The notes below the pieces were generated by a model that saw only the letters and a program-made list of their open reading frames with translations, was not told the DNA's origin and ran no database searches. 64,000 nt of DNA, taken from Oceaniovalibus guishaninsula JLT2003. Its GTDB lineage: Bacteria > Pseudomonadota > Alphaproteobacteria > Rhodobacterales > Rhodobacteraceae. Numbering within the stretch: position 1 is the stretch's first letter; every line of letters starts with the position of its first letter. The stretch is from positions 62,001 to 126,000 of the forward strand of contig NZ_AMGO01000047.1 in the NCBI RefSeq assembly GCF_000299575.1. The letters are read 5' to 3'. Positions 1 to 64,000 of this stretch are shown one piece after another. A program made the translations under genes and the position numbers.

Positions 1-1443
1 CGCCGTCAGGACGGGACGCAGCAGCATGGGCAACCGGACCCGTAGCAGGACAGACCGCGGCCGCGCCCCCAGCGATGCCGCGACGGTTGCGAACCGGTCG
101 TCCCAAGCGCGCCAGGGATCGCCCAGCGACAGCAGGACATAGGGCAGCACAAAGACCAGATGCGCGGCGATGACAGGCACGGCGCCCCTGTCCGCCCCGG
201 CATGCAGCAACAGCACCTGCAACCCCGGCAGAAACGCGATCTGCGGCACCAGAAGCGGCAGATAGAGCAATCGCAGCCCCGCGGCGGTGATGGGACGTCT
301 GCGCCGATGCTCGGCCTCGAGGCAGCCCAAGGTCAGCAGCAGGGCGACACCCGTGGCTGCAAGCGCGATCAGCGCCGTGTTTCCGGCAGCGCCCGCAAGG
401 CCCCCGGCATGGCGCATCCAGCTTGTCGCCGTGAAATCGGCGGGCAGCAGCATCGGAAACGCCCAATAGCCCGCGACCGACCACAGCGCCAGAACCGCCA
501 GCCCGCCGCCGGCGGCCAGCGCGGGCAGCGCCGCGACCCCCAGCGCGAGGAACCGCAGCGCGCCGTCCCTCTGTCCGCGACGCCCGCCGGATGCCCAGCC
601 GCGCCCCCAGGCCGCGACGGCAAGCTCGACCAGACGCCATGCGCCGATGGCCCCCACCACCAGCGCCAGTTGCAGCAGCGATCCGGCCGCCGCCAGATTG
701 CGCTGGCCCAGCGCGGGATCGGCCATCCAGCGGACGATCTGCACGGCCAGCGGCGGCGGCGTGTTCGGGCCCAGGATCATCGCGACATCCACCACCGACA
801 TCGAATAGGCCAGCACCACATAGACGGGCAGCCGGATCTGCGCATAGACCTGCGGCAGAACGGTCTTTATCCAACCGGTCATGCGCCCATAGCCCAGCGT
901 CGCCGACAGGGTGCGCGCCCCCTCGGCATTTGCCTGCGGCAGGGCGGCAAGCGTCATCAGCAGCAGAAAAGGCACCTCTTTCGCGACCAGACCCGCGATC
1001 AGGGCCAGCCCGCCGGCATCGCCCGGAATCGGCAGATCGGGCGGGCGGTCCAGCCCGGCCAGCGGGGCGACGGCGCGGACGACCCACCCCGACGGCGCGA
1101 TCAGGAAGGCTAGCCCGAAGGCCGCCGCCGCATGCGGCATCGACAAAAGCGGCGACAGCACCCGCGACGCCGCGCGAAAGGCCCGCGTCCCCGACCAGCC
1201 CGCGACCAGCCCGATCACGATGGCCAGCGACAGCAGCGTCGCGGCCAGACCCGTGACGACCGAAAGGCGCACCGCCGGTCCCAGCCCCGGCCACTCCAAC
1301 AACCCGTGCAGGGCAGCGAGCGAGGCCGGACCGTCCGTCACGGGAAACAGCGCGGGCCGCAGCACCCCGACCAGACCGGCCACGACCGGACCCAGCAGGG
1401 CGGCGACCGTCAGCACCGGCGCCAGCATCAGCAGACGGTTCAT
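1..1443 (-). CDS. ynjC: ABC transporter permease, YnjC type (3' end outside window)
   Basis: Inner-membrane permease of a binding-protein-dependent ABC importer. The frame opens with an ATG at 1441-1443 and starts MNRLLMLAPVLTVAALLGPV. It is read as open to the left edge, about 481 codons, with a strongly hydrophobic, Leu/Val/Ala-rich, multi-helix composition to the last visible residues (LLRVRLPMLLRPVLTA). E. coli YnjC is a fused double permease of about 510 residues, so only a short C-terminal piece is missing. It lies 25 bp downstream of the binding-protein gene. The ATPase (ynjD) would be expected just outside the window. The substrate is unknown; the family resembles the thiamine/iron permeases. 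The identification rests mainly on the ynjF-ynjB neighbours. Confidence 0.75.
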   Translation of the reverse strand, partial: MNRLLMLAPVLTVAALLGPVVAGLVGVLRPALFPVTDGPASLAALHGLLEWPGLGPAVRLSVVTGLAATLLSLAIVIGLVAGWSGTRAFRAASRVLSPLLSMPHAAAAFGLAFLIAPSGWVVRAVAPLAGLDRPPDLPIPGDAGGLALIAGLVAKEVPFLLLMTLAALPQANAEGARTLSATLGYGRMTGWIKTVLPQVYAQIRLPVYVVLAYSMSVVDVAMILGPNTPPPLAVQIVRWMADPALGQRNLAAAGSLLQLALVVGAIGAWRLVELAVAAWGRGWASGGRRGQRDGALRFLALGVAALPALAAGGGLAVLALWSVAGYWAFPMLLPADFTATSWMRHAGGLAGAAGNTALIALAATGVALLLTLGCLEAEHRRRRPITAAGLRLLYLPLLVPQIAFLPGLQVLLLHAGADRGAVPVIAAHLVFVLPYVLLSLGDPWRAWDDRFATVAASLGARPRSVLLRVRLPMLLRPVLTA

Positions 1444-1468
1444 CCGCGGCGCATCCCGGTCGCGCGCG

Positions 1469-2677
1469 TCAGCGCGTCACGCCATAGCGGCGCGACCATT
1501 CTTCCTCGATGGCCGCGACCCAGCTTGCATGGGGTTCGGGCAGGATCGTGCCCAGTTCGGCGGGCGACAGCGTGGCCGGGCCGCGCGGCTGATCCGCGAA
1601 GGCCGCGGCGACCTCGGGCGGAACCTTGTCCATGTCCAGCACGGTGCCATAGCCCAGCACGTCGGGATCCTGCGCCCGCAGCTGCACGTCGGGCGACAGC
1701 AGCGCGTTGGCAACCACCATCGCGCCCGCCTTGGCGTCCGAATTGTACGGAATCGCCACGAAGCTGGCATTGCCGATGGTGCCTTCGGCAGGAACGAAGG
1801 TGCGGATCGTCGACGGCAGGCGGAAATCGGCGATGGCCGCCGACGCCTCGCCCGGCGAAATGCTGGGGGCCAGGTCGATCTCGTTGTCGGCAAGCAACTG
1901 GAACTGCGCCGGCCCGCTGGCCGGATAGGATCGGCCCTGCCGCCACAGAACCGGTGTCAGCCTGTCCAGATAGTCCCAAAGCGGTGCCGAAACCGCCGCG
2001 AAATCGACCTCGGATACCGGGCGCGCCAGAATCGCAGGGTCATCGACCAGCGCCACCAGCGCCTGTTTGAGGAACGTCACACCGACGAAATCCGGCGGTT
2101 GCGGATAGGTAATCCGGCCCGGATGGGCGACCGCCCAATCGAGGATCGCCTGCATGGACGGCAACGGCCGGGCATCGGCGCTGTCATACATGAACACGAA
2201 CTGCGCCTTCGCCCAGGGGCTTTCCATTCCGTCCACGGGTTCGCCGAAATCCACCGCGATGGCATCGTCACCGGCAACCAGCGCATGGTTCGGCAGATCC
2301 GACGCGAAGGGGCCGAACAGCAGTTCGCGCTGCTTCATGGCGGTGAAATTGGCGCCGTTCAGCCAGATCAGGTCCACCGCGCCGTCCGTATCGACGCCCG
2401 CCTGCTTCTCGGCAAGAACGCGGGTCACGGCATCGGCCGTATCGGTCAGCTTCACATGTTCAAGCGTCACGCCATAGCGTTCGGCCACCAGATCGCCCAG
2501 CCATGCGATGAAGTCGTTCGTCGCGCTCGACCCGCCCCAGGCATGCCAATAGACGGTCTGACCGCGCGCTTCGGCCAGCACGCCCGTCCAGTCCGGCGGG
2601 TCAGGCTGGGCCTGCGCCGAAAGGGCGGCAAGACCGAAGGCCAGGATGGCGGACAGGCGGCGCAGAAGCGGTGTCAT
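1469..2677 (-). CDS. ynjB: ABC transporter substrate-binding protein, YnjB type
   Basis: Periplasmic solute-binding protein, 402 residues. The N-terminus (MTPLLRRLSAILAFGLAALS, then AQAQ) is a clear Sec signal peptide. The mature part begins with the YnjB-like stretch GQTVYWHAWGGS, followed by NDFIAWLGDLVAERYGV, the usual start of this large YnjB family. The ATG at 2675-2677 was chosen because it precedes the signal peptide and overlaps the stop of the upstream phosphatidyltransferase as ATGA. It should deliver an unidentified ligand to the YnjC permease downstream. No regulatory site was seen inside the operon. Confidence 0.85.
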   Translation of the reverse strand: MTPLLRRLSAILAFGLAALSAQAQPDPPDWTGVLAEARGQTVYWHAWGGSSATNDFIAWLGDLVAERYGVTLEHVKLTDTADAVTRVLAEKQAGVDTDGAVDLIWLNGANFTAMKQRELLFGPFASDLPNHALVAGDDAIAVDFGEPVDGMESPWAKAQFVFMYDSADARPLPSMQAILDWAVAHPGRITYPQPPDFVGVTFLKQALVALVDDPAILARPVSEVDFAAVSAPLWDYLDRLTPVLWRQGRSYPASGPAQFQLLADNEIDLAPSISPGEASAAIADFRLPSTIRTFVPAEGTIGNASFVAIPYNSDAKAGAMVVANALLSPDVQLRAQDPDVLGYGTVLDMDKVPPEVAAAFADQPRGPATLSPAELGTILPEPHASWVAAIEEEWSRRYGVTR

Positions 2678-3309
2678 CGGTCTTCCTTCGGGGGGGTGAA
2701 CAAACGGCGGGCGGAGACGATTCTCAGCGCGCCGGTCGCAAAACACAACCCGCCGAAGGTCCAGGCGAGCGGCGCGAACCAGCCCGGCACAAGGCAGAGC
2801 ACGACGAAGAAGGCAATCGTTTCGGTCCCTTCCAGCAGACCGTTCGAAAAATAGAGCGATTTTTGGCCCTGCGCGGTCGTCTTCATCCCGTGCCGATCGG
2901 CCAGTAATGCGAAGCCCAGAAAACTGGAACCGTTGAAATAGAAGCTGGCCAGAAGAAACGCGCCCGCAATGCCGTTCGACGCCGGATCGTAGACGACGAA
3001 GGCCAAAGGGATCAGTCCGTAGAACAGAAAGTCGCAGGTGATATCGAGGTAGCCGCCGAAATCGGTGCGCCGGCTTGCCCGCGCGATCGCACCGTCCAAC
3101 CCGTCGCATAGCCGCGAAGCCAGGATCAGCACCAGCGCCGGGCCCATTGCGCCGAACCCGATGGCCGCGGCGGCCGCGACACCGCAGACCAGCCCTGCAA
3201 GCGTCACGGCATCGGCCCCGACGCCCCGCGCGGCAAGCCAGCGGCCCGCGCGGTCCAGCGGCGGGTCGATCAGACTGCGCATCGCCCGGTCCAGCATCCG
3301 CCCGCTCAC
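2674..3309 (-). CDS. ynjF: CDP-alcohol phosphatidyltransferase family protein, YnjF type
   Basis: Integral membrane enzyme of 211 residues that would transfer a phosphoalcohol from a CDP-alcohol. The family motif is visible as CDGLDGAIARASRRTDFGG and then YLDITCD, i.e. DG-x2-AR-x7-G-x3-D-x3-D, one residue shorter in the middle than the common x8 spacing. Hydrophobic segments flank it. The start is a GTG at 3307-3309; an ATG four codons later is possible. E. coli ynjF also lies with ynjBCD, so the linkage is conserved over a large distance although its meaning is unknown. It is translationally coupled to ynjB by a 4-bp overlap. Confidence 0.82.
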   Translation of the reverse strand: MSGRMLDRAMRSLIDPPLDRAGRWLAARGVGADAVTLAGLVCGVAAAAAIGFGAMGPALVLILASRLCDGLDGAIARASRRTDFGGYLDITCDFLFYGLIPLAFVVYDPASNGIAGAFLLASFYFNGSSFLGFALLADRHGMKTTAQGQKSLYFSNGLLEGTETIAFFVVLCLVPGWFAPLAWTFGGLCFATGALRIVSARRLFTPPKEDR

Positions 3310-3391
3310 CCCGCTGCAAATCCGCTGTCAGCAGTGGCGCATCGGCCCGTCCGTCACAATCGGTCTGCCGCGAAAGTGAAGCGTTGTCGCG

Positions 3392-3721
3392 TCAGTACCG
3401 CCGTTGCAGCGTAGGCGGCACGCGCATCATCTTCGTGACCGTGCCATCCGTGTCATAGGTGGCCACCTGCGCCCCGTCGCGGATTGCCGCCAGCCTGTCC
3501 CTGGCAGCGGCGATCCCGCGCATCGCCGCCTGCAACAATTGCTGGTTCAGGGCCGCCTTGGCGCCGATGGCCTCGATCTCGGCCGCGCTCAGGTCGGCCA
3601 GCGCGTCGATGGCGCGTTCCTTCGGCCCCTCCAGCCGCGATAGGGCGGCGAAATCGCCCTTCAGAAGCGCCGCGCGCTCGTCCTCCAGCAGACGGGCAAG
3701 GTCGGTCCGGTTACGCCGCAT
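3392..3721 (-). CDS. flgN: FlgN-like flagellar chaperone
   Basis: A 109-residue, almost wholly helical and charged protein (RTDLARLLEDERAALLKGDF, LSRLEGPKERAIDALA, LNQQLLQAAMRGIAAARDRL). This is the pattern of short FlgN proteins, cytoplasmic export chaperones for the hook-associated proteins FlgK and FlgL. Its start overlaps the end of the rod-binding gene by 11 bp, so the two form one transcript. The assignment rests on helix pattern, size and flagellar neighbours; sequence conservation in FlgN is low. Confidence 0.65.
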   Translation of the reverse strand: MRRNRTDLARLLEDERAALLKGDFAALSRLEGPKERAIDALADLSAAEIEAIGAKAALNQQLLQAAMRGIAAARDRLAAIRDGAQVATYDTDGTVTKMMRVPPTLQRRY

Positions 3722-3989
3722 CGTCTTGTCCGCCCATTGCCTGAAAAATCCGTTCGGCCAATCCGATGCCGCCTCCCCGCGTCATCGCCCCTGCCTGTTC
3801 CTGCCGCAGGAACGAGGCGAACTGATCCTCGCCGATACCGCCGCCGAACGACCCGCCCGCGGTGTCGAGGCCCGCGCCTTTCAACATCTCGGCGAGAAAC
3901 GTCGCCTCCAACGCCTCCGCGGCCGCCCGCAGCGGGGACTGGCCGGCCGGTTGCCGGATGGATCCGTCGGGGATGGTCGGCAGGTTCAT
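3711..3989 (-). CDS. flgJ: FlgJ-type rod-binding protein (CheL-like, muramidase domain absent)
   Basis: A 92-residue protein consisting only of the rod-binding domain: LRAAAEALEATFLAEMLKGA at residues 20-39, then EDQFASFLRQEQAGAMTRGG and GIGLAERIF. In gammaproteobacteria FlgJ has a fused peptidoglycan hydrolase. Alphaproteobacteria usually have this short form, often called CheL, with the hydrolase encoded elsewhere. It works in the periplasm on rod assembly. The ATG at 3987-3989 faces fliK, leaving a 99-bp divergent intergenic region. No sigma54 (GG/GC) or sigma28 promoter could be recognised there. Confidence 0.78.
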   Translation of the reverse strand: MNLPTIPDGSIRQPAGQSPLRAAAEALEATFLAEMLKGAGLDTAGGSFGGGIGEDQFASFLRQEQAGAMTRGGGIGLAERIFQAMGGQDDAA

Positions 3990-4088
3990 CTTGGTCTCCG
4001 TTGGTGGAACGGCGTCAGAAAACCATCGCCGGGTAAAGATTCGGTAAGTTTCGTCTGCAAGAAAGACCGAAGCGCAAGGAAGGCCGAT

Positions 4089-5471
4089 ATGCAGATAGCC
4101 GACATTCCGACCATGCCCCAATCCACCGCAAGGGACGCGGCAGGGTCGGTTGCCGCCGCGCGGATCGTCCTGCCGGAAACCCCCGGCGCGGCCTTCCTGC
4201 GCCATATCGACGCGATGGGCGCGAAAGTGGCGGTCAAGGCGGCGTCGGTCGAAACGGTGATGGACGCCGCGCCGACACAGGCGGAATCGGACGACAACGC
4301 GCCCGACGATTCGCAACTTCCGACGCTGCCGGCAGAGCCGCGCATCGTGCTGCGTCCCAGCGACCGGATCGAGACCGTCGAGGCCGCGACACCGGACGAA
4401 CCGGAAAGGACGCCGCCTGCGCCCGCAGCCGACCCATCCGCAAACCCGCCCCCGGACGGGATCGCCGCCGTGACGGTGATCAAAGCCCCGGTGCGGCCAA
4501 AGGAGGGAGGCGCCCCTGCCCAACCCGACGAACGGCCTGACCAAAGCAAGGCGCCCGCACCGCCCACGACCGTTGCCGAACGCCAAGATCCGAAGCCTGA
4601 CGCGTCCGTCCTGCCCGGACCCGTCGATGGCGGCGCGGAGCGGATGGGCGGAGCCGCACCCGAACGGACGGCGCAGGTGACTGCGACGACCGACAGAACC
4701 CCGGCACCGCCCGATGCAGCGCCGTCGCCTGCCGACCGTCCGACGACGCCTTTGCCGCTTGCGGCAGGGCCGGTGCCGCCTGCCGTTCCTTCAAAAACCG
4801 CGTCACCCGAACAGGATGCTGTTCCATTGCCCGAGCGGGTCGGCGTTGAAGGCCAGAACGGCGTCAGCCGCATGACGACCCCGCCGCAGGGGCCGCAGAT
4901 CGTCTGGTCGTCCAGCCAGAACCAACCGTCGACGCCGCCCGCGATCGAGAATACCGACAGGCTGCCCACCGAACCTTCGGCATCGGCCCCGCCACTGCCA
5001 ACCGGCGCGACGGCCACGCACGGCGCCGGTCCGTCCGCGCCCGCCATGCCGACCGCTTCCCCCGTTCCGGCGCAGATCGTCGTTCCCCAGATCGCCGAGG
5101 CCGCGCGCGCCCTGGGGCAGGGGCCGGTGGATATCGCGCTTTCGCCCGAAGAACTCGGCCGCGTCCGGCTGACGCTGAACGTGACCGAACAGGGGATGAG
5201 CGTCGTTATCCAGGCCGACCGCGACGAAACGCTGGCCCTGCTGCGGCGCAACATCGACATGCTTGGAACGGCGCTGGGCGAACTGGGATTCGCCAAGCTG
5301 GATTTCGCCTTTTCGGGCGGCAGGGACGGCGGCGGCAAGGGCCAGCCCGGCGCCGACGGCCGTCCGGGCCAGCCGGCGTTCCGGGGCGGAAATTTCGACG
5401 GCGCAGGGGGCGCCGTGGCGCCTGTCGGGATGCGTGCCGCCTTGCTCGACCGGCTCGACATCAGGATGTGA
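4089..5471 (+). CDS. fliK: Flagellar hook-length control protein FliK
   Basis: 460-residue FliK. Residues 1 to about 330 are low-complexity, rich in Pro, Ala and Thr, as expected of the ruler part. The C-terminal Flg_hook domain is clear: PVDIALSPEELGRVRLTLNV, then MSVVIQADRDETLALLRRNI, followed by LGTALGELGFAKLDFAF. FliK is secreted during hook growth and switches export specificity through FlhB. The ATG at 4089 follows a good ribosome site (AAGGAAGG at 4077-4084). A longer open frame upstream is rejected because it runs back across flgJ. flgD follows directly. Confidence 0.88.
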   Translation: MQIADIPTMPQSTARDAAGSVAAARIVLPETPGAAFLRHIDAMGAKVAVKAASVETVMDAAPTQAESDDNAPDDSQLPTLPAEPRIVLRPSDRIETVEAATPDEPERTPPAPAADPSANPPPDGIAAVTVIKAPVRPKEGGAPAQPDERPDQSKAPAPPTTVAERQDPKPDASVLPGPVDGGAERMGGAAPERTAQVTATTDRTPAPPDAAPSPADRPTTPLPLAAGPVPPAVPSKTASPEQDAVPLPERVGVEGQNGVSRMTTPPQGPQIVWSSSQNQPSTPPAIENTDRLPTEPSASAPPLPTGATATHGAGPSAPAMPTASPVPAQIVVPQIAEAARALGQGPVDIALSPEELGRVRLTLNVTEQGMSVVIQADRDETLALLRRNIDMLGTALGELGFAKLDFAFSGGRDGGGKGQPGADGRPGQPAFRGGNFDGAGGAVAPVGMRAALLDRLDIRM

Positions 5472-5479
5472 GGAAGACC

Positions 5480-6133
5480 ATGGAAGTCACGACACAGGCC
5501 GCGCCGAATCCGCCCGGCGCCCGGACCCCCGCCGCCAAGTCGATCAGCTCGGACTTCGACACGTTCCTGACGTTGCTGACGGCGCAGATATCCAACCAGG
5601 ATCCGCTCAGCCCGATGAAATCCGAAGAATTTGCGGCGCAGCTTGCCACTTTTTCCGGCGTCGAACAGCAGGTCAACACCAACAAGCTCCTGGAACAGAT
5701 GCTGGCGCAGGGCAATGGCGGCAACTTCACCCAGATGGCTTCGTGGATCGGGCGCGAGGTCAAGGCGCAGATGCCCGTCATGGTGGATGGCAACGCCGTG
5801 ACCATCGCGCCCGAGATTCCCGTTGCCGGCAGCCGTCACGAACTGGTCGTCAAGGACGCGACCGGGGGCGTCGTCCACCGCATTCCCATCGCGGGCGACG
5901 GCGCGCCGATCCGTTGGGCCGGAGAGATCGGCGGCGGCCGCGTGCCGCCCGGCGCCTATTCGTTCAGCGTGGAAAGCCGCGATGGCGATGTCGTCGTCGC
6001 GACAGAACCCGCGCCGGTCTATGCCCAGGTGACAGAAGTGCGCTTTTCACCGCAAGGCCCGTTCCTGCGCTTCGCGGGCGGCGTCGAGCTGTCGTCCGAC
6101 GCGGTGTCGGCCATCCGCACGGCGCCGTCCTGA
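5480..6133 (+). CDS. flgD: Flagellar hook capping protein FlgD
   Basis: 217-residue hook assembly scaffold. The N-terminal FlgD signature is present (FDTFLTLLTAQISNQDPLSP followed by MKSEEFAAQLATFSGVEQQV), then a beta-rich FlgD Ig/tudor-like region with IPIAGDGAPIRWAGEIGGG. The ATG at 5480 was chosen because AGGAAG (5471-5476) sits at the right distance; a GTG at 5468 overlapping the fliK stop is the alternative. It is co-transcribed with fliK and ends 7 bp from the convergent ubiB gene, leaving no room for a separate terminator. Confidence 0.9.
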   Translation: MEVTTQAAPNPPGARTPAAKSISSDFDTFLTLLTAQISNQDPLSPMKSEEFAAQLATFSGVEQQVNTNKLLEQMLAQGNGGNFTQMASWIGREVKAQMPVMVDGNAVTIAPEIPVAGSRHELVVKDATGGVVHRIPIAGDGAPIRWAGEIGGGRVPPGAYSFSVESRDGDVVVATEPAPVYAQVTEVRFSPQGPFLRFAGGVELSSDAVSAIRTAPS

Positions 6134-6140
6134 CGCCCGT

Positions 6141-7673
6141 TCAGAACAGGGCCGCGATCCAGACGATCGTGGCCATGCCGCCCGCGCCCAGCAGGACCAG
6201 ACCGACGGCATCGCCCCGCCGGATGCGGGGGTCTGGCGGCGGCGGGGGGGCGGAATGGCGCAAAAGCGCGGCTTCGGCCAGCTTGGGCAATTGCGGGCCG
6301 AACCGCGACAGGACGCGCACGGTCCGGCTGAGATCGCGGATCAGCGCCTTGGGGCCGATATTCTTGCGAATGTAATCCTCGACGATGGGGCGGGCGACTT
6401 CCCAGATGTTGATCTGCGGATAAAGCGACCGCGACACGCCTTCGACAACGACCATCGTGCGTTGCAGCAGGATCAGCTCGGTCCGCGTTTCCATCCCGAA
6501 CCGTTCCGTCACCTCGAACAGGAAATTCAGTAGCCGCCCCATCGAAATGCGCGACGCGTCCATCCCGAAGATCGGCTCGCCCACCGACCGAAGCGCGCGG
6601 GCGAATTCGTCGATGTCGCGGTCGGCGGGAACATAGCCCGCCTCGAAATGCACCTCGGCGACGCGTCGGTAATCCTTGCGGATGAAGCCGAAGATGATCT
6701 CGGCATAGACCCGGCGGGTATATTCGTCGAGCCGCCCCATGATGCCGAAATCCAGCGCGATGATGTCGCCGTTTGGCGCGATCTTGAGGTTGCCCTGGTG
6801 CATGTCGGCATGGAAATAACCGTCGCGCAGCGCGTGTTGCAGGAACAGCGTCAGCACCCGTTCGCCCAGCGCTTTGCGGTCGTGCCCGGCGGCGTCGATG
6901 GCGGCGATGTCGCTGGCGGTGATGCCCTCGGCCCAGTCCAGCGTCATCACCCGGCGCGACGACAGGAACCATTCCACATGCGGCACCCGGAACCCTGCAT
7001 CCTTCGCGGTGTTCGCGGCGAATTCGGCGTTGGCGGCGGTTTCCATCCGCAAATCCAGTTCGCCCTGAACGACGCCCTCGAAATGGGCGATCACCTCCAT
7101 CGGGCGCAGGCGGCGGGCCGACGGGGCCAGCAGATCGACCATCCGCGCGGCCAGATAGAAGGCGTCCACATCCTTGCGGAACGCCTTTTCGATGCCGGGC
7201 CGCAACACCTTGACCGCCACGGGACGCCCGGTTTCGCGCAGCACGGCCTTGTGCACCTGCGCGATGGACGCGGCTGCCACGGGTTCGGAAAAGGACGAAA
7301 AGAGGGTATCGACCGGCATCTCAAGCTCGCGCTCGACCTCGGCGCGGGCTTCGGACAGGGGAAAGGGCGGCAGCTTGTCCTGAAGGACGCGCAACTGAAG
7401 CGCCAGCTCGTCGCCCACCACATCGGGCCGCGTGGACAGGACCTGGCCGAACTTGATATAGGCCGGGCCCAGTGCCGTCAGCGCCCGTGTGGCCGGCGGC
7501 AGATTCGGATCGCCCTTGTAGCCCAACCACTTGAACGGAACGCCCAGCGCCTTGGACGCAAAGCGCAGCGACGGCGGCGCGCGGAAGGCGTCCAGCACCA
7601 GGTTCATCGCGCCGGTGCGTTCCAGCGTCGCGCCGGTGCGGATCAACCGCCAGATGTTGTGCGGACCGCGCAT
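6141..7673 (-). CDS. ubiB: UbiB, ubiquinone biosynthesis atypical kinase-like protein
   Basis: 510 residues, the usual UbiB length. Diagnostic motifs of the ADCK/UbiB atypical kinase-like fold are visible: LGPAYIKFGQVLSTRPDVV (the KxGQ motif that replaces the kinase glycine loop), VAVKVLRPG (ATP-binding Lys), GYFHADMHQGNL and IALDFGIMGRL (metal-binding DFG). A hydrophobic stretch near the C-terminus (VGLVLLGAGGMATIVWIAAL) fits the membrane anchor. It supports the aerobic ubiquinone hydroxylation and prenylation complex. It lies 6 bp downstream of ubiE, so the two form one operon. Confidence 0.95.
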   Translation of the reverse strand: MRGPHNIWRLIRTGATLERTGAMNLVLDAFRAPPSLRFASKALGVPFKWLGYKGDPNLPPATRALTALGPAYIKFGQVLSTRPDVVGDELALQLRVLQDKLPPFPLSEARAEVERELEMPVDTLFSSFSEPVAAASIAQVHKAVLRETGRPVAVKVLRPGIEKAFRKDVDAFYLAARMVDLLAPSARRLRPMEVIAHFEGVVQGELDLRMETAANAEFAANTAKDAGFRVPHVEWFLSSRRVMTLDWAEGITASDIAAIDAAGHDRKALGERVLTLFLQHALRDGYFHADMHQGNLKIAPNGDIIALDFGIMGRLDEYTRRVYAEIIFGFIRKDYRRVAEVHFEAGYVPADRDIDEFARALRSVGEPIFGMDASRISMGRLLNFLFEVTERFGMETRTELILLQRTMVVVEGVSRSLYPQINIWEVARPIVEDYIRKNIGPKALIRDLSRTVRVLSRFGPQLPKLAEAALLRHSAPPPPPDPRIRRGDAVGLVLLGAGGMATIVWIAALF

Positions 7674-7679
7674 TTCCGG

Positions 7680-8456
7680 TCAGATCTTCCAGCCGGAATG
7701 AAGCGCCGCGATGCCCAGCGACAGGTTGCGGTATTTCACCTGCCCGAAGCCGGCCGCGCGGATCATGTCGGCGAACTGGTCCTGCGTCGGGAAGCGGCGG
7801 ATCGATTCGACCAGATACTGATAGCTGTCGCGGTCCCTGGCGATGATCTGGCCCATGCGCGGGATGACGTTGAAGGAATAAAGGTCATAAAGCCGCTGCG
7901 GCAGATCCTGCGGGATGCGCGAGAATTCCAGCACCATCAGCCGCCCGCCGGGCTTGAGAACGCGGTATGCTTCGGACAGGGCCGTCTCGATCCGGGTGAC
8001 GTTCCTGATGCCGAAGCTGATCGTATAGACATCGAAACTGGCATCATCGAAGGGCAGCGCCATCGCGTCGCCGACGATCCAGTCCAGCCGGTCGGCCAGT
8101 TTCGCGGCCTCGGCCCGGCGGCGTCCTTCGGTCAGCATCGGTTCGGTCAGGTCCAGCACCACCGCCGATGCGGTGGGGGCGCGGCGCAGGAACCGGAAGG
8201 CGATGTCCCCGGTGCCGCCCGCGACATCCACCAAGCGCTGGCCGGGCCGGGGCGTCAGCCAGTCCATCATCGCATCCTTCCACAGCCGATGGATGCCGCC
8301 CGACATGACGTCGTTCATCAGGTCGTAGCGGGACGCGACCGACGTGAAAACGCCATGCACGCGGCCCGCCTTTTCGTCCTCGTGCACTTCGGCATAGCCG
8401 AAATGCGTGGTGGCGCGCGGTCGGTCGGGGGCGGGATCTTGCGGATCGTCTGTCAT
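7680..8456 (-). CDS. ubiE: UbiE, bifunctional demethylmenaquinone / 2-polyprenyl-6-methoxybenzoquinol C-methyltransferase
   Basis: SAM-dependent C-methyltransferase of 258 residues in ubiquinone (and menaquinone, if made) synthesis. UbiE signatures: [20 protein letters not shown] near the N-terminus, [21 protein letters not shown] motif [16 protein letters not shown], and [20 protein letters not shown] followed by [12 protein letters not shown]. The ATG at 8454-8456 matches the family start; the open frame continues upstream without similarity. A 56-bp divergent region separates it from mutM, the usual Rhodobacterales arrangement. Confidence 0.96.
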
Positions 8457-8512
8457 GCGCCTTCTTATAGGCCGCAGGGCACGCGTTACAATGCGAAGCC
8501 CCCGGAGGATCC

Positions 8513-9376
8513 ATGCCAGAATTGCCGGAAGTCGAGACGGTCCGCCGGGGCCTTGCCCCCGTGATGGAAGGGCGGCGCATCCTGCATGCGGATCTGCGGC
8601 GTCCCGATCTGCGCTGGCCACTGCCCGACCGCATGGCCGACCGCCTGACCGGCGCGCGGGTCGGGCTGCTTGGCCGGCGGTCCAAGTATCTGCTGGCGGG
8701 CCTCGACACGGGCGAGACGCTGATCGTCCATCTGGGCATGTCGGGCCGCATGCAGATCGAGCGGGACGGCGGCTCGGGCCTGCCCGATTGCTTCCACCAT
8801 GCGGGCAGCAGGCTGGTCCGGCACGATCATGTCCTGCTGGGGATGGAAGGCGGCGCGCGTGTCGTCTTCAACGATCCGCGGCGCTTCGGCGCGATGGATT
8901 TGCATCCGACCGACCGGCTGGACGATCACTGGCTTCTGGCGCGGCTGGGGCCCGAGCCGCTGGGAAACGCGTTTCACGTGGAACACCTTAAGGCCGCGTT
9001 CACCAATCGGCGGATGCCGGTGAAGGCCGCGCTTCTGGATCAGCGGATCGTCGCCGGCCTGGGCAACATCTATGTCTGCGAGGCGCTGCACCGGGCAGGA
9101 ATCGATCCGCGTCGGCAGGCGGGGCGGATCGCCGTCGCCCGGCTGGACCGGCTGGTCGCCGCGATCCGCGACGTTTTGTCCGACGCCATCGCCGCGGGCG
9201 GATCGTCGCTGCGCGATCACCGGCAGGCAGACGGCGCGCTGGGATATTTTCAGCACACCTTCCGCGTCTACGACCGCGAAGGCGCGCTTTGCGTTACGCC
9301 GGGCTGCGCGGGAACGGTGCGGCGGATCGTGCAATCGGGGCGGTCCACCTTCTTCTGTCCGGCCTGCCAAAGATAG
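8513..9376 (+). CDS. mutM: Formamidopyrimidine-DNA glycosylase MutM (Fpg)
   Basis: 287-residue base-excision repair glycosylase/AP lyase for 8-oxoguanine and FaPy lesions. It starts [14 protein letters not shown], with the catalytic Pro2 and Glu3. The lysine of the beta-hairpin (RRSKYLL), the helix-two-turn-helix segment ([20 protein letters not shown]) and the C-terminal zinc finger ([20 protein letters not shown], ending FCPACQR) are intact. The ribosome site GGAGGA directly precedes the ATG. A TTACAAT box at 8487-8493 is a possible -10 element. Confidence 0.97.
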
Positions 9377-9405
9377 CTTGATCGCCGGGTCGCGGATGAT
9401 AAGGC

Positions 9406-9429
9406 TTCGCAGTTGACCGAAACTGCGAA
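9406..9429. repeat. Perfect 9-bp inverted repeat in the mutM / enoyl-CoA hydratase gap
   Basis: Arms TTCGCAGTT (9406-9414) and AACTGCGAA (9421-9429) around a 6-bp spacer GACCGA. There is no T-run after it, so it is a poor intrinsic terminator. It ends 11 bp before the hydratase ATG and fits either an operator for a fatty-acid regulator or a leader hairpin. The function is inferred. Confidence 0.6.
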
Positions 9430-9440
9430 AGCGCGTGCCA

Positions 9441-10217
9441 ATGGCCTTCAAGTCCATCGTCGTCGAGATCGACGATCATGTCGCCCTCATCCGTCTGAAC
9501 CGGCCCGACGCGCTGAACGCGCTGAACGCGGCCCTGCTGACCGAGCTGGGCCAGGCCCTGACCGAGGCCGAGGCGAACGAGAAGGTCCGCTGCATCGTGC
9601 TGACCGGATCGGAAAAGGCGTTCGCCGCCGGGGCCGATATCAAGGAAATGGCCGAAAAGACCTTTGTCGACGTCTTTTCCGAGGATCTGTTCGGGCCGTT
9701 CAACGACACGATGCTGCGGATCCGCAAGCCCATCGTCGCCGCCGTCGCGGGCTATGCGCTGGGCGGGGGGTGCGAATTGGCGATGATGTGCGACTTCATC
9801 ATCGCCGCCGACACGGCCAAGTTCGGCCAGCCCGAGATCAATCTGGGCGCCGTCGCGGGCCTTGGCGGAACCCAGCGGCTGACGCGATTCGTCGGCAAGT
9901 CGAAGTCGATGGAAATGCACCTGACCGGCCGGTTCATGACCGCCGAAGAAGCCGAACGGTCGGGCCTGGTCAGCCGCGTCGTGCCCGCCAAGAAGCTGAT
10001 GGAGGAAACGATGGCCGCGGCGCAGAAGATCGCCGCCAAATCGGCACTGACCGTTATGGCGGTGAAGGAAGCGGTCAACCGCAGCTACGAGACGACGCTG
10101 GCCGAGGGTTTGCTGCACGAACGGCGGCTGTTTCACGCGCTGTTCGCGACCGAAGACCGCCGCGAGGGCATGCAGGCATTCCTCGACAAGCGCGAGGCGC
10201 AGTTCCGCGACCGCTAG
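9441..10217 (+). CDS. Enoyl-CoA hydratase (crotonase family)
   Basis: 258-residue crotonase that hydrates 2-trans-enoyl-CoA in beta-oxidation, in the cytoplasm. Both catalytic glutamates are present: Glu112 in LGGGCELAMMCD and Glu132 in FGQPEINLG. The oxyanion-hole loop KAFAAGADIKEM is also present, and GLGGTQRLTRFVGKSKSMEM continues the family pattern. The ATG at 9441 is chosen; a GTG two codons earlier is possible, and neither has a strong ribosome site. The position between mutM and rpsT near dnaA is a conserved Rhodobacterales arrangement. The palindrome just upstream may control it. Confidence 0.92.
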   Translation: MAFKSIVVEIDDHVALIRLNRPDALNALNAALLTELGQALTEAEANEKVRCIVLTGSEKAFAAGADIKEMAEKTFVDVFSEDLFGPFNDTMLRIRKPIVAAVAGYALGGGCELAMMCDFIIAADTAKFGQPEINLGAVAGLGGTQRLTRFVGKSKSMEMHLTGRFMTAEEAERSGLVSRVVPAKKLMEETMAAAQKIAAKSALTVMAVKEAVNRSYETTLAEGLLHERRLFHALFATEDRREGMQAFLDKREAQFRDR

Positions 10218-10228
10218 CGCCGGGGCTG

Positions 10229-10257
10229 TTGACTTCTCCGGTTTGCCGCAATAGGGA
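10229..10257 (+). promoter_or_regulatory. Candidate sigma70-type promoter for rpsT
   Basis: TTGACT at 10229-10234, a 17-bp spacer, and TAGGGA at 10252-10257. The -35 is good and the -10 is weak. It lies in the 81-bp gap before rpsT, about 40 bp upstream of the start codon. Confidence 0.4.
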
Positions 10258-10298
10258 CGCGGCTTCAGAACGCACGCTCAGTCATCGGGACCCGAACA

Positions 10299-10562
10299 AT
10301 GGCAAACTCGCCCCAGTCCGCAAAGCGCGCCCGCCAGAACGAGCGGCGCTTCGAGATCAACAAGGCCCGCCGCTCGCGGATCCGTACCTTCGTCCGCAAG
10401 GTCGAGGAAGCGATCGCATCGGGCGACAAGGATGCGGCGCAGACCGCCCTGCGCGTCGCCCAGCCCGAGATGATGCGCGGCGTCACCAAGGGCGTGGCGC
10501 ACAAGAATACCGTGGCGCGCAAACTGTCGCGCCTGTCCGGTCGGGTCAAGGCGCTGGCCTGA
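10299..10562 (+). CDS. rpsT: 30S ribosomal protein S20
   Basis: 87-residue, Lys/Arg-rich helical protein that binds 16S rRNA early in small-subunit assembly. It has the family start [17 protein letters not shown] and the hallmark [20 protein letters not shown] at the C-terminus. It stands alone between a candidate promoter (10229-10257) and an intrinsic terminator (10598-10625), so it is probably a monocistronic unit. S20 beside dnaA is typical for the order. Confidence 0.98.
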
Positions 10563-10597
10563 CCCACCGGCTGCACGACCGATAATCCGTTTTGAAG

Positions 10598-10625
10598 GCA
10601 CGCCGTTGAAAAGGCGTGCTTTTTT
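10598..10625 (+). terminator. Intrinsic terminator of rpsT
   Basis: Stem GCACGCC (10598-10604) and GGCGTGC (10613-10619), 8-base loop, followed by six T residues (10620-10625). It is 35 bp after the rpsT stop. Confidence 0.88.
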
Positions 10626-11136
10626 CGTTTCTGCAAGGGGCATCCATAGCGGCAAAGCCACACTCGCCGGCTTCCCGCGGATTCGCGCCGCAAACCCTGA
10701 GTCAATGCCATAGTTCTGTTGCGCCCCGTTCCGGCGGCGGGCTAGGTTGGGCATGCGATTCATGCCAGATGGGGGACAGGACAGCGGCAGCATAAGACCC
10801 CGGATCCGGGCGGCGTTTTCGAGCGCGCCGCGACCGACCGAACGGTGCTTGCGACGTGGGATCGGGCCTCTGCCAGGGCCAAAAATCCGACTTCGCCGAC
10901 ATGCCGGACGCTGACAGTCCACAAAGCAAAGCCGCGCAGGCGCGCCTAATCCGGCCGGACCTTACCGTCCGCGCCCGGTGGGGTGCTGTCCTGACGGCCC
11001 CGATGCAGTATCGGCGCGGCGGCTTTCGGGCGGCCCTGCCGGTGCCCGGCATCGGCTTGCCCGGCGGTCGGGGTCGCATGCAATGCGCGTCCGGGGGGAT
11101 GCGTTGGGACAGGCAATGCAGAAGGGCGACCGGCGA
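10626..11136. other. Non-coding region upstream of dnaA
   Basis: About 510 bp with no convincing gene. One small palindrome is visible (GGCATG 10750-10755, 5-bp loop, CATGCC 10761-10766). No cluster of TTATNCACA-type DnaA boxes and no AT-rich unwinding element were found by eye, so I cannot call an origin here. It presumably holds the dnaA promoter and leader. Confidence 0.5.
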
Positions 11137-12525
11137 ATGACACGCGATAGCTGGGGAATCGTGAAACAGGATCTGAAGCTGAAGGTCGGGCACAACAACT
11201 TCGTCACCTGGATCGAGCCGCTGGAATTCGGCAGCCTCGACGACGGTATCCTGACCTTCCGCGTGCCGTCGATGTTCATCGGAAACTGGGTCAGCCGCTA
11301 TTTCTGCGACCAGATCATCGACGAGGCGAATGCCCGCGGCGCCGGCGTGCGGCGGCTGGCCTTCGTCGTCGGCGAACCGGCCAACCGTCCAGTCCCCTGC
11401 AACGGCGAACCGGATGCCGCCCCGGCGGATAAGGCGCCCGCGCCGGCACGGACCGCCGCGCCCGCGTCCGGCATGACCATCACCGGCGCGCGTCTGAACG
11501 AGAATTACACCTTCGACGCCTTCGTGGTCGGCAAGCCGAACGAGCTGGCCTATTCCGCTGCTCGCCGCGTAGCCGAGGGCGGGCCGGTGACGTTCAATCC
11601 GCTGTTCCTTTACGGCGGCGTGGGGCTGGGCAAGACCCACCTGATGAATGCGATCGCCTGGGAATTGCGCGCTCGCGATCCGGGCGCGCGCGTGCTGTAC
11701 ATGTCGGCCGAACAGTTCATGTATCGCTTCGTGCAGGCCCTGCGCGACCGGCAGATGATCGACTTCAAGCAGATCTTCCGGTCGGTCGATGTGCTGATGG
11801 TGGACGATGTGCAGTTCATCGCCGGCAAGGACAGCACGCAGGAGGAATTCTTTCATACCTTCAACGCCTTGATCGAGCAGGGAAAGCAGATCATCATTTC
11901 CGCCGATACCGCCCCCGGCGAGATTTCGGGGCTGGAGCGGCGGGTCGTCAGCCGTCTGCAATCGGGGCTGGTGGTCGATCTGCACCCGACCAGCTACGAG
12001 CTGCGGCTGGGGATTTTGCAGCGCAAGGTCGAACAGTTCCGCGATCAGTTCGCCGGTGTGCGGATCGGCGAGGGCGTGCTGGAGATGGTGGCGCACCGGA
12101 TCACATCGAACGTGCGCGAGCTGGAGGGCGCGCTGATGCGGCTTTTCGCCTTCGGATCGCTGATCGACCGGGGCGAGGTCGATCAGGAAGCGACGCGCGA
12201 ATGCCTGTCGGACCTGATGCGCACCTACGACCGGCGCGCCAGCATCGACGAGATCCAGCGCAAGGTGGCCGATCACTACAACATCCGCATCAGCGATCTG
12301 GTCGGACCGAAGCGCACGCGCATCTATTCGCGGCCGCGGCAGGTGGCGATGTTCCTTGCCAAGGAATTCACCGACCGTTCGCTGCCCGAGATCGGGCGCC
12401 GCTTCGGCGGCCGCGATCACACGACGATCCTGCACGGGATCCGGGCCATCGCCAAGCTGTGCGATACCGACAGCCAGACGGCCGAGGATGTGGACATGCT
12501 GCGCCGGGTGCTGCGCGACATCTGA
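11137..12525 (+). CDS. dnaA: Chromosomal replication initiator protein DnaA
   Basis: 462-residue AAA+ initiator that binds DnaA boxes and opens oriC. Domain I is at residues 1-90 (MTRDSWGIVKQDLKLKVG onward), followed by an Ala/Pro-rich linker (about 90-115). The AAA+ core has Walker A GGVGLGKTHLMNAI and Walker B VLMVDDVQFI. Domain IV carries the DnaA signature FGGRDHTTILHGIRAI. The ATG at 11137 matches the usual start of the family; an in-frame ATG 7 codons upstream (11116) and more distant ones are possible. dnaN follows after 73 bp. Confidence 0.97.
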   Translation: MTRDSWGIVKQDLKLKVGHNNFVTWIEPLEFGSLDDGILTFRVPSMFIGNWVSRYFCDQIIDEANARGAGVRRLAFVVGEPANRPVPCNGEPDAAPADKAPAPARTAAPASGMTITGARLNENYTFDAFVVGKPNELAYSAARRVAEGGPVTFNPLFLYGGVGLGKTHLMNAIAWELRARDPGARVLYMSAEQFMYRFVQALRDRQMIDFKQIFRSVDVLMVDDVQFIAGKDSTQEEFFHTFNALIEQGKQIIISADTAPGEISGLERRVVSRLQSGLVVDLHPTSYELRLGILQRKVEQFRDQFAGVRIGEGVLEMVAHRITSNVRELEGALMRLFAFGSLIDRGEVDQEATRECLSDLMRTYDRRASIDEIQRKVADHYNIRISDLVGPKRTRIYSRPRQVAMFLAKEFTDRSLPEIGRRFGGRDHTTILHGIRAIAKLCDTDSQTAEDVDMLRRVLRDI

Positions 12526-12598
12526 ATCGCGCGCCTTTCCCCTTGCGCCCTTGGCCGAAACGGCTAGCGTGGCCGTCCCGAACCAGACGGAGTGGGAC

Positions 12599-13717
12599 AT
12601 GAAGATCAGCATCGAGCGGGGCACGCTTCTGCGCGCTGTGGCCCGCGCGCAATCCGTCGTCGAGCGGCGCAATACCATTCCCATCCTCGCCAATGTCCTG
12701 ATCGAAGCGGATGACGGCCGCGTTTCCTTCCGCGCGACCGATCTGGATATCGAAGTCGTTGATCATGCGCCCGCCGAGGTCGAGCGCGCCGGCGCCACGA
12801 CCGTCAATGCGGTGATGTTCCACGAAATCGTGCGGAAACTGCCCGATGGCGCGCTGGTGACGCTGGCCGATGACAGCGCGACGGGCAGCCTGCGGGTGCG
12901 GGCGGGGCGGTCGCAGTTCGATCTGACGACGTTGCCGCGGCAGGACTTTCCGGTGATGGCCGACGCGGCCTATACGGCGGAGTTCAGCATCCCCGCGCAG
13001 GCGCTGCGGCGGCTGTTCGACAAGTCGAAGTTTGCAATTTCCACAGAAGAAACAAGATATTACCTGAACGGCGTTTACATGCACGTCGCCGAAACCCAAG
13101 GCGCGCGGACGTTGCGGTGCGTGGCGACGGACGGGCACAGGCTGGCGCGAATTGATGCGGATCTGCCGGATGGGGCCGAGGGGATGCCGGGGGTGATCGT
13201 GCCGCGCAAGGCGGTGGCCGAGTTGCGCAAGCTGCTGGAGGTGGACGACACGCCCATCCAGGTATCGGTCAGCAACACCAAGGTGCGCTTTGCCACCGAT
13301 GAAATCGCGTTGACTTCCAAGGTGATAGACGGAACCTTCCCGGATTATTCGCGCGTCATCCCGCAGAACAATTCCCGCAAGCTGGAGGTGGACGCCGCCG
13401 ATTTCGCCCGTGCGGTGGACCGGGTGGCGACGGTCAGCAGCGAGAAAAGTCGCGCGGTGAAGATGCAGATGGAGGATGACAGGCTGGTCCTGTCGGTGAC
13501 GGCGCCGGATAGCGGCAATGCCGAGGAAGAACTGGCCGTCGCCTATGCGGACGAGAAGCTGGAGATCGGTTTCAACGCCAAGTATCTGCTGGAAATAGCA
13601 AATCAGGTGGACCGCGAGAATGCGGTATTCCTTTTCAACACGTCAGGCGACCCGACGCTGATGCGCGAGGGCAACGATCCCAGCGCCGTCTATGTCGTCA
13701 TGCCGATGCGGGTCTGA
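12599..13717 (+). CDS. dnaN: DNA polymerase III beta subunit (sliding clamp)
   Basis: 372 residues, the standard clamp length. It starts MKISIERGTLLRAVARAQSV and has the conserved RRNTIPILANVLIEA and the C-terminal ending YVVMPMRV, which forms part of the partner-binding pocket. The clamp encircles DNA and tethers polymerase and repair factors. It lies between dnaA and recF in the canonical order. The open frame extends upstream into dnaA, but the ATG at 12599 is the family start. Confidence 0.98.
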   Translation: MKISIERGTLLRAVARAQSVVERRNTIPILANVLIEADDGRVSFRATDLDIEVVDHAPAEVERAGATTVNAVMFHEIVRKLPDGALVTLADDSATGSLRVRAGRSQFDLTTLPRQDFPVMADAAYTAEFSIPAQALRRLFDKSKFAISTEETRYYLNGVYMHVAETQGARTLRCVATDGHRLARIDADLPDGAEGMPGVIVPRKAVAELRKLLEVDDTPIQVSVSNTKVRFATDEIALTSKVIDGTFPDYSRVIPQNNSRKLEVDAADFARAVDRVATVSSEKSRAVKMQMEDDRLVLSVTAPDSGNAEEELAVAYADEKLEIGFNAKYLLEIANQVDRENAVFLFNTSGDPTLMREGNDPSAVYVVMPMRV

Positions 13718-13738
13718 CGCGGATCTGTCGGTCGAAAC

Positions 13739-13772
13739 GTACAATTTGTACATTTCGCGGCTCGAATTGTAC
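13739..13772. repeat. Cluster of GTACAA/TTGTAC motifs at the dnaN-recF junction
   Basis: GTACAA (13739-13744), one T, then TTGTAC (13746-13751) form a palindrome. A further TTGTAC lies at 13767-13772. The cluster overlaps the start of recF. It may be chance or an internal control site. Confidence 0.35.
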
Positions 13773-14806
13773 AGTTTCAGGTCGCATCGCCGCACGGCGC
13801 TGGATCTGGACGCCCGGCCGGTCGCGATCCACGGTCCGAACGGCGCGGGCAAGACCAATCTGATCGAGGCGGTGTCGATGCTGTCGCCGGGGCGCGGGCT
13901 GCGGCGGGCGGCGGCGGACGAGTTGATGCGCCGTCCCGACCCCATCGGCTGGCGCGTCGCGGCCGAGGTGGCGGGGCACGAGATCGGCCTGCGGGCCGAG
14001 CCGGGGCAGAGCCGCGCGGTGCGGATCGACGGCAAGGCCGCGCCGCAGGCGGCGCTGGGGACCATCGTGCCGATGCTGTGGCTGGTGCCCAGCATGGACC
14101 GGCTGTGGATCGAGGGGGCCGAGGGGCGGCGGCGGTTTCTGGACCGCATGACGCTGTCGTTCGTGCCCGATCACGGCGAGGCGGTGCTGACCTATGAAAA
14201 GGCGATGCGCGAACGCAACCGGCTGCTGCGCGACCAGGTGCGCGATCCGACATGGTACGGCGCGCTGGAACGGCAGATGGCCGAGGCGGGCGTGCGGATC
14301 ATCGCCAACCGTTATCAGGCGCTGAACGCGGTGTCCCGCGCGCAGGCGCAGGGGGCGACCGCCTTTCCGGTGTCGGATCTGGACATCACCGAGCCCGAGG
14401 AAGTGTTCTTCGGCACCGACGCGCTGGCGGATTCGCGGCGGCGCGACCTGATGGCCGGGCGCACGCTGGTCGGGCCGCATCGCGCCGATCTGGCGGCGAT
14501 CTATCGCGCCAAGGGCGTGCCCGCGGCGCAATGTTCCACCGGCGAGCAGAAGGCGCTGCTAATTTCGCTGATCCTGGCCAATGCGCGGGCGGTGCGCGAC
14601 GCGACGGGGCGCGTGCCGGTGCTGCTGCTGGACGAGGTGGCGGCGCATCTGGATGCCGCGCGGCGGGCCGCCCTTTACGACGAGATCTGCGCGCTGGGCG
14701 CGCAGGCCTGGATGACCGGCACCAGCGCGGACCTGTTCGCGGGGCTGGAAGACCGCGCGCAGGCCATAGAGATTCAGGAGGTGGACGGGGTGAGCGAGGT
14801 GGCGAG

Positions 14807-14810
<4 letters not shown>
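13746..14810 (+). CDS. recF: DNA replication/repair protein RecF
   Basis: SMC-like ATPase that loads RecA at gaps. It has Walker A HGPNGAGKTNLIEAVSML, the ABC-type signature QCSTGEQKALLISLILANAR and Walker B VPVLLLDEVAAHLDAARR. Family members begin almost directly with the strand preceding FRSH. I therefore place the start at the TTG of LYISRLELYSFRSH (13746, 354 residues), because the 18 residues upstream from an ATG at 13692 resemble nothing and lie partly inside dnaN. That ATG start with a 26-bp overlap remains possible. The stop overlaps the next gene as ATGA. Confidence 0.93.
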
Positions 14811-19094
<4,284 letters not shown>

Positions 19095-19104
<10 letters not shown>

Positions 19105-20210
19105 CCGCGCCCTTGGAGATCTACCTTGTCGTTCCGCCGGGGCTGGAGCCGTTGCTGGCGGCCGAGGCGGCGGAAAAGGGGTTCGCCGATCCCGTCCTGT
19201 CGCCGGGCGGCGTCACGGTGCAGGGCGGCTGGCCCGAGATCTGGCGCGCCAATCTGGAACTGCGCGGCGCGACGCGGGTGCTGGCGCGGATCGCGTCCTT
19301 CCGCGCGCTGCATCTGGCACAACTGGACAAGCGGGCGCGCAAGCTGGACTGGGCGTCGGTGCTGCGGCGCGACGTGCCGGTGCGGGTCGAGGCGACGTGC
19401 CGCGGATCGCGCATCTATCATGCGGGTGCCGCGCAACAGCGGATCGAGACGGCCCTGCGCGAAACGCTGGGTTGCGCGATCGGCCCTGGCGGGGTCGGCG
19501 TCAGGCTGCGGATCGAGGACGATCTGGCGACGATCAGCGTCGATACGTCGGGCGAGCCGCTTTACCGGCGGGGATTCAAGCAGGCCGTGGGCAAGGCGCC
19601 GATGCGCGAAAGCATGGCGGCGCTGTTCCTGCGGGCCTGCGGGCATGACGGGACGCGGCCGGTTCTGGACCCGATGTGCGGATCGGGCACGTTTCCCATC
19701 GAGGCGGCCGAGATCGCGGCGGGGCTGATGCCGGGACGCGAACGCGATTTCGCCTTTCAGGCGCTGGCGACCTTCGATGCGGAAGCCTGGGCCGCGATGC
19801 GGGACCGTCCGGCGCGGGCCGCCAGCGGCGCGATGACCTTCGGGCACGACCGCGATGCCGGCGCGATCCGCATGAGCCGCGACAATGCCGAACGGGCGGG
19901 CGTGGCGGCACGGACGCATTTCGCCGCGCAGGCCATCGGCGATCTGCAACGGCCCGAGGGGCCGGCGGGGCTGGTCATCGTCAATCCGCCCTATGGCGGG
20001 CGGGTCGGTGCGGCGCCGAAGCTGCTTTACGGGCTTTATGCGACACTGGGGCGGGTTCTGGCCGAACAATTCGCCGGATGGCGCATCGGCATCGTCACCA
20101 GCGAGGCGGGGCTGGCCCGCGCGACCGGCCTGCCGCTGGACCCGCCCGGCCCTGTGGTGGCGCATGGCGGGCTGAAGGTGCGGCTGTGGCAGGCCGGGCC
20201 GCTGCGCTGA
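19095..20210 (+). CDS. THUMP-domain class I RNA methyltransferase (RlmL-like)
   Basis: 371 residues. The N-terminal ferredoxin-like/THUMP region (about 5-165) has LVVPPGLEPLLAAEAAEKGF and SRIYHAGAAQQRIETALRE. The UPF0020 Rossmann methyltransferase domain has VLDPMCGSGTFPIEAAEIA (SAM site) and the catalytic VIVNPPYGGRVG. Family members methylate N2 of guanine in 23S rRNA (RlmL N-terminal half) or tRNA. The protein lacks the C-terminal RlmK half, so the exact target is undecided. It overlaps the phosphotransferase and ends head-on against dppF with no gap. Confidence 0.82.
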
Positions 20211-21160
20211 CTATTCGGGAAACCAGCAGGCGGCGCGGTGGGTGTCGCCCATCAGCGGCGGACGGTCGGTGCGGCACTTGTCCTGCGTCTTCCAGCAGCG
20301 GGGCGCGAAGGGGCAGCCCGGAAGGTCGGCCAGCGGCGAGGGCAGTTCGCCTTCAAGCTTGATCCGGTTGCGCTTGCCGCCCGGATCGGCCTGCGGCGTC
20401 GCGGATAGCAGCGCCTTGGCGTAGGGGTGCATGGGATGGGCGAAGACCTGCGCCTTGGTGCCCGTTTCGATCGCGCGGCCCAGATACATGACGATGATGT
20501 CGTCGGCGATGTGGCGCACGACGGACAGATCGTGGCTGATGAACAGGTAGGCGAGGTCGAGCTTTTCCTGTAAATCGAGCAGCAGGTTGAGGATCGCGCT
20601 TTGAATCGAGACGTCGAGGGCGGAGACGGGTTCGTCCAGCACCAGAACGGCCGGGTTCATCATCAGCGCGCGGCCGATGGCGATGCGCTGGCGCTGCCCG
20701 CCCGAGAACATGTGCGGATAGCGGTCGTAATGTTCGGGGCGCAGGCCGACCAGTTCCAGCATCTCGCGCGCGCGCGCCTCGCGGTCGGCGGCCTTCATGT
20801 CGGGGCGATTGATTTTCAGCGGCTCGGACAGGATCTGGCCGATGCGCTGGCGGGGATTGAGCGATCCGTAGGGATCCTGGAACACGATCTGCACCGCGCC
20901 GCGCAGGTCGGCCCAGCGGTCCGGCGTCGCGGGCTTGCCGCCCAGTTCCAGCGCGCCGCTCGTCGGCGGTTCGATCATCGTGACGAGCCGGGCCAGCGTG
21001 GACTTGCCGCAGCCCGATTCGCCGACCACGGCCAGCGTCTTGCCGGGATGCAGCGTGAAGTCGAGGTCCGACAGCGCGCGCACGGTCTGGGGTTTGGAGA
21101 ACAGCCCCTCCTTGACGGAATAGTGCCGGGTCAGGCCCGAGGCGACGGCGACCGGAGCGG

Positions 21161-21164
<4 letters not shown>
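20211..21164 (-). CDS. dppF: Dipeptide/oligopeptide ABC transporter ATP-binding protein DppF
   Basis: 317-residue ABC ATPase. Walker A is [16 protein letters not shown], the Q-loop is [16 protein letters not shown], the signature is [15 protein letters not shown] and Walker B is [12 protein letters not shown]. The C-terminal oligopeptide-transporter motif [16 protein letters not shown] carries Cys residues typical of DppD/DppF, which can hold a 4Fe-4S cluster. The ATG at 21162-21164 overlaps the dppD stop (ATGA). It is the last gene of the dpp operon and meets the RNA methyltransferase tail to tail. Confidence 0.93.
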
Positions 21165-22138
<974 letters not shown>

Positions 22139-22141
22139 GTG

Positions 22142-23047
22142 TCAGCTTCGCTTCAGTTTCGGGTCGAAGGCGTCGCGCAGGCCGTCGCCCATCAGGTTGA
22201 TCGCCAGCACGGTGACGAGGATGGCGAGGCCGGGCAGGGTGACGACCCACCAGGCGCGCAGGATGAATTCGCGCGCCTCGGCCAGCATGGTGCCCCATTC
22301 GGGCGTGGGCGGCTGCGCGCCCATGCCGAGAAAGCCCAGCGCCGCGGCGTCGAGGATCGCGGTCGAGAAGGACAGCGCCGCCTGCACGATGATGGGGGCA
22401 AGGCAGTTGGGCAGGACGGTGACGAACATCAGCCGCCACAGCCCGGCACCGGCGACGCGGGCCGAGGTGACGTAATCCTTGCCCAGCTCGCCCAGGACGC
22501 TGGCGCGGGTCAGCCGGACGTAATGGGGTTGCAGCACGATGGCGATGGCGATCATCGCGTTGGTCAGCGACGGGCCGAGGATGGCGACCAGCACCAGCGC
22601 CAGCAGCAGCGACGGGAAGGCCAGGATGATGTCCATGAGCCGCATGATGAGCGCGTCGAGCCAGCGCGGCGCGAAGCCCGCCAGAAGCCCGATCAGGATG
22701 CCGCCCGACGCCGCGACCGTCACCACGACGATGCCGACATAGAAGGAATAGCGCGCGCCGTTCAGAAGCCGGCTGAGCATGTCGCGGCCCAGCGGATCGG
22801 TGCCCAGGACGAACTGCCACGATCCGCCCTCCTGCCAGACGGGGGGTTGCAGGGCATGGGCGCGGAACTGGATCGCCGGATCGTAGGGGGCGATCAACGG
22901 CGCGAAGATGGCGATGAAGACAAAGGCGGCGAAGACCCACAGGCCGAAGACGGCGCCCCGGTTTTCGCGGAAGTAGAACCAGAATTCGCGCAACCGGCCC
23001 GGACGCGCGACCTGTTCCACGACCTCTTCGCTGAGTGCGTGATCCAT
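22142..23047 (-). CDS. dppC: Dipeptide ABC transporter permease DppC
   Basis: 301-residue inner-membrane permease. A cytoplasmic N-terminus is followed by a hydrophobic helix (VFGLWVFAAFVFIAIFAPLI, then APYDP, the OppC_N motif), WQFVLGTDPLGRDMLSRLLN, and the EAA loop VTSARVAGAGLWRLMFVTVL. The ATG at 23045-23047 shares one base with the dppB stop. The open frame continues upstream in the same register but without similarity. Confidence 0.93.
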   Translation of the reverse strand: MDHALSEEVVEQVARPGRLREFWFYFRENRGAVFGLWVFAAFVFIAIFAPLIAPYDPAIQFRAHALQPPVWQEGGSWQFVLGTDPLGRDMLSRLLNGARYSFYVGIVVVTVAASGGILIGLLAGFAPRWLDALIMRLMDIILAFPSLLLALVLVAILGPSLTNAMIAIAIVLQPHYVRLTRASVLGELGKDYVTSARVAGAGLWRLMFVTVLPNCLAPIIVQAALSFSTAILDAAALGFLGMGAQPPTPEWGTMLAEAREFILRAWWVVTLPGLAILVTVLAINLMGDGLRDAFDPKLKRS

Positions 23048-24054
23048 CAGCGTTTCCTGATCTTGGGATTGATGAGGCCGTAAAGCACATCGACCGTCAG
23101 GTTCACGATCATCACCATCACGGCGATCAGCAGCAGGCCGCCCTGCACCACCGGATAGTCGCGGCGAAAGATGCTGTCGACCATCCACTTGCCGATGCCG
23201 GGCCACGAAAAGATCGTCTCGGTCAGGATGGCGCCGGCCAGCAGGGTGCCGACGGACAGGCCGATGACGGTGATGACCGGGATCAACGCGTTGCGCAGCG
23301 CGTGCAGCCCGTTGATGCGCGCGGGCGGCAGGCCCTTGGCGCGGGCGGTGCGGATGTAATCCTCGCCCAGCACTTCCAGCATGGCGGACCGGGTCTGGCG
23401 GGCGATGACGGCCAGCGGGATGGTGCCCAGCACGATCGTCGGCAGGATCAGGTGGCTTGCCGCCGACGCGAAGGCGCCGCTTTGCCCCGAAACGAGCGAA
23501 TCCCACAGCATGAAGCCGGTGGGGTCGGGGAAGTAGTAGATCAGGTCGATCCGCCCCGATACCGGCGTCCAGCCCAGATTGCCGGAAAAGACGATGATCA
23601 ACAGCAGCGCCCACCAGAAGATCGGCATGGAATAGCCGACCAGCGCCGTGGACATCAGCGCGCGGTCGAAGAACTTGCCGCGGTTGACGGCGGCGATGAC
23701 GCCCGCGGGCAGACCAAGGACCACCGCGAAGACCATCGCGCAAAGCGATAGTTCCAACGTGGCGGGAAACAGCGCGAAAAACTCGTCCCAGACGGGGCGC
23801 TTGGTGACGAAGGACGTGCCCAGATCGCCCTGCAACACGCCTGTCAGGTAATCCCAGTATTGCGCCAGGATCGGCCGGTCGAAGCCGAATTGCCGGACCA
23901 ATTCGTCATAGCGTTCCTGCGTCAGCCCGCGTTCGCCGGCCATGACCACGATGGGATCGCCCGGCAGGACGCGGATGAAGGCGAACGAGATCAGCGTCAC
24001 GCCGATGAAGGTCGGCAGGAACGTCGCAAGGCGCGAAAAGACGTATCTCAGCAT
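23047..24054 (-). CDS. dppB: Dipeptide ABC transporter permease DppB
   Basis: 335-residue permease. The start MLRYVFSRLATFLPTFIGVT is typical of DppB/OppB. FIRVLPGDP follows, and the EAA loop is YIRTARAKGLPPARINGLHA. WPGIGKWMVDSIFRRDYPVV near the C-terminus is also a family motif. It overlaps the upstream peptidase gene by 7 bp, so importer and peptidase are translated from one mRNA. Confidence 0.94.
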   Translation of the reverse strand: MLRYVFSRLATFLPTFIGVTLISFAFIRVLPGDPIVVMAGERGLTQERYDELVRQFGFDRPILAQYWDYLTGVLQGDLGTSFVTKRPVWDEFFALFPATLELSLCAMVFAVVLGLPAGVIAAVNRGKFFDRALMSTALVGYSMPIFWWALLLIIVFSGNLGWTPVSGRIDLIYYFPDPTGFMLWDSLVSGQSGAFASAASHLILPTIVLGTIPLAVIARQTRSAMLEVLGEDYIRTARAKGLPPARINGLHALRNALIPVITVIGLSVGTLLAGAILTETIFSWPGIGKWMVDSIFRRDYPVVQGGLLLIAVMVMIVNLTVDVLYGLINPKIRKR

Positions 24055-25148
24055 CGGCCCACCAGTGTCATGGCCTTGGGAAATCGCGTCAGCGACCGGC
24101 AGCCGGTTTCGGTGACGAGGATGTCGTCCTCGATCCGCACGCCGAAATCGCCGAGCCGGTAAAGGCCGGGTTCGTTCGTATAGACCGTTCCGGCGGCTAG
24201 CGCGACAGGGTTGCCGCGCATGATGTAGGGGGCTTCGTGCACGTCGCGGCCCAGCCCGTGGCCGGTCTTGGTGCGGATGCGGTCGGCGAAGCGCGACGCT
24301 TCCAGCACGCCGGTCACGGCATCGTCGATCTCATGTGCGGTGATGCCGGCGCGGGTGATCTGATGGCCGCGCAGGTTGGCGCGCAGGACGGTATCGTAAA
24401 CCTCGGCCATGTCGTCGGTGGCGTGATCGACAAAGACGGTGCGGGTGATGTCGGCGGCGAACCCGTCCTTGCGCGCGCCGAAGTCGATCAGCAGCGGATC
24501 GCCGGGCCGCAGGGCGTAATCGGCGCGCGCATGGGCGTGCGGCTCGGCGGAATTGGACGCGGCGGCGACGATGGGCGCGAAGGCCAGATCGTCGGCGCCT
24601 TCGTCGAACAGCGCCTGCACCAGCATCCGTTCGACCTGCTTTTCGGTCTGGCCGATGCGCACGGCATCCAGCGTTCGGGACAGCGCGCGTTCGGAAATGT
24701 CGATGGCCGCCTGCAACGCGGCGATGTCGGCATCGGTCTTGACGACGCGCAGGCCCGAGATCTCGGCCTCGCCGTCGACGATGCGGCAATCGGGCATCGC
24801 GGTCTTCAGCGCGTGGTGGACGAAGACGCGCATGACCTGCCCTTCGACCGCCAGCGACGCCAGCGGCAGGATGCGGGCCAGTTCGGCAAAGGCCGCGGCG
24901 TATCCGTCCTGGTCGCGCCAGTCGATCACCGTGCCGTCGAAGCCGGTGCCCTCCCACGATCCGAGTTCGAGGTTGGGCACGATGGCGACGGGCCGTCCGG
25001 CGGCCGGGACGACCAGGACGAAGGGGCGTTCGTGGCTGGAAAAGGCGCGGCCAAGGGCGCGCGTGAAGTTCGGCCCCGGCACCAGCGCCAGCGCGTCCAC
25101 CCCCATCCGTCCGGCCAGCGCGGACAGGGAGTTGAGGCGGTCTTTCAT
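24048..25148 (-). CDS. M24-family Xaa-Pro type aminopeptidase
   Basis: 366-residue two-domain metallopeptidase: a creatinase-like N domain to about residue 135, then a pita-bread catalytic domain. The metal ligands are all visible: Asp in LLIDFGARKDGFAADITRTV (two aspartates), His in TGHGLGRDVHE, Glu in VYTNEPGLY and Glu in FGVRIEDDILV. It would cleave imported peptides, probably at Xaa-Pro. It sits inside the dpp operon between dppA and dppB, which supports coupling of uptake to hydrolysis. The ATG at 25146-25148 is the first with a family-like N-terminus. Confidence 0.88.
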   Translation of the reverse strand: MKDRLNSLSALAGRMGVDALALVPGPNFTRALGRAFSSHERPFVLVVPAAGRPVAIVPNLELGSWEGTGFDGTVIDWRDQDGYAAAFAELARILPLASLAVEGQVMRVFVHHALKTAMPDCRIVDGEAEISGLRVVKTDADIAALQAAIDISERALSRTLDAVRIGQTEKQVERMLVQALFDEGADDLAFAPIVAAASNSAEPHAHARADYALRPGDPLLIDFGARKDGFAADITRTVFVDHATDDMAEVYDTVLRANLRGHQITRAGITAHEIDDAVTGVLEASRFADRIRTKTGHGLGRDVHEAPYIMRGNPVALAAGTVYTNEPGLYRLGDFGVRIEDDILVTETGCRSLTRFPKAMTLVGRC

Positions 25149-25170
25149 GGGAATGCTCCGGGGTCGGGAT

Positions 25171-25196
25171 GTCCGGGGCCTTGAGCGGCCCCGGAC
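25171..25196 (-). terminator. Intercistronic hairpin after dppA
   Basis: A perfect 10-bp stem GTCCGGGGCC (25171-25180) / GGCCCCGGAC (25187-25196) with a 6-base loop, 9 bp after the dppA stop and with no T-run. More likely an mRNA-stabilising or attenuating hairpin that keeps the binding protein more abundant than the downstream genes than a full terminator. Confidence 0.7.
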
Positions 25197-25204
25197 GGGG
25201 GGTG

Positions 25205-26797
25205 TCATTCTTCGATGGAAACGTCGTCGAAGATGTGGCCGCCGAGCGGATGCACGACATAGCCCTGCACCTCGTTGCGCATGGGCATGAAGACGACCGA
25301 ATGGGCGATGGTGGCCCAGGGCGCCTGTTCCTTGAAGATGACCTGCGCCTCTTCGTAAAGCTTGGCGCGTTCGTCCTGGTCGGTCAGCTGGCGCGCGCGC
25401 ACGAGGATGTCGTCGAATTCCTCGTTGCACCATTGCGCGCGATTGGCGCTGCCGACGCCGTCGCAACCCAGCAGCACGCCGAGGAAGTTGTCTGGGTCGC
25501 CGTTGTCGCCCGTCCAGCCCAGCAGCACCGCGCCGTCGCGATCCTCGGCCTTGGAGCGTTCGAGGTATTCGCCCCATTCATAGCTGACGATTTCGGCATC
25601 GACGCCGATCTGGGCGAAATCCTCCTGCATCAGCTCGGCCATGCGGCGGGCGTTGGGGTTGTAGGGACGCTGCACCGGCATCGCCCAGATTTTCAGCGAC
25701 AGGTCGGTGACGCCTTCCTCCTCCAGCATGGCCTTGGCGGCTTCGGGATCGTAGGGATCGTCCTCGATCGCGTCGTTATAGGACCACATGGTCGGCGGAA
25801 TCGGGTTCTTGGCGGCCTGGCCCGAACCCTGGAACACCACGTCGATGATCGCCTGCTTGTCGATCGCCATGTTCAGCGCCTTGCGGACCTTCGGGTTATC
25901 GAAGGGTGCCATCTGGGTGTTGTAGGCCAGATAGCCGACGTTCAGACCTTCCTGCTGCATCACGTTGATGTCGGGATTGTCCTTCATCGCCTGCACGTCC
26001 GCCGGGTTCGGGTAGGGCATGACGTGGCATTCGCCGGCCTGAAGCTTCTGGTAGCGGACGCTGGCATCGGGGGTGATGGCGAAGATCAGGCTTTCGACCT
26101 TGGCCGGATCGCCCCAGTAATCGGCGTTGCGCAGATAGCGGATGACGGCGTCCTTCTGATAGGCCTGGAAGGTGAAGGGGCCGGTGCCGATGGGCTGCTG
26201 GTTCAGCATCTCGGGGGTTCCGGCGTCCAGCATGGCGTCGGCGTATTCCTTGGACATGATCGAGGCGAAATCCATCGCGAGGTTGGCGATGAACGCGGCC
26301 TCGGGGCGGGTCAGCTTGAACTTGACGGTCATGTCGTCGACCTTCTCGATGCTGTCGAGAAGATCGGGCATGGACATGGATTCGAAGTATTCCCACGAAC
26401 CGCCCGACACGGTGTGATAGGGGTTGTCGTCCTTCCACTGGCGTTCGAACGTGAAGATCACGTCGTCGGCGTTGAAGTCGCGGGTGGGGGTGAACTGGTC
26501 GTTCGAGTGAAACTTGACGCCCGGACGCAGCTTGAAGGTGTATTCCAGCCCGTCATCGGACACTTCATAGCTTTCGGCGAGGCCCGGTTCGGTGTTGGTC
26601 GTGCCGGTGACGAACTGCACGAGCTGGTTGTAGACGGGGTGCGACGAGGCGTCGAAGGTCGTGCCCGAGGTATAGAGCGCGGGATCGAACCCTTCGGGGC
26701 TGCCTTCGGAACAATAGACCAGCGATTGCGCCTGCGCGGCGCCCGCGGTCAACGCGGCAGCGGCGACGCCCGCCGCCAGAAGTTTCTTCAGTGACAT
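25205..26797 (-). CDS. dppA: Dipeptide-binding periplasmic protein DppA
   Basis: 530-residue SBP_bac_5 family protein. The signal peptide is MSLKKLLAAGVAAAALTAGA with an AQAQ cleavage region. Family signatures are LVYCSEGSPEGFDPALYTSG, KLRPGVKFHSNDQFTPTRDF, and LLGWTGDNGDPDNFLGVLLG near the C-terminus, as in E. coli DppA (dipeptides, possibly haem). It is the first gene of the dpp operon, with a good ribosome site (GGGAG 8 nt before ATG). Its promoter lies in the 301-bp gap that separates it from the divergent HEPN gene. Confidence 0.93.
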   Translation of the reverse strand: MSLKKLLAAGVAAAALTAGAAQAQSLVYCSEGSPEGFDPALYTSGTTFDASSHPVYNQLVQFVTGTTNTEPGLAESYEVSDDGLEYTFKLRPGVKFHSNDQFTPTRDFNADDVIFTFERQWKDDNPYHTVSGGSWEYFESMSMPDLLDSIEKVDDMTVKFKLTRPEAAFIANLAMDFASIMSKEYADAMLDAGTPEMLNQQPIGTGPFTFQAYQKDAVIRYLRNADYWGDPAKVESLIFAITPDASVRYQKLQAGECHVMPYPNPADVQAMKDNPDINVMQQEGLNVGYLAYNTQMAPFDNPKVRKALNMAIDKQAIIDVVFQGSGQAAKNPIPPTMWSYNDAIEDDPYDPEAAKAMLEEEGVTDLSLKIWAMPVQRPYNPNARRMAELMQEDFAQIGVDAEIVSYEWGEYLERSKAEDRDGAVLLGWTGDNGDPDNFLGVLLGCDGVGSANRAQWCNEEFDDILVRARQLTDQDERAKLYEEAQVIFKEQAPWATIAHSVVFMPMRNEVQGYVVHPLGGHIFDDVSIEE

Positions 26798-27098
26798 CGG
26801 CTTCTCCCTTGTCCGGTGCGTCGGCGGGTCGGTGTCCGAAGGGACGTGCCCGCGCGTTCGCGAATGGCCGGAAGATCGCAGATAAAGAACGGCCGGGCAA
26901 CATCGCTGCGCGTGGTGTTGACGTTAAGGAAGGGGTGTTGGGCGGGCGGGCGGTCGGTCGGCTTGGGCGGCGCGTGCTGCGAGTGTGGTGCTGTGTCGTT
27001 TGCCGACTTAGGTTCTGTCCTCGGCGCAAGTCCTCGGCCGTTAGGGACGTTGTTGGAACAGTCGGTCTGTTCTGCTCGGGTGTTTCGACAGGTCGCAC
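26798..27098. other. Divergent intergenic region, dppA / HEPN gene
   Basis: 301 bp without a supported gene; short overlapping open frames here look like noise. It must contain the dppA promoter on the minus strand. Base composition falls from about 27000 onward, marking the left edge of the atypical segment. No direct repeats, tRNA or integrase were seen at the boundary. Confidence 0.5.
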
Positions 27099-28628
27099 AT
27101 GAGAGAGAGCGAAACGATGCCCCCTGAAGATGCAGACGCGCTAATTGATTCCCTAGCTCTCCGCATTGATGCGGCATCTGATGATGGCGATACTGCTGCA
27201 CTTGAAAGCCTGGACGCTGAGTGCGCTAACCTCCTCGGACCTGCGGATCCACCTGACTCTTTGCTCCATTACTTCCGCTCGAACGTTCAAGACGGTTTGC
27301 AATCTGCGTTGAACCCCCACGACTGGGCTTGGCGCCAGCCCCATCGAGAAAAGCAAATCCTTTATCTTCGCAAGGCTCGTGACGCTTTCTCACCCGCGAC
27401 CCTCGATCCCTCGCGTCTTGCTCAGATCGTCACCAACTTGGCCAACCAAATGAACACGTTGGGTCGTCCCGTCGAAGCCTTGCGCCTTTACGACAACGTG
27501 CTGCGTACCAGGCCGCGGTTTGCGATGGCCTTAGCGAACCGTGGCTTCGTGCGCTTCTGCTTCGCTCGCATGGTCCACGACGACGGACACCGGGCGGTCC
27601 TCACCGCTTATGCCTGCCGTGATCTTGAAAACGTCGTTGATCCGAACCTCGAATGGGACAGCGCCCCCGCGAACATCATCAACCTCGTGGATGCGAAGGC
27701 GGCAGAGATACGCTCCGCCGTGGACGTCGATACCGTACTTGCTCGAACCGACCTGGACGGATGGCCGCTCGGGGAGGGGAGTGCGAAAAGCTACCGCCTA
27801 CGCATGCTCGACCGGCGACTGTTCCTGAACCCTCTGGTGATGCTCGGACCGCATTCGATCGCAGCCTACGACCCGCTCCACTTACCGAGCCATACATTCA
27901 CGCAGGGAACGGTCCGGCCCCTACTCGGATGGTACAACCAGATGAAGCAGGAGTTTGTCGGTGCGCGCCTGCTCTACCACGAGGCAATGGAAGCGGAACC
28001 GCTGGACGACCGCCCGCCACATTTCGCAGACGATGAGGTTCGTCTCTACGACACGCTCGACTATCCAGCCCTTTCGATTGGCACGGAGAGACTGCGGCTC
28101 GCGTTCCGCACGGCATATGGTCTGCTCGACAAGGTTGCGGGCTTCGTGAACGCGTATTTCGATCTCGGACATGATCCAAACCGAGTCGATTTGCGGGGCG
28201 TTTGGTATGATAATCCGCGCAAACGACGCGCACTGCATTCCAAGATCGCGGATCGCCCGAACCTCGCGCTACGAGGCCTCTACTGGCTGTCGTTCGACAT
28301 CGTTGGGGAACCGGAGAACGGACCGGACGACACCCTCGCACCCGAAGCCACTCATCTGAATGCCCTTCGCAACGCGCTTGAACATCGCTGCCTCGTGCTG
28401 ACGACCGAAACGTTCGGTGCGCACGACGACGACGGTATTGAGCGTGAGGACATTACTACTTTCCGGCAAAACACGGAGCGAATGCTCGAACTTGTCCACG
28501 AGGCACTGATCTTGCTCTCGTTCGCGATGCACGAGGAGGAGATTCAGAAGCGGCGAGATGGGAAAGACGATACCTCCGTCGTCGACACAGTGCTTCCAAA
28601 CTACCGACGCGCTTGGGAAGAGTTCTGA
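27099..28628 (+). CDS. LA2681-like HEPN domain protein, probable defence-type RNase
   Basis: 509 residues. A helical, TPR-like N-terminal part includes LANQMNTLGRPVEALRLYDN and then LRTRPRFAMALANRGFVRF (about 112-155). A C-terminal LA2681-like HEPN region includes YDPLHLPSHTFTQGTVRPLL and GWYNQMKQEFVGARLLYHEA. The HEPN catalytic motif RxxxxH is intact as R424-N-A-L-E-H429. HEPN proteins are metal-independent RNases common in abortive-infection and toxin systems. Base use differs from all neighbours (33 G+C of 60 in 27121-27180, many A/T-ending codons), which suggests recent transfer. It stands alone, with no obvious antitoxin. An ATG at 27117 preceded by GAGAGAGAG is an alternative start. Confidence 0.72.
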   Translation: MRESETMPPEDADALIDSLALRIDAASDDGDTAALESLDAECANLLGPADPPDSLLHYFRSNVQDGLQSALNPHDWAWRQPHREKQILYLRKARDAFSPATLDPSRLAQIVTNLANQMNTLGRPVEALRLYDNVLRTRPRFAMALANRGFVRFCFARMVHDDGHRAVLTAYACRDLENVVDPNLEWDSAPANIINLVDAKAAEIRSAVDVDTVLARTDLDGWPLGEGSAKSYRLRMLDRRLFLNPLVMLGPHSIAAYDPLHLPSHTFTQGTVRPLLGWYNQMKQEFVGARLLYHEAMEAEPLDDRPPHFADDEVRLYDTLDYPALSIGTERLRLAFRTAYGLLDKVAGFVNAYFDLGHDPNRVDLRGVWYDNPRKRRALHSKIADRPNLALRGLYWLSFDIVGEPENGPDDTLAPEATHLNALRNALEHRCLVLTTETFGAHDDDGIEREDITTFRQNTERMLELVHEALILLSFAMHEEEIQKRRDGKDDTSVVDTVLPNYRRAWEEF

Positions 28629-28798
28629 AGTACACCCACTTGGAATGAACGTCAGAGCGCTGCACGGCGATAGCCCGATGCCTCGCGGTGCCGACCTTTG
28701 GACATCGTGTAACGAACGGCTTGGCTATTGATAAGCAAGAGCTTCGGCCTGCCAGCGTTCATGGCGCTCTGTCCGATCGTTCCAGACCGCACCGAAAC

Positions 28799-28825
28799 GG
28801 CCGGGCGGCAGTGTTGTGCCCGGCC
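28799..28825 (-). terminator. Probable terminator of the S/N-oxide reductase gene
   Basis: Stem GGCCGGGC (28799-28806) / GCCCGGCC (28818-28825) with an 11-base loop, 53 bp after the reductase stop; on the minus strand it is followed by GTTTC, a weak T-run. The rest of 28629-28878 holds no gene I can support. Confidence 0.5.
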
Positions 28826-28878
28826 GGGATGTCGGGGAGGGGCGGCGGGGGCCGTCCCTGTCCGTTGCAGCGGTGCCG

Positions 28879-31554
28879 TTACATCGGGACCGCGTCCGAG
28901 GCGTTCTTCATCAGGAACTCCATCACCAGCGCGGCCTCGTTTTCGTCCAGGCCGGCGCGGGGGAACATCGAGGGCGTGATGCCCTTCCACTGGTTCATGG
29001 TGAAGTGCGACACCTCGCGCGGGCCGTGGCAGACGGTGCAGCGTTCATAGAAGATCTGCTCGCCCGGCGTCAGGTCGGCATAGAGCGCGTCGGTGATGTC
29101 GTAAAGACGATCCAGCCCCAGCTTGTCCTGGTCGATCTCGGCCAGCTGATAATCCTCCATGATGTCGGGCTTGGCATAGGCCTTGTTCGGGCCTTCGGGA
29201 TCCTCGCATTTGCGCATGTTGCAGACGACCGTGTTGGCGCTGGTCGCCTGGCTGAGGCCCGACGAGCGTTGCGTCGAGGTCAGGAAGTTCACCAGACCCG
29301 AATTGCAGCGCCCCTTGCTGTCGAGCGACGGCCACACGCCTTCATAGACCGACACCACGCCGGGGCGGATGTCGTCCGACAGCACCGCGCCGACGATGAT
29401 CGTGCCGCGGTCGTTGAACAGCTCGACCGGGTCGCCGTCGGCGATGCCGCGCGCCTCGGCGTCCTGCCGGTTGATGCGCACGGGTTCGCGGCCGTCGATC
29501 TTGTAAAGGTCGCGCAGCGTTTCGGACTGGTCCATCTGGCTGTGCAGGCGATACCACGGGTGCGGGCTGACGACGTGCACCTGCCCTTCCTTGGCGTTGC
29601 CGAGATATTCGTGCTTTTCCATCCAGACGGGCATGCCGGGGCAATCGTCGAGGTTGAAGCCGGCGATCTCCTCGCAGAACATCTCGATCTTGCCGGTGGC
29701 GGTGTGCAGGGGGTTCGCCTCGGGGTCGGTGTAGAAATCGCCGTGACGCACCCAGTGACGCGCCTCGGGCGGGACTTCCTGACGGGCAAAGCCCTGTTCC
29801 CAGAACTCCTCGAACGGGGTGTGTTCGGACGCGGCCGAGCGTTCGTAGGCCATCCGGATATGATCCATCAGCTCGTAGCCGTCGGTGAATTGCTGCCAGA
29901 TGCCCATCTTGTCGGCCAGCGCCTCGAAGATGTGATAGTCCGACATGCTTTCGCCCAGCGGCTCGATCACCTGCTTCATCGCATAGATCTTGTCGTTGGA
30001 ATACGTGCCGCCGACGCTGATGTCGTCGCGTTCCAGCGTCGAGCAGGCGGGCAGCACGATGTCGGCCCAGCGCGTCGCGGCCGTCCACCAGACATCGACG
30101 CTGACGATGTGATCGACGCGCTCCAGCGCCCGGATCAGGCGGTTGGTGTCCTGCTGGTGCGACATGAAGTTGTTGCCGGCGTTGAAGATCATCTTCACGT
30201 CCGGGAATTCGTGCGTCGTGCCGTTATAGGTGAATTCGGCGCCGGGGTTTTCCAGCATCTCGGTGATGCGGCTGGCGGGGCAGATATGCTTGACCCAGTT
30301 GCGGCCCTGCGAAAGGCCCGTCGGCGTGGACTTGAACGATTGCGGCATGCCGCCCGATCCGTAATGCCACGAGAAGCCGACGCCCTGGCCCGGCTTGCCG
30401 ATATGACCGCAGAGCGCCGAGAAGTTGACGATGGCCCAATGCGTCATCTCGCCGTGCTGGGCGCGTTGCAGCGACCAGGCGCCGGCGATCTCGGTCTTCA
30501 TGGTGGCCATCATCTCGGCCAGTTCGCGGATCTTGGCGGCGTCGATGCCGGTGATCGGCGCGGCCCATTCGGGGGTCTTGGGGGTGCCGTCGGTTTCGCC
30601 CTGGATATAGGCGATCCACTTGTCCGACCCGACGGTATACTTGTCGAGATAGGCGCGATCCTCCAGCCCCTTGTCGAGGACTTGGTAGGCCATTGCGCTG
30701 AACAGGGCGACATCGGTGTTGGGCACGATGCTGACCCAATCGGCGTTCAGCACCTGATCGGACGGGGTGCGCTGCGGGTTGATCGAGATGAACTTGCAGC
30801 CGTTGTCGCGGATCAGCTCCCACGGGCCGTACATCTGGTGGTCGGCCACGGTGTATTCGATGCGGCAGTTCTTGACCGGATCGCAGCCGACGAAGACGAA
30901 CAATTCGGTGTTTTCAAGGATGACCGGCCAGGCAGTCTGGGCCGAATAGACCTCCATGTCGCCGATGACGCGCGGCAGGCTGATCTGCGAGGCCCCGGCG
31001 GACCAGTCGCCCTGGGTGATCGAGCAGCCGCCGATCAGGTTCATCAGGCGACCCTGCATGACGTTGGGGCGGAAGCTGCCGGCATTGGCCCATCCGCCAT
31101 AGGACGAGCTGAAGATCGCCTGGTTGCCGTGATCGGTCGCGGTGTCCAGAAGCGCCTTGGCGGTCAGGCCGAGCGCAGTGTCCCAATCGACGCGGACATA
31201 GGGTTCCTTGCCGCGCAGTTCGGGCTTCACGTCGCCCGATTCCCAGTTTTCCAGATAGGATTTGCGCACCATCGGATAGTCGATGCGCGATTCGTCATAG
31301 GTGCGGTCCTTGACGCCATACATCAGCATCTCGGTCGGGCGGGCATCCAGTTGGGTGACGGCATTGACGCCGACCAGCTTGCCGTCGCGCACGACGCCCT
31401 CGAACGGGCCGAAATGGCTGGCATGAAAGACGCGGCCGGTGAACGCGTTGGTATCGACGCCGGCCAGAGCGGTGGAGCCGAGAAGCGAGGTTGCGCTGAC
31501 GGCGGCGGCACCGCCTTGCAGGAACGCGCGGCGGGTGGGCTGGACGAAGGACAT
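28879..31554 (-). CDS. TorA/DorA-type molybdopterin S/N-oxide reductase fused to a C-terminal cytochrome c domain
   Basis: 891 residues. A Tat signal (PTRRAFLQGGAAAVSATSLL) leads into a bis-MGD oxidoreductase of the DMSO/TMAO reductase family. SSSYGGWANAGSFRPNVMQG and TQGDWSAGASQISLPRVIGD align with the Tyr/Trp and Mo-ligand Ser regions of DorA. After about residue 820 the chain continues into an extra domain with a haem c site C839-T-V-C-H843, then FTMNQWKGITPSMFPRAGLD and MEFLMKNASD. This domain resembles the C-terminal monohaem domain of TorC. The enzyme may accept electrons directly without a separate TorC. The substrate (TMAO, DMSO, other S-oxides) is undecided. The ATG at 31552-31554 follows AGGAG; an FNR-like box lies 55 bp upstream. 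Confidence 0.86.
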   Translation of the reverse strand: MSFVQPTRRAFLQGGAAAVSATSLLGSTALAGVDTNAFTGRVFHASHFGPFEGVVRDGKLVGVNAVTQLDARPTEMLMYGVKDRTYDESRIDYPMVRKSYLENWESGDVKPELRGKEPYVRVDWDTALGLTAKALLDTATDHGNQAIFSSSYGGWANAGSFRPNVMQGRLMNLIGGCSITQGDWSAGASQISLPRVIGDMEVYSAQTAWPVILENTELFVFVGCDPVKNCRIEYTVADHQMYGPWELIRDNGCKFISINPQRTPSDQVLNADWVSIVPNTDVALFSAMAYQVLDKGLEDRAYLDKYTVGSDKWIAYIQGETDGTPKTPEWAAPITGIDAAKIRELAEMMATMKTEIAGAWSLQRAQHGEMTHWAIVNFSALCGHIGKPGQGVGFSWHYGSGGMPQSFKSTPTGLSQGRNWVKHICPASRITEMLENPGAEFTYNGTTHEFPDVKMIFNAGNNFMSHQQDTNRLIRALERVDHIVSVDVWWTAATRWADIVLPACSTLERDDISVGGTYSNDKIYAMKQVIEPLGESMSDYHIFEALADKMGIWQQFTDGYELMDHIRMAYERSAASEHTPFEEFWEQGFARQEVPPEARHWVRHGDFYTDPEANPLHTATGKIEMFCEEIAGFNLDDCPGMPVWMEKHEYLGNAKEGQVHVVSPHPWYRLHSQMDQSETLRDLYKIDGREPVRINRQDAEARGIADGDPVELFNDRGTIIVGAVLSDDIRPGVVSVYEGVWPSLDSKGRCNSGLVNFLTSTQRSSGLSQATSANTVVCNMRKCEDPEGPNKAYAKPDIMEDYQLAEIDQDKLGLDRLYDITDALYADLTPGEQIFYERCTVCHGPREVSHFTMNQWKGITPSMFPRAGLDENEAALVMEFLMKNASDAVPM

Positions 31555-31570
31555 GGCAGACTCCTGACAG

Positions 31571-31608
31571 GGTTGGCAGGCGTCTAGCATCCGATAGCGC
31601 TGCCAACC
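31571..31608 (-). repeat. Inverted repeat in the reductase leader
   Basis: GGTTGGCAG (31571-31579) and CTGCCAACC (31600-31608), a perfect 9-bp inverted repeat with a 20-bp spacer, between the FNR-like box and the ribosome site. It could be a leader hairpin or a second regulator site. Confidence 0.5.
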
Positions 31609-31622
31609 TTGATCCGGGTCAA
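31609..31622 (-). promoter_or_regulatory. FNR/Dnr-type anaerobic activator site
   Basis: On the minus strand TTGACCCGGATCAA, one mismatch from TTGAT-N4-ATCAA. With activation at -41.5 the transcript would start near 31574, about 20 nt before the reductase ATG. It fits oxygen-limited induction of an S/N-oxide reductase. Confidence 0.6.
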
Positions 31623-31661
31623 GGTCGTCAAGGATTCGTAAAAGAACCGGGCAGGGGCGGA

Positions 31662-32687
31662 TCAGTCGGCGCGGGCGGCGTCCATCATGGCGCGGACGTC
31701 CTTCAGCATCGCCGCGCCGTCATGGCCCGCATCGTCCATCGCCGCGACCCAGGCGTCGATGACGGGCTGTGCCGCTTCGGTCCAGGGGCCGAGATCGCCC
31801 TGGGGGATGACGACGACGGTATCGCCGGCATCGACGGCCTTCTGGCGCACCGCCGCCTCGGCATTGTCGAACGCCGCGCCCGCCAAGGGGGCCAGCGCAG
31901 CGCCGGTCGTGTCGTCGACGATCGCGCGCAGGTCGTCCGGCAGCCCTTCATAGACCGCCTTGTTCATCACCAGCGCCATGACGGACGTGGACAGGCCGCC
32001 ATTCTCGTGCCCGAATTCGGTATGGTTGCGAACGACGGACTCGATCCGCAGCGTGTCGGACACTTCCCAAGGCAGCACGGCGCCGTCGATGACGCCGGTG
32101 GTCAGCGCCTGCGGAACCTCGGGGACGGGCATGCCCAGGGCGACCGCCCCCAGCGCCCCGAGGCCGTCCGTCATCGTGCGCGACGGCGCGCGGATCTTCA
32201 GCCCGGCCAGATCGTCCAGCCGCGTCACCGGGGCCGTCTTGGTGTGCAGCTTGTAGGCCGAGGGCGCGTGCAGCAGCAGGGTGTGGACGTCCGACAGTTC
32301 GTCGCCCAGATATTTCGCCTGAAAGTCCTGAAGGGCGGCCGTGGTGCGGGTGGCGGTGTCGCCGATGAACGGAAGCTCGAACACCTCGGCGATGGGAAAG
32401 CGGCCGGGGGTGTAGCCCAGCAGCGTCCAGGCGATATCGACGACGCCGTCGCGGGCCTGGTCGAAAAGCTGCGGCGGTTTGCCGCCAAGCTGCATCGACG
32501 GATAGATCTGCACGTCGATGCGGCCGTTCGACCGTTCCTCGACCATGCGTTCCCAGGGATCGAGGATGCCGACCTGATGCGTCGCGTCGGCGGGAAGGAA
32601 GTGGTGCACGCGAAGCGTCACCTCCTGCGCGCGGGCGGTGCCGGTCAGCGCGGCCAGGGCAAGGGCGGCAAGAAGGGGCAGGCGCAT
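31662..32687 (-). CDS. TRAP transporter substrate-binding protein, DctP family (orphan)
   Basis: 341 residues. The signal peptide is MRLPLLAALALAALTGTARA. DctP family features are LRVHHFLPADATHQVGILDP, YPSMQLGGKPPQLFDQARDG and the ligand-carboxylate Arg region LAGLKIRAPSRTMTDGLGAL, VPEVPQALTTGVIDGAVLPW. No DctQ/DctM membrane genes are adjacent, so it must use a transporter encoded elsewhere, or work as a sensor/binding protein. It reads in the same direction as the reductase 107 bp downstream. Its ribosome site (GAGGA) lies in one arm of an 8-bp inverted repeat. Confidence 0.85.
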   Translation of the reverse strand: MRLPLLAALALAALTGTARAQEVTLRVHHFLPADATHQVGILDPWERMVEERSNGRIDVQIYPSMQLGGKPPQLFDQARDGVVDIAWTLLGYTPGRFPIAEVFELPFIGDTATRTTAALQDFQAKYLGDELSDVHTLLLHAPSAYKLHTKTAPVTRLDDLAGLKIRAPSRTMTDGLGALGAVALGMPVPEVPQALTTGVIDGAVLPWEVSDTLRIESVVRNHTEFGHENGGLSTSVMALVMNKAVYEGLPDDLRAIVDDTTGAALAPLAGAAFDNAEAAVRQKAVDAGDTVVVIPQGDLGPWTEAAQPVIDAWVAAMDDAGHDGAAMLKDVRAMMDAARAD

Positions 32688-32692
32688 GGACG

Positions 32693-32721
32693 ATCCTCGG
32701 TCACGGAATTTGCCCGAGGAT
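32693..32721 (-). promoter_or_regulatory. Leader hairpin that can mask the ribosome site of the TRAP binding protein
   Basis: ATCCTCGG (32693-32700) and CCGAGGAT (32714-32721), perfect 8-bp stem with a 13-base loop. On the minus-strand mRNA the arm nearest the start codon contains GAGGA, 6 nt before the ATG, so the stem would cover the Shine-Dalgarno sequence. Confidence 0.5.
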
Positions 32722-32742
32722 GAAGCGGCCACGGGGCCGAGT

Positions 32743-32760
32743 AAACCGCGAAAGCGGTTT
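32743..32760. repeat. GAAA-tetraloop hairpin in the divergent intergenic region
   Basis: AAACCGC (32743-32749), GAAA, GCGGTTT (32754-32760): a perfect 7-bp stem with a GNRA-type loop on the + strand, between the TRAP gene and the GH15 gene. The function is unknown. Confidence 0.5.
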
Positions 32761-32834
32761 CGCCGTGCTTGCCGGCGGGGGTTCGGGGCATATTGTCAAC
32801 GCCACCGGGTCCGCCCCCAACGGAAAGGAACACG

Positions 32835-34649
32835 ATGACGACGCCATGTATCGAGGACTATGCGCTGCTGGGCGATTGCCGGTCGGCGGCGCTGGTATCG
32901 AAGGACGGATCGGTGGACTGGTTCTGCGTGCCGCGGTTCGATTCCGGGGCGGTCTTCGCGGCGATCCTTGGCGATGTCGAGAACGGGCGCTGGAAGATCG
33001 CGCCGTCAGGTCCCGATGCGACCGCGCACCGCGCCTATCGCCCCGGCACGATGGTGCTGGAAACCGAATGGACCACGCCGCAGGGACGCGCGCGCGTCGT
33101 GGATTTCATGCCGGTCGGCGGTGCGGGCCCGGCGCTGGTGCGGATGGTCGAGGGAATCGAGGGCGAGGTGACGTTCGACCTCGATCTGGTGATGCGGTTC
33201 GATTACGGGCTGACGGTGCCCTGGGTGCGCACCGTGGACGACACGACGATGACCGCGACATCGGGCGCCACGATGCTGAGCCTGCGCTGCAACGTCGAGA
33301 TGAAGAACGTCAACATGCACAGCCGGGCGCGGTTCGCCGTTCGGCCCGGCAAGGAGCAGGTCTTCTGTCTGGCCTATCAGATCTCGTGGGAGCCGCTGGC
33401 CGATCCCTTCGATCCGCTGAAGGCGCTGGACGACACGGCGGGGTTCTGGCGCGACTTCGCGGGCCGCTGTCCACGCGTGGACGGCTGGACCGAGCTGGTC
33501 GAACGGTCGCTGCTGACGCTGAAGGCGCTGACCTTCGCGCCCACGGGCGGCATGGTCGCGGCCCCCACGACGTCGCTGCCCGAGACCATCGGCGGCGGGC
33601 GCAACTGGGATTACCGCTATTGCTGGCTGCGCGATTCGTCGATGATGCTGATGGCGTTCCTGGAACTGGGCTATCTGGACGAGGCGGTGAAGTGGCGCGA
33701 CTGGCTGTTGCGGGCGATCGCCGGCGATCCCGCGCAGACGCAGATCATGTATGGCGTCGCCGGAGAGCGGATCACCGTCGAATGGGAAGCGGACTGGCTG
33801 GCGGGGTTCCGCGATTCGCGCCCCGTGCGGATCGGCAACGCGGCGGCCGACCAGTTGCAGCTCGACGTTTACGGCGAGGTCGCCGAGATGCTGAATATGG
33901 CGCGCGAGGGCGGGCTGAAATCGCATGACGAGGCCGAGAACCTGATCGAGACGTTCCTGCCCTATCTGGAACGAAGCTGGCACCTGCCCGATGACGGCAT
34001 CTGGGAAACGCGCAGCGAACGGCAGCATTACGTCCATTCCAAGGTGATGTGCTGGGTCGCCTTCGACCGCGGATCGCGCCAGAAGGAAGCGCCGCCCGAA
34101 AAGCGCGCCCATTGGCGCGAAGTCGCGCGGCGCATCCATGCCGAGGTCTGCAAGAAGGGGTTCGACAAGGCCGAAAACACCTTTGTGCAAAGCTATGGCA
34201 GCAAGGCCGTCGATGCCAGCCTGTTGCAGATCGCGCTGACGGGGTTTCTGCCGGCGGACGATCCGCGCGTCGCGGGCACGGTCGCGGCCATCGAGCGGCA
34301 TCTGATGCCCGACGGTCTGGTGATGCGCTATGACGCGACGGCGACGGATGACGGGGTGTCCACCGACGAGGAGGGGACGTTCCTGATCTGCACCTTCTGG
34401 CTGATCGACACCTACGTGCTGATGGGCCGGCGCGAGGATGCGCGGCGCCTGTTCGACCGGGTATCGGCGCTGGTCAACGATGTGGGGCTGCTGGCCGAGG
34501 AATACGACACCAAGACCGGCCGGATGCTGGGCAACTTCCCGCAGGCGTTCAGCCATGTCGGGCTGATCCTGTCGGCGCTGAACCTGTCGCGCGACGAAGC
34601 GCCGGTGGACAAGCGCGCCTGCGCCGAACCCGAGACGCAGGAAGCCTGA
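32835..34649 (+). CDS. Glycoside hydrolase family 15 protein (glucoamylase/trehalase-like)
   Basis: 604 residues, the usual length of bacterial GH15 proteins. The N-terminal trehalase-like domain starts with CIEDYALLGDCRSAALVSKD, then GSVDWFCVPRFDSGAVFAAI. The (alpha/alpha)6 catalytic barrel has GGGRNWDYRYCWLRDSSMML, ITVEWEADWLAGF and STDEEGTFLICTFWL, with the acidic residues expected in the active site. Cytoplasmic; no signal peptide. It likely releases glucose from trehalose or alpha-glucans. The start is supported by GGAAAGGAA before ATG 32835. It is separate from the convergent Ldh2 gene by 6 bp. Confidence 0.88.
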   Translation: MTTPCIEDYALLGDCRSAALVSKDGSVDWFCVPRFDSGAVFAAILGDVENGRWKIAPSGPDATAHRAYRPGTMVLETEWTTPQGRARVVDFMPVGGAGPALVRMVEGIEGEVTFDLDLVMRFDYGLTVPWVRTVDDTTMTATSGATMLSLRCNVEMKNVNMHSRARFAVRPGKEQVFCLAYQISWEPLADPFDPLKALDDTAGFWRDFAGRCPRVDGWTELVERSLLTLKALTFAPTGGMVAAPTTSLPETIGGGRNWDYRYCWLRDSSMMLMAFLELGYLDEAVKWRDWLLRAIAGDPAQTQIMYGVAGERITVEWEADWLAGFRDSRPVRIGNAAADQLQLDVYGEVAEMLNMAREGGLKSHDEAENLIETFLPYLERSWHLPDDGIWETRSERQHYVHSKVMCWVAFDRGSRQKEAPPEKRAHWREVARRIHAEVCKKGFDKAENTFVQSYGSKAVDASLLQIALTGFLPADDPRVAGTVAAIERHLMPDGLVMRYDATATDDGVSTDEEGTFLICTFWLIDTYVLMGRREDARRLFDRVSALVNDVGLLAEEYDTKTGRMLGNFPQAFSHVGLILSALNLSRDEAPVDKRACAEPETQEA

Positions 34650-34655
34650 CGCCTG

Positions 34656-35684
34656 CTAGTCCACGGCGTCGAGGCCGTCGCGGCGCAGGCGGTCGAGTTC
34701 GGCGCGTTCGGCGGGGGTCAGCTTTATGCCGTGCGCCAGCGACCGCGCGCGGGCGGCATGGCGGCGCTGTCCGGGCAGGCGCGCGCCCTGATCGGCGATG
34801 GCCGCGATGAAGCGTTCGCCGCGCGCCAGCGGATCGCCCCGCCCGCCCGCGAAGCGCGAAGGATCGAAGGCGAGGATCAGCTCGCCATGACGGGGCGCGA
34901 TGGCGGTCGAGCCGAGGAAGTCGAGCGCCTCGTCGCTGGTGAAGTCGCCGATCATCGCGCCTGCCAGAAGCTCGATCATCGTGGCGATGGCCGATCCCTT
35001 GTGGCCGCCGAAGGGCAGCATCGCGCCCGCCAGGGCCGCGTCGGGGTCGTCGGTGGGATTGCCGTCGGCGTCGATGGCCCAGCCGTCGGGCAGCGGATCG
35101 CCGGCCCGGCGGAAAAGCTCGATCTCGCCGCGGGCGACGACGCTGGTGGCGAAATCGAACACATAGGGCGGCGCGTCGCGTCGCGGCCAGCCGAAGGCGA
35201 AGGGGTTGGTGCCCAGAAGCGGACGGATGCCGCCCGCGGGCGCCACGGTGGCATAGCTGGGACACATCGCCAGCCCGGCCAGCCCGTGCGCGGTGATGTC
35301 CTCGATTTCCGGCCAGAGCGCCGAGAAATGCGTGCAGTCGTTGACGACCAGCGCGGCCATGCCCAGCGCGCGGGTGCGCGATACGAATTCGGGCAGACCC
35401 CGCACGAAGGCCAGGTTGGCGAACCCGCCCTTCGCATCGATCCGCACGATGGCGCCGTCCGTGTCGGCCAGGACGGGTTCGGCGTCGGGCACGACCTTGC
35501 CGGCCTTCAGCGTCCGCAGGCAGCCGGCGATGCGGTAGATGCCATGCGACTTGCAGCCGTCGCGTTCGCCGGCGACGATGCCGCGCGCCAGGGCCGCCGC
35601 CTGCGCCGCCGAGAAGCCGACGTTGCGGAAGATCGCCACGACCTCGGCGTTCAGCGCATCGAGGGGGATCGTGCTTGCGTTCAT
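34656..35684 (-). CDS. Malate/L-lactate dehydrogenase (Ldh2) family oxidoreductase
   Basis: 342-residue NAD(P)-dependent 2-ketoacid/ketimine reductase of the Ldh2 fold. Visible family motifs are GCKSHGIYRIAGCLRTLKAG with the catalytic-type His, VVNDCTHFSALWPEIEDITA, GGIRPLLGTNPFAFGWPRRD and MLPFGGHKGSAIATMIELLA. Family members include malate, ureidoglycolate and delta1-piperideine-2-carboxylate reductases, so the substrate cannot be fixed. The ATG at 35682-35684 gives a normal N-terminus; the frame is open upstream without similarity. It is divergent from gnd across 124 bp. Confidence 0.83.
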   Translation of the reverse strand: MNASTIPLDALNAEVVAIFRNVGFSAAQAAALARGIVAGERDGCKSHGIYRIAGCLRTLKAGKVVPDAEPVLADTDGAIVRIDAKGGFANLAFVRGLPEFVSRTRALGMAALVVNDCTHFSALWPEIEDITAHGLAGLAMCPSYATVAPAGGIRPLLGTNPFAFGWPRRDAPPYVFDFATSVVARGEIELFRRAGDPLPDGWAIDADGNPTDDPDAALAGAMLPFGGHKGSAIATMIELLAGAMIGDFTSDEALDFLGSTAIAPRHGELILAFDPSRFAGGRGDPLARGERFIAAIADQGARLPGQRRHAARARSLAHGIKLTPAERAELDRLRRDGLDAVD

Positions 35685-35808
35685 GGTCGTTCCTGTGGGC
35701 GGCGGACGGGTCGCGGGCAGCATCGCGCATCGGCGGCCGGTGTCAAAGGTCGTTCGCGGCGCGATCCGTCCTAGGTGGCGCAGGGAAGTGGATGACGGAG
35801 GAACGACG

Positions 35809-36858
35809 ATGAAGATCGGGATGATCGGACTGGGACGGATGGGTAGCAACATGGCGCGCCGCCTGATGGAAGCGGGCCATGATTGCGTGGTGCACGACCG
35901 AAGCGACGCGGCCATCGCCAGCCTGGTCGAGGACGGCGCCGAAGGGCATGGCGGGGTCGCGGATTTCGTCGCCGCCCTGCCGCAGCCGCGCACCGTCTGG
36001 CTGATGGTGCCGGCGGGGGCGGTGGACGAGACGCTGGGCGCGCTGGCGCCGCATCTGGAAAGCGGCGATGTCGTCGTCGATGGGGGCAATTCCTATTACA
36101 TCGACGATCTGCGCCGGTCGGCCGAGCTGAAGGAAAAGGGCATCACGTTTCTGGATTGCGGCACCAGCGGCGGGGTCTGGGGGCTGGACCGCGGCTATTG
36201 CCTGATGATCGGCGGCGATGCCGATGCGGTGTCGCGGCTGGAGCCGATCTTTGCCGCGCTGGCGCCCGGCGAGGGCGAGATCGTCCGCACCCCCGGCCGG
36301 CCCGAGGGGCGCGGCACGGCCGAGAAGGGCTATCTGCATTGCGGACCGTCGGGGGCGGGGCATTTCGTCAAGATGGTGCATAACGGCATCGAATACGGGC
36401 TGATGGCGGCCTATGCCGAAGGCTTCGCCATCCTCAAGGCGGCCAATGTCGGCAACAAGACCGACGCGCCCGATGCGGAGACGACGCCGCTGCGCAATCC
36501 CGAACATTACCGATACGACATGGACCTGCCCGAGATCGCCGAGCTGTGGCGTCGCGGCAGCGTGATATCGTCGTGGCTGCTGGATCTGTCGGCCACGGCG
36601 CTGATCGAGGATCCGGGTCTGGCGGGGTTCCGGGGGCACGTGTCGGATTCGGGCGAGGGGCGCTGGACCATCAAGGCGGCCATCGACGAAGGCATGCCGG
36701 TGCCGGTGCTGTCCTCGGCGCTTTACGAACGGTTCAGTTCGCGCGGACAATCCGACTTCGCCGACCGGCTGCTGTCGGCGATGCGGCACGAATTCGGCGG
36801 CCATCTGGAAAAGGCGGTGGACGAAAGCAAGCAGACGGTCGGCAGGAACGACGGCTAG
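35809..36858 (+). CDS. gnd: Decarboxylating 6-phosphogluconate dehydrogenase (short, YqeC/GndA type)
   Basis: 349-residue NAD(P)-dependent oxidative decarboxylase of the pentose phosphate pathway. Rossmann start MKIGMIGLGRMGSNMARRLM. FLDCGTSGGVWGLDRGYCLM includes the GG substrate loop. HFVKMVHNGIEYGLMAAYAE carries the catalytic Lys and the HNGIEY signature, and VPVLSSALYERFSSRGQSDF lies near the C-terminus. The length fits the short bacterial form rather than the 470-residue enzyme. The ATG at 35809 is preceded by GGAGGAAC. Confidence 0.92.
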   Translation: MKIGMIGLGRMGSNMARRLMEAGHDCVVHDRSDAAIASLVEDGAEGHGGVADFVAALPQPRTVWLMVPAGAVDETLGALAPHLESGDVVVDGGNSYYIDDLRRSAELKEKGITFLDCGTSGGVWGLDRGYCLMIGGDADAVSRLEPIFAALAPGEGEIVRTPGRPEGRGTAEKGYLHCGPSGAGHFVKMVHNGIEYGLMAAYAEGFAILKAANVGNKTDAPDAETTPLRNPEHYRYDMDLPEIAELWRRGSVISSWLLDLSATALIEDPGLAGFRGHVSDSGEGRWTIKAAIDEGMPVPVLSSALYERFSSRGQSDFADRLLSAMRHEFGGHLEKAVDESKQTVGRNDG

Positions 36859-36878
36859 CGCAGCGACGGGGAAAAGCG

Positions 36879-37625
36879 GTGAGGGACCGATCCATCCGCC
36901 TGGCCGGGGTTCTGGCGGCGCTTTGGGCCGTTGCGGGCCTTGCGGCCTTTGCATGGCCGGGCGTCGCGATCGCGGCGGTGTGCCTGTCGTTCGGGGCGGC
37001 GATGGCGCTGTTTCAAGCGGTGTCGGGCCTGCGCTTTCCGCCGCGCCTGACAATCGGGGTGGTCGCTTTTTCGGCGGCCGCGCTGCTGGGCGGCGAATGG
37101 GCGGATGTCTACGAGGCGGTGCCCTGGTGGGATCTGGCACTGCACGCGGCCTCGGCCTGGATGCTGGCGGCGGTGGGCATGGCGCTGGGTCTGCTGGCCA
37201 CGGCGGGGGCGCGGCCGCGCACGGCGGTCTGGATCCTGTCGATCCTGGCCTTCGGCTTCGCGATGATGGTCGGAGCGATGTGGGAGGTGCTGGAATTCAC
37301 GCTCGACACCCTGTTCGGGACCGATGCGCAGGATGGCGGCAACATCGACACGATGACCGATATCGTCGCCAACACCGCCGGGGCGCTGGGCGGGGTCGTG
37401 GTGGCGCATGCCGCCGTCGCGTCGGGCCGCCGGGTTCCGCCGGGCGGCGTGCTGCTGGATTTCGTGGCGATGAACCCGGTGATCTACGCGGAGTGGCGCG
37501 GCCCGCTAGTCCCGCGCCAGACGGGCCAGACGGGCCGCCGCGAGGCCCGAGCGCACGGCGCCTTCCAGCGTGGCAGGCAGGCCGGTGGCGACGTGATCGC
37601 CGGCGAGGAACAGGTTGGGCCATGA
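36879..37625 (+). CDS. Multi-pass membrane protein, DUF2238-like
   Basis: 248 residues with about six hydrophobic helices (LAGVLAALWAVAGLAAFAWP, AVWILSILAFGFAMMVGAMW). A conserved-looking MWEVLEFTLDTLFGTDAQDG stretch precedes the last helix (DIVANTAGALGGVVVAHAAV). The start is GTG 36879, 20 bp after gnd. The last 40 residues are hydrophilic, Arg/Gln-rich, and lie antisense to the end of hpnE (120-bp tail-to-tail overlap), so this tail may be of little functional weight. Function not recognised; the helix pattern suggests the YjdF/DUF2238 group. Confidence 0.6.
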   Translation: MRDRSIRLAGVLAALWAVAGLAAFAWPGVAIAAVCLSFGAAMALFQAVSGLRFPPRLTIGVVAFSAAALLGGEWADVYEAVPWWDLALHAASAWMLAAVGMALGLLATAGARPRTAVWILSILAFGFAMMVGAMWEVLEFTLDTLFGTDAQDGGNIDTMTDIVANTAGALGGVVVAHAAVASGRRVPPGGVLLDFVAMNPVIYAEWRGPLVPRQTGQTGRREARAHGAFQRGRQAGGDVIAGEEQVGP

Positions 37626-38759
37626 CGTCCGCGCCGCGCGCCGCAGGCCCACGCCCTGCGGCGACTGATCGAAGGTCGCGGCGCGTTCGCGCACCAGCCG
37701 CGCGGGCGGCGTCGTTTGCGGCAGGTCCGTGCCGTGATGGGCGGCGGCGGCCCGCACGTCCCCCCAGAGGCGGGACAGGGCCGCGTCGCGCGGCAGGCCG
37801 TCCAGCGGCGACGCTTCGGACGCCGAGACGGTGACGGACACCACGTCGCCGCGCCGGAAAAGCCAGTGCGCATCCGCCCCGACAAGCGCCAGCAGCGGCG
37901 GCAGGCCGGACGGGCCGGTGCGGAAATGGGCGTTCAGGATCGTGCGGCCCGATCGCGGCCCAGGCGTGCCCGGCAGCAGCGCCGCCATCTGCCGGGGCGG
38001 CACGGCCAGGATCGCCACGTCGCCGGATCGCAGGACGCGCGTTCCGTCGGCCGTATGGATGGCGCGCAGCGTTCGGCCGGTGTCGAGCGTCTGCACCGGG
38101 CAGCGCAGCCGCAAATCCACCCCGCGCGCGGCCAGACGCGCCAGCGCCGGATCGACCAGCGCGGTCCCCAGCCCGCTGGGCGCGAAGACGGGCCGGGCGG
38201 CGGCGCGGCCACGGGCGAAGCTGCGCAGCAGGGCGGCGCGCAGCAGGGCGGCGCTGGCCGTCTCGGGCGGCTCGTTCAGGACGGCGCGCGTCATCGGATC
38301 CCAGAACCTGCGCCAGGCAGGCCCCAGCGGCAGGGTATCAGCCACGCTTCGGCCGCGCCGGGCGGCCGTCAGGCGGGCGATGTCGCGCGCCATCGCCGCG
38401 GCGCCGATGCCGGGGGGGCGTGCCGCGCGCGACAGGATGCCGAAGGGGCCGGCGCCGGGGCGGATCGTCCAGCCGGTGCCGGTGAGCAGATCGAGGAAGG
38501 GATAGGCCGCGTCGCCTGTTTCCAGCAGATGCGCGCCGCCGATCCGGTCGGCCCAGTCCAGCACGGCGCTGTTGCCCGACAGGATCAGGTGGTTGCCGTT
38601 GTCGATGACGCGGCCCAGCCGGGCGTCGGGGAAGCTGCGGCAGCGGCCCCCGGCCTTGGGCGACGCTTCGTAGATCGTGACGGCAAAGCCGTCCGAGGAC
38701 AGATCCTCAGCCGCGACAAGCCCGGCAAGGCCCGCGCCGATGACATGCGCGTGCCTCAA
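37506..38759 (-). CDS. hpnE: Hydroxysqualene dehydroxylase HpnE (FAD-dependent, CrtI-like fold)
   Basis: 417-residue flavoprotein that reduces hydroxysqualene to squalene. The FAD motif is HVIGAGLAGLVAAEDLSSDG with GGRCRSFPDARLGRVIDNGN just after. The region VIDNGNHLILSGNSAVLDWA is typical of HpnE, and the C-terminal FAD motif is NLFLAGDHVATGLPATLEGA. The start must be a TTG at 38757-38759, which overlaps the hpnD stop as TTGA; no ATG or GTG lies before the dinucleotide-binding strand. Third gene of hpnC-hpnD-hpnE. Confidence 0.9.
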   Translation of the reverse strand: MRHAHVIGAGLAGLVAAEDLSSDGFAVTIYEASPKAGGRCRSFPDARLGRVIDNGNHLILSGNSAVLDWADRIGGAHLLETGDAAYPFLDLLTGTGWTIRPGAGPFGILSRAARPPGIGAAAMARDIARLTAARRGRSVADTLPLGPAWRRFWDPMTRAVLNEPPETASAALLRAALLRSFARGRAAARPVFAPSGLGTALVDPALARLAARGVDLRLRCPVQTLDTGRTLRAIHTADGTRVLRSGDVAILAVPPRQMAALLPGTPGPRSGRTILNAHFRTGPSGLPPLLALVGADAHWLFRRGDVVSVTVSASEASPLDGLPRDAALSRLWGDVRAAAAHHGTDLPQTTPPARLVRERAATFDQSPQGVGLRRAARTSWPNLFLAGDHVATGLPATLEGAVRSGLAAARLARLARD

Positions 38760-39616
38760 CGCGCGGGGCGCAGGGCGGCGAGGCCCGCGTCGATCAGCTT
38801 GCCGGGGCGCGACCGGCGGGGCGGCGGCGCGGACCAGTCCCGTTCCCAGCGGGTCAGCAAGCGTTCGTAGGGACCGAGCATCATCAGCGCCGGCAGCAGC
38901 CGCGACCGCCGGTGCGCGCCGACCAGCGCCCCGGCGCGCGCGAACGCGGCGCGCGCCTGACGGCCCAGATCGGCGCGGGCCAGCGGCAGGTTGGGGTGGC
39001 GGGCGGCGATGGCCGGATCGGCGGGCACCCCGGTCCGCGACAGCACATCGGCCGGCAGATACAGCCGGCCGCGGCGCGCGTCGTCGGCCACGTCGCGCAG
39101 GATGTTGACCAGTTGCAGCCCATGCGCGAGATCCAGCGCGAAACGGCGCGACGGCTCGCCCCGCCAGGCCCCGAAGCAATGCATCGACAGGATGCCGACG
39201 GCCCCGGCCACGCGGCGGATATAGGCGGTCAGGACAGCTGCGTCGGGGGCGACGATGGCATCGGCGTCCATTCGCATGCCGTCGAGGATCATCATGAATT
39301 CGTCCTTCGGCAGATCGGCCGAGGCAAGGGCGCGCGCGATCTCGGCCCCGATGGCGGTGGCGGGCGCGCCGGCATAGACGGCGTCGATCTCGGCCTGCCA
39401 GCGGTCGAGGAGGCGGGCGGTCGCGGCATCGTTCGGCGCGTCGTCGTCGGCGATGTCGTCCACCGCGCGGCAGAAGGCATAGACGGCGTGGATCGCCTGG
39501 CGCCGCACGGGCGGCAGGATGCGCATGCCGGCGGCGAAGCTGGATCCGGCGCCTGAGACGACGCGGCGCACCTCGGCCCGGTCGGCGTCGGGGGTCGTGG
39601 CGGCGGCGAAGCTCAT
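38756..39616 (-). CDS. hpnD: Presqualene diphosphate synthase HpnD
   Basis: 286-residue trans-isoprenyl diphosphate synthase (squalene/phytoene synthase family) that joins two farnesyl diphosphates into presqualene diphosphate. Both Asp-rich Mg sites are visible: AVYAFCRAVDDIADDDAPND and LVNILRDVADDARRGRLYLP. The start SSFAAGMRILPPVRRQAIHA is typical of HpnD. The ATG overlaps the hpnC stop by 4 bp. An in-frame reading through hpnC is rejected. Confidence 0.92.
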   Translation of the reverse strand: MSFAAATTPDADRAEVRRVVSGAGSSFAAGMRILPPVRRQAIHAVYAFCRAVDDIADDDAPNDAATARLLDRWQAEIDAVYAGAPATAIGAEIARALASADLPKDEFMMILDGMRMDADAIVAPDAAVLTAYIRRVAGAVGILSMHCFGAWRGEPSRRFALDLAHGLQLVNILRDVADDARRGRLYLPADVLSRTGVPADPAIAARHPNLPLARADLGRQARAAFARAGALVGAHRRSRLLPALMMLGPYERLLTRWERDWSAPPPRRSRPGKLIDAGLAALRPAR

Positions 39617-40473
39617 GGAGCGAACCGCAGGGCCTGCAGCCCCGCGCGCGCGAAATCCAGCCGCGACAGGGCGATGCGGTCGGCCAGCGGATCGCCCGCC
39701 CGCAGCCGCGCCGACAGCCGCCTTGCCGCGAAAATTGTCGCGGCTGCCTGCATGCGCAGGCCACGCGTGGCGATGCGGCGGGGCAGGGGGGCGGCGTCGC
39801 GCAGCAGCGCGTCGCTGGCATCGAGCGTGCGCTGGACGACGCGCCGCAAGGCGGGCGTCAGGGTCGGCGCGGCAAGGTCGGCATCGTCGGCGCCCGCCTC
39901 GGCCATCCAGTCGCCGGGCAGATAGCGGCGGCGCAGCAGCCGCCAGTCGTCGCCCATGTCCTGCACGTGGTTGAGGATTTGCAGCGCGGCGCAAAGCGCG
40001 TCCGAAGGCGGTTGCGCGGCGCGTCCGGCATCGTTCACGATCAGCAGGAAGCGCCCCACCGGCACGGCCGAGGACGCGCAATAGCCCATCAGGTCGGACC
40101 AGTCGGCACAGGCGATGCCGGTGGCGTCCCGGCGGAAGGCGGCCAGCAGGTCGCGTGCGGCATCCAGCGCCGCGCCGGAGCCGCCCAGGGTGCGACGCAG
40201 CGCCGCGCCCGGATTGTCGGGATGGCCGTGCAGCAGGCCGGATTCCAGCGCCTCCAGCGCTGCCAGTCGGACCGACGCAGACGCCGTCGGGTCGTCGGCG
40301 CAATCGTCGGCGGCGCGGGCGAAATTGTAGAAAGCGACCACCTTGGGCGCGACATGGCGCGGCAACAGACGCGAGGCGACGGCGAAATTCTCGTTCCTTG
40401 CCGCGGGGTTCAGGAGAACGGGGCGCGCCGACGCTGTATTGCGCCGGGGGATTTCCGCGTGAAGATTCTGCAT
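39613..40473 (-). CDS. hpnC: Hydroxysqualene synthase HpnC
   Basis: 286-residue paralogue of HpnD that converts presqualene diphosphate to hydroxysqualene. It has NENFAVASRLLPRHVAPKVV near the N-terminus (typical of HpnC), then FYNFARAADDCADDPTAS and ILNHVQDMGDDWRLLRRRYL. First gene of the minus-strand arm; its ATG (40471-40473) is only 51 bp from the divergent DUF2141-crtN operon. No squalene-hopene cyclase follows, which argues that the squalene serves the adjacent carotenoid genes. Confidence 0.91.
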   Translation of the reverse strand: MQNLHAEIPRRNTASARPVLLNPAARNENFAVASRLLPRHVAPKVVAFYNFARAADDCADDPTASASVRLAALEALESGLLHGHPDNPGAALRRTLGGSGAALDAARDLLAAFRRDATGIACADWSDLMGYCASSAVPVGRFLLIVNDAGRAAQPPSDALCAALQILNHVQDMGDDWRLLRRRYLPGDWMAEAGADDADLAAPTLTPALRRVVQRTLDASDALLRDAAPLPRRIATRGLRMQAAATIFAARRLSARLRAGDPLADRIALSRLDFARAGLQALRFAP

Positions 40474-40524
40474 GACAATCCCGAAAGAAAACTTACTTCG
40501 CCCCCCAAGGGTGAAGAGGATGGA
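40474..40524. promoter_or_regulatory. Shared divergent control region of the hpn and crt operons
   Basis: Only 51 bp separate the two start codons, so the promoters must overlap. It contains a stem CTTCGCCC (40496-40503) / GGGTGAAG (40509-40516) with one G-T pair, ending beside the ribosome site AGAGGA of the DUF2141 gene. No -35/-10 pair could be assigned with confidence. Confidence 0.5.
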
Positions 40525-40947
40525 ATGACCGACTGCAAGAGGGTTCTGGCGCTGCTTGCCGGTTTGTCCGCGACCGGCGCCCAGATGGCGATGGCGGCGG
40601 ATGTCACGATCGACGTCGCAAACCTGCGTAACGCGGCGGGGCTGGTGCATGTCGCCTTGTGCCCCGAGGAATCGTTTACCAAGCCGCAATGTCCGTGGCG
40701 CGCCAGCGCGCGTGCGACCGATCCGCGCGTGACGGTTACGGGGGTGCCGGCGGGCGTCTATGCCGCGCAGGCGTTTCACGACGAGAATGCCGATGGCAGG
40801 TTGAACCGGCGGATGTTCCGCCCCCTGGAAGGGCTGGGGTTTTCACGCGATGCACCCATGCGGCGCGGGCCGCCCCGCTTCGGCGACGCGGCCGTGCGAA
40901 TCGACGGCGACAGCAGGATGACGATCAACATGAGATATTACCGATGA
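40525..40947 (+). CDS. DUF2141 domain protein, periplasmic
   Basis: 140 residues. The N-terminus RVLALLAGLSATGAQMAMAA is a signal peptide. The mature part is a small beta-sandwich of the DUF2141 type: VANLRNAAGLVHVALCPEES, GVPAGVYAAQAFHDENADGR (conserved Y-A-x2-x-F-H-D-N-x-G-x-L core), then FRPLEGLGFSRDA. The function of the family is unknown. It is the first gene of the carotenoid arm and is coupled to crtN by ATGA, suggesting a role in pigment handling or the envelope. Confidence 0.85.
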   Translation: MTDCKRVLALLAGLSATGAQMAMAADVTIDVANLRNAAGLVHVALCPEESFTKPQCPWRASARATDPRVTVTGVPAGVYAAQAFHDENADGRLNRRMFRPLEGLGFSRDAPMRRGPPRFGDAAVRIDGDSRMTINMRYYR

Positions 40948-42494
40948 ATGCACCAATGCAGACCGAAGGCCGCCATGTCGTCGTGGTCGGCGCGGGGCCG
41001 GGCGGGCTGGCCAGCGCCATGCTGTTGCGCGCAGCGGGCGCGCGGGTGACGGTTGTGGAACGGTCCGACCGGGTGGGCGGACGGACGGCCAGCTTTACCC
41101 AGGACGGATTCACCTTCGATTACGGGCCGACCTTCTATCTCTATCCCCAGGTTTTGCGCGAGATCTTCGCGGCCTGCGGTCGGTCGCTGGATGCCGAGGT
41201 GGATTTGCGGCGGCTGGATCCGATGTATCGGCTGCAATTCGACGACGGCAACACCTTCGACGCCACCCCCGATATCGAGCGGCTGACCGCCGAGGCGGCG
41301 CGCATCTCGCCCGCCGACGCGCCGAACGTGCGCCGCTATCTGACCGAGAATACCGCCAAGTTCGACGCCTTCCGGCCCATCCTTCAGCGGCCCTTCCTGG
41401 GAATGCGCGATCTGGTGCGGATGGACATGATGCGCGCGCTGCCGCTGTTCCGGCCGTGGCTGACCGTGGATCAGGATCTCAAGCGCTGGTTCCGGCATCC
41501 CGACCTGCGGCTGGCCTTCAGCTTTCAGTCGAAATATCTGGGGATGAGCCCCTTCAAGTGTCCGTCGCTGTTCACCATCGTCGCGCATGTGGAATACGGA
41601 TTCGGCGTCTATCATCCCATCGGCGGCTGCAACGCGATCCCGCGGGCGATGGCGCGGGTTCTGGACGATATGGGCGTCGATATCCGCCTGAACGAAGGCG
41701 CGGAGCGGATCGAGTTCGAAGGCCGCCGCGCGAAGGCCGTGCGCACGGCGCACGGGACAATCGAGGCCGACGCGGTGGTGGTGAACGGCGACTTCGCCTC
41801 GACCATCCGCAAGCTGATCCCCGACAGGCTGCGCAGGCGGTGGACGGACAGCCGGATCGACGCCAAGAAATATTCCTGTTCGACCTTCATGCTGTATCTG
41901 GGAATCGAGGGGGTGCTGAAGGATCTCAGCCATCACACGATCTATCTGTCGAAGGATTACCTCGAGAACATCCGCGAGATCGACGCCGGCCTCGCCCCGA
42001 AAGAGCCGACCTTCTATGTCCAGAATGCCGGCGTGACCGATCCGACGCTGGCGCCCGAGGGGCATTCGACGCTCTACGTTCTGGTGCCCACCGGCAACCT
42101 GTCGGGCGAGGAGGACTGGGAGACGCTGGCGCCGCTTTACCGCGAGAAGATCCTCGACCGTCTGTCGCGCCTGTCGGGGCATGACATCCGCCCCCGCATC
42201 CGGACCGAACGGATGCTGACGCCCGCCGACTGGGAGGCGCAGATGGGCATTTTTCGGGGTGCCACGTTCAATCTGGCGCATAACCTCGGGCAGATGCTGC
42301 ACCGGCGCCCGCGCAACAGGTTCGAGGATGTGGACGGCGTCTATCTGACCGGCGGCGGCACCCATCCCGGCAGCGGCTTGCCCACCATCTTCGAAAGCGC
42401 GAGGATCGCATCGAAGCTGGCGGCGCGGGATATCGGGCTGGACTGGCCCGACGGGTTCATCCCAGATCTGGACGTAAGGGAGGCGGCGGAATGA
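40944..42494 (+). CDS. crtN: CrtN-type C30 carotenoid desaturase (squalene / diapophytoene desaturase)
   Basis: 516-residue FAD-dependent carotenoid desaturase. The FAD motif is HVVVVGAGPGGLASAMLLRA and DGFTFDYGPTFYLYPQVLRE follows. The middle FGVYHPIGGCNAIPRAMARV and the C-terminal GGGTHPGSGLPTIFESARIA are CrtN/CrtI signatures. It should introduce conjugated double bonds into a C30 chain, here most simply squalene made by HpnCDE. The second, CrtP-like desaturase follows with a 4-bp overlap. A C40 CrtI role is unlikely because no C40 phytoene synthase (crtB) is present in the window. Confidence 0.86.
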   Translation: MNAPMQTEGRHVVVVGAGPGGLASAMLLRAAGARVTVVERSDRVGGRTASFTQDGFTFDYGPTFYLYPQVLREIFAACGRSLDAEVDLRRLDPMYRLQFDDGNTFDATPDIERLTAEAARISPADAPNVRRYLTENTAKFDAFRPILQRPFLGMRDLVRMDMMRALPLFRPWLTVDQDLKRWFRHPDLRLAFSFQSKYLGMSPFKCPSLFTIVAHVEYGFGVYHPIGGCNAIPRAMARVLDDMGVDIRLNEGAERIEFEGRRAKAVRTAHGTIEADAVVVNGDFASTIRKLIPDRLRRRWTDSRIDAKKYSCSTFMLYLGIEGVLKDLSHHTIYLSKDYLENIREIDAGLAPKEPTFYVQNAGVTDPTLAPEGHSTLYVLVPTGNLSGEEDWETLAPLYREKILDRLSRLSGHDIRPRIRTERMLTPADWEAQMGIFRGATFNLAHNLGQMLHRRPRNRFEDVDGVYLTGGGTHPGSGLPTIFESARIASKLAARDIGLDWPDGFIPDLDVREAAE

Positions 42495-43999
42495 GCAGTG
42501 TCGGCATCATCGGCGGCGGTCTGGGCGGCCTCGCCGCGGCGGCGACGCTTGCCGCGCGCGGGCATCGCGTGACGCTGCTGGAAAAGAACGACTGGCTGGG
42601 CGGCAAGGCGGCCCTGCTGGAGGAGGACGGGTTCCGCTTCGACATGGGGCCGACGATCCTGACCATGCCGCGCGTGCTGGAGCGGGTCTTTTCCGAAGCC
42701 GGGCGGCGCATGTCGGATTATCTGGACCTGCGCAGGCTGGATCCGCAATGGCGATGCTTTTACGACGACGGCACGGTTCTGGATCTGCGCGACGATCCGA
42801 AGGACGCGGCCGCCGAGATCGGCAGGCTGTCGCCCCCCGACCGCGCGGGGTTCGAGCGCTTCATGAAGGTCGCCGACCGGCTGTCGGACGTGTCGGACAG
42901 GTTCTTCTTCTGGCGCTCGGTCGAGGATCTGCGCGACACGATGAACCTTAAGCAGAACATGACCCTCGCCACCTTGTCGGACGTGATGGCGCTGCGGATG
43001 CACCGGACTGTCGCGGGGCAGATCAAGAAGGATATCCGCGATCCGCGCGTGCAGCAGATGCTGGAGCATTTCATCCAGTATGTCGGATCGTCGCCGCTGG
43101 CATCGCCGGCCGTGCTGTGCGGCATCGCGCAGATGCAGCAGGGCGAGGGCGTCTGGTATCCGATGGGCGGCACCCGCGCCGTACCCACCGCCCTGACCCG
43201 TCTAGGCGAGGAACTGGGCGTCGATTACCGCACCGGCGTCGATGTGTCCGCGATCGAGGTCGAGAACGGCCGTGCCGTGGCGGTCGTGGCGGATGGCGAA
43301 CGGATCGTGTTCGACAGGATCGTGTCGAACATGGATTCGGTGCGCACCTACCGCGAGCTGATCGGCGGCAATGCCTGGCGCGATTTCGGCCATGCCAAAC
43401 GAGAGGCCGCATGTTCGGGCGTCGTGCTGTATCTGGGGCTCGACCGGGCCTACGAGCATCTGGCGCATCACAACTTCGTCTTCTCGCGCGATCCGAAAGA
43501 GGAGTTTCAGGCGATCTATGACCGGGGCGAACCCGCGCCCGATCCGACCGCCTATATCGCGGCGCCCGCCCGCACCGAACCGGGCGTCGCGCCCGAGGGC
43601 GGCGAGGCGCTGTATGTGCTGGTCCACACGCCGCATCTGCGCCCCGGACACGACTGGTCGCGGATGCTGCCCCCCTACCGGCGCACGATCCTCGACAAGC
43701 TGAAGCGCACCGCCGGCATGGCCGATATCGAGGACCGCATCCGGGTCGAGCGGGTGCTGACGCCGCAGGACATCCACGACCGCTACAAGGTGCTGGACGG
43801 GGCGATCTACGGGCTGGTCAGCCACGGGCGCGTCAACGGCGCGTTCAAGCCCGGCAACCGGTCACGGCAGGTGCGGAACCTGTATCTGGCCGGGGGGTCG
43901 GCGCATCCGGGGCCGGGCATGCCGATGGCGCTGATGTCGGGATGGATCGCCGCCGACAGCCTGCACCAGGACGCCACGGCCAACACCGCGGCCGAGTGA
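42491..43999 (+). CDS. crtP: CrtP-type C30 carotenoid terminal oxidase (diaponeurosporene oxygenase-like)
   Basis: 502-residue paralogue of CrtN that resembles S. aureus CrtP throughout: GIIGGGLGGLAAAATLAARG, FRFDMGPTILTMPRVLERVF, MSDYLDLRRLDPQWRCFYDD, EHFIQYVGSSPLASPAVLCG, HHNFVFSRD and LAGGSAHPGPGMPMALMSGW. CrtP oxidises the terminal methyl of C30 carotenoids to an aldehyde (or acid). This fits the downstream aldehyde dehydrogenase. Coupled to crtN by ATGA and to the acyltransferase by TGATG. Confidence 0.85.
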   Translation: MSSVGIIGGGLGGLAAAATLAARGHRVTLLEKNDWLGGKAALLEEDGFRFDMGPTILTMPRVLERVFSEAGRRMSDYLDLRRLDPQWRCFYDDGTVLDLRDDPKDAAAEIGRLSPPDRAGFERFMKVADRLSDVSDRFFFWRSVEDLRDTMNLKQNMTLATLSDVMALRMHRTVAGQIKKDIRDPRVQQMLEHFIQYVGSSPLASPAVLCGIAQMQQGEGVWYPMGGTRAVPTALTRLGEELGVDYRTGVDVSAIEVENGRAVAVVADGERIVFDRIVSNMDSVRTYRELIGGNAWRDFGHAKREAACSGVVLYLGLDRAYEHLAHHNFVFSRDPKEEFQAIYDRGEPAPDPTAYIAAPARTEPGVAPEGGEALYVLVHTPHLRPGHDWSRMLPPYRRTILDKLKRTAGMADIEDRIRVERVLTPQDIHDRYKVLDGAIYGLVSHGRVNGAFKPGNRSRQVRNLYLAGGSAHPGPGMPMALMSGWIAADSLHQDATANTAAE

Positions 44000-44787
44000 T
44001 GCGCAAGGCCGCGCCCGACGATCCTGTCGCGCTGCGATCGCCCGCGATGTGCCGGTTCTTCGAGGCGGTGATGCGGCGGCAGATGGCGGCGGGGTTCCGG
44101 GCGGTGCGGATCCTGCGGCCCGGATTGCCCGATCTGAACGGCAGGCCGGCGGTGGTGTTCGCCAATCATCCCGGCTGGTGGGATCCGGTCTTCTTCATCG
44201 TACTGCAACGGATGCTGATGCCCGCGCGCGAAGGTTACGGTCCCATCGACGCGACGGCGCTGGAACGCTATGGCTTCATGCGGCGGATCGGCATTTTCGG
44301 GGTCGAACAGGGCACGCCGCGCGGGGCGGCGCGGTTCCTTCGGGTGGGGCGCGCCTTGCTGTCCGATCCGGCGCGGACGATCTGGATGACCGCGCAGGGA
44401 CGCTTCGCCGATCCGCGCGAAAGACCGCCCGCGATCCGGCCCGGTCTGGCGCATCTGATGGCGCGCGTGCCCGGTGCCGTGGCGGTGCCGCTAGCGATGG
44501 AATATCCCTTCTGGTCCGAAAAGAGACCCGAGGCGCTGGCGGCGTTCGGATCGCCCCTGGGCGACCGCGGCAGTGCCGCCGATTGGCAGGCCGCGCTGGA
44601 GGATGGGTTGACCGCGACGCAGGACCGGCTGGCGCAGGCGGCGATGGCGCGCGATCCGGCGCGATTCACGACGCTGCTGGGCGGCAAGCGTGGCGTCGGC
44701 GGCGTCTATGGCGCATGGTCGCGGCTGCGCGCGGCGACCGGCGCGCGGCGTTACGATCCCGATCACCTGCCCGAGCGGACCGACTGA
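43999..44787 (+). CDS. PlsC-type lysophospholipid acyltransferase family protein (probable carotenoid glycoside acyltransferase)
   Basis: 262 residues with the LPLAT fold. The catalytic HxxxxD motif is in VVFANHPGWWDPVFFIVLQR (H57, D62), with the acceptor loop FGVEQGTPRGAARFL and a WMTAQGRFADPRER segment. Position between crtP and the glycosyltransferase suggests that it adds a fatty acid to the carotenoid glycoside, the job done in S. aureus by the unrelated small membrane protein CrtO. This function is inferred from context. Confidence 0.78.
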   Translation: MRKAAPDDPVALRSPAMCRFFEAVMRRQMAAGFRAVRILRPGLPDLNGRPAVVFANHPGWWDPVFFIVLQRMLMPAREGYGPIDATALERYGFMRRIGIFGVEQGTPRGAARFLRVGRALLSDPARTIWMTAQGRFADPRERPPAIRPGLAHLMARVPGAVAVPLAMEYPFWSEKRPEALAAFGSPLGDRGSAADWQAALEDGLTATQDRLAQAAMARDPARFTTLLGGKRGVGGVYGAWSRLRAATGARRYDPDHLPERTD

Positions 44788-44788
44788 G

Positions 44789-45919
44789 ATGACCCTGATC
44801 GTGACGATCCTTGCGATGACCGCGCTTGTGCTGGCAGGGCTTTACGCCGTCGTGACGCTGGTGAACCTGGCGATCTTCGCCACGCCCCGACGGGTGGCGG
44901 ACGGCGACGGTGCGGCGGTGTCGATCCTGATTCCCGCGCGGGACGAGGCCGCGAATATCGACGCCGCGCTGGACGCGGTTCTGGCGCAGCAGGGCATCGG
45001 CCTGGATGTCGTGGTGCTGGATGACGGATCGTCGGACGACACGGCGGCACGCGTCGCCGTCCGCGCGGCCCGCGACCCCCGAGTCCGCCTTGTCCGCGGC
45101 GCGGGGCTGCCGCCCGGCTGGAACGGCAAGCAGCATGCCTGCCACCAGCTTGCGCGCCATGCCCGGCACCCCGTGCTGCTGTTCGTCGATGCGGATGTGC
45201 GCCTTGCGCCCGATGCGGCACTTCGCATGTGGCGATACATGGAGGATCGCGCGTTGGACCTCGTGTCGGGGTTCCCGCGCCAGATCACCCGCACCCTGCC
45301 CGAAATCGTCGTGATTCCGCAGATCTTCGTCGTCCTTCTGGGCTATCTGCCGCTTCCGATGGCCCGGACCAGCGGCAGCAGCGGGTTCGCTGCGGGGTGC
45401 GGTCAGTTGATGATGGTGCGGGCGGACGCCTATCGGCGGGCGGGCGGGCACGCGGCGTTCCGCGACCGGATGCATGACGGCCTGAACCTGCCCCGCAACG
45501 TGCGGCTTTCGGGCGGGCGCACCGACATTCTGGATGCCACGCCCATCGCATCGTGCCGTATGTACGACAACTGGCCCGCCATCCGGCAGGGGTTCACGAA
45601 GAACGCCACGGAAGGCATGGCCCGGCCCGTCGCGCTGCCGGTCTGGACCGTGCTGCTGGGCGGCGGGCATGTGTTGCCGTTCCTGCTGCTGCCGGTTGCA
45701 TGGGCGGGGGGCACGGGCCTGTGGCCGGTCGGTCTGGCGTTGGCGCTGCTGATGGCGGCGCGGACGGCGTTGGCCGTGAAGGTGCGGCAGCATCCGCTGT
45801 CCGTGCTGCTGCATCCCCTGGGCGTCATCGTCACGATCTGGATTCAGTGGGCCGCCTTCATCGGTGCGCAGCGGGGGCGGCAGGCCGTGTGGCGCGGCCG
45901 TGCCTATGACGTGAGTTGA
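44789..45919 (+). CDS. crtQ: Family 2 glycosyltransferase, CrtQ/CruC-like
   Basis: 376-residue membrane-bound GT2. An N-terminal transmembrane helix (MTLIVTILAMTALVLAGLYA) precedes the GT-A domain with SILIPARDEAANIDAALDAV, VVLDDGSSDDTAA, VLLFVDADVRLAPDAALRMW (metal-binding DxD). Two or three C-terminal helices follow (VLLGGGHVLPFLLLPVAWAG). CrtQ in S. aureus and CruC esterify a sugar to a carotenoid carboxylic acid or hydroxyl. The context with crtN, crtP and aldehyde dehydrogenase supports that here; the sugar is unknown. Confidence 0.82.
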   Translation: MTLIVTILAMTALVLAGLYAVVTLVNLAIFATPRRVADGDGAAVSILIPARDEAANIDAALDAVLAQQGIGLDVVVLDDGSSDDTAARVAVRAARDPRVRLVRGAGLPPGWNGKQHACHQLARHARHPVLLFVDADVRLAPDAALRMWRYMEDRALDLVSGFPRQITRTLPEIVVIPQIFVVLLGYLPLPMARTSGSSGFAAGCGQLMMVRADAYRRAGGHAAFRDRMHDGLNLPRNVRLSGGRTDILDATPIASCRMYDNWPAIRQGFTKNATEGMARPVALPVWTVLLGGGHVLPFLLLPVAWAGGTGLWPVGLALALLMAARTALAVKVRQHPLSVLLHPLGVIVTIWIQWAAFIGAQRGRQAVWRGRAYDVS

Positions 45920-47280
45920 CCGGACCGGATGCGATACGGGCCGCGCATGCCCGACTGACGGCGGCCTTCTCGCTGGACATGGTGCCGCCCGTGCCGCAAC
46001 GCATCGCCCGGCTGAAGGATCTGGGCGCGGCCATCGGCGCGGCCCGCGACGACCTGATCGCGGCGGTGTCGCAGGATTTCGGTCCGCGCGCCGAGGTCGA
46101 GACGCTGACGGCCGAGCTGGCCTTCGTGCGGGACGGCCTGCGCCACACGATCCGCCATCTGTCCGGCTGGGCCGCGCCGCGCCGCCGCCGGGTGCTGCGC
46201 CCGGTGCCCGGCCGCACCGATCTGCGGTTCGAGCCGAAGGGCGTCGCCGGGATCCTGTCGCCGTGGAATTATCCCGTGCAACTGGCACTGATGCCGCTGA
46301 TCGCGGCCATCGCGGCGGGCAATCGCGTGATCCTGAAACCGTCCGAGCGCAGCCCGGCCACGTCCGACGCGCTGGTGCGGCTGATCGGGCGGGTCTTTCC
46401 GCCGGACGAGGCGGTGTGCATCACCGGCGGGCCGGACACCGCCGCGCAGCTTTGCGCGCTGCCGCTGGGGCATCTGTTCTTCACCGGCTCGACCGCGACG
46501 GGCCGCAAGGTGGCGCAGGCGGCGGCGGACACGCTGACGCCGGTGACGCTGGAACTGGGCGGCCGCAGTCCGGCCATCGCGCTGCCGGGGGCGGATCCGG
46601 CCCGCCATGCGCCGATGATCGCCTGGGGCAAATGGCTGAGCGCCGGGCAGACCTGCGTCGCGCCCAACCACCTGTGGGTGCCCCGCGGACGTCGGCAGGA
46701 TTGGGCCGATGCGCTGCTGGACCGTGCCGCCGGGTTCGTGCCCCGCGACTATACCGCAATGATCGACGGGCGGGCGGAAACGCGGATGCGCGACATGCTG
46801 GCCGAGGCAGAGGCCGGCGGCGCCACGGTGCGGCAGGTGCCTTCGGATATCGGCATTCCGCCGACGATCGTTCTGGACGCGCCGCCCGGCTGCGCGCTGA
46901 TGACCGAGGAGATTTTCGGTCCCGTGCTGCCCATCCTGCCCTATGACGACATCGAGGATGTCGTCGCGGCCGAAGCGGGCGCGTCGCCACTGGCCGCCTA
47001 TGTGTTCGACACGGATGCCGGCCGAGCGCAGGCGCTTTTGCTGCGGCTTCGCGCCGGCGGCGGCGCGGTCAACGCCACGATCCTGCATCTGGCGCTGCAC
47101 GACCTGCCCTTCGGCGGCATCGGCGAAAGCGGCATGGGCGCCTATCACGGGGTCCGGGGTTTTCGAGAGTTCAGCCATGAACGGGCGACCTTCGTCGCCG
47201 CGCGCGGGCCCTGGCTGCGGCTGCTTTCGCCGCCCTATTTGAAGATCGCGCGACGCCTGTTCGGCAGGATCGGGCGCTAG
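45916..47280 (+). CDS. Class 3-like aldehyde dehydrogenase, probable C30 carotenoid aldehyde dehydrogenase
   Basis: 454-residue NAD(P)-dependent ALDH of the short class 3 / coniferyl aldehyde type. Catalytic residues are visible: Asn118 in ILSPWNYPVQL, Lys141 in VILKPSERSP, Glu213 in TLELGGRSPAIAL and Cys247 in LSAGQTCVAPNHLW. The C-terminal LLSPPYLKIARRLFGRIGR is amphipathic, as in membrane-associated class 3 enzymes. It should oxidise the terminal aldehyde made by CrtP to the acid before glycosylation. The TTG at 45916, overlapping the preceding stop as TTGA, is the best start; the first ATG (Met22) would delete the N-terminal helix. Confidence 0.83.
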   Translation: MTGPDAIRAAHARLTAAFSLDMVPPVPQRIARLKDLGAAIGAARDDLIAAVSQDFGPRAEVETLTAELAFVRDGLRHTIRHLSGWAAPRRRRVLRPVPGRTDLRFEPKGVAGILSPWNYPVQLALMPLIAAIAAGNRVILKPSERSPATSDALVRLIGRVFPPDEAVCITGGPDTAAQLCALPLGHLFFTGSTATGRKVAQAAADTLTPVTLELGGRSPAIALPGADPARHAPMIAWGKWLSAGQTCVAPNHLWVPRGRRQDWADALLDRAAGFVPRDYTAMIDGRAETRMRDMLAEAEAGGATVRQVPSDIGIPPTIVLDAPPGCALMTEEIFGPVLPILPYDDIEDVVAAEAGASPLAAYVFDTDAGRAQALLLRLRAGGGAVNATILHLALHDLPFGGIGESGMGAYHGVRGFREFSHERATFVAARGPWLRLLSPPYLKIARRLFGRIGR

Positions 47281-47297
47281 TCTGATCGGATAAAGCG

Positions 47298-47317
47298 ATC
47301 GTTTCCACAGAAACGAT
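47298..47317. promoter_or_regulatory. Palindrome upstream of yeiH, candidate LysR-type operator
   Basis: ATCGTTTC (47298-47305), CACA, GAAACGAT (47310-47317), a perfect 8-bp inverted repeat 61 bp before the yeiH start. LysR regulators bind such dyads and the LysR gene lies in the same operon. There is no T-run, so a terminator for the carotenoid operon is less likely. Confidence 0.5.
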
Positions 47318-47377
47318 GCGTTGGATGTGTCGATTGCGCCGGTCTATTTGCTGTCTGCAAGACGGCAGGAGGCAGAC

Positions 47378-48415
47378 ATGACGCAGATCGACTTTGGCAG
47401 ACAGGCATGGCTGGACGGATCGCTCGCACGGCTGGGCCGTGTCGGGCCGGGGCTGGCGCTGTGCGCGGCCATCGCGGCGGCGGCGTTCGTGCTGCGGCTG
47501 CTGCCCGGCATCGGGGTACTCAGCCCGCTGATCCTGGCGATCCTGCTGGGGATGGCGGTGCGCAATACGCTGGGCACGCCCGTCGCGGCGAGGCCCGGCA
47601 TCGCCTTCGGCATGCGGCCTGTTCTGCGCGCGGGCATCGTCCTTCTGGGGCTGCAACTGACGCTGTGGCAGGTGATGGCCGTGGGTGGCACCGGGATCGC
47701 TCTGATCGCGGCTCTGCTGGTGGCGACCTTCGGCTTCACCACCTGGCTGGGGCGGATGCTGGGCGTGGATGCGCGGTTGACGCAACTGATCGCCGCGGGC
47801 AGTTCCATCTGCGGGGCGTCGGCCGTCATCGCCACCAACGCCGTGACCGGCGCGCGGGACGAGGACGTGGCCTATGCCGTTGCCTGCGTCACGGTCTTCG
47901 GATCGCTGTCGATGGTGCTGATGCCGGTGATCGGCGGGGCGCTGGACATGTCGGCGCATGCCTATGGCCTTTGGACGGGTGCCTCGATCCACGAGGTCGC
48001 GCAGGTCGTCGCCGCCGCCTATGCCCGTGGTGCCGAGGCGGGCGAATTCGGCACCATCGCCAAGCTGAGCCGGGTGATGATGCTGGCGCCGATGGTGCTG
48101 GCCCTGGGGTTCCTTGCCCGCGGCAAGCGATCCGGCGGCGGCGGCGAACGTGCGGCCGCCGCGCCGATCCCGTGGTTCGTGCTGGGCTTCGTCGCCATGG
48201 TGGGCGTCGCCAGCACCGGCATCGTGCCGCAGCCCGCGCTGGATGGCGGCGCCGTGTTGACCCAGTTCCTGCTGGCCACCGCGCTGGCAGCGATGGGGCT
48301 TGAGACCGACATCGGCGGTCTGCGCGCGGCGGGTCTGCGCCCGGCGCTGCTGGGGGCGGGGGCGTGGATCTTCATCTCTGCCCTGGGGCTTGCGCTTGTG
48401 CTGGTGCTGGCGTGA
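47378..48415 (+). CDS. yeiH: YeiH/UPF0324 family membrane transporter (putative sulfate exporter family)
   Basis: 345 residues with about ten transmembrane segments. Family motifs include PLILAILLGMAVRNTLGTPV, MRPVLRAGIVLLGLQLTLWQ, and AAGSSICGASAVIATNAVTG, the hallmark GSSICGASA loop; TGASIHEVAQVVAAAYARG follows. The true substrate of the family is unsettled. The start at 47378 has a very good ribosome site (AGGAGG at 47367-47372). Coupled to a LysR regulator gene by a GTGA overlap. Confidence 0.85.
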   Translation: MTQIDFGRQAWLDGSLARLGRVGPGLALCAAIAAAAFVLRLLPGIGVLSPLILAILLGMAVRNTLGTPVAARPGIAFGMRPVLRAGIVLLGLQLTLWQVMAVGGTGIALIAALLVATFGFTTWLGRMLGVDARLTQLIAAGSSICGASAVIATNAVTGARDEDVAYAVACVTVFGSLSMVLMPVIGGALDMSAHAYGLWTGASIHEVAQVVAAAYARGAEAGEFGTIAKLSRVMMLAPMVLALGFLARGKRSGGGGERAAAAPIPWFVLGFVAMVGVASTGIVPQPALDGGAVLTQFLLATALAAMGLETDIGGLRAAGLRPALLGAGAWIFISALGLALVLVLA

Positions 48416-49305
48416 CCCTGGACCAGCTTCGCATCTTCGTCGCGGTGGCCGAGCGCGAGCATGTCACGCAAGCCGCCGCCGCGCTGAACCTGACGCAAAG
48501 CGCCACCAGCGCGGCCATCGCGGCGCTGGAGGAACGGCACGCCGTGCGGCTGTTCGACAGGGTCGGACGGCGGATCGCGCTGACTGAGGCGGGGCGTCTG
48601 ATGCTGGGCGAAGCGCGCGCCGTGCTGGCGCGGGCGGCGCAGGCGGAGCGGCTGCTGGCGGATCTGGCCGGGCTGCGGCGCGGCGCGTTGCACCTGGCCG
48701 CCAGCCAGACCGTCGCCAGCTATTGGCTGCCGCCGCGGATGCAGGCGTTTCAGAGGCTGCATCCGGGCATCGACCTGACGCTGGTCGTCGGCAACACCGA
48801 TGCGGTCGCCCGTCGCGTCGCATCGGCCGAGGTCGATCTGGGTTTCGTCGAGGGGCCGGTCGCCGACCCCGCCCTGGCTTCGACGCCGTTGCCGGGGGAC
48901 GAACTGGCGCTGGCCGTGGCGCCCGGACATGCGATGGCCGGGATGACGGCGATGACGGCAGCCGATCTGGCGGCGACACGGTGGGTTCTGCGCGAGTTGG
49001 GTTCGGGCACCCGCGCGGCCAGCGACGCGGCGCTGGCGCGTCACGGGCTGGCAACGGCCGATCTGACCGTGACGCTGGAATTGCCATCGAACGAGGCCGT
49101 CCGCTCGGCGGTCGAGGCGGGCGGCGCGGCGACGATCCTGTCGACGCTGGTGCTTGCCCCGTCATTCGCGGCTGGCCGGCTGGTCAGGGTCCCCTTCGAC
49201 CTGCCGGCGCGGGACTTTCATCTGCTGCGCCATGCGGCGCGCCATCCGTCCCCGGCCGAACGACGCTTCGTCGCGTCGATCGGCCTGACGGGCGGACACG
49301 CCTAG
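48412..49305 (+). CDS. LysR family transcriptional regulator (YeiE/CysB-like)
   Basis: 297 residues. The winged HTH is at residues 1-60 (LDQLRIFVAVAEREHVTQAA, ALNLTQSATSAAIAALEERH, FDRVGRRIALTEAGR) and is followed by the type 2 periplasmic-binding effector domain. The GTG at 48412 overlaps the yeiH stop. LysR genes are usually divergent from their target; here the regulator is the last gene of the transcript, so control and feedback must act at the upstream promoter, possibly at 47298-47317. In E. coli the neighbour of yeiH is also a LysR gene, yeiE. Confidence 0.85.
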   Translation: MTLDQLRIFVAVAEREHVTQAAAALNLTQSATSAAIAALEERHAVRLFDRVGRRIALTEAGRLMLGEARAVLARAAQAERLLADLAGLRRGALHLAASQTVASYWLPPRMQAFQRLHPGIDLTLVVGNTDAVARRVASAEVDLGFVEGPVADPALASTPLPGDELALAVAPGHAMAGMTAMTAADLAATRWVLRELGSGTRAASDAALARHGLATADLTVTLELPSNEAVRSAVEAGGAATILSTLVLAPSFAAGRLVRVPFDLPARDFHLLRHAARHPSPAERRFVASIGLTGGHA

Positions 49306-49311
49306 GGCGCG

Positions 49312-50472
49312 TCAGTCGGTGACGGTCAGGCTGTCGCCATCCTGTTTCAACAGAAACACATCGGCCCGCGCCGTGCCGTCCGCATCCTCGCCGCCGACGA
49401 CCAGCAGGCCGTCATCGACGGTGAAGGACGCGCCGTAGGCCATGCCCTGCGGCAGCGTGCCGATCTGCGTCCAGCCGTCGTCGGTCAGCGCGAACACCTC
49501 GTCGGCCCAATGCTTGGACAGCCCTTCATGGGCATACCAGTTGCCCGCATCGGCATTGGCGCGCGCGCCGGGGAAGTTCGCCCCGCCCGCGACCAGGACC
49601 GTGCCGTCCGACAGACCGGCATAGGCACCGGCCAGACCTTCCTGCACGTCGGCCCCTTCGGGGGCGGGAAGGGCGGGCACCTGCGACCAGTCGGCCGAGT
49701 CCGGCCCGAAAGCGACCGATTTCGCCTCGTCCGTGCGAAGGCCCGGCTTGATTTCGCCGTTCACGATCAGGAACGTGCCGGGCGCGGTTTCGACCACCGC
49801 CGAACCGGTATTGGGCAGCGACGGGGTCTGGCCCAGATCGGACCAGGCATTCGCCTGCGGATCGTAGACCAGAACCGCGTCGTTCCAGCGGTATTCTTCG
49901 GGGGTCATGCCCATATAGGCGTTCACGACCTCGTTCCAGCGGTCGGGATCGGTTTCCTTGTCGATGGCGGTGACGTCGGCCAGATAGGTGTCGAACAGTT
50001 CCTTGTTGTAGCCGCCCAGGATGGCAATGCGGCCGTCGCCCAATGCCACCGCGCTGGCGCCCAGAAGCCCGACAGGGGCCGTGGTGTCGAGCGTTTCCCA
50101 CGAATCGCTTTGCGGATCGTAGCGGCTGACCGTGTCGAAGATGATCGGCGACGCGGCGTCCGGGTCCGTCTTGCCCGATCCGCTGAAGACATACAGCATG
50201 CCGCCCGCCACGACGGCGGCGGGCTGTGACGGCGCGGGGCCGTCGAAGGGGGCGATGGGTTGCCAGCCCGCCGCCCTGTCGCCCAGATCCAGCGCATAGA
50301 GGTCGGCCCCGGCGCTGCCGAGGCCCACGATCAGCCGGTCGTCCATACGGACGCCGATGCCGTTCTTGACGCCGACCGGCAGGTCCGGCCAGTCCTGCGC
50401 CGCGGCGCCCGAAAGCGTCGCAACCAGTGCGGCGGCCGCGGTGCCGCCCGTCAGGCAGATACGTCGTGTCAT
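49312..50472 (-). CDS. nanM: Kelch-repeat N-acetylneuraminate epimerase NanM
   Basis: 386-residue periplasmic beta-propeller that interconverts alpha- and beta-sialic acid. Signal peptide MTRRICLTGGTAAAALVATL. Kelch blades include LPVGVKNGIGVRMDDRLIVG, MLYVFSGSGKTDPDAASP, RIAILGGYNKELFDTYLADV, and VLVAGGANFPGARANADAGN (NanM-specific GGANFPGA). The stop-to-stop distance to the LysR gene is 6 bp (convergent). Co-transcribed with nanA, 32 bp upstream; the start has GGAGGAG. Confidence 0.9.
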   Translation of the reverse strand: MTRRICLTGGTAAAALVATLSGAAAQDWPDLPVGVKNGIGVRMDDRLIVGLGSAGADLYALDLGDRAAGWQPIAPFDGPAPSQPAAVVAGGMLYVFSGSGKTDPDAASPIIFDTVSRYDPQSDSWETLDTTAPVGLLGASAVALGDGRIAILGGYNKELFDTYLADVTAIDKETDPDRWNEVVNAYMGMTPEEYRWNDAVLVYDPQANAWSDLGQTPSLPNTGSAVVETAPGTFLIVNGEIKPGLRTDEAKSVAFGPDSADWSQVPALPAPEGADVQEGLAGAYAGLSDGTVLVAGGANFPGARANADAGNWYAHEGLSKHWADEVFALTDDGWTQIGTLPQGMAYGASFTVDDGLLVVGGEDADGTARADVFLLKQDGDSLTVTD

Positions 50473-50504
50473 GGGTTCTCCTCCCTCTTCGATGATCGTT
50501 CGGT

Positions 50505-51401
50505 TCAGGCGAGCCAGGCCTTGATTTCCGGCCGCTCCAGCACGGCGCGCATATGGGCGTCGGCGTCCTTCATGCGCGGGGTCATGGGCGCGCGGGTCGG
50601 GCCGCATTCCACACCGATGGCGCGGAAGGCCGCCTTCATGCCGGGCAACACGCCGGTTTCCAGCAGCGCCTCGACAAAGACCTGCGACACGTCCTGCAAT
50701 TCCTGCGCGCGCGAAAGATCGCGCGCCGCGATGGCGCGGTCCAGCGCCACGTAAAGCCGCCCCAACAGATTGTAGGTCGTGCCGATCCCGCCATCGGCGC
50801 CCAAGGCCCCGCCGGCCAGATAGATTTCGTCGAAGCCGAAGAAATAGGTGGCCTTCGGGCGGCTGCGGCGCAGCATCGAGAACTTGAAAAGGTCGGTCGA
50901 GGTGAACTTGATGCCCGCGACGTTCGGAAGGTCGAGGATACGTTGAAGAACGGGCAGCGCGATCGGCCGGCCGGTCCGCACCGGAACCTCGTAGACGATC
51001 AGCGGCAGGTCGGTCGCCGCCGCCAGATCGCGGTAGTAATCCTCGACCTCTTCATCGCTGAAGGGGTAGGAATGGGGCGGCAACGCCGACAGCCCGTGAT
51101 AGCCCAGCTTCTCGGCGTTGCGGGCAAGGCGGATCGAATCGCGCAGCGACGGCATCCCGACATGGGCGATCAGGCGGGCGCCGTCGGCTTCGGCGACGGT
51201 CGCCACCACCTGTTGCTGTTCCAGCAGCTCCTCGGCGTTCAGAAGGCCGGATTCGCCGCTGCTGCCGCCGACGTAAAGGCCCGTCAGACCCTGCCGCAGG
51301 ACGTATTCGGTCAGCGCTTTCTGCCGGGACGGGTCGAAATCCCCCGTATCGGTAAGGCCCGTCATCAGCGCGGCATACATCCCCGCAAGTGTCTTGGTCA
51401 T
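50505..51401 (-). CDS. nanA: N-acetylneuraminate lyase NanA
   Basis: 298-residue class I aldolase that splits N-acetylneuraminate into N-acetylmannosamine and pyruvate. The TIM-barrel motifs are YVGGSSGESGLLNAEELLEQ (pyruvate carboxylate loop), PLIVYEVPVRTGRPIALPVL (catalytic Tyr) and NVAGIKFTSTDLFKFSMLRR (Schiff-base Lys). The ATG at 51399-51401 is used because AGG lies 9 nt upstream; another ATG three codons earlier (51410) is possible. First gene of the nanA-nanM unit, facing nanR. Confidence 0.93.
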   Translation of the reverse strand: MTKTLAGMYAALMTGLTDTGDFDPSRQKALTEYVLRQGLTGLYVGGSSGESGLLNAEELLEQQQVVATVAEADGARLIAHVGMPSLRDSIRLARNAEKLGYHGLSALPPHSYPFSDEEVEDYYRDLAAATDLPLIVYEVPVRTGRPIALPVLQRILDLPNVAGIKFTSTDLFKFSMLRRSRPKATYFFGFDEIYLAGGALGADGGIGTTYNLLGRLYVALDRAIAARDLSRAQELQDVSQVFVEALLETGVLPGMKAAFRAIGVECGPTRAPMTPRMKDADAHMRAVLERPEIKAWLA

Positions 51402-51450
51402 GGCATCCATCCTGCCTGGAATATCATCATGCGGACCTTACTACGTCGAT

Positions 51451-51484
51451 TTGGTTTTACAACGGTTCATTCTTGTAATACCAA
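51451..51484. promoter_or_regulatory. Paired NanR operators between nanA and nanR
   Basis: TGGTTTTACAA (51452-51462) and TTGTAATACCA (51473-51483) each match the FadR-subfamily consensus TNGTNNNACNA. They are arranged as a near-perfect inverted repeat with centres 21 bp apart, two helical turns. They sit 27 bp upstream of nanR and 50 bp upstream of nanA, so NanR bound here could repress both arms. Confidence 0.7.
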
Positions 51485-51510
51485 ACGAGGAAGTCAGGAG
51501 GCTCGGTCGG

Positions 51511-52227
51511 ATGGAGGTCATGCAGGAGCAGCGGCGCACACCCGAAGTGATCGCCGAAACGCTCATCGACGCCATTCGCGACGGCGTGCTCGAAACCGGC
51601 GCGCCGCTGCCGACCGAACGCGCGCTTTGCGAACGGTTCTCTGCCTCGCGTCCGACCGTCCGCGAAGCCCTGGCGCAGATGCAGATGCGCGGCTATGCGG
51701 CGACGGGGGCCGGTCGCAGGCCACGGGCCGCGCGCCCTTCGCTGGACACGGTTCTGAAGGGAACGGGCGAGCATATCCGCGAGATCCTCGGCGATGGCGA
51801 AAGCGCGGCCCATTTGGAGCAGATGCGCCATTTCATCGAAACGGGAGCGGCGCGCGAAGCGGCCCGGCACGCCGATGCGGTGCAGCTTTTCAAGTTGCAG
51901 ACCGCGCTCGACAACAATTTCGACGCGATCGGGACGCTGGATTTCGCGGCGACGGACATCGCCTTCCACCGCGCGCTGGTCGGGGTCGTCGGCAATCCGG
52001 TCATCCTGACGCTGCACGACATGTTCGTCAGCACGATGATCGCCCGTCGTCCGGCGACGGACGACGCGGCGCAGTTCGACCGCATCGCGCACGAAGAACA
52101 TCGCGCCATCTATGCGGCGGTGCTGGACAACGACGCCGCAACGGCCGCCGATGTCATGGACCGCCATCTGGCGCGGTCCTATCGCGCGCGTCTCAAATCC
52201 CGCACGATGCCAAACGCGGAAACCTGA
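51511..52227 (+). CDS. nanR: GntR/FadR family regulator of sialic acid catabolism (NanR-like)
   Basis: 238 residues. The winged HTH at about 10-75 includes ETLIDAIRDGVLETGAPLPT and ERALCERFSASRPTVREALA. The FCD effector domain follows (FIETGAAREAARHADAVQLF, FHRALVGVVGNPVILTLHDM, EEHRAIYAAVLDNDAATAAD with metal-binding His). It is divergent from nanA and upstream of siaP, and its consensus sites lie just before it. Effector expected to be sialic acid or ManNAc(-6P). Start ATG 51511 with AGGAGG upstream. Confidence 0.87.
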   Translation: MEVMQEQRRTPEVIAETLIDAIRDGVLETGAPLPTERALCERFSASRPTVREALAQMQMRGYAATGAGRRPRAARPSLDTVLKGTGEHIREILGDGESAAHLEQMRHFIETGAAREAARHADAVQLFKLQTALDNNFDAIGTLDFAATDIAFHRALVGVVGNPVILTLHDMFVSTMIARRPATDDAAQFDRIAHEEHRAIYAAVLDNDAATAADVMDRHLARSYRARLKSRTMPNAET

Positions 52228-52259
52228 CGACCGACTTCATCGCAAACGGAGGATCCTCG

Positions 52260-53221
52260 ATGACGTTCATGCCCCACCTTCTTGCCGGCGCCGCGGCGCT
52301 CGCGCTTTGTGCCCCGGCCGCCATGGCCCGCGAACTGACGCTGGGCCTGCAGGACAACGAAGCGTCCAACGTCTATGCCGGCGCGCAGGAATTCGCGGCC
52401 CAACTGGAAGAGCTGTCGGGCGGCGAGCTGACGGTGAACCTGTTCCCGTCCTCGACGTTGGGCGATTTCAAGGCGATGGTCGCGCAGGTTCAGGCGGGCG
52501 AGCTTGACATGGTCATCACGGGCTATCCCGACATGAGCTATGTCATCCCCGAGCTGAACCTGATCGGCGCGCCCTATGTCGCGCGCGACTTCGATCACCT
52601 GGAGCAGATCGTCGCCGGTCCCTGGGGCCAGAAGATGGCCGCCAAGTTCGAGGAGCAGGGCGTCAAGCTGCTGGACGTGTGGTATTACGGCACCCGGCAG
52701 ACCACGTCGAACCGCGCCATCGAAAGCATCGACGACATGGCGGGCCTGCGCCTGCGCACCCCCAACGTGCCTTTCCTGATCGCCTATGCCGAAAACGTCG
52801 GCGCCACCCCGCCCCCGTGGCCTTCGCCGAGGTGTATCTGGCGCTTCAGACCAACCAGGTCGATGCCGAGGAAAACCCCCTGCCGACGATCGAGGCGATG
52901 AAGTTCTACGAGGTGCAAAGCCACGTCGCGCTGACCGATCACTTCGTCGCCTCGGCCGCCGTGCAGATTTCGGCCGACACCTGGGCGGATCTGAGCGAGG
53001 AGGAACAGGGCTGGGTCATGCAGGCCGTCGAGGCCGGCGGCGAGAAGAACGACACCCTGACGCGCCAGGCCGAGGAAGACCTGCTGGCCACGTTCGAGGA
53101 GCGGGGCATGACTGTCACCCGCCCCGATCTGGAGCCGTTCCGCGCCGCGATGCAGCCCTATTACGACACGCTGGAGGAGGAGTTCGGCGAGGGCGCCATC
53201 GCCGAGGTTCGCGGCGAGTGA
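52260..53221 (+). pseudogene. siaP: TRAP sialic acid-binding protein SiaP, one-base frameshift
   Basis: Periplasmic DctP-family binding protein for sialic acid. Signal peptide (HLLAGAAALALCAPAAMARE), then LTLGLQDNEASNVYAGAQEF and IDDMAGLRLRTPNVPF with the carboxylate-binding Arg. The frame is correct through YAENVGATP, then continues wrongly to a stop near 52901. The remaining family sequence (VAFAEVYLALQTNQVDAEEN, then PLPTIEAMKFYEVQSHV) reads in another frame to 53221. One base is missing in the C-rich stretch 52806-52816. Restored, it would encode 320 residues, the normal SiaP size. Because siaQ and siaM are intact, a sequencing error is as likely as a real mutation. Confidence 0.85.
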
Positions 53222-53231
53222 TCTGAGCGTT

Positions 53232-53256
53232 CCGCGGGCGCAGGTCGCGCCCGCGG
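53232..53256 (+). terminator. Intercistronic hairpin after siaP
   Basis: A perfect 10-bp stem CCGCGGGCGC (53232-53241) / GCGCCCGCGG (53247-53256), 5-base loop, in the 63-bp siaP-siaQ gap, without a T-run. It probably stabilises or separates the binding-protein mRNA. Confidence 0.7.
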
Positions 53257-53284
53257 GTTCGTCGGCACCGGGGGGAGACCGGAC

Positions 53285-53764
53285 ATGCGTGCGCCAAGAA
53301 AATACAGCCCCGAGGGCATCGTCGCCTCGGTCCTTCTGATCGTGCTGATCGCGATTGTGCTGGTCCAGGTCTTCGGCCGGACGCCGCTTTTCCGCGGCCC
53401 GGTCTGGACCGAGGAGGCCGCCCGCTGGATCTGGGTCTGGATGGCCTTCATCGGCATCGCCGAGGTCGAGCGTCAGGACGGTCAGCTGAAGATGGCGTTC
53501 CTGGCCGATACCCTGCCGGACGGCGCGCGCAAGGTGCTCTATACCGTCATCGACCTTGTCTATTTGGGCATCATGGCGAACCTGGCCTGGATCGGCTACA
53601 AGACCGTGGCGCGGACCTGGAACAACATTTCCGTCACGCTGCCGACCACCGACGCGCTGCTCTACGCGTCGGCCTTTGTCGCCTCCTTCCTCATCATCCA
53701 CCGCATCGTCCGGCGCCTGATCGGTCGCCGCGACGCGCCCGCCAACCGGGATCCGCTGCTATGA
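53285..53764 (+). CDS. siaQ: TRAP transporter small permease SiaQ (DctQ family)
   Basis: 159 residues with four transmembrane helices (VASVLLIVLIAIVLVQVFGR, WIWVWMAFIGIAEVERQDGQ, VIDLVYLGIMANLAWIGYKT, ASAFVASFLIIHRIV). The DctQ motif WTEEAARWIWVW is present. It partners SiaM in Na+-driven uptake. The ATG at 53285 follows GGGGGAGA; the stop overlaps siaM by ATGA. Confidence 0.9.
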   Translation: MRAPRKYSPEGIVASVLLIVLIAIVLVQVFGRTPLFRGPVWTEEAARWIWVWMAFIGIAEVERQDGQLKMAFLADTLPDGARKVLYTVIDLVYLGIMANLAWIGYKTVARTWNNISVTLPTTDALLYASAFVASFLIIHRIVRRLIGRRDAPANRDPLL

Positions 53765-55035
53765 CCCTTGCCGTCGTCGGTATCTTGTGGCTGGCCTTCG
53801 TGCTGGTCGGGGTTCCCATCGGAATCGCGATGATCTTCGTCTCGATGGGCTATTTCTACTGGACGGGCATGGGCCTCAGCTTTGCCGTGCAGCGGATGGT
53901 GGACGGGCTGAACAGCTTTCCATTGCTGGCGGTGCCGCTGTTCATCCTGGCGGCGGGCATCCTGAACTCGGCCGGGATCACCAACCATCTGTTCGGTTTC
54001 GCACGCGCGCTGGTGGGCCACATCACCGGCGGGCTGGGGCATGTGAACGTGCTGGCTTCGCTGTTCTTTTCGGGCATGTCCGGCTCGGCGCTGGCCGATG
54101 CCGGGGGCCTGGGCAAGATGGAGATCGAGGCCATGCGCGAAGCGGGCTACGACGACGATTTCGCGGGGTCGGTCACGGCCGCATCGTCGATGATCGGTCC
54201 GCTGGTGCCCCCGTCGATCACCATGGTTCTTTACGGGGTCATCGCCAACGTCTCGATCGGCAAGCTGTTTCTGGGCGGCATCGTGCCGGGGTTCCTCTGC
54301 GCCGCGGCGCTGATGGTGATGGTCTATTTCATCGCGGGACGGCGGGACTATCCGCGCGATCCGCGCCGCAGCGCGGGCGAGATCGGAACGCTGTTCGTCA
54401 AGTCGCTGCCGGCGCTGCTGACGCCAGTGGTCATCGTCGGCGGCATCTTCTCGGGGCTCTTCTCGCCGACCGAGGCGGCGGCGGTGACGGTCCTTTATGC
54501 CATCGCCATAGACCTGCTGTTCTACCGCGAGATGACGTTCCGCCGCCTGTGGGATGCGCTTTACGAAACCACGGTCACATCGTCTGCCATCGCCACGATC
54601 GTCGCGGGGGTGGGGTTGCTCAGCTTCATTCTGGCGCGCGAACAGGCGCCGCAGCAGATCGCCACGTTCTTTCTGGGCATCGCCAGCGGGCCTGTCAGCT
54701 TCCTCATCGCGGTCAACCTGATGGTCTTCGTGCTGGGCTGCTTCATCGAGGCGCTGGTGATCCTGCTGGTCGTCGTCCCGATCCTGGTGCCGGTGGCGAT
54801 GGGCTTCGGCCTCGACCCCGTGCATTTCGGCATCATCGTCATCCTCAACCTGATGATCTCGATCCTCACGCCGCCGATGGGAATGGCCCTGTTCGTCGTG
54901 GCGCAGGTGGGAAACATTCCCTATCAGCGGTTGGCGAAGGCGATCCTGCCGTGGCTGATCCCGCCTTTCGTGGTGCTGTTTCTGGTCTGCGCCTTCCCGA
55001 TCCTGGCGACCGGCCTTCCAAGCCTGATGGACTGA
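53761..55035 (+). CDS. siaM: TRAP transporter large permease SiaM (DctM family)
   Basis: 424 residues with about twelve hydrophobic helices. DctM signatures: LNSFPLLAVPLFILAAGILN, GGLGHVNVLASLFFSGMSGS, ADAGGLGKMEIEAMREAGYD, VTAASSMIGPLVPPSITMVL, and FSGLFSPTEAAAVTVLYAIA. Forms the ion-coupled transport channel with SiaQ. Four-base overlap with siaQ, 3 bp before nanE. Confidence 0.94.
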   Translation: MTLAVVGILWLAFVLVGVPIGIAMIFVSMGYFYWTGMGLSFAVQRMVDGLNSFPLLAVPLFILAAGILNSAGITNHLFGFARALVGHITGGLGHVNVLASLFFSGMSGSALADAGGLGKMEIEAMREAGYDDDFAGSVTAASSMIGPLVPPSITMVLYGVIANVSIGKLFLGGIVPGFLCAAALMVMVYFIAGRRDYPRDPRRSAGEIGTLFVKSLPALLTPVVIVGGIFSGLFSPTEAAAVTVLYAIAIDLLFYREMTFRRLWDALYETTVTSSAIATIVAGVGLLSFILAREQAPQQIATFFLGIASGPVSFLIAVNLMVFVLGCFIEALVILLVVVPILVPVAMGFGLDPVHFGIIVILNLMISILTPPMGMALFVVAQVGNIPYQRLAKAILPWLIPPFVVLFLVCAFPILATGLPSLMD

Positions 55036-55038
55036 CCC

Positions 55039-55722
55039 ATGACCATTCTCGATCAATTGCGCGGCGGGCTGGTCGTGTCGTGCCAGCCGGTCGACGACGG
55101 CCCAATGGACCGGCCCGACATCGTCGCCGCGATGGCGATGGCCGCCGTGGCGGGGGGTGCCGCCGGCCTGCGGATCGAGGGGGTGGAAAACCTGCGCGCC
55201 GTCCGTCCCTGCGTCGATGTGCCGATCATCGGCATCCTCAAGCGCGATCTGGCGGATAGCCCGGTGCGCATCACGCCCTATGCCGAAGACGCGCGGGCGC
55301 TGGTGGCGGCCGGTGCCGACATCGTCGCCTATGACGCGACACCGCGCGTCCGGCCCGAACCGGCAGCCGCGATCCTGGCCGCGATCCGCGATTCCGGTGC
55401 GCTGGCCATGGCCGACTGCGCCACGCCCGACGACGGAAAGCGCGCCCATGCGGATGGCGCCGCGATCCTGGGCACGACGCTGTCGGGCTATACCGACGAG
55501 ACGGCGGGCAAGGGCGATGGCGTCGATCTGGCGCTGATCGCCGTCTTCAGGGAACTGGGCGGCTTCGTCATGGCCGAAGGCCGCGTCAACGATCCGGCCC
55601 GCGCCGCCAGCGCGATAAGCGCGGGGGCGGATGCGGTGACGGTCGGCACGGCGTTGACCCGGCTGGAACACGTGACGGGCTGGTTCCGCGATGCGGTCGT
55701 GGCTGCCGCGAAAGGGCGGTGA
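55039..55722 (+). CDS. nanE: N-acetylmannosamine-6-phosphate 2-epimerase NanE
   Basis: 227-residue TIM barrel that converts ManNAc-6-P to GlcNAc-6-P. NanE motifs: LRGGLVVSCQPVDDGPMDRP, GGAAGLRIEGVENLRAVRPC, VPIIGILKRDLADSPVRITP with the active Lys, ADIVAYDATPRVRP, MAEGRVNDPARAASAISAGA and DAVTVGTALTR. The substrate would come from NanK acting on ManNAc released by NanA. Overlaps nanK by one base. Confidence 0.94.
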   Translation: MTILDQLRGGLVVSCQPVDDGPMDRPDIVAAMAMAAVAGGAAGLRIEGVENLRAVRPCVDVPIIGILKRDLADSPVRITPYAEDARALVAAGADIVAYDATPRVRPEPAAAILAAIRDSGALAMADCATPDDGKRAHADGAAILGTTLSGYTDETAGKGDGVDLALIAVFRELGGFVMAEGRVNDPARAASAISAGADAVTVGTALTRLEHVTGWFRDAVVAAAKGR

Positions 55723-56621
55723 TGGAACTGGCTGACCTGGGCGGTTTCGCCGTCGATCTAGGCGGCACCAAGATCGCCGCCGCCCGTATAGACAGCGGCC
55801 GGGTCGTCGAGCGCCTGCTTGCCGCGACCGATGGCATGGCGGGGCCCGAGGCGCAGATGGATGCGATGGCGGGGCTGCTGACGCGTCTGGGCCATACCGC
55901 CGGCGCACCGCTTGGCGTCGGTGTCGCGGGGCGCATCGACGGCGCGGGGCGGTGGTGCGCGGTCAACCGCGACACGCTGTCGGCAATCGACGGATTCGCC
56001 TTGCAGGATGCCCTGCGCGACAGGCTGGGGGCGGCGACCTGCTGCAACGACGCCGCGGCGGCCGCGCTGGCCGAAGCGCGGTTCGGGGCGGGCCGCGACG
56101 CCCGCAATTTCGCCTATCTGACCGTCTCGACCGGGATCGGCGGCGGCATCGTTCTGGGCGGCCGCCTGATCGAAAGCGAGAACGGACTGGCCGGGCACGC
56201 GGGCTTCGTCACCAGCCGCCATGCCGAGGGGCCTTGCGGCAGCGGACGCCGGGACACGGTGGAAAGCGTGGCGGGCGGGCGCGGCATCGCCGCAGCCGCC
56301 GCGGCCAGGGGCCACCCCGGACAGGATGCGCGCGCGGTCATCGAGGCTGCGAAATCCGGCGCCGCCTGGGCCGAGGACATCGTGGCGACCTCCGCCCGCG
56401 CCGTGGCGTCGCTGATCGGCGATCTGGCGGCGATCCTCGGCCTCGACGGCGTGGCCGTGGGCGGCAGCATCGGGCTGGCGCAAGGCTATCTGGATCGGGT
56501 GCGCGCGTCGCTGGCGGACGAGCCGCCGCTGTTTCGCCCCGCGCTTCAGGCCGCCGCGCTCGGCCATGACGGCCCGCTTCTGGGCGCGCTGGCGCTTCAT
56601 TTTGCAAAGGTATCGCGATGA
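55722..56621 (+). CDS. nanK: N-acetylmannosamine kinase NanK (ROK family) lacking the usual zinc cysteines
   Basis: 299-residue ROK sugar kinase, ManNAc to ManNAc-6-P. The ATP motif is FAVDLGGTKIAAARID, the catalytic Asp110 is in CCNDAAAAALAEARFGAG, and TVSTGIGGGIVLGGRLIESE follows. His159 (AGHAGF) is kept. The family zinc motif CxCGxxGCxE reads here C172-G-S-G-R-R-D-T-V-E, so two of three cysteines are replaced (Ser174, Thr179). The protein may be zinc-free or use another structural solution. ATG 55722 chosen; GTG 55719 is the alternative. Confidence 0.9.
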   Translation: MELADLGGFAVDLGGTKIAAARIDSGRVVERLLAATDGMAGPEAQMDAMAGLLTRLGHTAGAPLGVGVAGRIDGAGRWCAVNRDTLSAIDGFALQDALRDRLGAATCCNDAAAAALAEARFGAGRDARNFAYLTVSTGIGGGIVLGGRLIESENGLAGHAGFVTSRHAEGPCGSGRRDTVESVAGGRGIAAAAAARGHPGQDARAVIEAAKSGAAWAEDIVATSARAVASLIGDLAAILGLDGVAVGGSIGLAQGYLDRVRASLADEPPLFRPALQAAALGHDGPLLGALALHFAKVSR

Positions 56622-57406
56622 AGGTTCTGATCCTGGACAATGCCGAGGCTGCCGTCAGACGGGCGGCGGATATCGTCGCCCGTCTGGTCGGCGACCGGCC
56701 CCGCTGCGTGCTGGGACTGGCCACAGGCGGCACGATGCTGCCGCTTTACGACGAGCTGGGCCGCCGCCACGTTTCCGATGGGTTGTCCTTCGCGCAGGTC
56801 GCGACGTTCAACCTGGACGAATATATCGGCCTGCCGCCCGACCATGCCTGTTCCTATCATACCTACATGCGCGAGGCGTTCTTCGACCGTATCGACATCG
56901 ACCCGGCGCGCACGCATCTGCCGCGCGGCGATGCCGACGATCCGCAGGCCGAATCGCTGGCCTATGAGGCGCGGATCGCCGATGCGGGCGGGATCGACCT
57001 TCAGGTGCTGGGCATCGGGCAGAACGGGCATATCGGCTTCAACGAGCCGACCTCCAGCCTGGGTTCGCGCACGCGGATCAAGACGCTGACCGACGATACC
57101 CGCCGCGCCAATCGCCGGTTTTTCGACACGTTCGACCAGACGCCGCGCCATGCGATCACCATGGGCATCGCCACGATCCTGCAATCGCGCGCCTGCCTTC
57201 TGCTGGCCACGGGTGCTGCCAAAGCCGAAGCCGTGGCCGGGATGGTCGAGGGGCCGCTATCGGCCGCCTGCCCGGCCTCGGCGCTGCAACTGCACGCGGA
57301 TGCGACCGCCGTTCTGGACCGCGATGCCGCCGCCGCGCTGACGCTGGTGGATTACTACGAAACCGTCCATCCGGGGGGCCGCGAAAGTGTCTTCGACCGA
57401 ACCTGA
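56618..57406 (+). CDS. nagB: Glucosamine-6-phosphate deaminase NagB
   Basis: 262 residues, converting glucosamine-6-P to fructose-6-P and ammonia. NagB motifs: VLGLATGGTMLPLYDELGRR, VATFNLDEYIGLPPDHACSY (catalytic Asp), LGIGQNGHIGFNEPTSSLGS (His and Glu), and TMGIATILQSRACLLLATGA. Overlaps nanK by ATGA and nagA by 20 bp. It closes the route from sialic acid into glycolysis. Confidence 0.95.
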   Translation: MKVLILDNAEAAVRRAADIVARLVGDRPRCVLGLATGGTMLPLYDELGRRHVSDGLSFAQVATFNLDEYIGLPPDHACSYHTYMREAFFDRIDIDPARTHLPRGDADDPQAESLAYEARIADAGGIDLQVLGIGQNGHIGFNEPTSSLGSRTRIKTLTDDTRRANRRFFDTFDQTPRHAITMGIATILQSRACLLLATGAAKAEAVAGMVEGPLSAACPASALQLHADATAVLDRDAAAALTLVDYYETVHPGGRESVFDRT

Positions 57407-58538
57407 CCGCCTGCTGGCCCGACAGCTTTTCGACGGGATCGGTGCCCGCCCGCAGACCGACCGCGTGATCGAGATTGCACAGGGCCGGATCGCCGGCATC
57501 CGCCCCGCGACGGCGCAGGATGGCGGCCTGACCGCCTTCGACATCGTCGCGCCCGGCTTCATCGACCTTCAGATCAACGGGGCGGGGGATGCGCAGTTCA
57601 ACTTCGACCCGACGCCCGCCGCGCTGGAACGGATCGCGGCGGGCGCGCGCGAAGGTGGCACGGCGCTGATCCTTCCCACCTTCATCACCGCGCCCGGCCG
57701 CGATTACGTCCGCGCGATCGAAGCGGTCGAGCGGGCCATCGCGGGCGGCATGCCCGGCATCTTCGGGGTGCATCTGGAAGGGCCGTTTCTGTCGCTCGAC
57801 CGTCCCGGCATCCACGAGGCGGCGGCGATCCGCCCCATCGACGCCGAAGACGTCGCGATCCTGGGCGACGCGGCGCGGCGCATCCCCATTCTGCTGACCA
57901 TCGCCCCGGAATGTCAGCCGCCGGGCAGCGTCGCCGCGCTGACCCGCGCGGGGATCCGCGTCTTTGCCGGGCACACCGCCGCCACGGCCGACCAGATGGC
58001 CCAGGCCGAAGCCGAGGGCATTCGCGGGGTCACGCATCTTTACAACGCGATGTCGCAGATGACCGGGCGCGAACCGGGGGCGGTCGGGGCCGTTCTGGCG
58101 TCGGACCGGCTTTTCGCCGGGCTGATCGCCGACGGGCACCATGTGGACTGGCGCAATGTCGCCATCGCCGCGCGGCTGATGCCCGACCGCCTGTGCCTTG
58201 TCACCGACGCGATGCTGACGATGGCGGGCACGCTCGACCGGTTCGAGCTGGGGGGGCAGACGATCCTTCTGACGCAGGGCCGCCTGACCAACAGCGAGGG
58301 ACGTCTGGCAGGCGCGCATGTCAGCCATATCGACAGCCTGCGCAACATGCTGGATCATGCGGACGTCGATCTGGGGCAGGTGCTGCGGATGCTGTCGCTG
58401 AACCCGGCCCGCGCGCTGGACATGCAGGACGCGTTGGGCACCGTGCAGCCGGGGCGGCGGGCCGTGCTGACCTGCCTTCGGTCCGATATGCGGGTTGCGG
58501 GCGTGATGCTGGACGGCCGCTGGCATTCAGGGCGCTGA
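57387..58538 (+). CDS. nagA: N-acetylglucosamine-6-phosphate deacetylase NagA
   Basis: 383-residue amidohydrolase. FIDLQINGAGDAQFNFDP follows the E. coli-like form in which the HxH pair is replaced by QxN. Metal and catalytic residues: Glu in GVHLEGPFLSLDRPG, His in RVFAGHTAATADQMAQAE, His in GVTHLYNAMSQMTGREPGAV, and Asp in CLVTDAMLTMAGTLDRFELG. The GTG at 57387 lies inside nagB. Ends 12 bp into the convergent glycosyltransferase gene. Last gene of the nan/nag operon. Confidence 0.94.
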   Translation: MSSTEPDRLLARQLFDGIGARPQTDRVIEIAQGRIAGIRPATAQDGGLTAFDIVAPGFIDLQINGAGDAQFNFDPTPAALERIAAGAREGGTALILPTFITAPGRDYVRAIEAVERAIAGGMPGIFGVHLEGPFLSLDRPGIHEAAAIRPIDAEDVAILGDAARRIPILLTIAPECQPPGSVAALTRAGIRVFAGHTAATADQMAQAEAEGIRGVTHLYNAMSQMTGREPGAVGAVLASDRLFAGLIADGHHVDWRNVAIAARLMPDRLCLVTDAMLTMAGTLDRFELGGQTILLTQGRLTNSEGRLAGAHVSHIDSLRNMLDHADVDLGQVLRMLSLNPARALDMQDALGTVQPGRRAVLTCLRSDMRVAGVMLDGRWHSGR

Positions 58539-59943
58539 CCCGTCCTTGCCCGCGCGACGCAGCAGCGCGCGCACCGCCCGGATGGCGGGGCCGGTCGCCG
58601 CTTGTTCGGAACTGCCGACAGCCAGCCGCAGGACGCCGACGGGGCCGGGCCCGGCGGGCGTCCAGCGGTCCGCATGGCGCGCGCCCCCTGCCATGACGAA
58701 CGCGCAGAAGGTCGGCACACCAAGCGCGGCAGCGATATGCTGACCGGCGGAATCGTAACCCAGATGCAGGTCCGACGCGGCGATGATCGCCATGAACGCG
58801 CCGGGATCGGCCTGCCACGTCACGATATCGGCGCTGTCTTGCCCGGTCAGCGTGCGGCCCTTCGGCAGATGGGAAATCCGCATGCCCCTGTCCTGCAACG
58901 CGGCGCACAGGATGCGCGTCGCCTCGTGCTCAGCCGGATCGACCCCGCGCGACAGCAGAATGCGGCAGCCCTCCGCGACAAGGGCGTGCAGCAGATCGGC
59001 CTCGAATGCGGGGCCGACCCGCTTGGCCGCGTTGCCGCCGGTGCCGAAGCCCGCGGCGACAAGCGGGCGTGCATCGGTCGCCAGCGCGCGCCGCACCGTT
59101 GCGGACCAGTCCGCATCGGCGGGACGCAGGGGCAGCGGGGTGTCGGGGATGGCCGTGTCGAAGGTGCGGCCGAACCAGTCGCGGGCGATGGCGCCCAGAG
59201 ATCCCCCCCGCGGCCGTGCGGCTGGGCAGGCGGCGATAGGCAAGCCTCGGACCGGGGGCGAGCAGGCCGAGCTGGGTCAGGCGGCTGTCGGGATCGACCA
59301 GAAGCCAGTCCGCCGGTCCCAGCCCTGCCGTTTCCTGACGCAAGCTCGCCCGCAGGTCGGCCCAGGCGTTCAGGCGCGCCGCCAGACCGACGCGCCGCCC
59401 GTATTCGGTGGAAACGAACCGCGCGCCGGCGGCCTCGGCAGCGGCCTGGCCGACCGGCGGGCCGAAGTACACGATCTCGGCGTCGGGCCAGCGCGCGGCA
59501 AGGCCCCGGATCAGCGGAACGGTGATGGCCAGATCCGCGCCCAGCGTGACCCGCGACAGCACGCCGATCCGCCGCGGCGCCGCCGCGCCGCCGACGCGGC
59601 CATGCGTTCCCCATCCGGCGCGCGCCAGCAGACCGCCCTCGCCGTCGATGCCTTCCGCTGCCATTGCGCGTGTCAGGGGCGCGCAGGCCGGGACAGACCG
59701 CGAGGCGTCGATCACCTGCGCCATCACCCGGTCGCAGGCCAGGGCGCCCTGCGCGGTGAACCCGTCGCAAAGCGGCTCGACCACGCGGGCGAACAACGCT
59801 TCCGTTGCCGCTTCGTCGCCGGCAAGCGCCATCTGCGCCAACCGGGCAACCGCGCCGCGATTGCCATCGCGCAGGATCGCGTGGGCCAGATCGCGGGGGT
59901 CGTCGCCGCGCAGCATTTTCGCCGGTGCAACGGACCGGTTCAT
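58527..59943 (-). pseudogene. GT9-like glycosyltransferase, frameshifted at a C7 tract
   Basis: Starts at ATG 59941-59943 with a helical N-terminal region (LAHAILRDGNRGAVARLAQM), then the GT9-like N domain (RRIGVLSRVTLGADLAITVP, AEIVYFGPPVGQAAAEAAGA) to RLAYRRLPSRTAAGG. There the frame fails; the C domain (LGAIARDWFGRTFDTAIPDT, HLGYDSAGQHIAAALGVPTF) continues in another frame to 58527. The shift maps to seven C (59203-59209; G on the coding strand); six would give one open frame of 471 residues. Slipped-strand phase variation, a sequencing error or true decay all fit. Coupled to the upstream double GT9 gene by ATGA. Confidence 0.75.
59203..59209. repeat. Homopolymeric C7 tract inside a glycosyltransferase gene
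   Basis: Seven consecutive C on the + strand (G on the coding strand), exactly where the GT9-like gene changes frame. Poly-G/C tracts in LPS glycosyltransferase genes are classic slippage sites. Confidence 0.8.
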
Positions 59944-62042
59944 GACGCGGCCTTCCGAATGGCGACAAGCAGATCGTCCGCCGCCGCCGCGACCTCGTCG
60001 GGAGGGACGTCCAGACAGGGATGGCCGTCCACCGGACAGTCGAACAGATGACAGGGCGTGCAGGGCACCGACTTTGCCAGCAGGCGGTGCGGTGTCGCGC
60101 GGGGCGCCCATTGCGACGCAAGTTCGGTGCCTGCGAAAAGCACGATTGCGGGGACGCCCAGCGCCTCGGCCATGTGCATGGCCGAGCTGTTGCAGCACAG
60201 AACTAGCCGCGCTAACGACACCAGCGCCGCGACCTCGGCAACGCTGGTGCGCCCGGTCAGGTCGCGCGCGCCGGGGATCGCTGCGGCCAGCGCCGCGCCG
60301 CGTGCCGTGTCGCCGGGGGCGCCGGTCACAAGGACGCGAAAGCCATGCCGCGCGGCGATGCGGGCGGCGGCATCGGCCATGCGGTCCGGCGCATACTGGC
60401 GCGACGCGGCGCTGGCCCAGGGGGACAGCAACAGAAAGCCGTTCGGCCCTGGCGGGCCTGCCAGCGCCGTCGCCGTCTTGCGCGCGGTCTTCGGGATCGC
60501 AAGCCGCATCCGGGCATCGCCCGACGCGAATCCGAGGGCCCGGATCAGGGCAAGGTTGCGATCGGCCTGATGGATGCGCGGATCGCCTTTCGGAATGCGG
60601 TGGGTCAGCGCGCCGCCGCGTTCGTCCGACGCCCCTGCCACCAGCGGAACGCCCGCCTGACGGCAGGCGACGGCCGCCGCATGGGGACTTTGCGAAAAGC
60701 TGGTCAGGACGATGGCACCGTCCCAGCGGCCCTGCCCGATGCGCGCAACAAGGGATCGGCTGTCTGACGGATCGAAGGGGTCGCGGGGCACCGCGTCGGG
60801 CGGCGCCAGTTCCTGCCAAAGGGTGCGCGCCTGCATGACCTCGTCGATCCACGGCAGCAGGGGGGCGGCCTGCGCGCCCGAGGGGCTGGCCAGCAGACCG
60901 ACATGCACCTGCGGGCGTGAGGCGCGGATCGCCGCCAGCGCCGGCCCGGTCATCAGCACGTCACCGATATTGTCCAGCCGCAGCACCAGAATGCGCCGCG
61001 CGTTCTGCCAATCGGAAGCGAAGCGCGGCGGGGCAGTGGGGCGCGGTTTCGGCGCGGCGCGCGCGGCCGGCAGCCGTGCGACCGCTTGCGCGACCTCGGC
61101 CGCTGCAATCTCGTGGGTACAGCTTTCGGGCCCGCGCGGCAGGGGGCAGGTGCCGGTCCACCAGCAGGCTTGCGCGGTCACGTCCTGCCTGCGCTCGGGG
61201 CAATCGGGAACGGCCTGAAGGTCGGCATCGCTAAGGCCGTAGCGCCCCGCCCAAGACGGGCCGAACAGCATCACCGTCGGCGTTCCCGCCAGGGCCGCCA
61301 GCCGCATCGGGCCGGTATCGCCGCCAATGGCGACGGCGCATCGGCCCAGGATCGCCCCCAGCATCCGCAGATCCACCGGCTTGAGCACAAACGCGCCGAT
61401 CTGCCGGGCGATGCGGTCGGCGGCCGCATCTTCGCCCGCGGCGATCAGCAGCGGTTCCAGTCCGTGACGGTCACGCAAGGTCCGGCCGAGTTCCGCGAAC
61501 CGTTCTTCGGGCCAGCGCTTGATCGCCATACCGGCCCCCAGCACCAGCGCGGCCGTCTTGCGGTCCGTCAGCCGGCGGGCGGCCTCGGCCCGCTCGGCCG
61601 GGGTCAGGAACAGATGCGCGGGGCCTGCCGCCTGCGGCCGCACCCACCCGTCCGCAATCAGCAGATCGACGAACCGCTGTCCGGCGCGGCGGTCGGACGG
61701 CGGGTCGCGCCACAGGTCCGTCACGGCGTCGGGCACCCGGTCGGCGATCAAAGCCCCGATGCCTTCGTAATCGGTCGTGGACACCGCCAGATCCCAGGGG
61801 CCATCGTCCAGCGCCCCCTCGACAGCCTGCCGCGCACCCGTTTTGGGGGCGATCCTTACGGCGGCGACATGCGGGTCGTGGCGCAGCAGGTCCGCGCCGG
61901 GTGCAAAGGTCAGCACCTCGACACTGGCGCGGGGATGGGACCGGGCGAGGGCCTGAATGGCGCCCAGCGCCTCGGTCAGATCGCCCAGTCCGCCCAGCAG
62001 TTCGACGAACAGGATCCGGCGGATGTCGCCCGGCGCGGTCAT
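59940..62042 (-). CDS. Tandem double-domain GT9 (heptosyltransferase-like) protein
   Basis: 700 residues carrying two complete GT9 domains. Domain 1 (about 8-335) begins RRILFVELLGGLGDLTEALG and holds AIGGDTGPMRLAALAGTPTV and MLFGPSWAGRYGL. Domain 2 (about 355-690) begins RRILVLRLDNIGDVLMTGPA and holds LVLCCNSSAMHMAEALGVPA and IVLFAGTELASQWAPR. GT9 enzymes normally have about 350 residues and transfer heptose or other sugars to LPS core at the inner membrane. The fusion suggests two successive sugar additions by one chain. The ATG at 62040-62042 overlaps the upstream GT9 stop. The open frame continues upstream without similarity. Confidence 0.85.
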   Translation of the reverse strand: MTAPGDIRRILFVELLGGLGDLTEALGAIQALARSHPRASVEVLTFAPGADLLRHDPHVAAVRIAPKTGARQAVEGALDDGPWDLAVSTTDYEGIGALIADRVPDAVTDLWRDPPSDRRAGQRFVDLLIADGWVRPQAAGPAHLFLTPAERAEAARRLTDRKTAALVLGAGMAIKRWPEERFAELGRTLRDRHGLEPLLIAAGEDAAADRIARQIGAFVLKPVDLRMLGAILGRCAVAIGGDTGPMRLAALAGTPTVMLFGPSWAGRYGLSDADLQAVPDCPERRQDVTAQACWWTGTCPLPRGPESCTHEIAAAEVAQAVARLPAARAAPKPRPTAPPRFASDWQNARRILVLRLDNIGDVLMTGPALAAIRASRPQVHVGLLASPSGAQAAPLLPWIDEVMQARTLWQELAPPDAVPRDPFDPSDSRSLVARIGQGRWDGAIVLTSFSQSPHAAAVACRQAGVPLVAGASDERGGALTHRIPKGDPRIHQADRNLALIRALGFASGDARMRLAIPKTARKTATALAGPPGPNGFLLLSPWASAASRQYAPDRMADAAARIAARHGFRVLVTGAPGDTARGAALAAAIPGARDLTGRTSVAEVAALVSLARLVLCCNSSAMHMAEALGVPAIVLFAGTELASQWAPRATPHRLLAKSVPCTPCHLFDCPVDGHPCLDVPPDEVAAAADDLLVAIRKAAS

Positions 62043-63202
62043 GCCACGCTGGCGGGCAGATCCCGCGCTTCGTCTGCGCCGCGCGTGATCCCGTCGCGTC
62101 CGAAGATGCGGGCCGGATCCTCGGGGATGGCGGGCGCCGCCCCGCCGGCGCATTCGAGGGCGGCGGCCGCGACCTCGGCCGGGTCGATATCGGCCAGACA
62201 GCGGTGGTGGCCTTCGGGGCAGACGCTTTTGAGGCAGACGCGGCAGGGCACGTCGCGGAACAGCACCCGGCCCTTCGCCTTCCACGGCGCATGTTGCAGG
62301 TTGGTCAACGCATAAAGGTCGACGACCGGCGTTCCCAAGGCGGCCGCCAGATGCGCGGGACCGGTATTGTTCGTCACCAGAACCGGCGCGCGCGCGATCA
62401 GCGCCGCAAGGTCGGGCAATTCCATCGGTCCCGTCGCCGCCACCCCCGAAAGGGTTGCGATGCGGTCCGCCAGCGTGGCCTCGGCGCCGTGCCCCGTCAC
62501 CAGGATCCGCCAACCGTGGCGTTGCGTCAGGATCTCGGCCGCCTTGACGAAGGTGGCCAACGGCGCACGGCGCGACGGGGCGCTGGCGCCGGGATGGAGC
62601 ACGCACCAGTTTCTACTGCCGTCCAGCCCCAGGGCGCGAAGCCGCGCCGCCGCCGCGCGTTCCGCCGACGCCGGCAGGACGAGGCCCGGCGCTTCGGGGC
62701 CGCGCAGCCCGACGCTGGCGACAAGGTCGATCTGGCGGCGGGCCTCGTGCCGCAGATGCGCGGCCGGTTCGGTTTCGCGCACCCAGTCGGTCAGCAGGTC
62801 ATAGGGATTTTCGCGGCAATACGCCAATCGCAGCGGAATGCCGGCTAGGTGGCAGATCAGCGTCGCGGGCAGCGCGCTTTGACTATGGACGGTGAAGATC
62901 GCGGCGGCGTCGAACCGGCGGGCGCGCAGCATCTCGATCAGCGCCAGATCGGCATCGGGGTCGGGCAGGGTTCCGGGGGGCAGCTTGCTCCACGGGGCGC
63001 GGTAGACGATCACGTCGTCGATCGCCGGGATCAGCCGCGCCACCGCAGCACCGGCGGGCGAAGTCAGCAGGGTCAGATGCCGCGTCCCGGCACCGCTGCC
63101 CTTGATCGCGGCCAGCGCCGGGGCGGTCATCAGCACATCGCCCATCGCGTCCAGCCTGACAGCCAGCACCCGGCGGGCCGCATCCCAGCCGGCGGCGGTC
63201 AC
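62039..63202 (-). CDS. GT9 family glycosyltransferase (heptosyltransferase-like)
   Basis: 387 residues. N domain: RRVLAVRLDAMGDVLMTAPA. C domain: CVLHPGASAPSRRAPLATFV, APVLVTNNTGPAHLAAALGT, PVVDLYALTNLQHAPWKAKG. A Cys-containing segment DVPCRVCLKSVCPEGHHRCL follows, similar to CTPCHLFDCP in the double enzyme, a common GT9 tail feature. ATGA overlaps with both neighbours. Donor probably ADP-heptose, given hldE directly upstream. Confidence 0.86.
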   Translation of the reverse strand: MTAAGWDAARRVLAVRLDAMGDVLMTAPALAAIKGSGAGTRHLTLLTSPAGAAVARLIPAIDDVIVYRAPWSKLPPGTLPDPDADLALIEMLRARRFDAAAIFTVHSQSALPATLICHLAGIPLRLAYCRENPYDLLTDWVRETEPAAHLRHEARRQIDLVASVGLRGPEAPGLVLPASAERAAAARLRALGLDGSRNWCVLHPGASAPSRRAPLATFVKAAEILTQRHGWRILVTGHGAEATLADRIATLSGVAATGPMELPDLAALIARAPVLVTNNTGPAHLAAALGTPVVDLYALTNLQHAPWKAKGRVLFRDVPCRVCLKSVCPEGHHRCLADIDPAEVAAAALECAGGAAPAIPEDPARIFGRDGITRGADEARDLPASVA

Positions 63203-64000
63203 GACACGCTCCGCGCCGGGGCGACGGGTTCGCAGGGGGCGGCATCGCGGATGCGGGCGATGATGCCGGTGGTCGATTTGCCGGTGCGATAGCGCAGCAG
63301 GCGCACCTCGCCGCCCAGTTCCTCGACCGCCGCGGCCTCGGGCAGGGCGGCGCGGTCGTAATCGCCGCCCTTGGCGAAGACATGGGGCCGCAGCGCGCGG
63401 ATCAGCGCCTCGGGCGTATCCTCGTCGAAGGCGGCGACGTGATCGACGAAGGTCAGCGCGGCAAGCATCCGCATCCGGGCCGAGCAGGCGTTGACGGGGC
63501 GCGACGGGCCCTTCAGCCGCCGCACCGACGCGTCCGAATTGACGCCGACGACCAGCACGTCGCCCAGTGCGCGGGCTTCTTCCAGATAGGCCAGGTGGCC
63601 TTCGTGCAGCAGGTCGAAACAGCCGTTGGTGAAGACGATCCGCGCCCCATCGGCGCGCAATGCATCCCCCAGCGACGCCAGCGCGGCGGCCGAGGGCAGG
63701 ATGGCGGGCATCGGTGTTGGGCGCGTCTTCGCCAGAACCCCGCGCAATTCGCGCGCATCGCAGGTCGCGGTGCCCGGTTTCGCCACGGCGACCCCGGCTG
63801 CGGCGCAGGCCAGCCGCGCGGCATCCGCGATGTCGCCCCCGGCGGCCAGCCCCAGCGCCAGCGCGGCGGCGAACGTGTCGCCCGCGCCGGTGACGCCCGC
63901 GCCTTCGGCCGTTGCCGTGGCGGGCAGGTGCAAAGGCGGCTTTCCCGCGCGCAGCACCACCGCGCCGTCGCGGTCCAGCGTCGCCACCACGTTCTGCGCC
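63199..64000 (-). CDS. hldE: HldE, bifunctional heptose-7-phosphate kinase / heptose-1-phosphate adenylyltransferase (5' part outside window)
   Basis: C-terminal part, about 267 residues. The end of the PfkB kinase domain shows GVTGAGDTFAAALALGLAAG. The nucleotidyltransferase domain shows IVFTNGCFDLLHEGHLAYLE, VVGVNSDASVRRLKGPSRPV and HVFAKGGDYDRAALPEAAAV. It makes ADP-D,D-heptose precursors in the cytoplasm. The N-terminal kinase half lies beyond the right edge. After RPVN the usual acidic PxxDR segment reads ACSARMRM, a small departure. Coupled to the GT9 gene by ATGA. Confidence 0.92.
   Translation of the reverse strand, partial: AQNVVATLDRDGAVVLRAGKPPLHLPATATAEGAGVTGAGDTFAAALALGLAAGGDIADAARLACAAAGVAVAKPGTATCDARELRGVLAKTRPTPMPAILPSAAALASLGDALRADGARIVFTNGCFDLLHEGHLAYLEEARALGDVLVVGVNSDASVRRLKGPSRPVNACSARMRMLAALTFVDHVAAFDEDTPEALIRALRPHVFAKGGDYDRAALPEAAAVEELGGEVRLLRYRTGKSTTGIIARIRDAAPCEPVAPARSVS

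Follow-up and report, generated by a model that had tools for sequence, protein, structure and literature searches.

The window, a stretch of 64,000 nucleotides from Oceaniovalibus guishaninsula JLT2003, very probably contains a single-locus gene cluster for C30 carotenoid synthesis through squalene. The cluster was composed of nine genes with intact frames in two divergent blocks (positions 37506–47280), hpnC-hpnD-hpnE on one side and DUF2141-crtN-crtP-acyltransferase-GT2-ALDH on the other, and all nine were found where an earlier note had placed them. Neighbouring genes inside each block overlapped or were spaced by one base, and the two blocks were separated by 51 bases. In the proposed route, HpnD would convert two molecules of FPP to presqualene diphosphate, HpnC would convert this to hydroxysqualene, and HpnE would yield squalene. 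CrtN would desaturate squalene to a diapolycopene-type C30 polyene, whose terminal methyl groups CrtP would oxidise to aldehydes. The carboxylic acid would then be formed by the ALDH, esterified with a sugar by GT2, and provided with a fatty acyl group by the PlsC-like enzyme. The pathway is likely to end in a membrane antioxidant pigment, an acyl-glycosyl ester of a 4,4'-diapolycopenoic acid. We infer the enzymatic activities in this organism, the order of CrtN and CrtP, the sugar and acyl chain, and oxidation at one or both ends.

Squalene genes

The hpnE gene (putative hydroxysqualene dehydroxylase; 37506–38759, minus strand, 417 aa) was assigned a TTG start at 38759, which overlaps the stop of hpnD, and is thus shorter than the 771-aa mechanical open reading frame. 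HpnE exceeded the cut-off of NCBIfam TIGR03467 (303.7 versus 283.05 bits). The hpnD product (putative presqualene diphosphate synthase; 38756–39616, minus strand, 286 aa) scored 240.9 bits on TIGR03465, 14% under the cut-off of 278.6 bits, with HpnC as the next model (117.5 bits). The hpnC product (putative hydroxysqualene synthase; 39613–40473, minus strand, 286 aa) scored 224 bits on TIGR03464, 11% under the cut-off of 250.45 bits, with HpnD as the next model (81.4 bits). Aspartates of the catalytic type, Asp53, Asp57, Asp175, and Asp179 in HpnD and Asp56, Asp60, Asp172, and Asp176 in HpnC, were invariant in the alignments of all 11 Rhodobacterales copies. Copies matching HpnD or HpnC were found in 11 of 11 Rhodobacterales loci, where the sister and CrtB models matched too, and the ranking of models refers to the window copy. 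The family matches thus point to a complete hpnC, hpnD, and hpnE squalene gene set.

It is highly improbable that both synthases make phytoene and that the desaturases act on this C40 chain, as in ordinary Rhodobacterales clusters. The top PDB match of HpnD was a phytoene synthase (5iys, 1.9e-16), followed by HpnC (4hd1, 6.6e-16) and CrtM (8is6, 4.8e-15); these three matches were about equally weak. However, the CrtB models gave only 97.8 bits for HpnD and 69.1 bits for HpnC, far below the squalene models, and HpnE was present. An entry through CrtM, as in staphyloxanthin synthesis, was rejected on the presence of two synthases and HpnE, and on the closest PDB sequence match of HpnC, which was HpnC 4hd1 (E 1.5e-24).

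Desaturases and competing routes in the genome

The crtN gene (putative C30 desaturase; 40944–42494, plus strand, 516 aa) and the crtP gene (putative CrtP-type terminal methyl oxidase; 42491–43999, plus strand, 502 aa) scored 524.3 and 426.8 bits on TIGR02734, respectively (cut-off 238.1). Both fall in the wide crtI_fam model, which would also suit C40 desaturases. Clade membership was read from a tree of 56 rows, in which A. brasilense Sp7 served as the reference with genetic evidence and staphylococci and M. extorquens had no row. CrtN clustered with its Sp7 counterpart (58.0% identity) in a clade of 24 rows (support 100/99), set apart from the C40-type CrtI rows, and CrtP clustered with Sp7 CrtP (69.3% identity) in a clade of 25 rows (98/98). 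The six C40-type CrtI rows (100/100) were 31–41% identical to the window CrtN and CrtP; this label follows from an adjacent synthase for L033, L034, and L035 and solely from kinship for L024, L025, and L026, the last of which was trimmed before the tree was built. The CrtD row (L035) formed a long branch. The placement in well-supported clades suggests that CrtN and CrtP are C30 enzymes and argues against the use of phytoene.

CrtN of this kind was found in 7 of 295 genomes of the family. In 124 of the 131 family genomes with a match, only relatives of 31–43% identity were present; these read as C40 CrtI or CrtD, and their prevalence is a further point for C40 desaturation. Palleronia sp. LCG004 and two further genomes appear to have both the squalene and the C40 route.

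The O. guishaninsula genome (2.9 Mb in 68 contigs, stated to be 99.99% complete, although a gene could lie in a gap) was searched for competing routes. Eleven crtI_fam matches were found, and only crtN and crtP lay above the cut-off. Three proteins matched SQS_PSY, namely HpnC, HpnD, and a 245-aa protein on another contig. The latter was rejected as a phytoene synthase, since it matched no CrtB model at E ≤ 0.001 and gave 36.9 bits to HpnD; it covered only positions 1–151 of the 263 of the Pfam model, and the second aspartate motif was missing by eye. No convincing phytoene synthase CrtB and no photosynthetic reaction centre were found in the genome, and the polyprenyl synthases numbered two, with no third as a possible CrtE. 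A C40 pathway was accordingly set aside on the tree and on the lack of crtB, a C40 crtI, and a further polyprenyl synthase as a possible crtE.

No match to the squalene-hopene cyclase domains PF13243 or PF13249 was found in the whole genome at E ≤ 0.001, while among 14 control genomes the C-domain of SQHop_cyclase was matched in two and the N-domain in one. The absence of a cyclase and crtB, which the earlier note had reported for the window, thus extends to the whole genome, where no further crtI_fam protein above the cut-off was found either. The hpnCDE genes are best known from hopanoid synthesis, a role described in PMC12583986, and could chiefly serve a hopanoid or another squalene product next to an independent desaturase block. 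This is very improbable. Apart from the lack of a cyclase domain, on which a hopanoid role was rejected, the two blocks were linked in all 11 Rhodobacterales loci compared. The same paper counts four shc sequences for Rhodobacterales, less than 1%, and appears to place Palleronia among the genera without shc (PMC12583986). The missing cyclase, extra desaturase, convincing phytoene synthase, and reaction centre, together with the two polyprenyl synthases, leave no visible hopanoid or C40 route in the genome. Squalene as the entry point, as the earlier note had proposed, is therefore supported by the HpnC, HpnD, and HpnE family matches and by the lack of a visible cyclase or C40 alternative.

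Tailoring genes and conservation in relatives

The PlsC-like carotenoid acyltransferase gene (plus strand) ended at 44787; its first in-frame ATG was at 43942, and a start at 43999 is likelier. Its PF01553 match was weak (18.0 bits, gathering score 23), and the HX4D motif was present as HPGWWD. The GT2 gene (putative carotenoic acid glycosyltransferase; 44789–45919, plus strand, 376 aa) scored 72.1 bits on PF00535, and its top NCBIfam models, HpnB (113 of 379 bits) and CruG (91.5 of 600 bits), were both below their cut-offs. The acyltransferase and GT2 were 52% and 58% identical, respectively, to those of the A. brasilense Sp7 locus. The ALDH gene (putative aldehyde-to-acid step; 45916–47280, plus strand, TTG start, 454 aa) scored 240.5 bits on PF00171 and contained the ELGG and GQTC motifs. 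The domain scores of the window genes were far above chance, with E-values of 3e-54 and 9.6e-42 for SQS_PSY, 3e-157 and 1e-127 for crtI_fam, and 4e-71 for Aldedh.

In the ALDH tree, the window ALDH grouped with 19 other cluster ALDHs (100/99), and seven other ALDHs of the window genome fell apart from them. The tree omitted L068 of the window genome, a cut ALDH in L056, and the ALDHs near L012 (3615–4823) and L045 (21358 onward), and two of its rows, L067 and L072, probably come from one and the same frame. In the family of genome G574 (119 genomes per search), CrtP (E ≤ 1e-110) was found in 16 genomes, the Microvirga-type ALDH (E ≤ 1e-70; other ALDH types lay outside the search) in 17, and both in four (G707, G742, G758, and G774), about 2 kb apart in G707 and G758. 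The Microvirga-type ALDH was absent from 12 of the 16 CrtP genomes, including G574, which counts against the view that the ALDH is a constant component of the route.

The DUF2141 protein (40525–40947, plus strand, 140 aa) was the sole PF09912 match in the genome (76.8 bits, cut-off 24.4). With an apparent signal peptide, judged by eye, and two cysteines conserved in the alignments, it is probably a secreted accessory protein. A DUF2141 gene also adjoins crtG in C40-making Sphingomonadales (PMC5989583).

In each of the 11 Rhodobacterales loci compared, hpnC, hpnD, hpnE, crtN, crtP, the acyltransferase, and GT2 were clustered, and the ALDH was present in ten, L028 having none in its 20 kb; these loci were picked by their crtN or crtP match, so the co-occurrence counts are not unbiased. 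Because it is conserved in relatives, the nine-gene block is not a chance arrangement. GT2 and the acyltransferase adjoined crtP in all 11 Rhodobacterales loci; of 12 loci from other alphaproteobacteria, 10 had the same arrangement. No Rfam match was found in the window at the gathering score, and four simple regulatory patterns (PpsR-type, sigma-E-type, and two -35-like) had no match in the inter-block stretches of the window and ten relatives (11 stretches, 71–261 bases). The window organism is related to marine Palleronia. The earlier note's placement in Rhodobacterales was upheld.

The predicted end-group genes thus carry the expected motifs and are kept in relatives. The earlier note had proposed an acylated glycosyl C30 product; the tailoring set of CrtN, CrtP, ALDH, glycosyltransferase, and acyltransferase bears this out, the exact acid, sugar, and acyl group being predicted. 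A different end product, with the ALDH, GT2, or acyltransferase acting on other substrates or the acid esterified otherwise, is rather unlikely. It would agree with the weak acyltransferase match, with the locus lacking an ALDH, and with M. extorquens PA1, in which the same cassette is present and the glycosylated product is reportedly not made (PMC10448405). Block genes were also added in relatives, a sulfotransferase in two and a methyltransferase in Microvirga, which indicates that tailoring varies. Against it stand the constant position of GT2 and the acyltransferase beside crtP and the M. extorquens AM1 counterparts, which are backed by deletion and complementation. An acyl-glycosyl ester remains the preferred product. 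More tentatively, alphaproteobacterial C30 clusters might hold two conserved parts that have drawn little notice: a carotenoid ALDH clade supplying the acid-forming step, which lacks an assigned gene in Methylobacterium, and a secreted DUF2141 protein binding or moving the carotenoid glycolipid outside the cytoplasm. The pigment of some Rhodobacterales might also be sulfated.

Comparison with known systems

In staphylococci, the entry compound is diapophytoene, made by CrtM, whereas HpnCDE of the window would supply squalene. By description, the tailoring logic on the C30 chain is alike in staphyloxanthin synthesis (crtM, N, P, Q, O, and aldH) (PMC10448405).

When the window was compared with A. 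brasilense Sp7, orthologous crtN (58%), crtP (69%), acyltransferase (52%), and GT2 (58%) genes were shared. In Sp7, deletion of hpnCDE or crtNPOQ abolished carotenoids, and the crtNPOQ mutant accumulated squalene (PMC13274349); crtNPOQ was equated with the Sp7 locus compared here (L047) through the locus-tag range. Sp7 also has an ALDH next to crtN and a DUF2141 gene. However, its hpnCDE genes lie at a separate locus, its ALDH belongs to another branch (30% identity to the window ALDH), and its DUF2141 gene follows GT2 instead of preceding crtN.

In M. extorquens AM1, the C30 genes are META1p1815–1817, 3663–3665, and 3670, and the product is acyl-glucosyl diapolycopenedioic acid, of known structure (PMC10448405). 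Deletion of the glycosyltransferase gave a compound whose mass matched the free dioic acid, and deletion of the acyltransferase one whose mass matched the glucosyl acid; the ALDH was not identified there, two candidates having tested negative (PMC10448405). The gene set is alike by description: hpnCDE, crtN, crtP, a glycosyltransferase, and a lysophospholipid acyltransferase. A search with CrtO brought up no M. extorquens homologue; the acyltransferase of this species belongs to the lysophospholipid type (PMC10448405), as does that of the window. Its genes lie in separate loci, with hpnCDE adjoining a squalene-hopene cyclase, whereas the window has a single locus. By analogy, the window product is probably close to the AM1 pigment.

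In Palleronia sp. LCG004 (NZ_CP136760.1), all nine genes recur in unchanged order on a plasmid of 411 kb, where an additional sulfotransferase precedes the ALDH and the ALDH is inverted; C40 carotenoid and photosynthesis genes lie elsewhere in this genome. This cluster was published in 2024 as a carotenoid cluster, 'crtIP and hpnCD', and reported for P. marisminoris as well, in a paper whose main text mentions neither C30 nor squalene (PMC11638410). In the open-licence literature, no paper was found on Rhodobacterales with hpnCDE, or on Rhodobacterales with squalene, carotenoid, and crtN. A 2022 PNAS survey is said to treat the squalene route and may well include Rhodobacterales.

The earlier note had called the route unexpected, but the pathway is already known, because it was shown genetically in the alphaproteobacteria A. 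brasilense Sp7 (PMC13274349) and M. extorquens AM1 (PMC10448405). With this locus, the squalene route also covers a minority of Rhodobacterales in which it is conserved, in an order whose desaturases are far more often of the C40 type. As a compact locus in a genome with no visible hopanoid route, it could be transferred intact to a laboratory host. For two gaps in the pathway, the cluster-linked ALDH and the DUF2141 gene offer direct candidates. The locus is a compact new example of a proven alphaproteobacterial pathway rather than a system of a new kind. Its contribution beyond the known clusters is modest and consists of core genes that share a single locus, an ALDH clade linked to the cluster, a secreted DUF2141 protein that recurs, and the sulfotransferase of two relatives.

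Gene organization and enzyme families

The cluster, read as a squalene-route C30 carotenoid locus, was composed of nine intact genes at 37506–47280, arranged in two divergent blocks as the earlier note had described; the corrections concerned start codons only. The minus strand block contained hpnC, hpnD, and hpnE, with the start of hpnE corrected to TTG at 38759. The plus strand block contained DUF2141 (40525–40947), crtN, crtP, a PlsC-like acyltransferase, GT2, and ALDH, in which the corrected starts were probably 43999 for the acyltransferase and TTG at 45916 for ALDH. Neighbouring genes inside each block overlapped or lay 1 base apart, and 51 bases separated the blocks.

HpnE scored over its NCBIfam cut-off. 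HpnD and HpnC were clear best NCBIfam matches, yet lay 14% and 11% below their cut-offs, respectively. These two models were matched by all 11 Rhodobacterales copies, in which the sister and CrtB models were also matched with poorer best E-values, and the aspartates of both motifs were invariant in HpnD and in HpnC. In a PDB sequence search, phytoene synthase, HpnC, and CrtM were near-equal matches to HpnD, which counts against the HpnD label. Both desaturases, CrtN and CrtP, were far over the cut-off of the NCBIfam desaturase model TIGR02734. The acyltransferase scored below the Pfam gathering score, contained an HX4D motif, and shared 52% identity with the acyltransferase of the Azospirillum brasilense Sp7 locus. 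The ALDH contained ELGG and GQTC motifs. The DUF2141 protein, present in one copy in the genome, had two conserved cysteines and what looks like a signal peptide. Judged from sequence, the pathway assignment is solid at the gene level, and we infer the chemistry in this organism by orthology.

Search for hopanoid and C40 routes in the rest of the genome

The genome searched comprised 2,897,133 bases in 68 contigs and was given as 99.99% complete. Against its reading of a carotenoid cluster fed by squalene, the earlier note had set a squalene-hopene cyclase elsewhere in the genome; this domain was looked for genome-wide and none was found. The squalene/phytoene synthase domain was matched by three proteins, namely HpnC, HpnD, and a 245-aa protein that gave no CrtB match. 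TIGR02734 had 11 matches in the genome, with only CrtN and CrtP over the cut-off. The genome gave no reaction centre match and contained two polyprenyl synthases. Since dnaA (10978–12525) and gyrB (15465–18122) were located in the same window, the cluster is chromosomal in this genome, whereas plasmids carry it in Palleronia sp. LCG004 and Limimaricola variabilis.

Distribution, synteny, and phylogeny

The nearest named CrtN relatives found were from Palleronia sediminis (86%) and P. abyssalis (83%), which puts the source organism in Rhodobacterales, within or close to Palleronia. One sampled congeneric genome, 99% complete, contained no close CrtN; the desaturase of its best locus was 38% identical to CrtN and the adjoining synthase 35% identical to HpnD, and the pair was read as putative C40 CrtI and CrtB. 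At E ≤ 1e-50, CrtN was matched in 131 of 295 family genomes (294 genera by tally), seven of them, own included, at 66% identity or more and the other 124 at 31–43%. CrtP was matched at E ≤ 1e-110 in 8 of 385 sampled genomes of the class, own included. Among 194 plasmid records with a CrtN match, the two Rhodobacterales records, from Palleronia sp. LCG004 and Limimaricola variabilis, gave 70–74%, and nine records of Azospirillum, Indioceanicola, Microvirga, and Gluconobacter gave 53–58%; the next among the matches listed was 38%. Two sampled genomes (G058 and G107) carried a C30 cluster (L027 and L029) plus a separate C40-type crtI with an adjoining synthase (L034 and L035).

The loci compared were 11 from Rhodobacterales (the window and ten relatives), 12 from other alphaproteobacteria (two from one genome), three from planctomycetes, and three of C40 type, some of them short (7.9 to 13.7 kb); because they were picked by a crtN or crtP match, the counts give no estimate of genes occurring apart. 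All 11 Rhodobacterales loci contained hpnC, hpnD, hpnE, crtN, crtP, acyltransferase, and GT2, with ALDH in ten and DUF2141 in seven. The 12 other alphaproteobacterial loci all contained crtP; crtN, acyltransferase, and GT2 were each found in ten, ALDH in eight (one cut), DUF2141 in seven, and hpnCDE in three. HpnC and HpnD formed one reading frame in all three of the latter (Microvirga ossetica plasmid, L049:16260–17918; two alphaproteobacteria, L057:8620–10311 and L058:6491–8092). In the planctomycetes, all three loci contained crtN, ALDH, and crtP, the last of these cut in one locus; acyltransferase and GT2 were also present in two, and hpnCDE in none.

In the desaturase tree of 56 rows, which included no reference from staphylococci and in which the CrtD row formed a long branch, CrtN (24 rows, 100/99), CrtP (25 rows, 98/98), and C40-type CrtI (6 rows, 100/100) formed separate clades. 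Rhodobacterales rows formed a single group in CrtN (11 rows, 99/98) and in CrtP (11 rows, 100/99), which fits a single common origin of the cluster within the order. The 20 cluster ALDHs were grouped in a single clade (100/99) that excluded seven further ALDHs encoded in the window's genome, although with few outgroups this tree shows kinship, not exclusivity. The clade was split into a Rhodobacterales–Microvirga branch (11 rows, 100/99) and a second branch (9 rows, 98/93), with three rows from planctomycetes and six from other alphaproteobacteria. The Microvirga-type ALDH was present in only 4 of 16 CrtP genomes in the family of one sampled genome (G574).

Tailoring variants and comparison with known systems

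A sulfotransferase gene (PF13469) followed GT2 in the C30 clusters of Palleronia sp. LCG004 (L045:14962–16071) and a sampled genome, G048 (L028:14092–15159), with 53% identity between the two proteins; this suggests a sulfated carotenoid glycoside. ALDH was not found in the 20 kb examined of the G048 locus. In the Microvirga plasmid cluster, a SAM-dependent methyltransferase gene (L049:11618–12700) lay between crtN and crtP, and its product could transfer a methyl group to the carotenoic acid. DUF2141 recurred in C30 clusters, including A. brasilense Sp7 (L047:15043–15510), L050:14883–15296, and others, and was not seen in the three C40-type loci. Its position beside crtG in Sphingomonadales was already noted in the available text of two papers (PMC5989583, PMC9241875); within the open-licence literature searched, these were the only papers listed for DUF2141 and carotenoids, and its association with C30 clusters may not have been described.

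According to the available parts of the reports, four shc sequences (<1%) were recorded in Rhodobacterales by a hopanoid survey, with Palleronia apparently among the genera lacking shc (PMC12583986). The carotenoid cluster of Palleronia sp. LCG004, also in P. marisminoris, was described with crtIP and hpnCD named, and the terms "C30" and "squalene" were absent from the main text (PMC11638410). In Methylobacterium extorquens AM1, the product was a glucosyl diapolycopenedioic acid carrying an octadecenoyl chain; deletion and complementation identified the glycosyltransferase and the acyltransferase, and ALDH was not found, as far as the accessible text goes (PMC10448405). In A. brasilense Sp7, carotenoids were lost on deletion of hpnCDE or crtNPOQ, and squalene built up in the crtNPOQ mutant (PMC13274349, available part). 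The locus is a compact further example of an already known pathway type.
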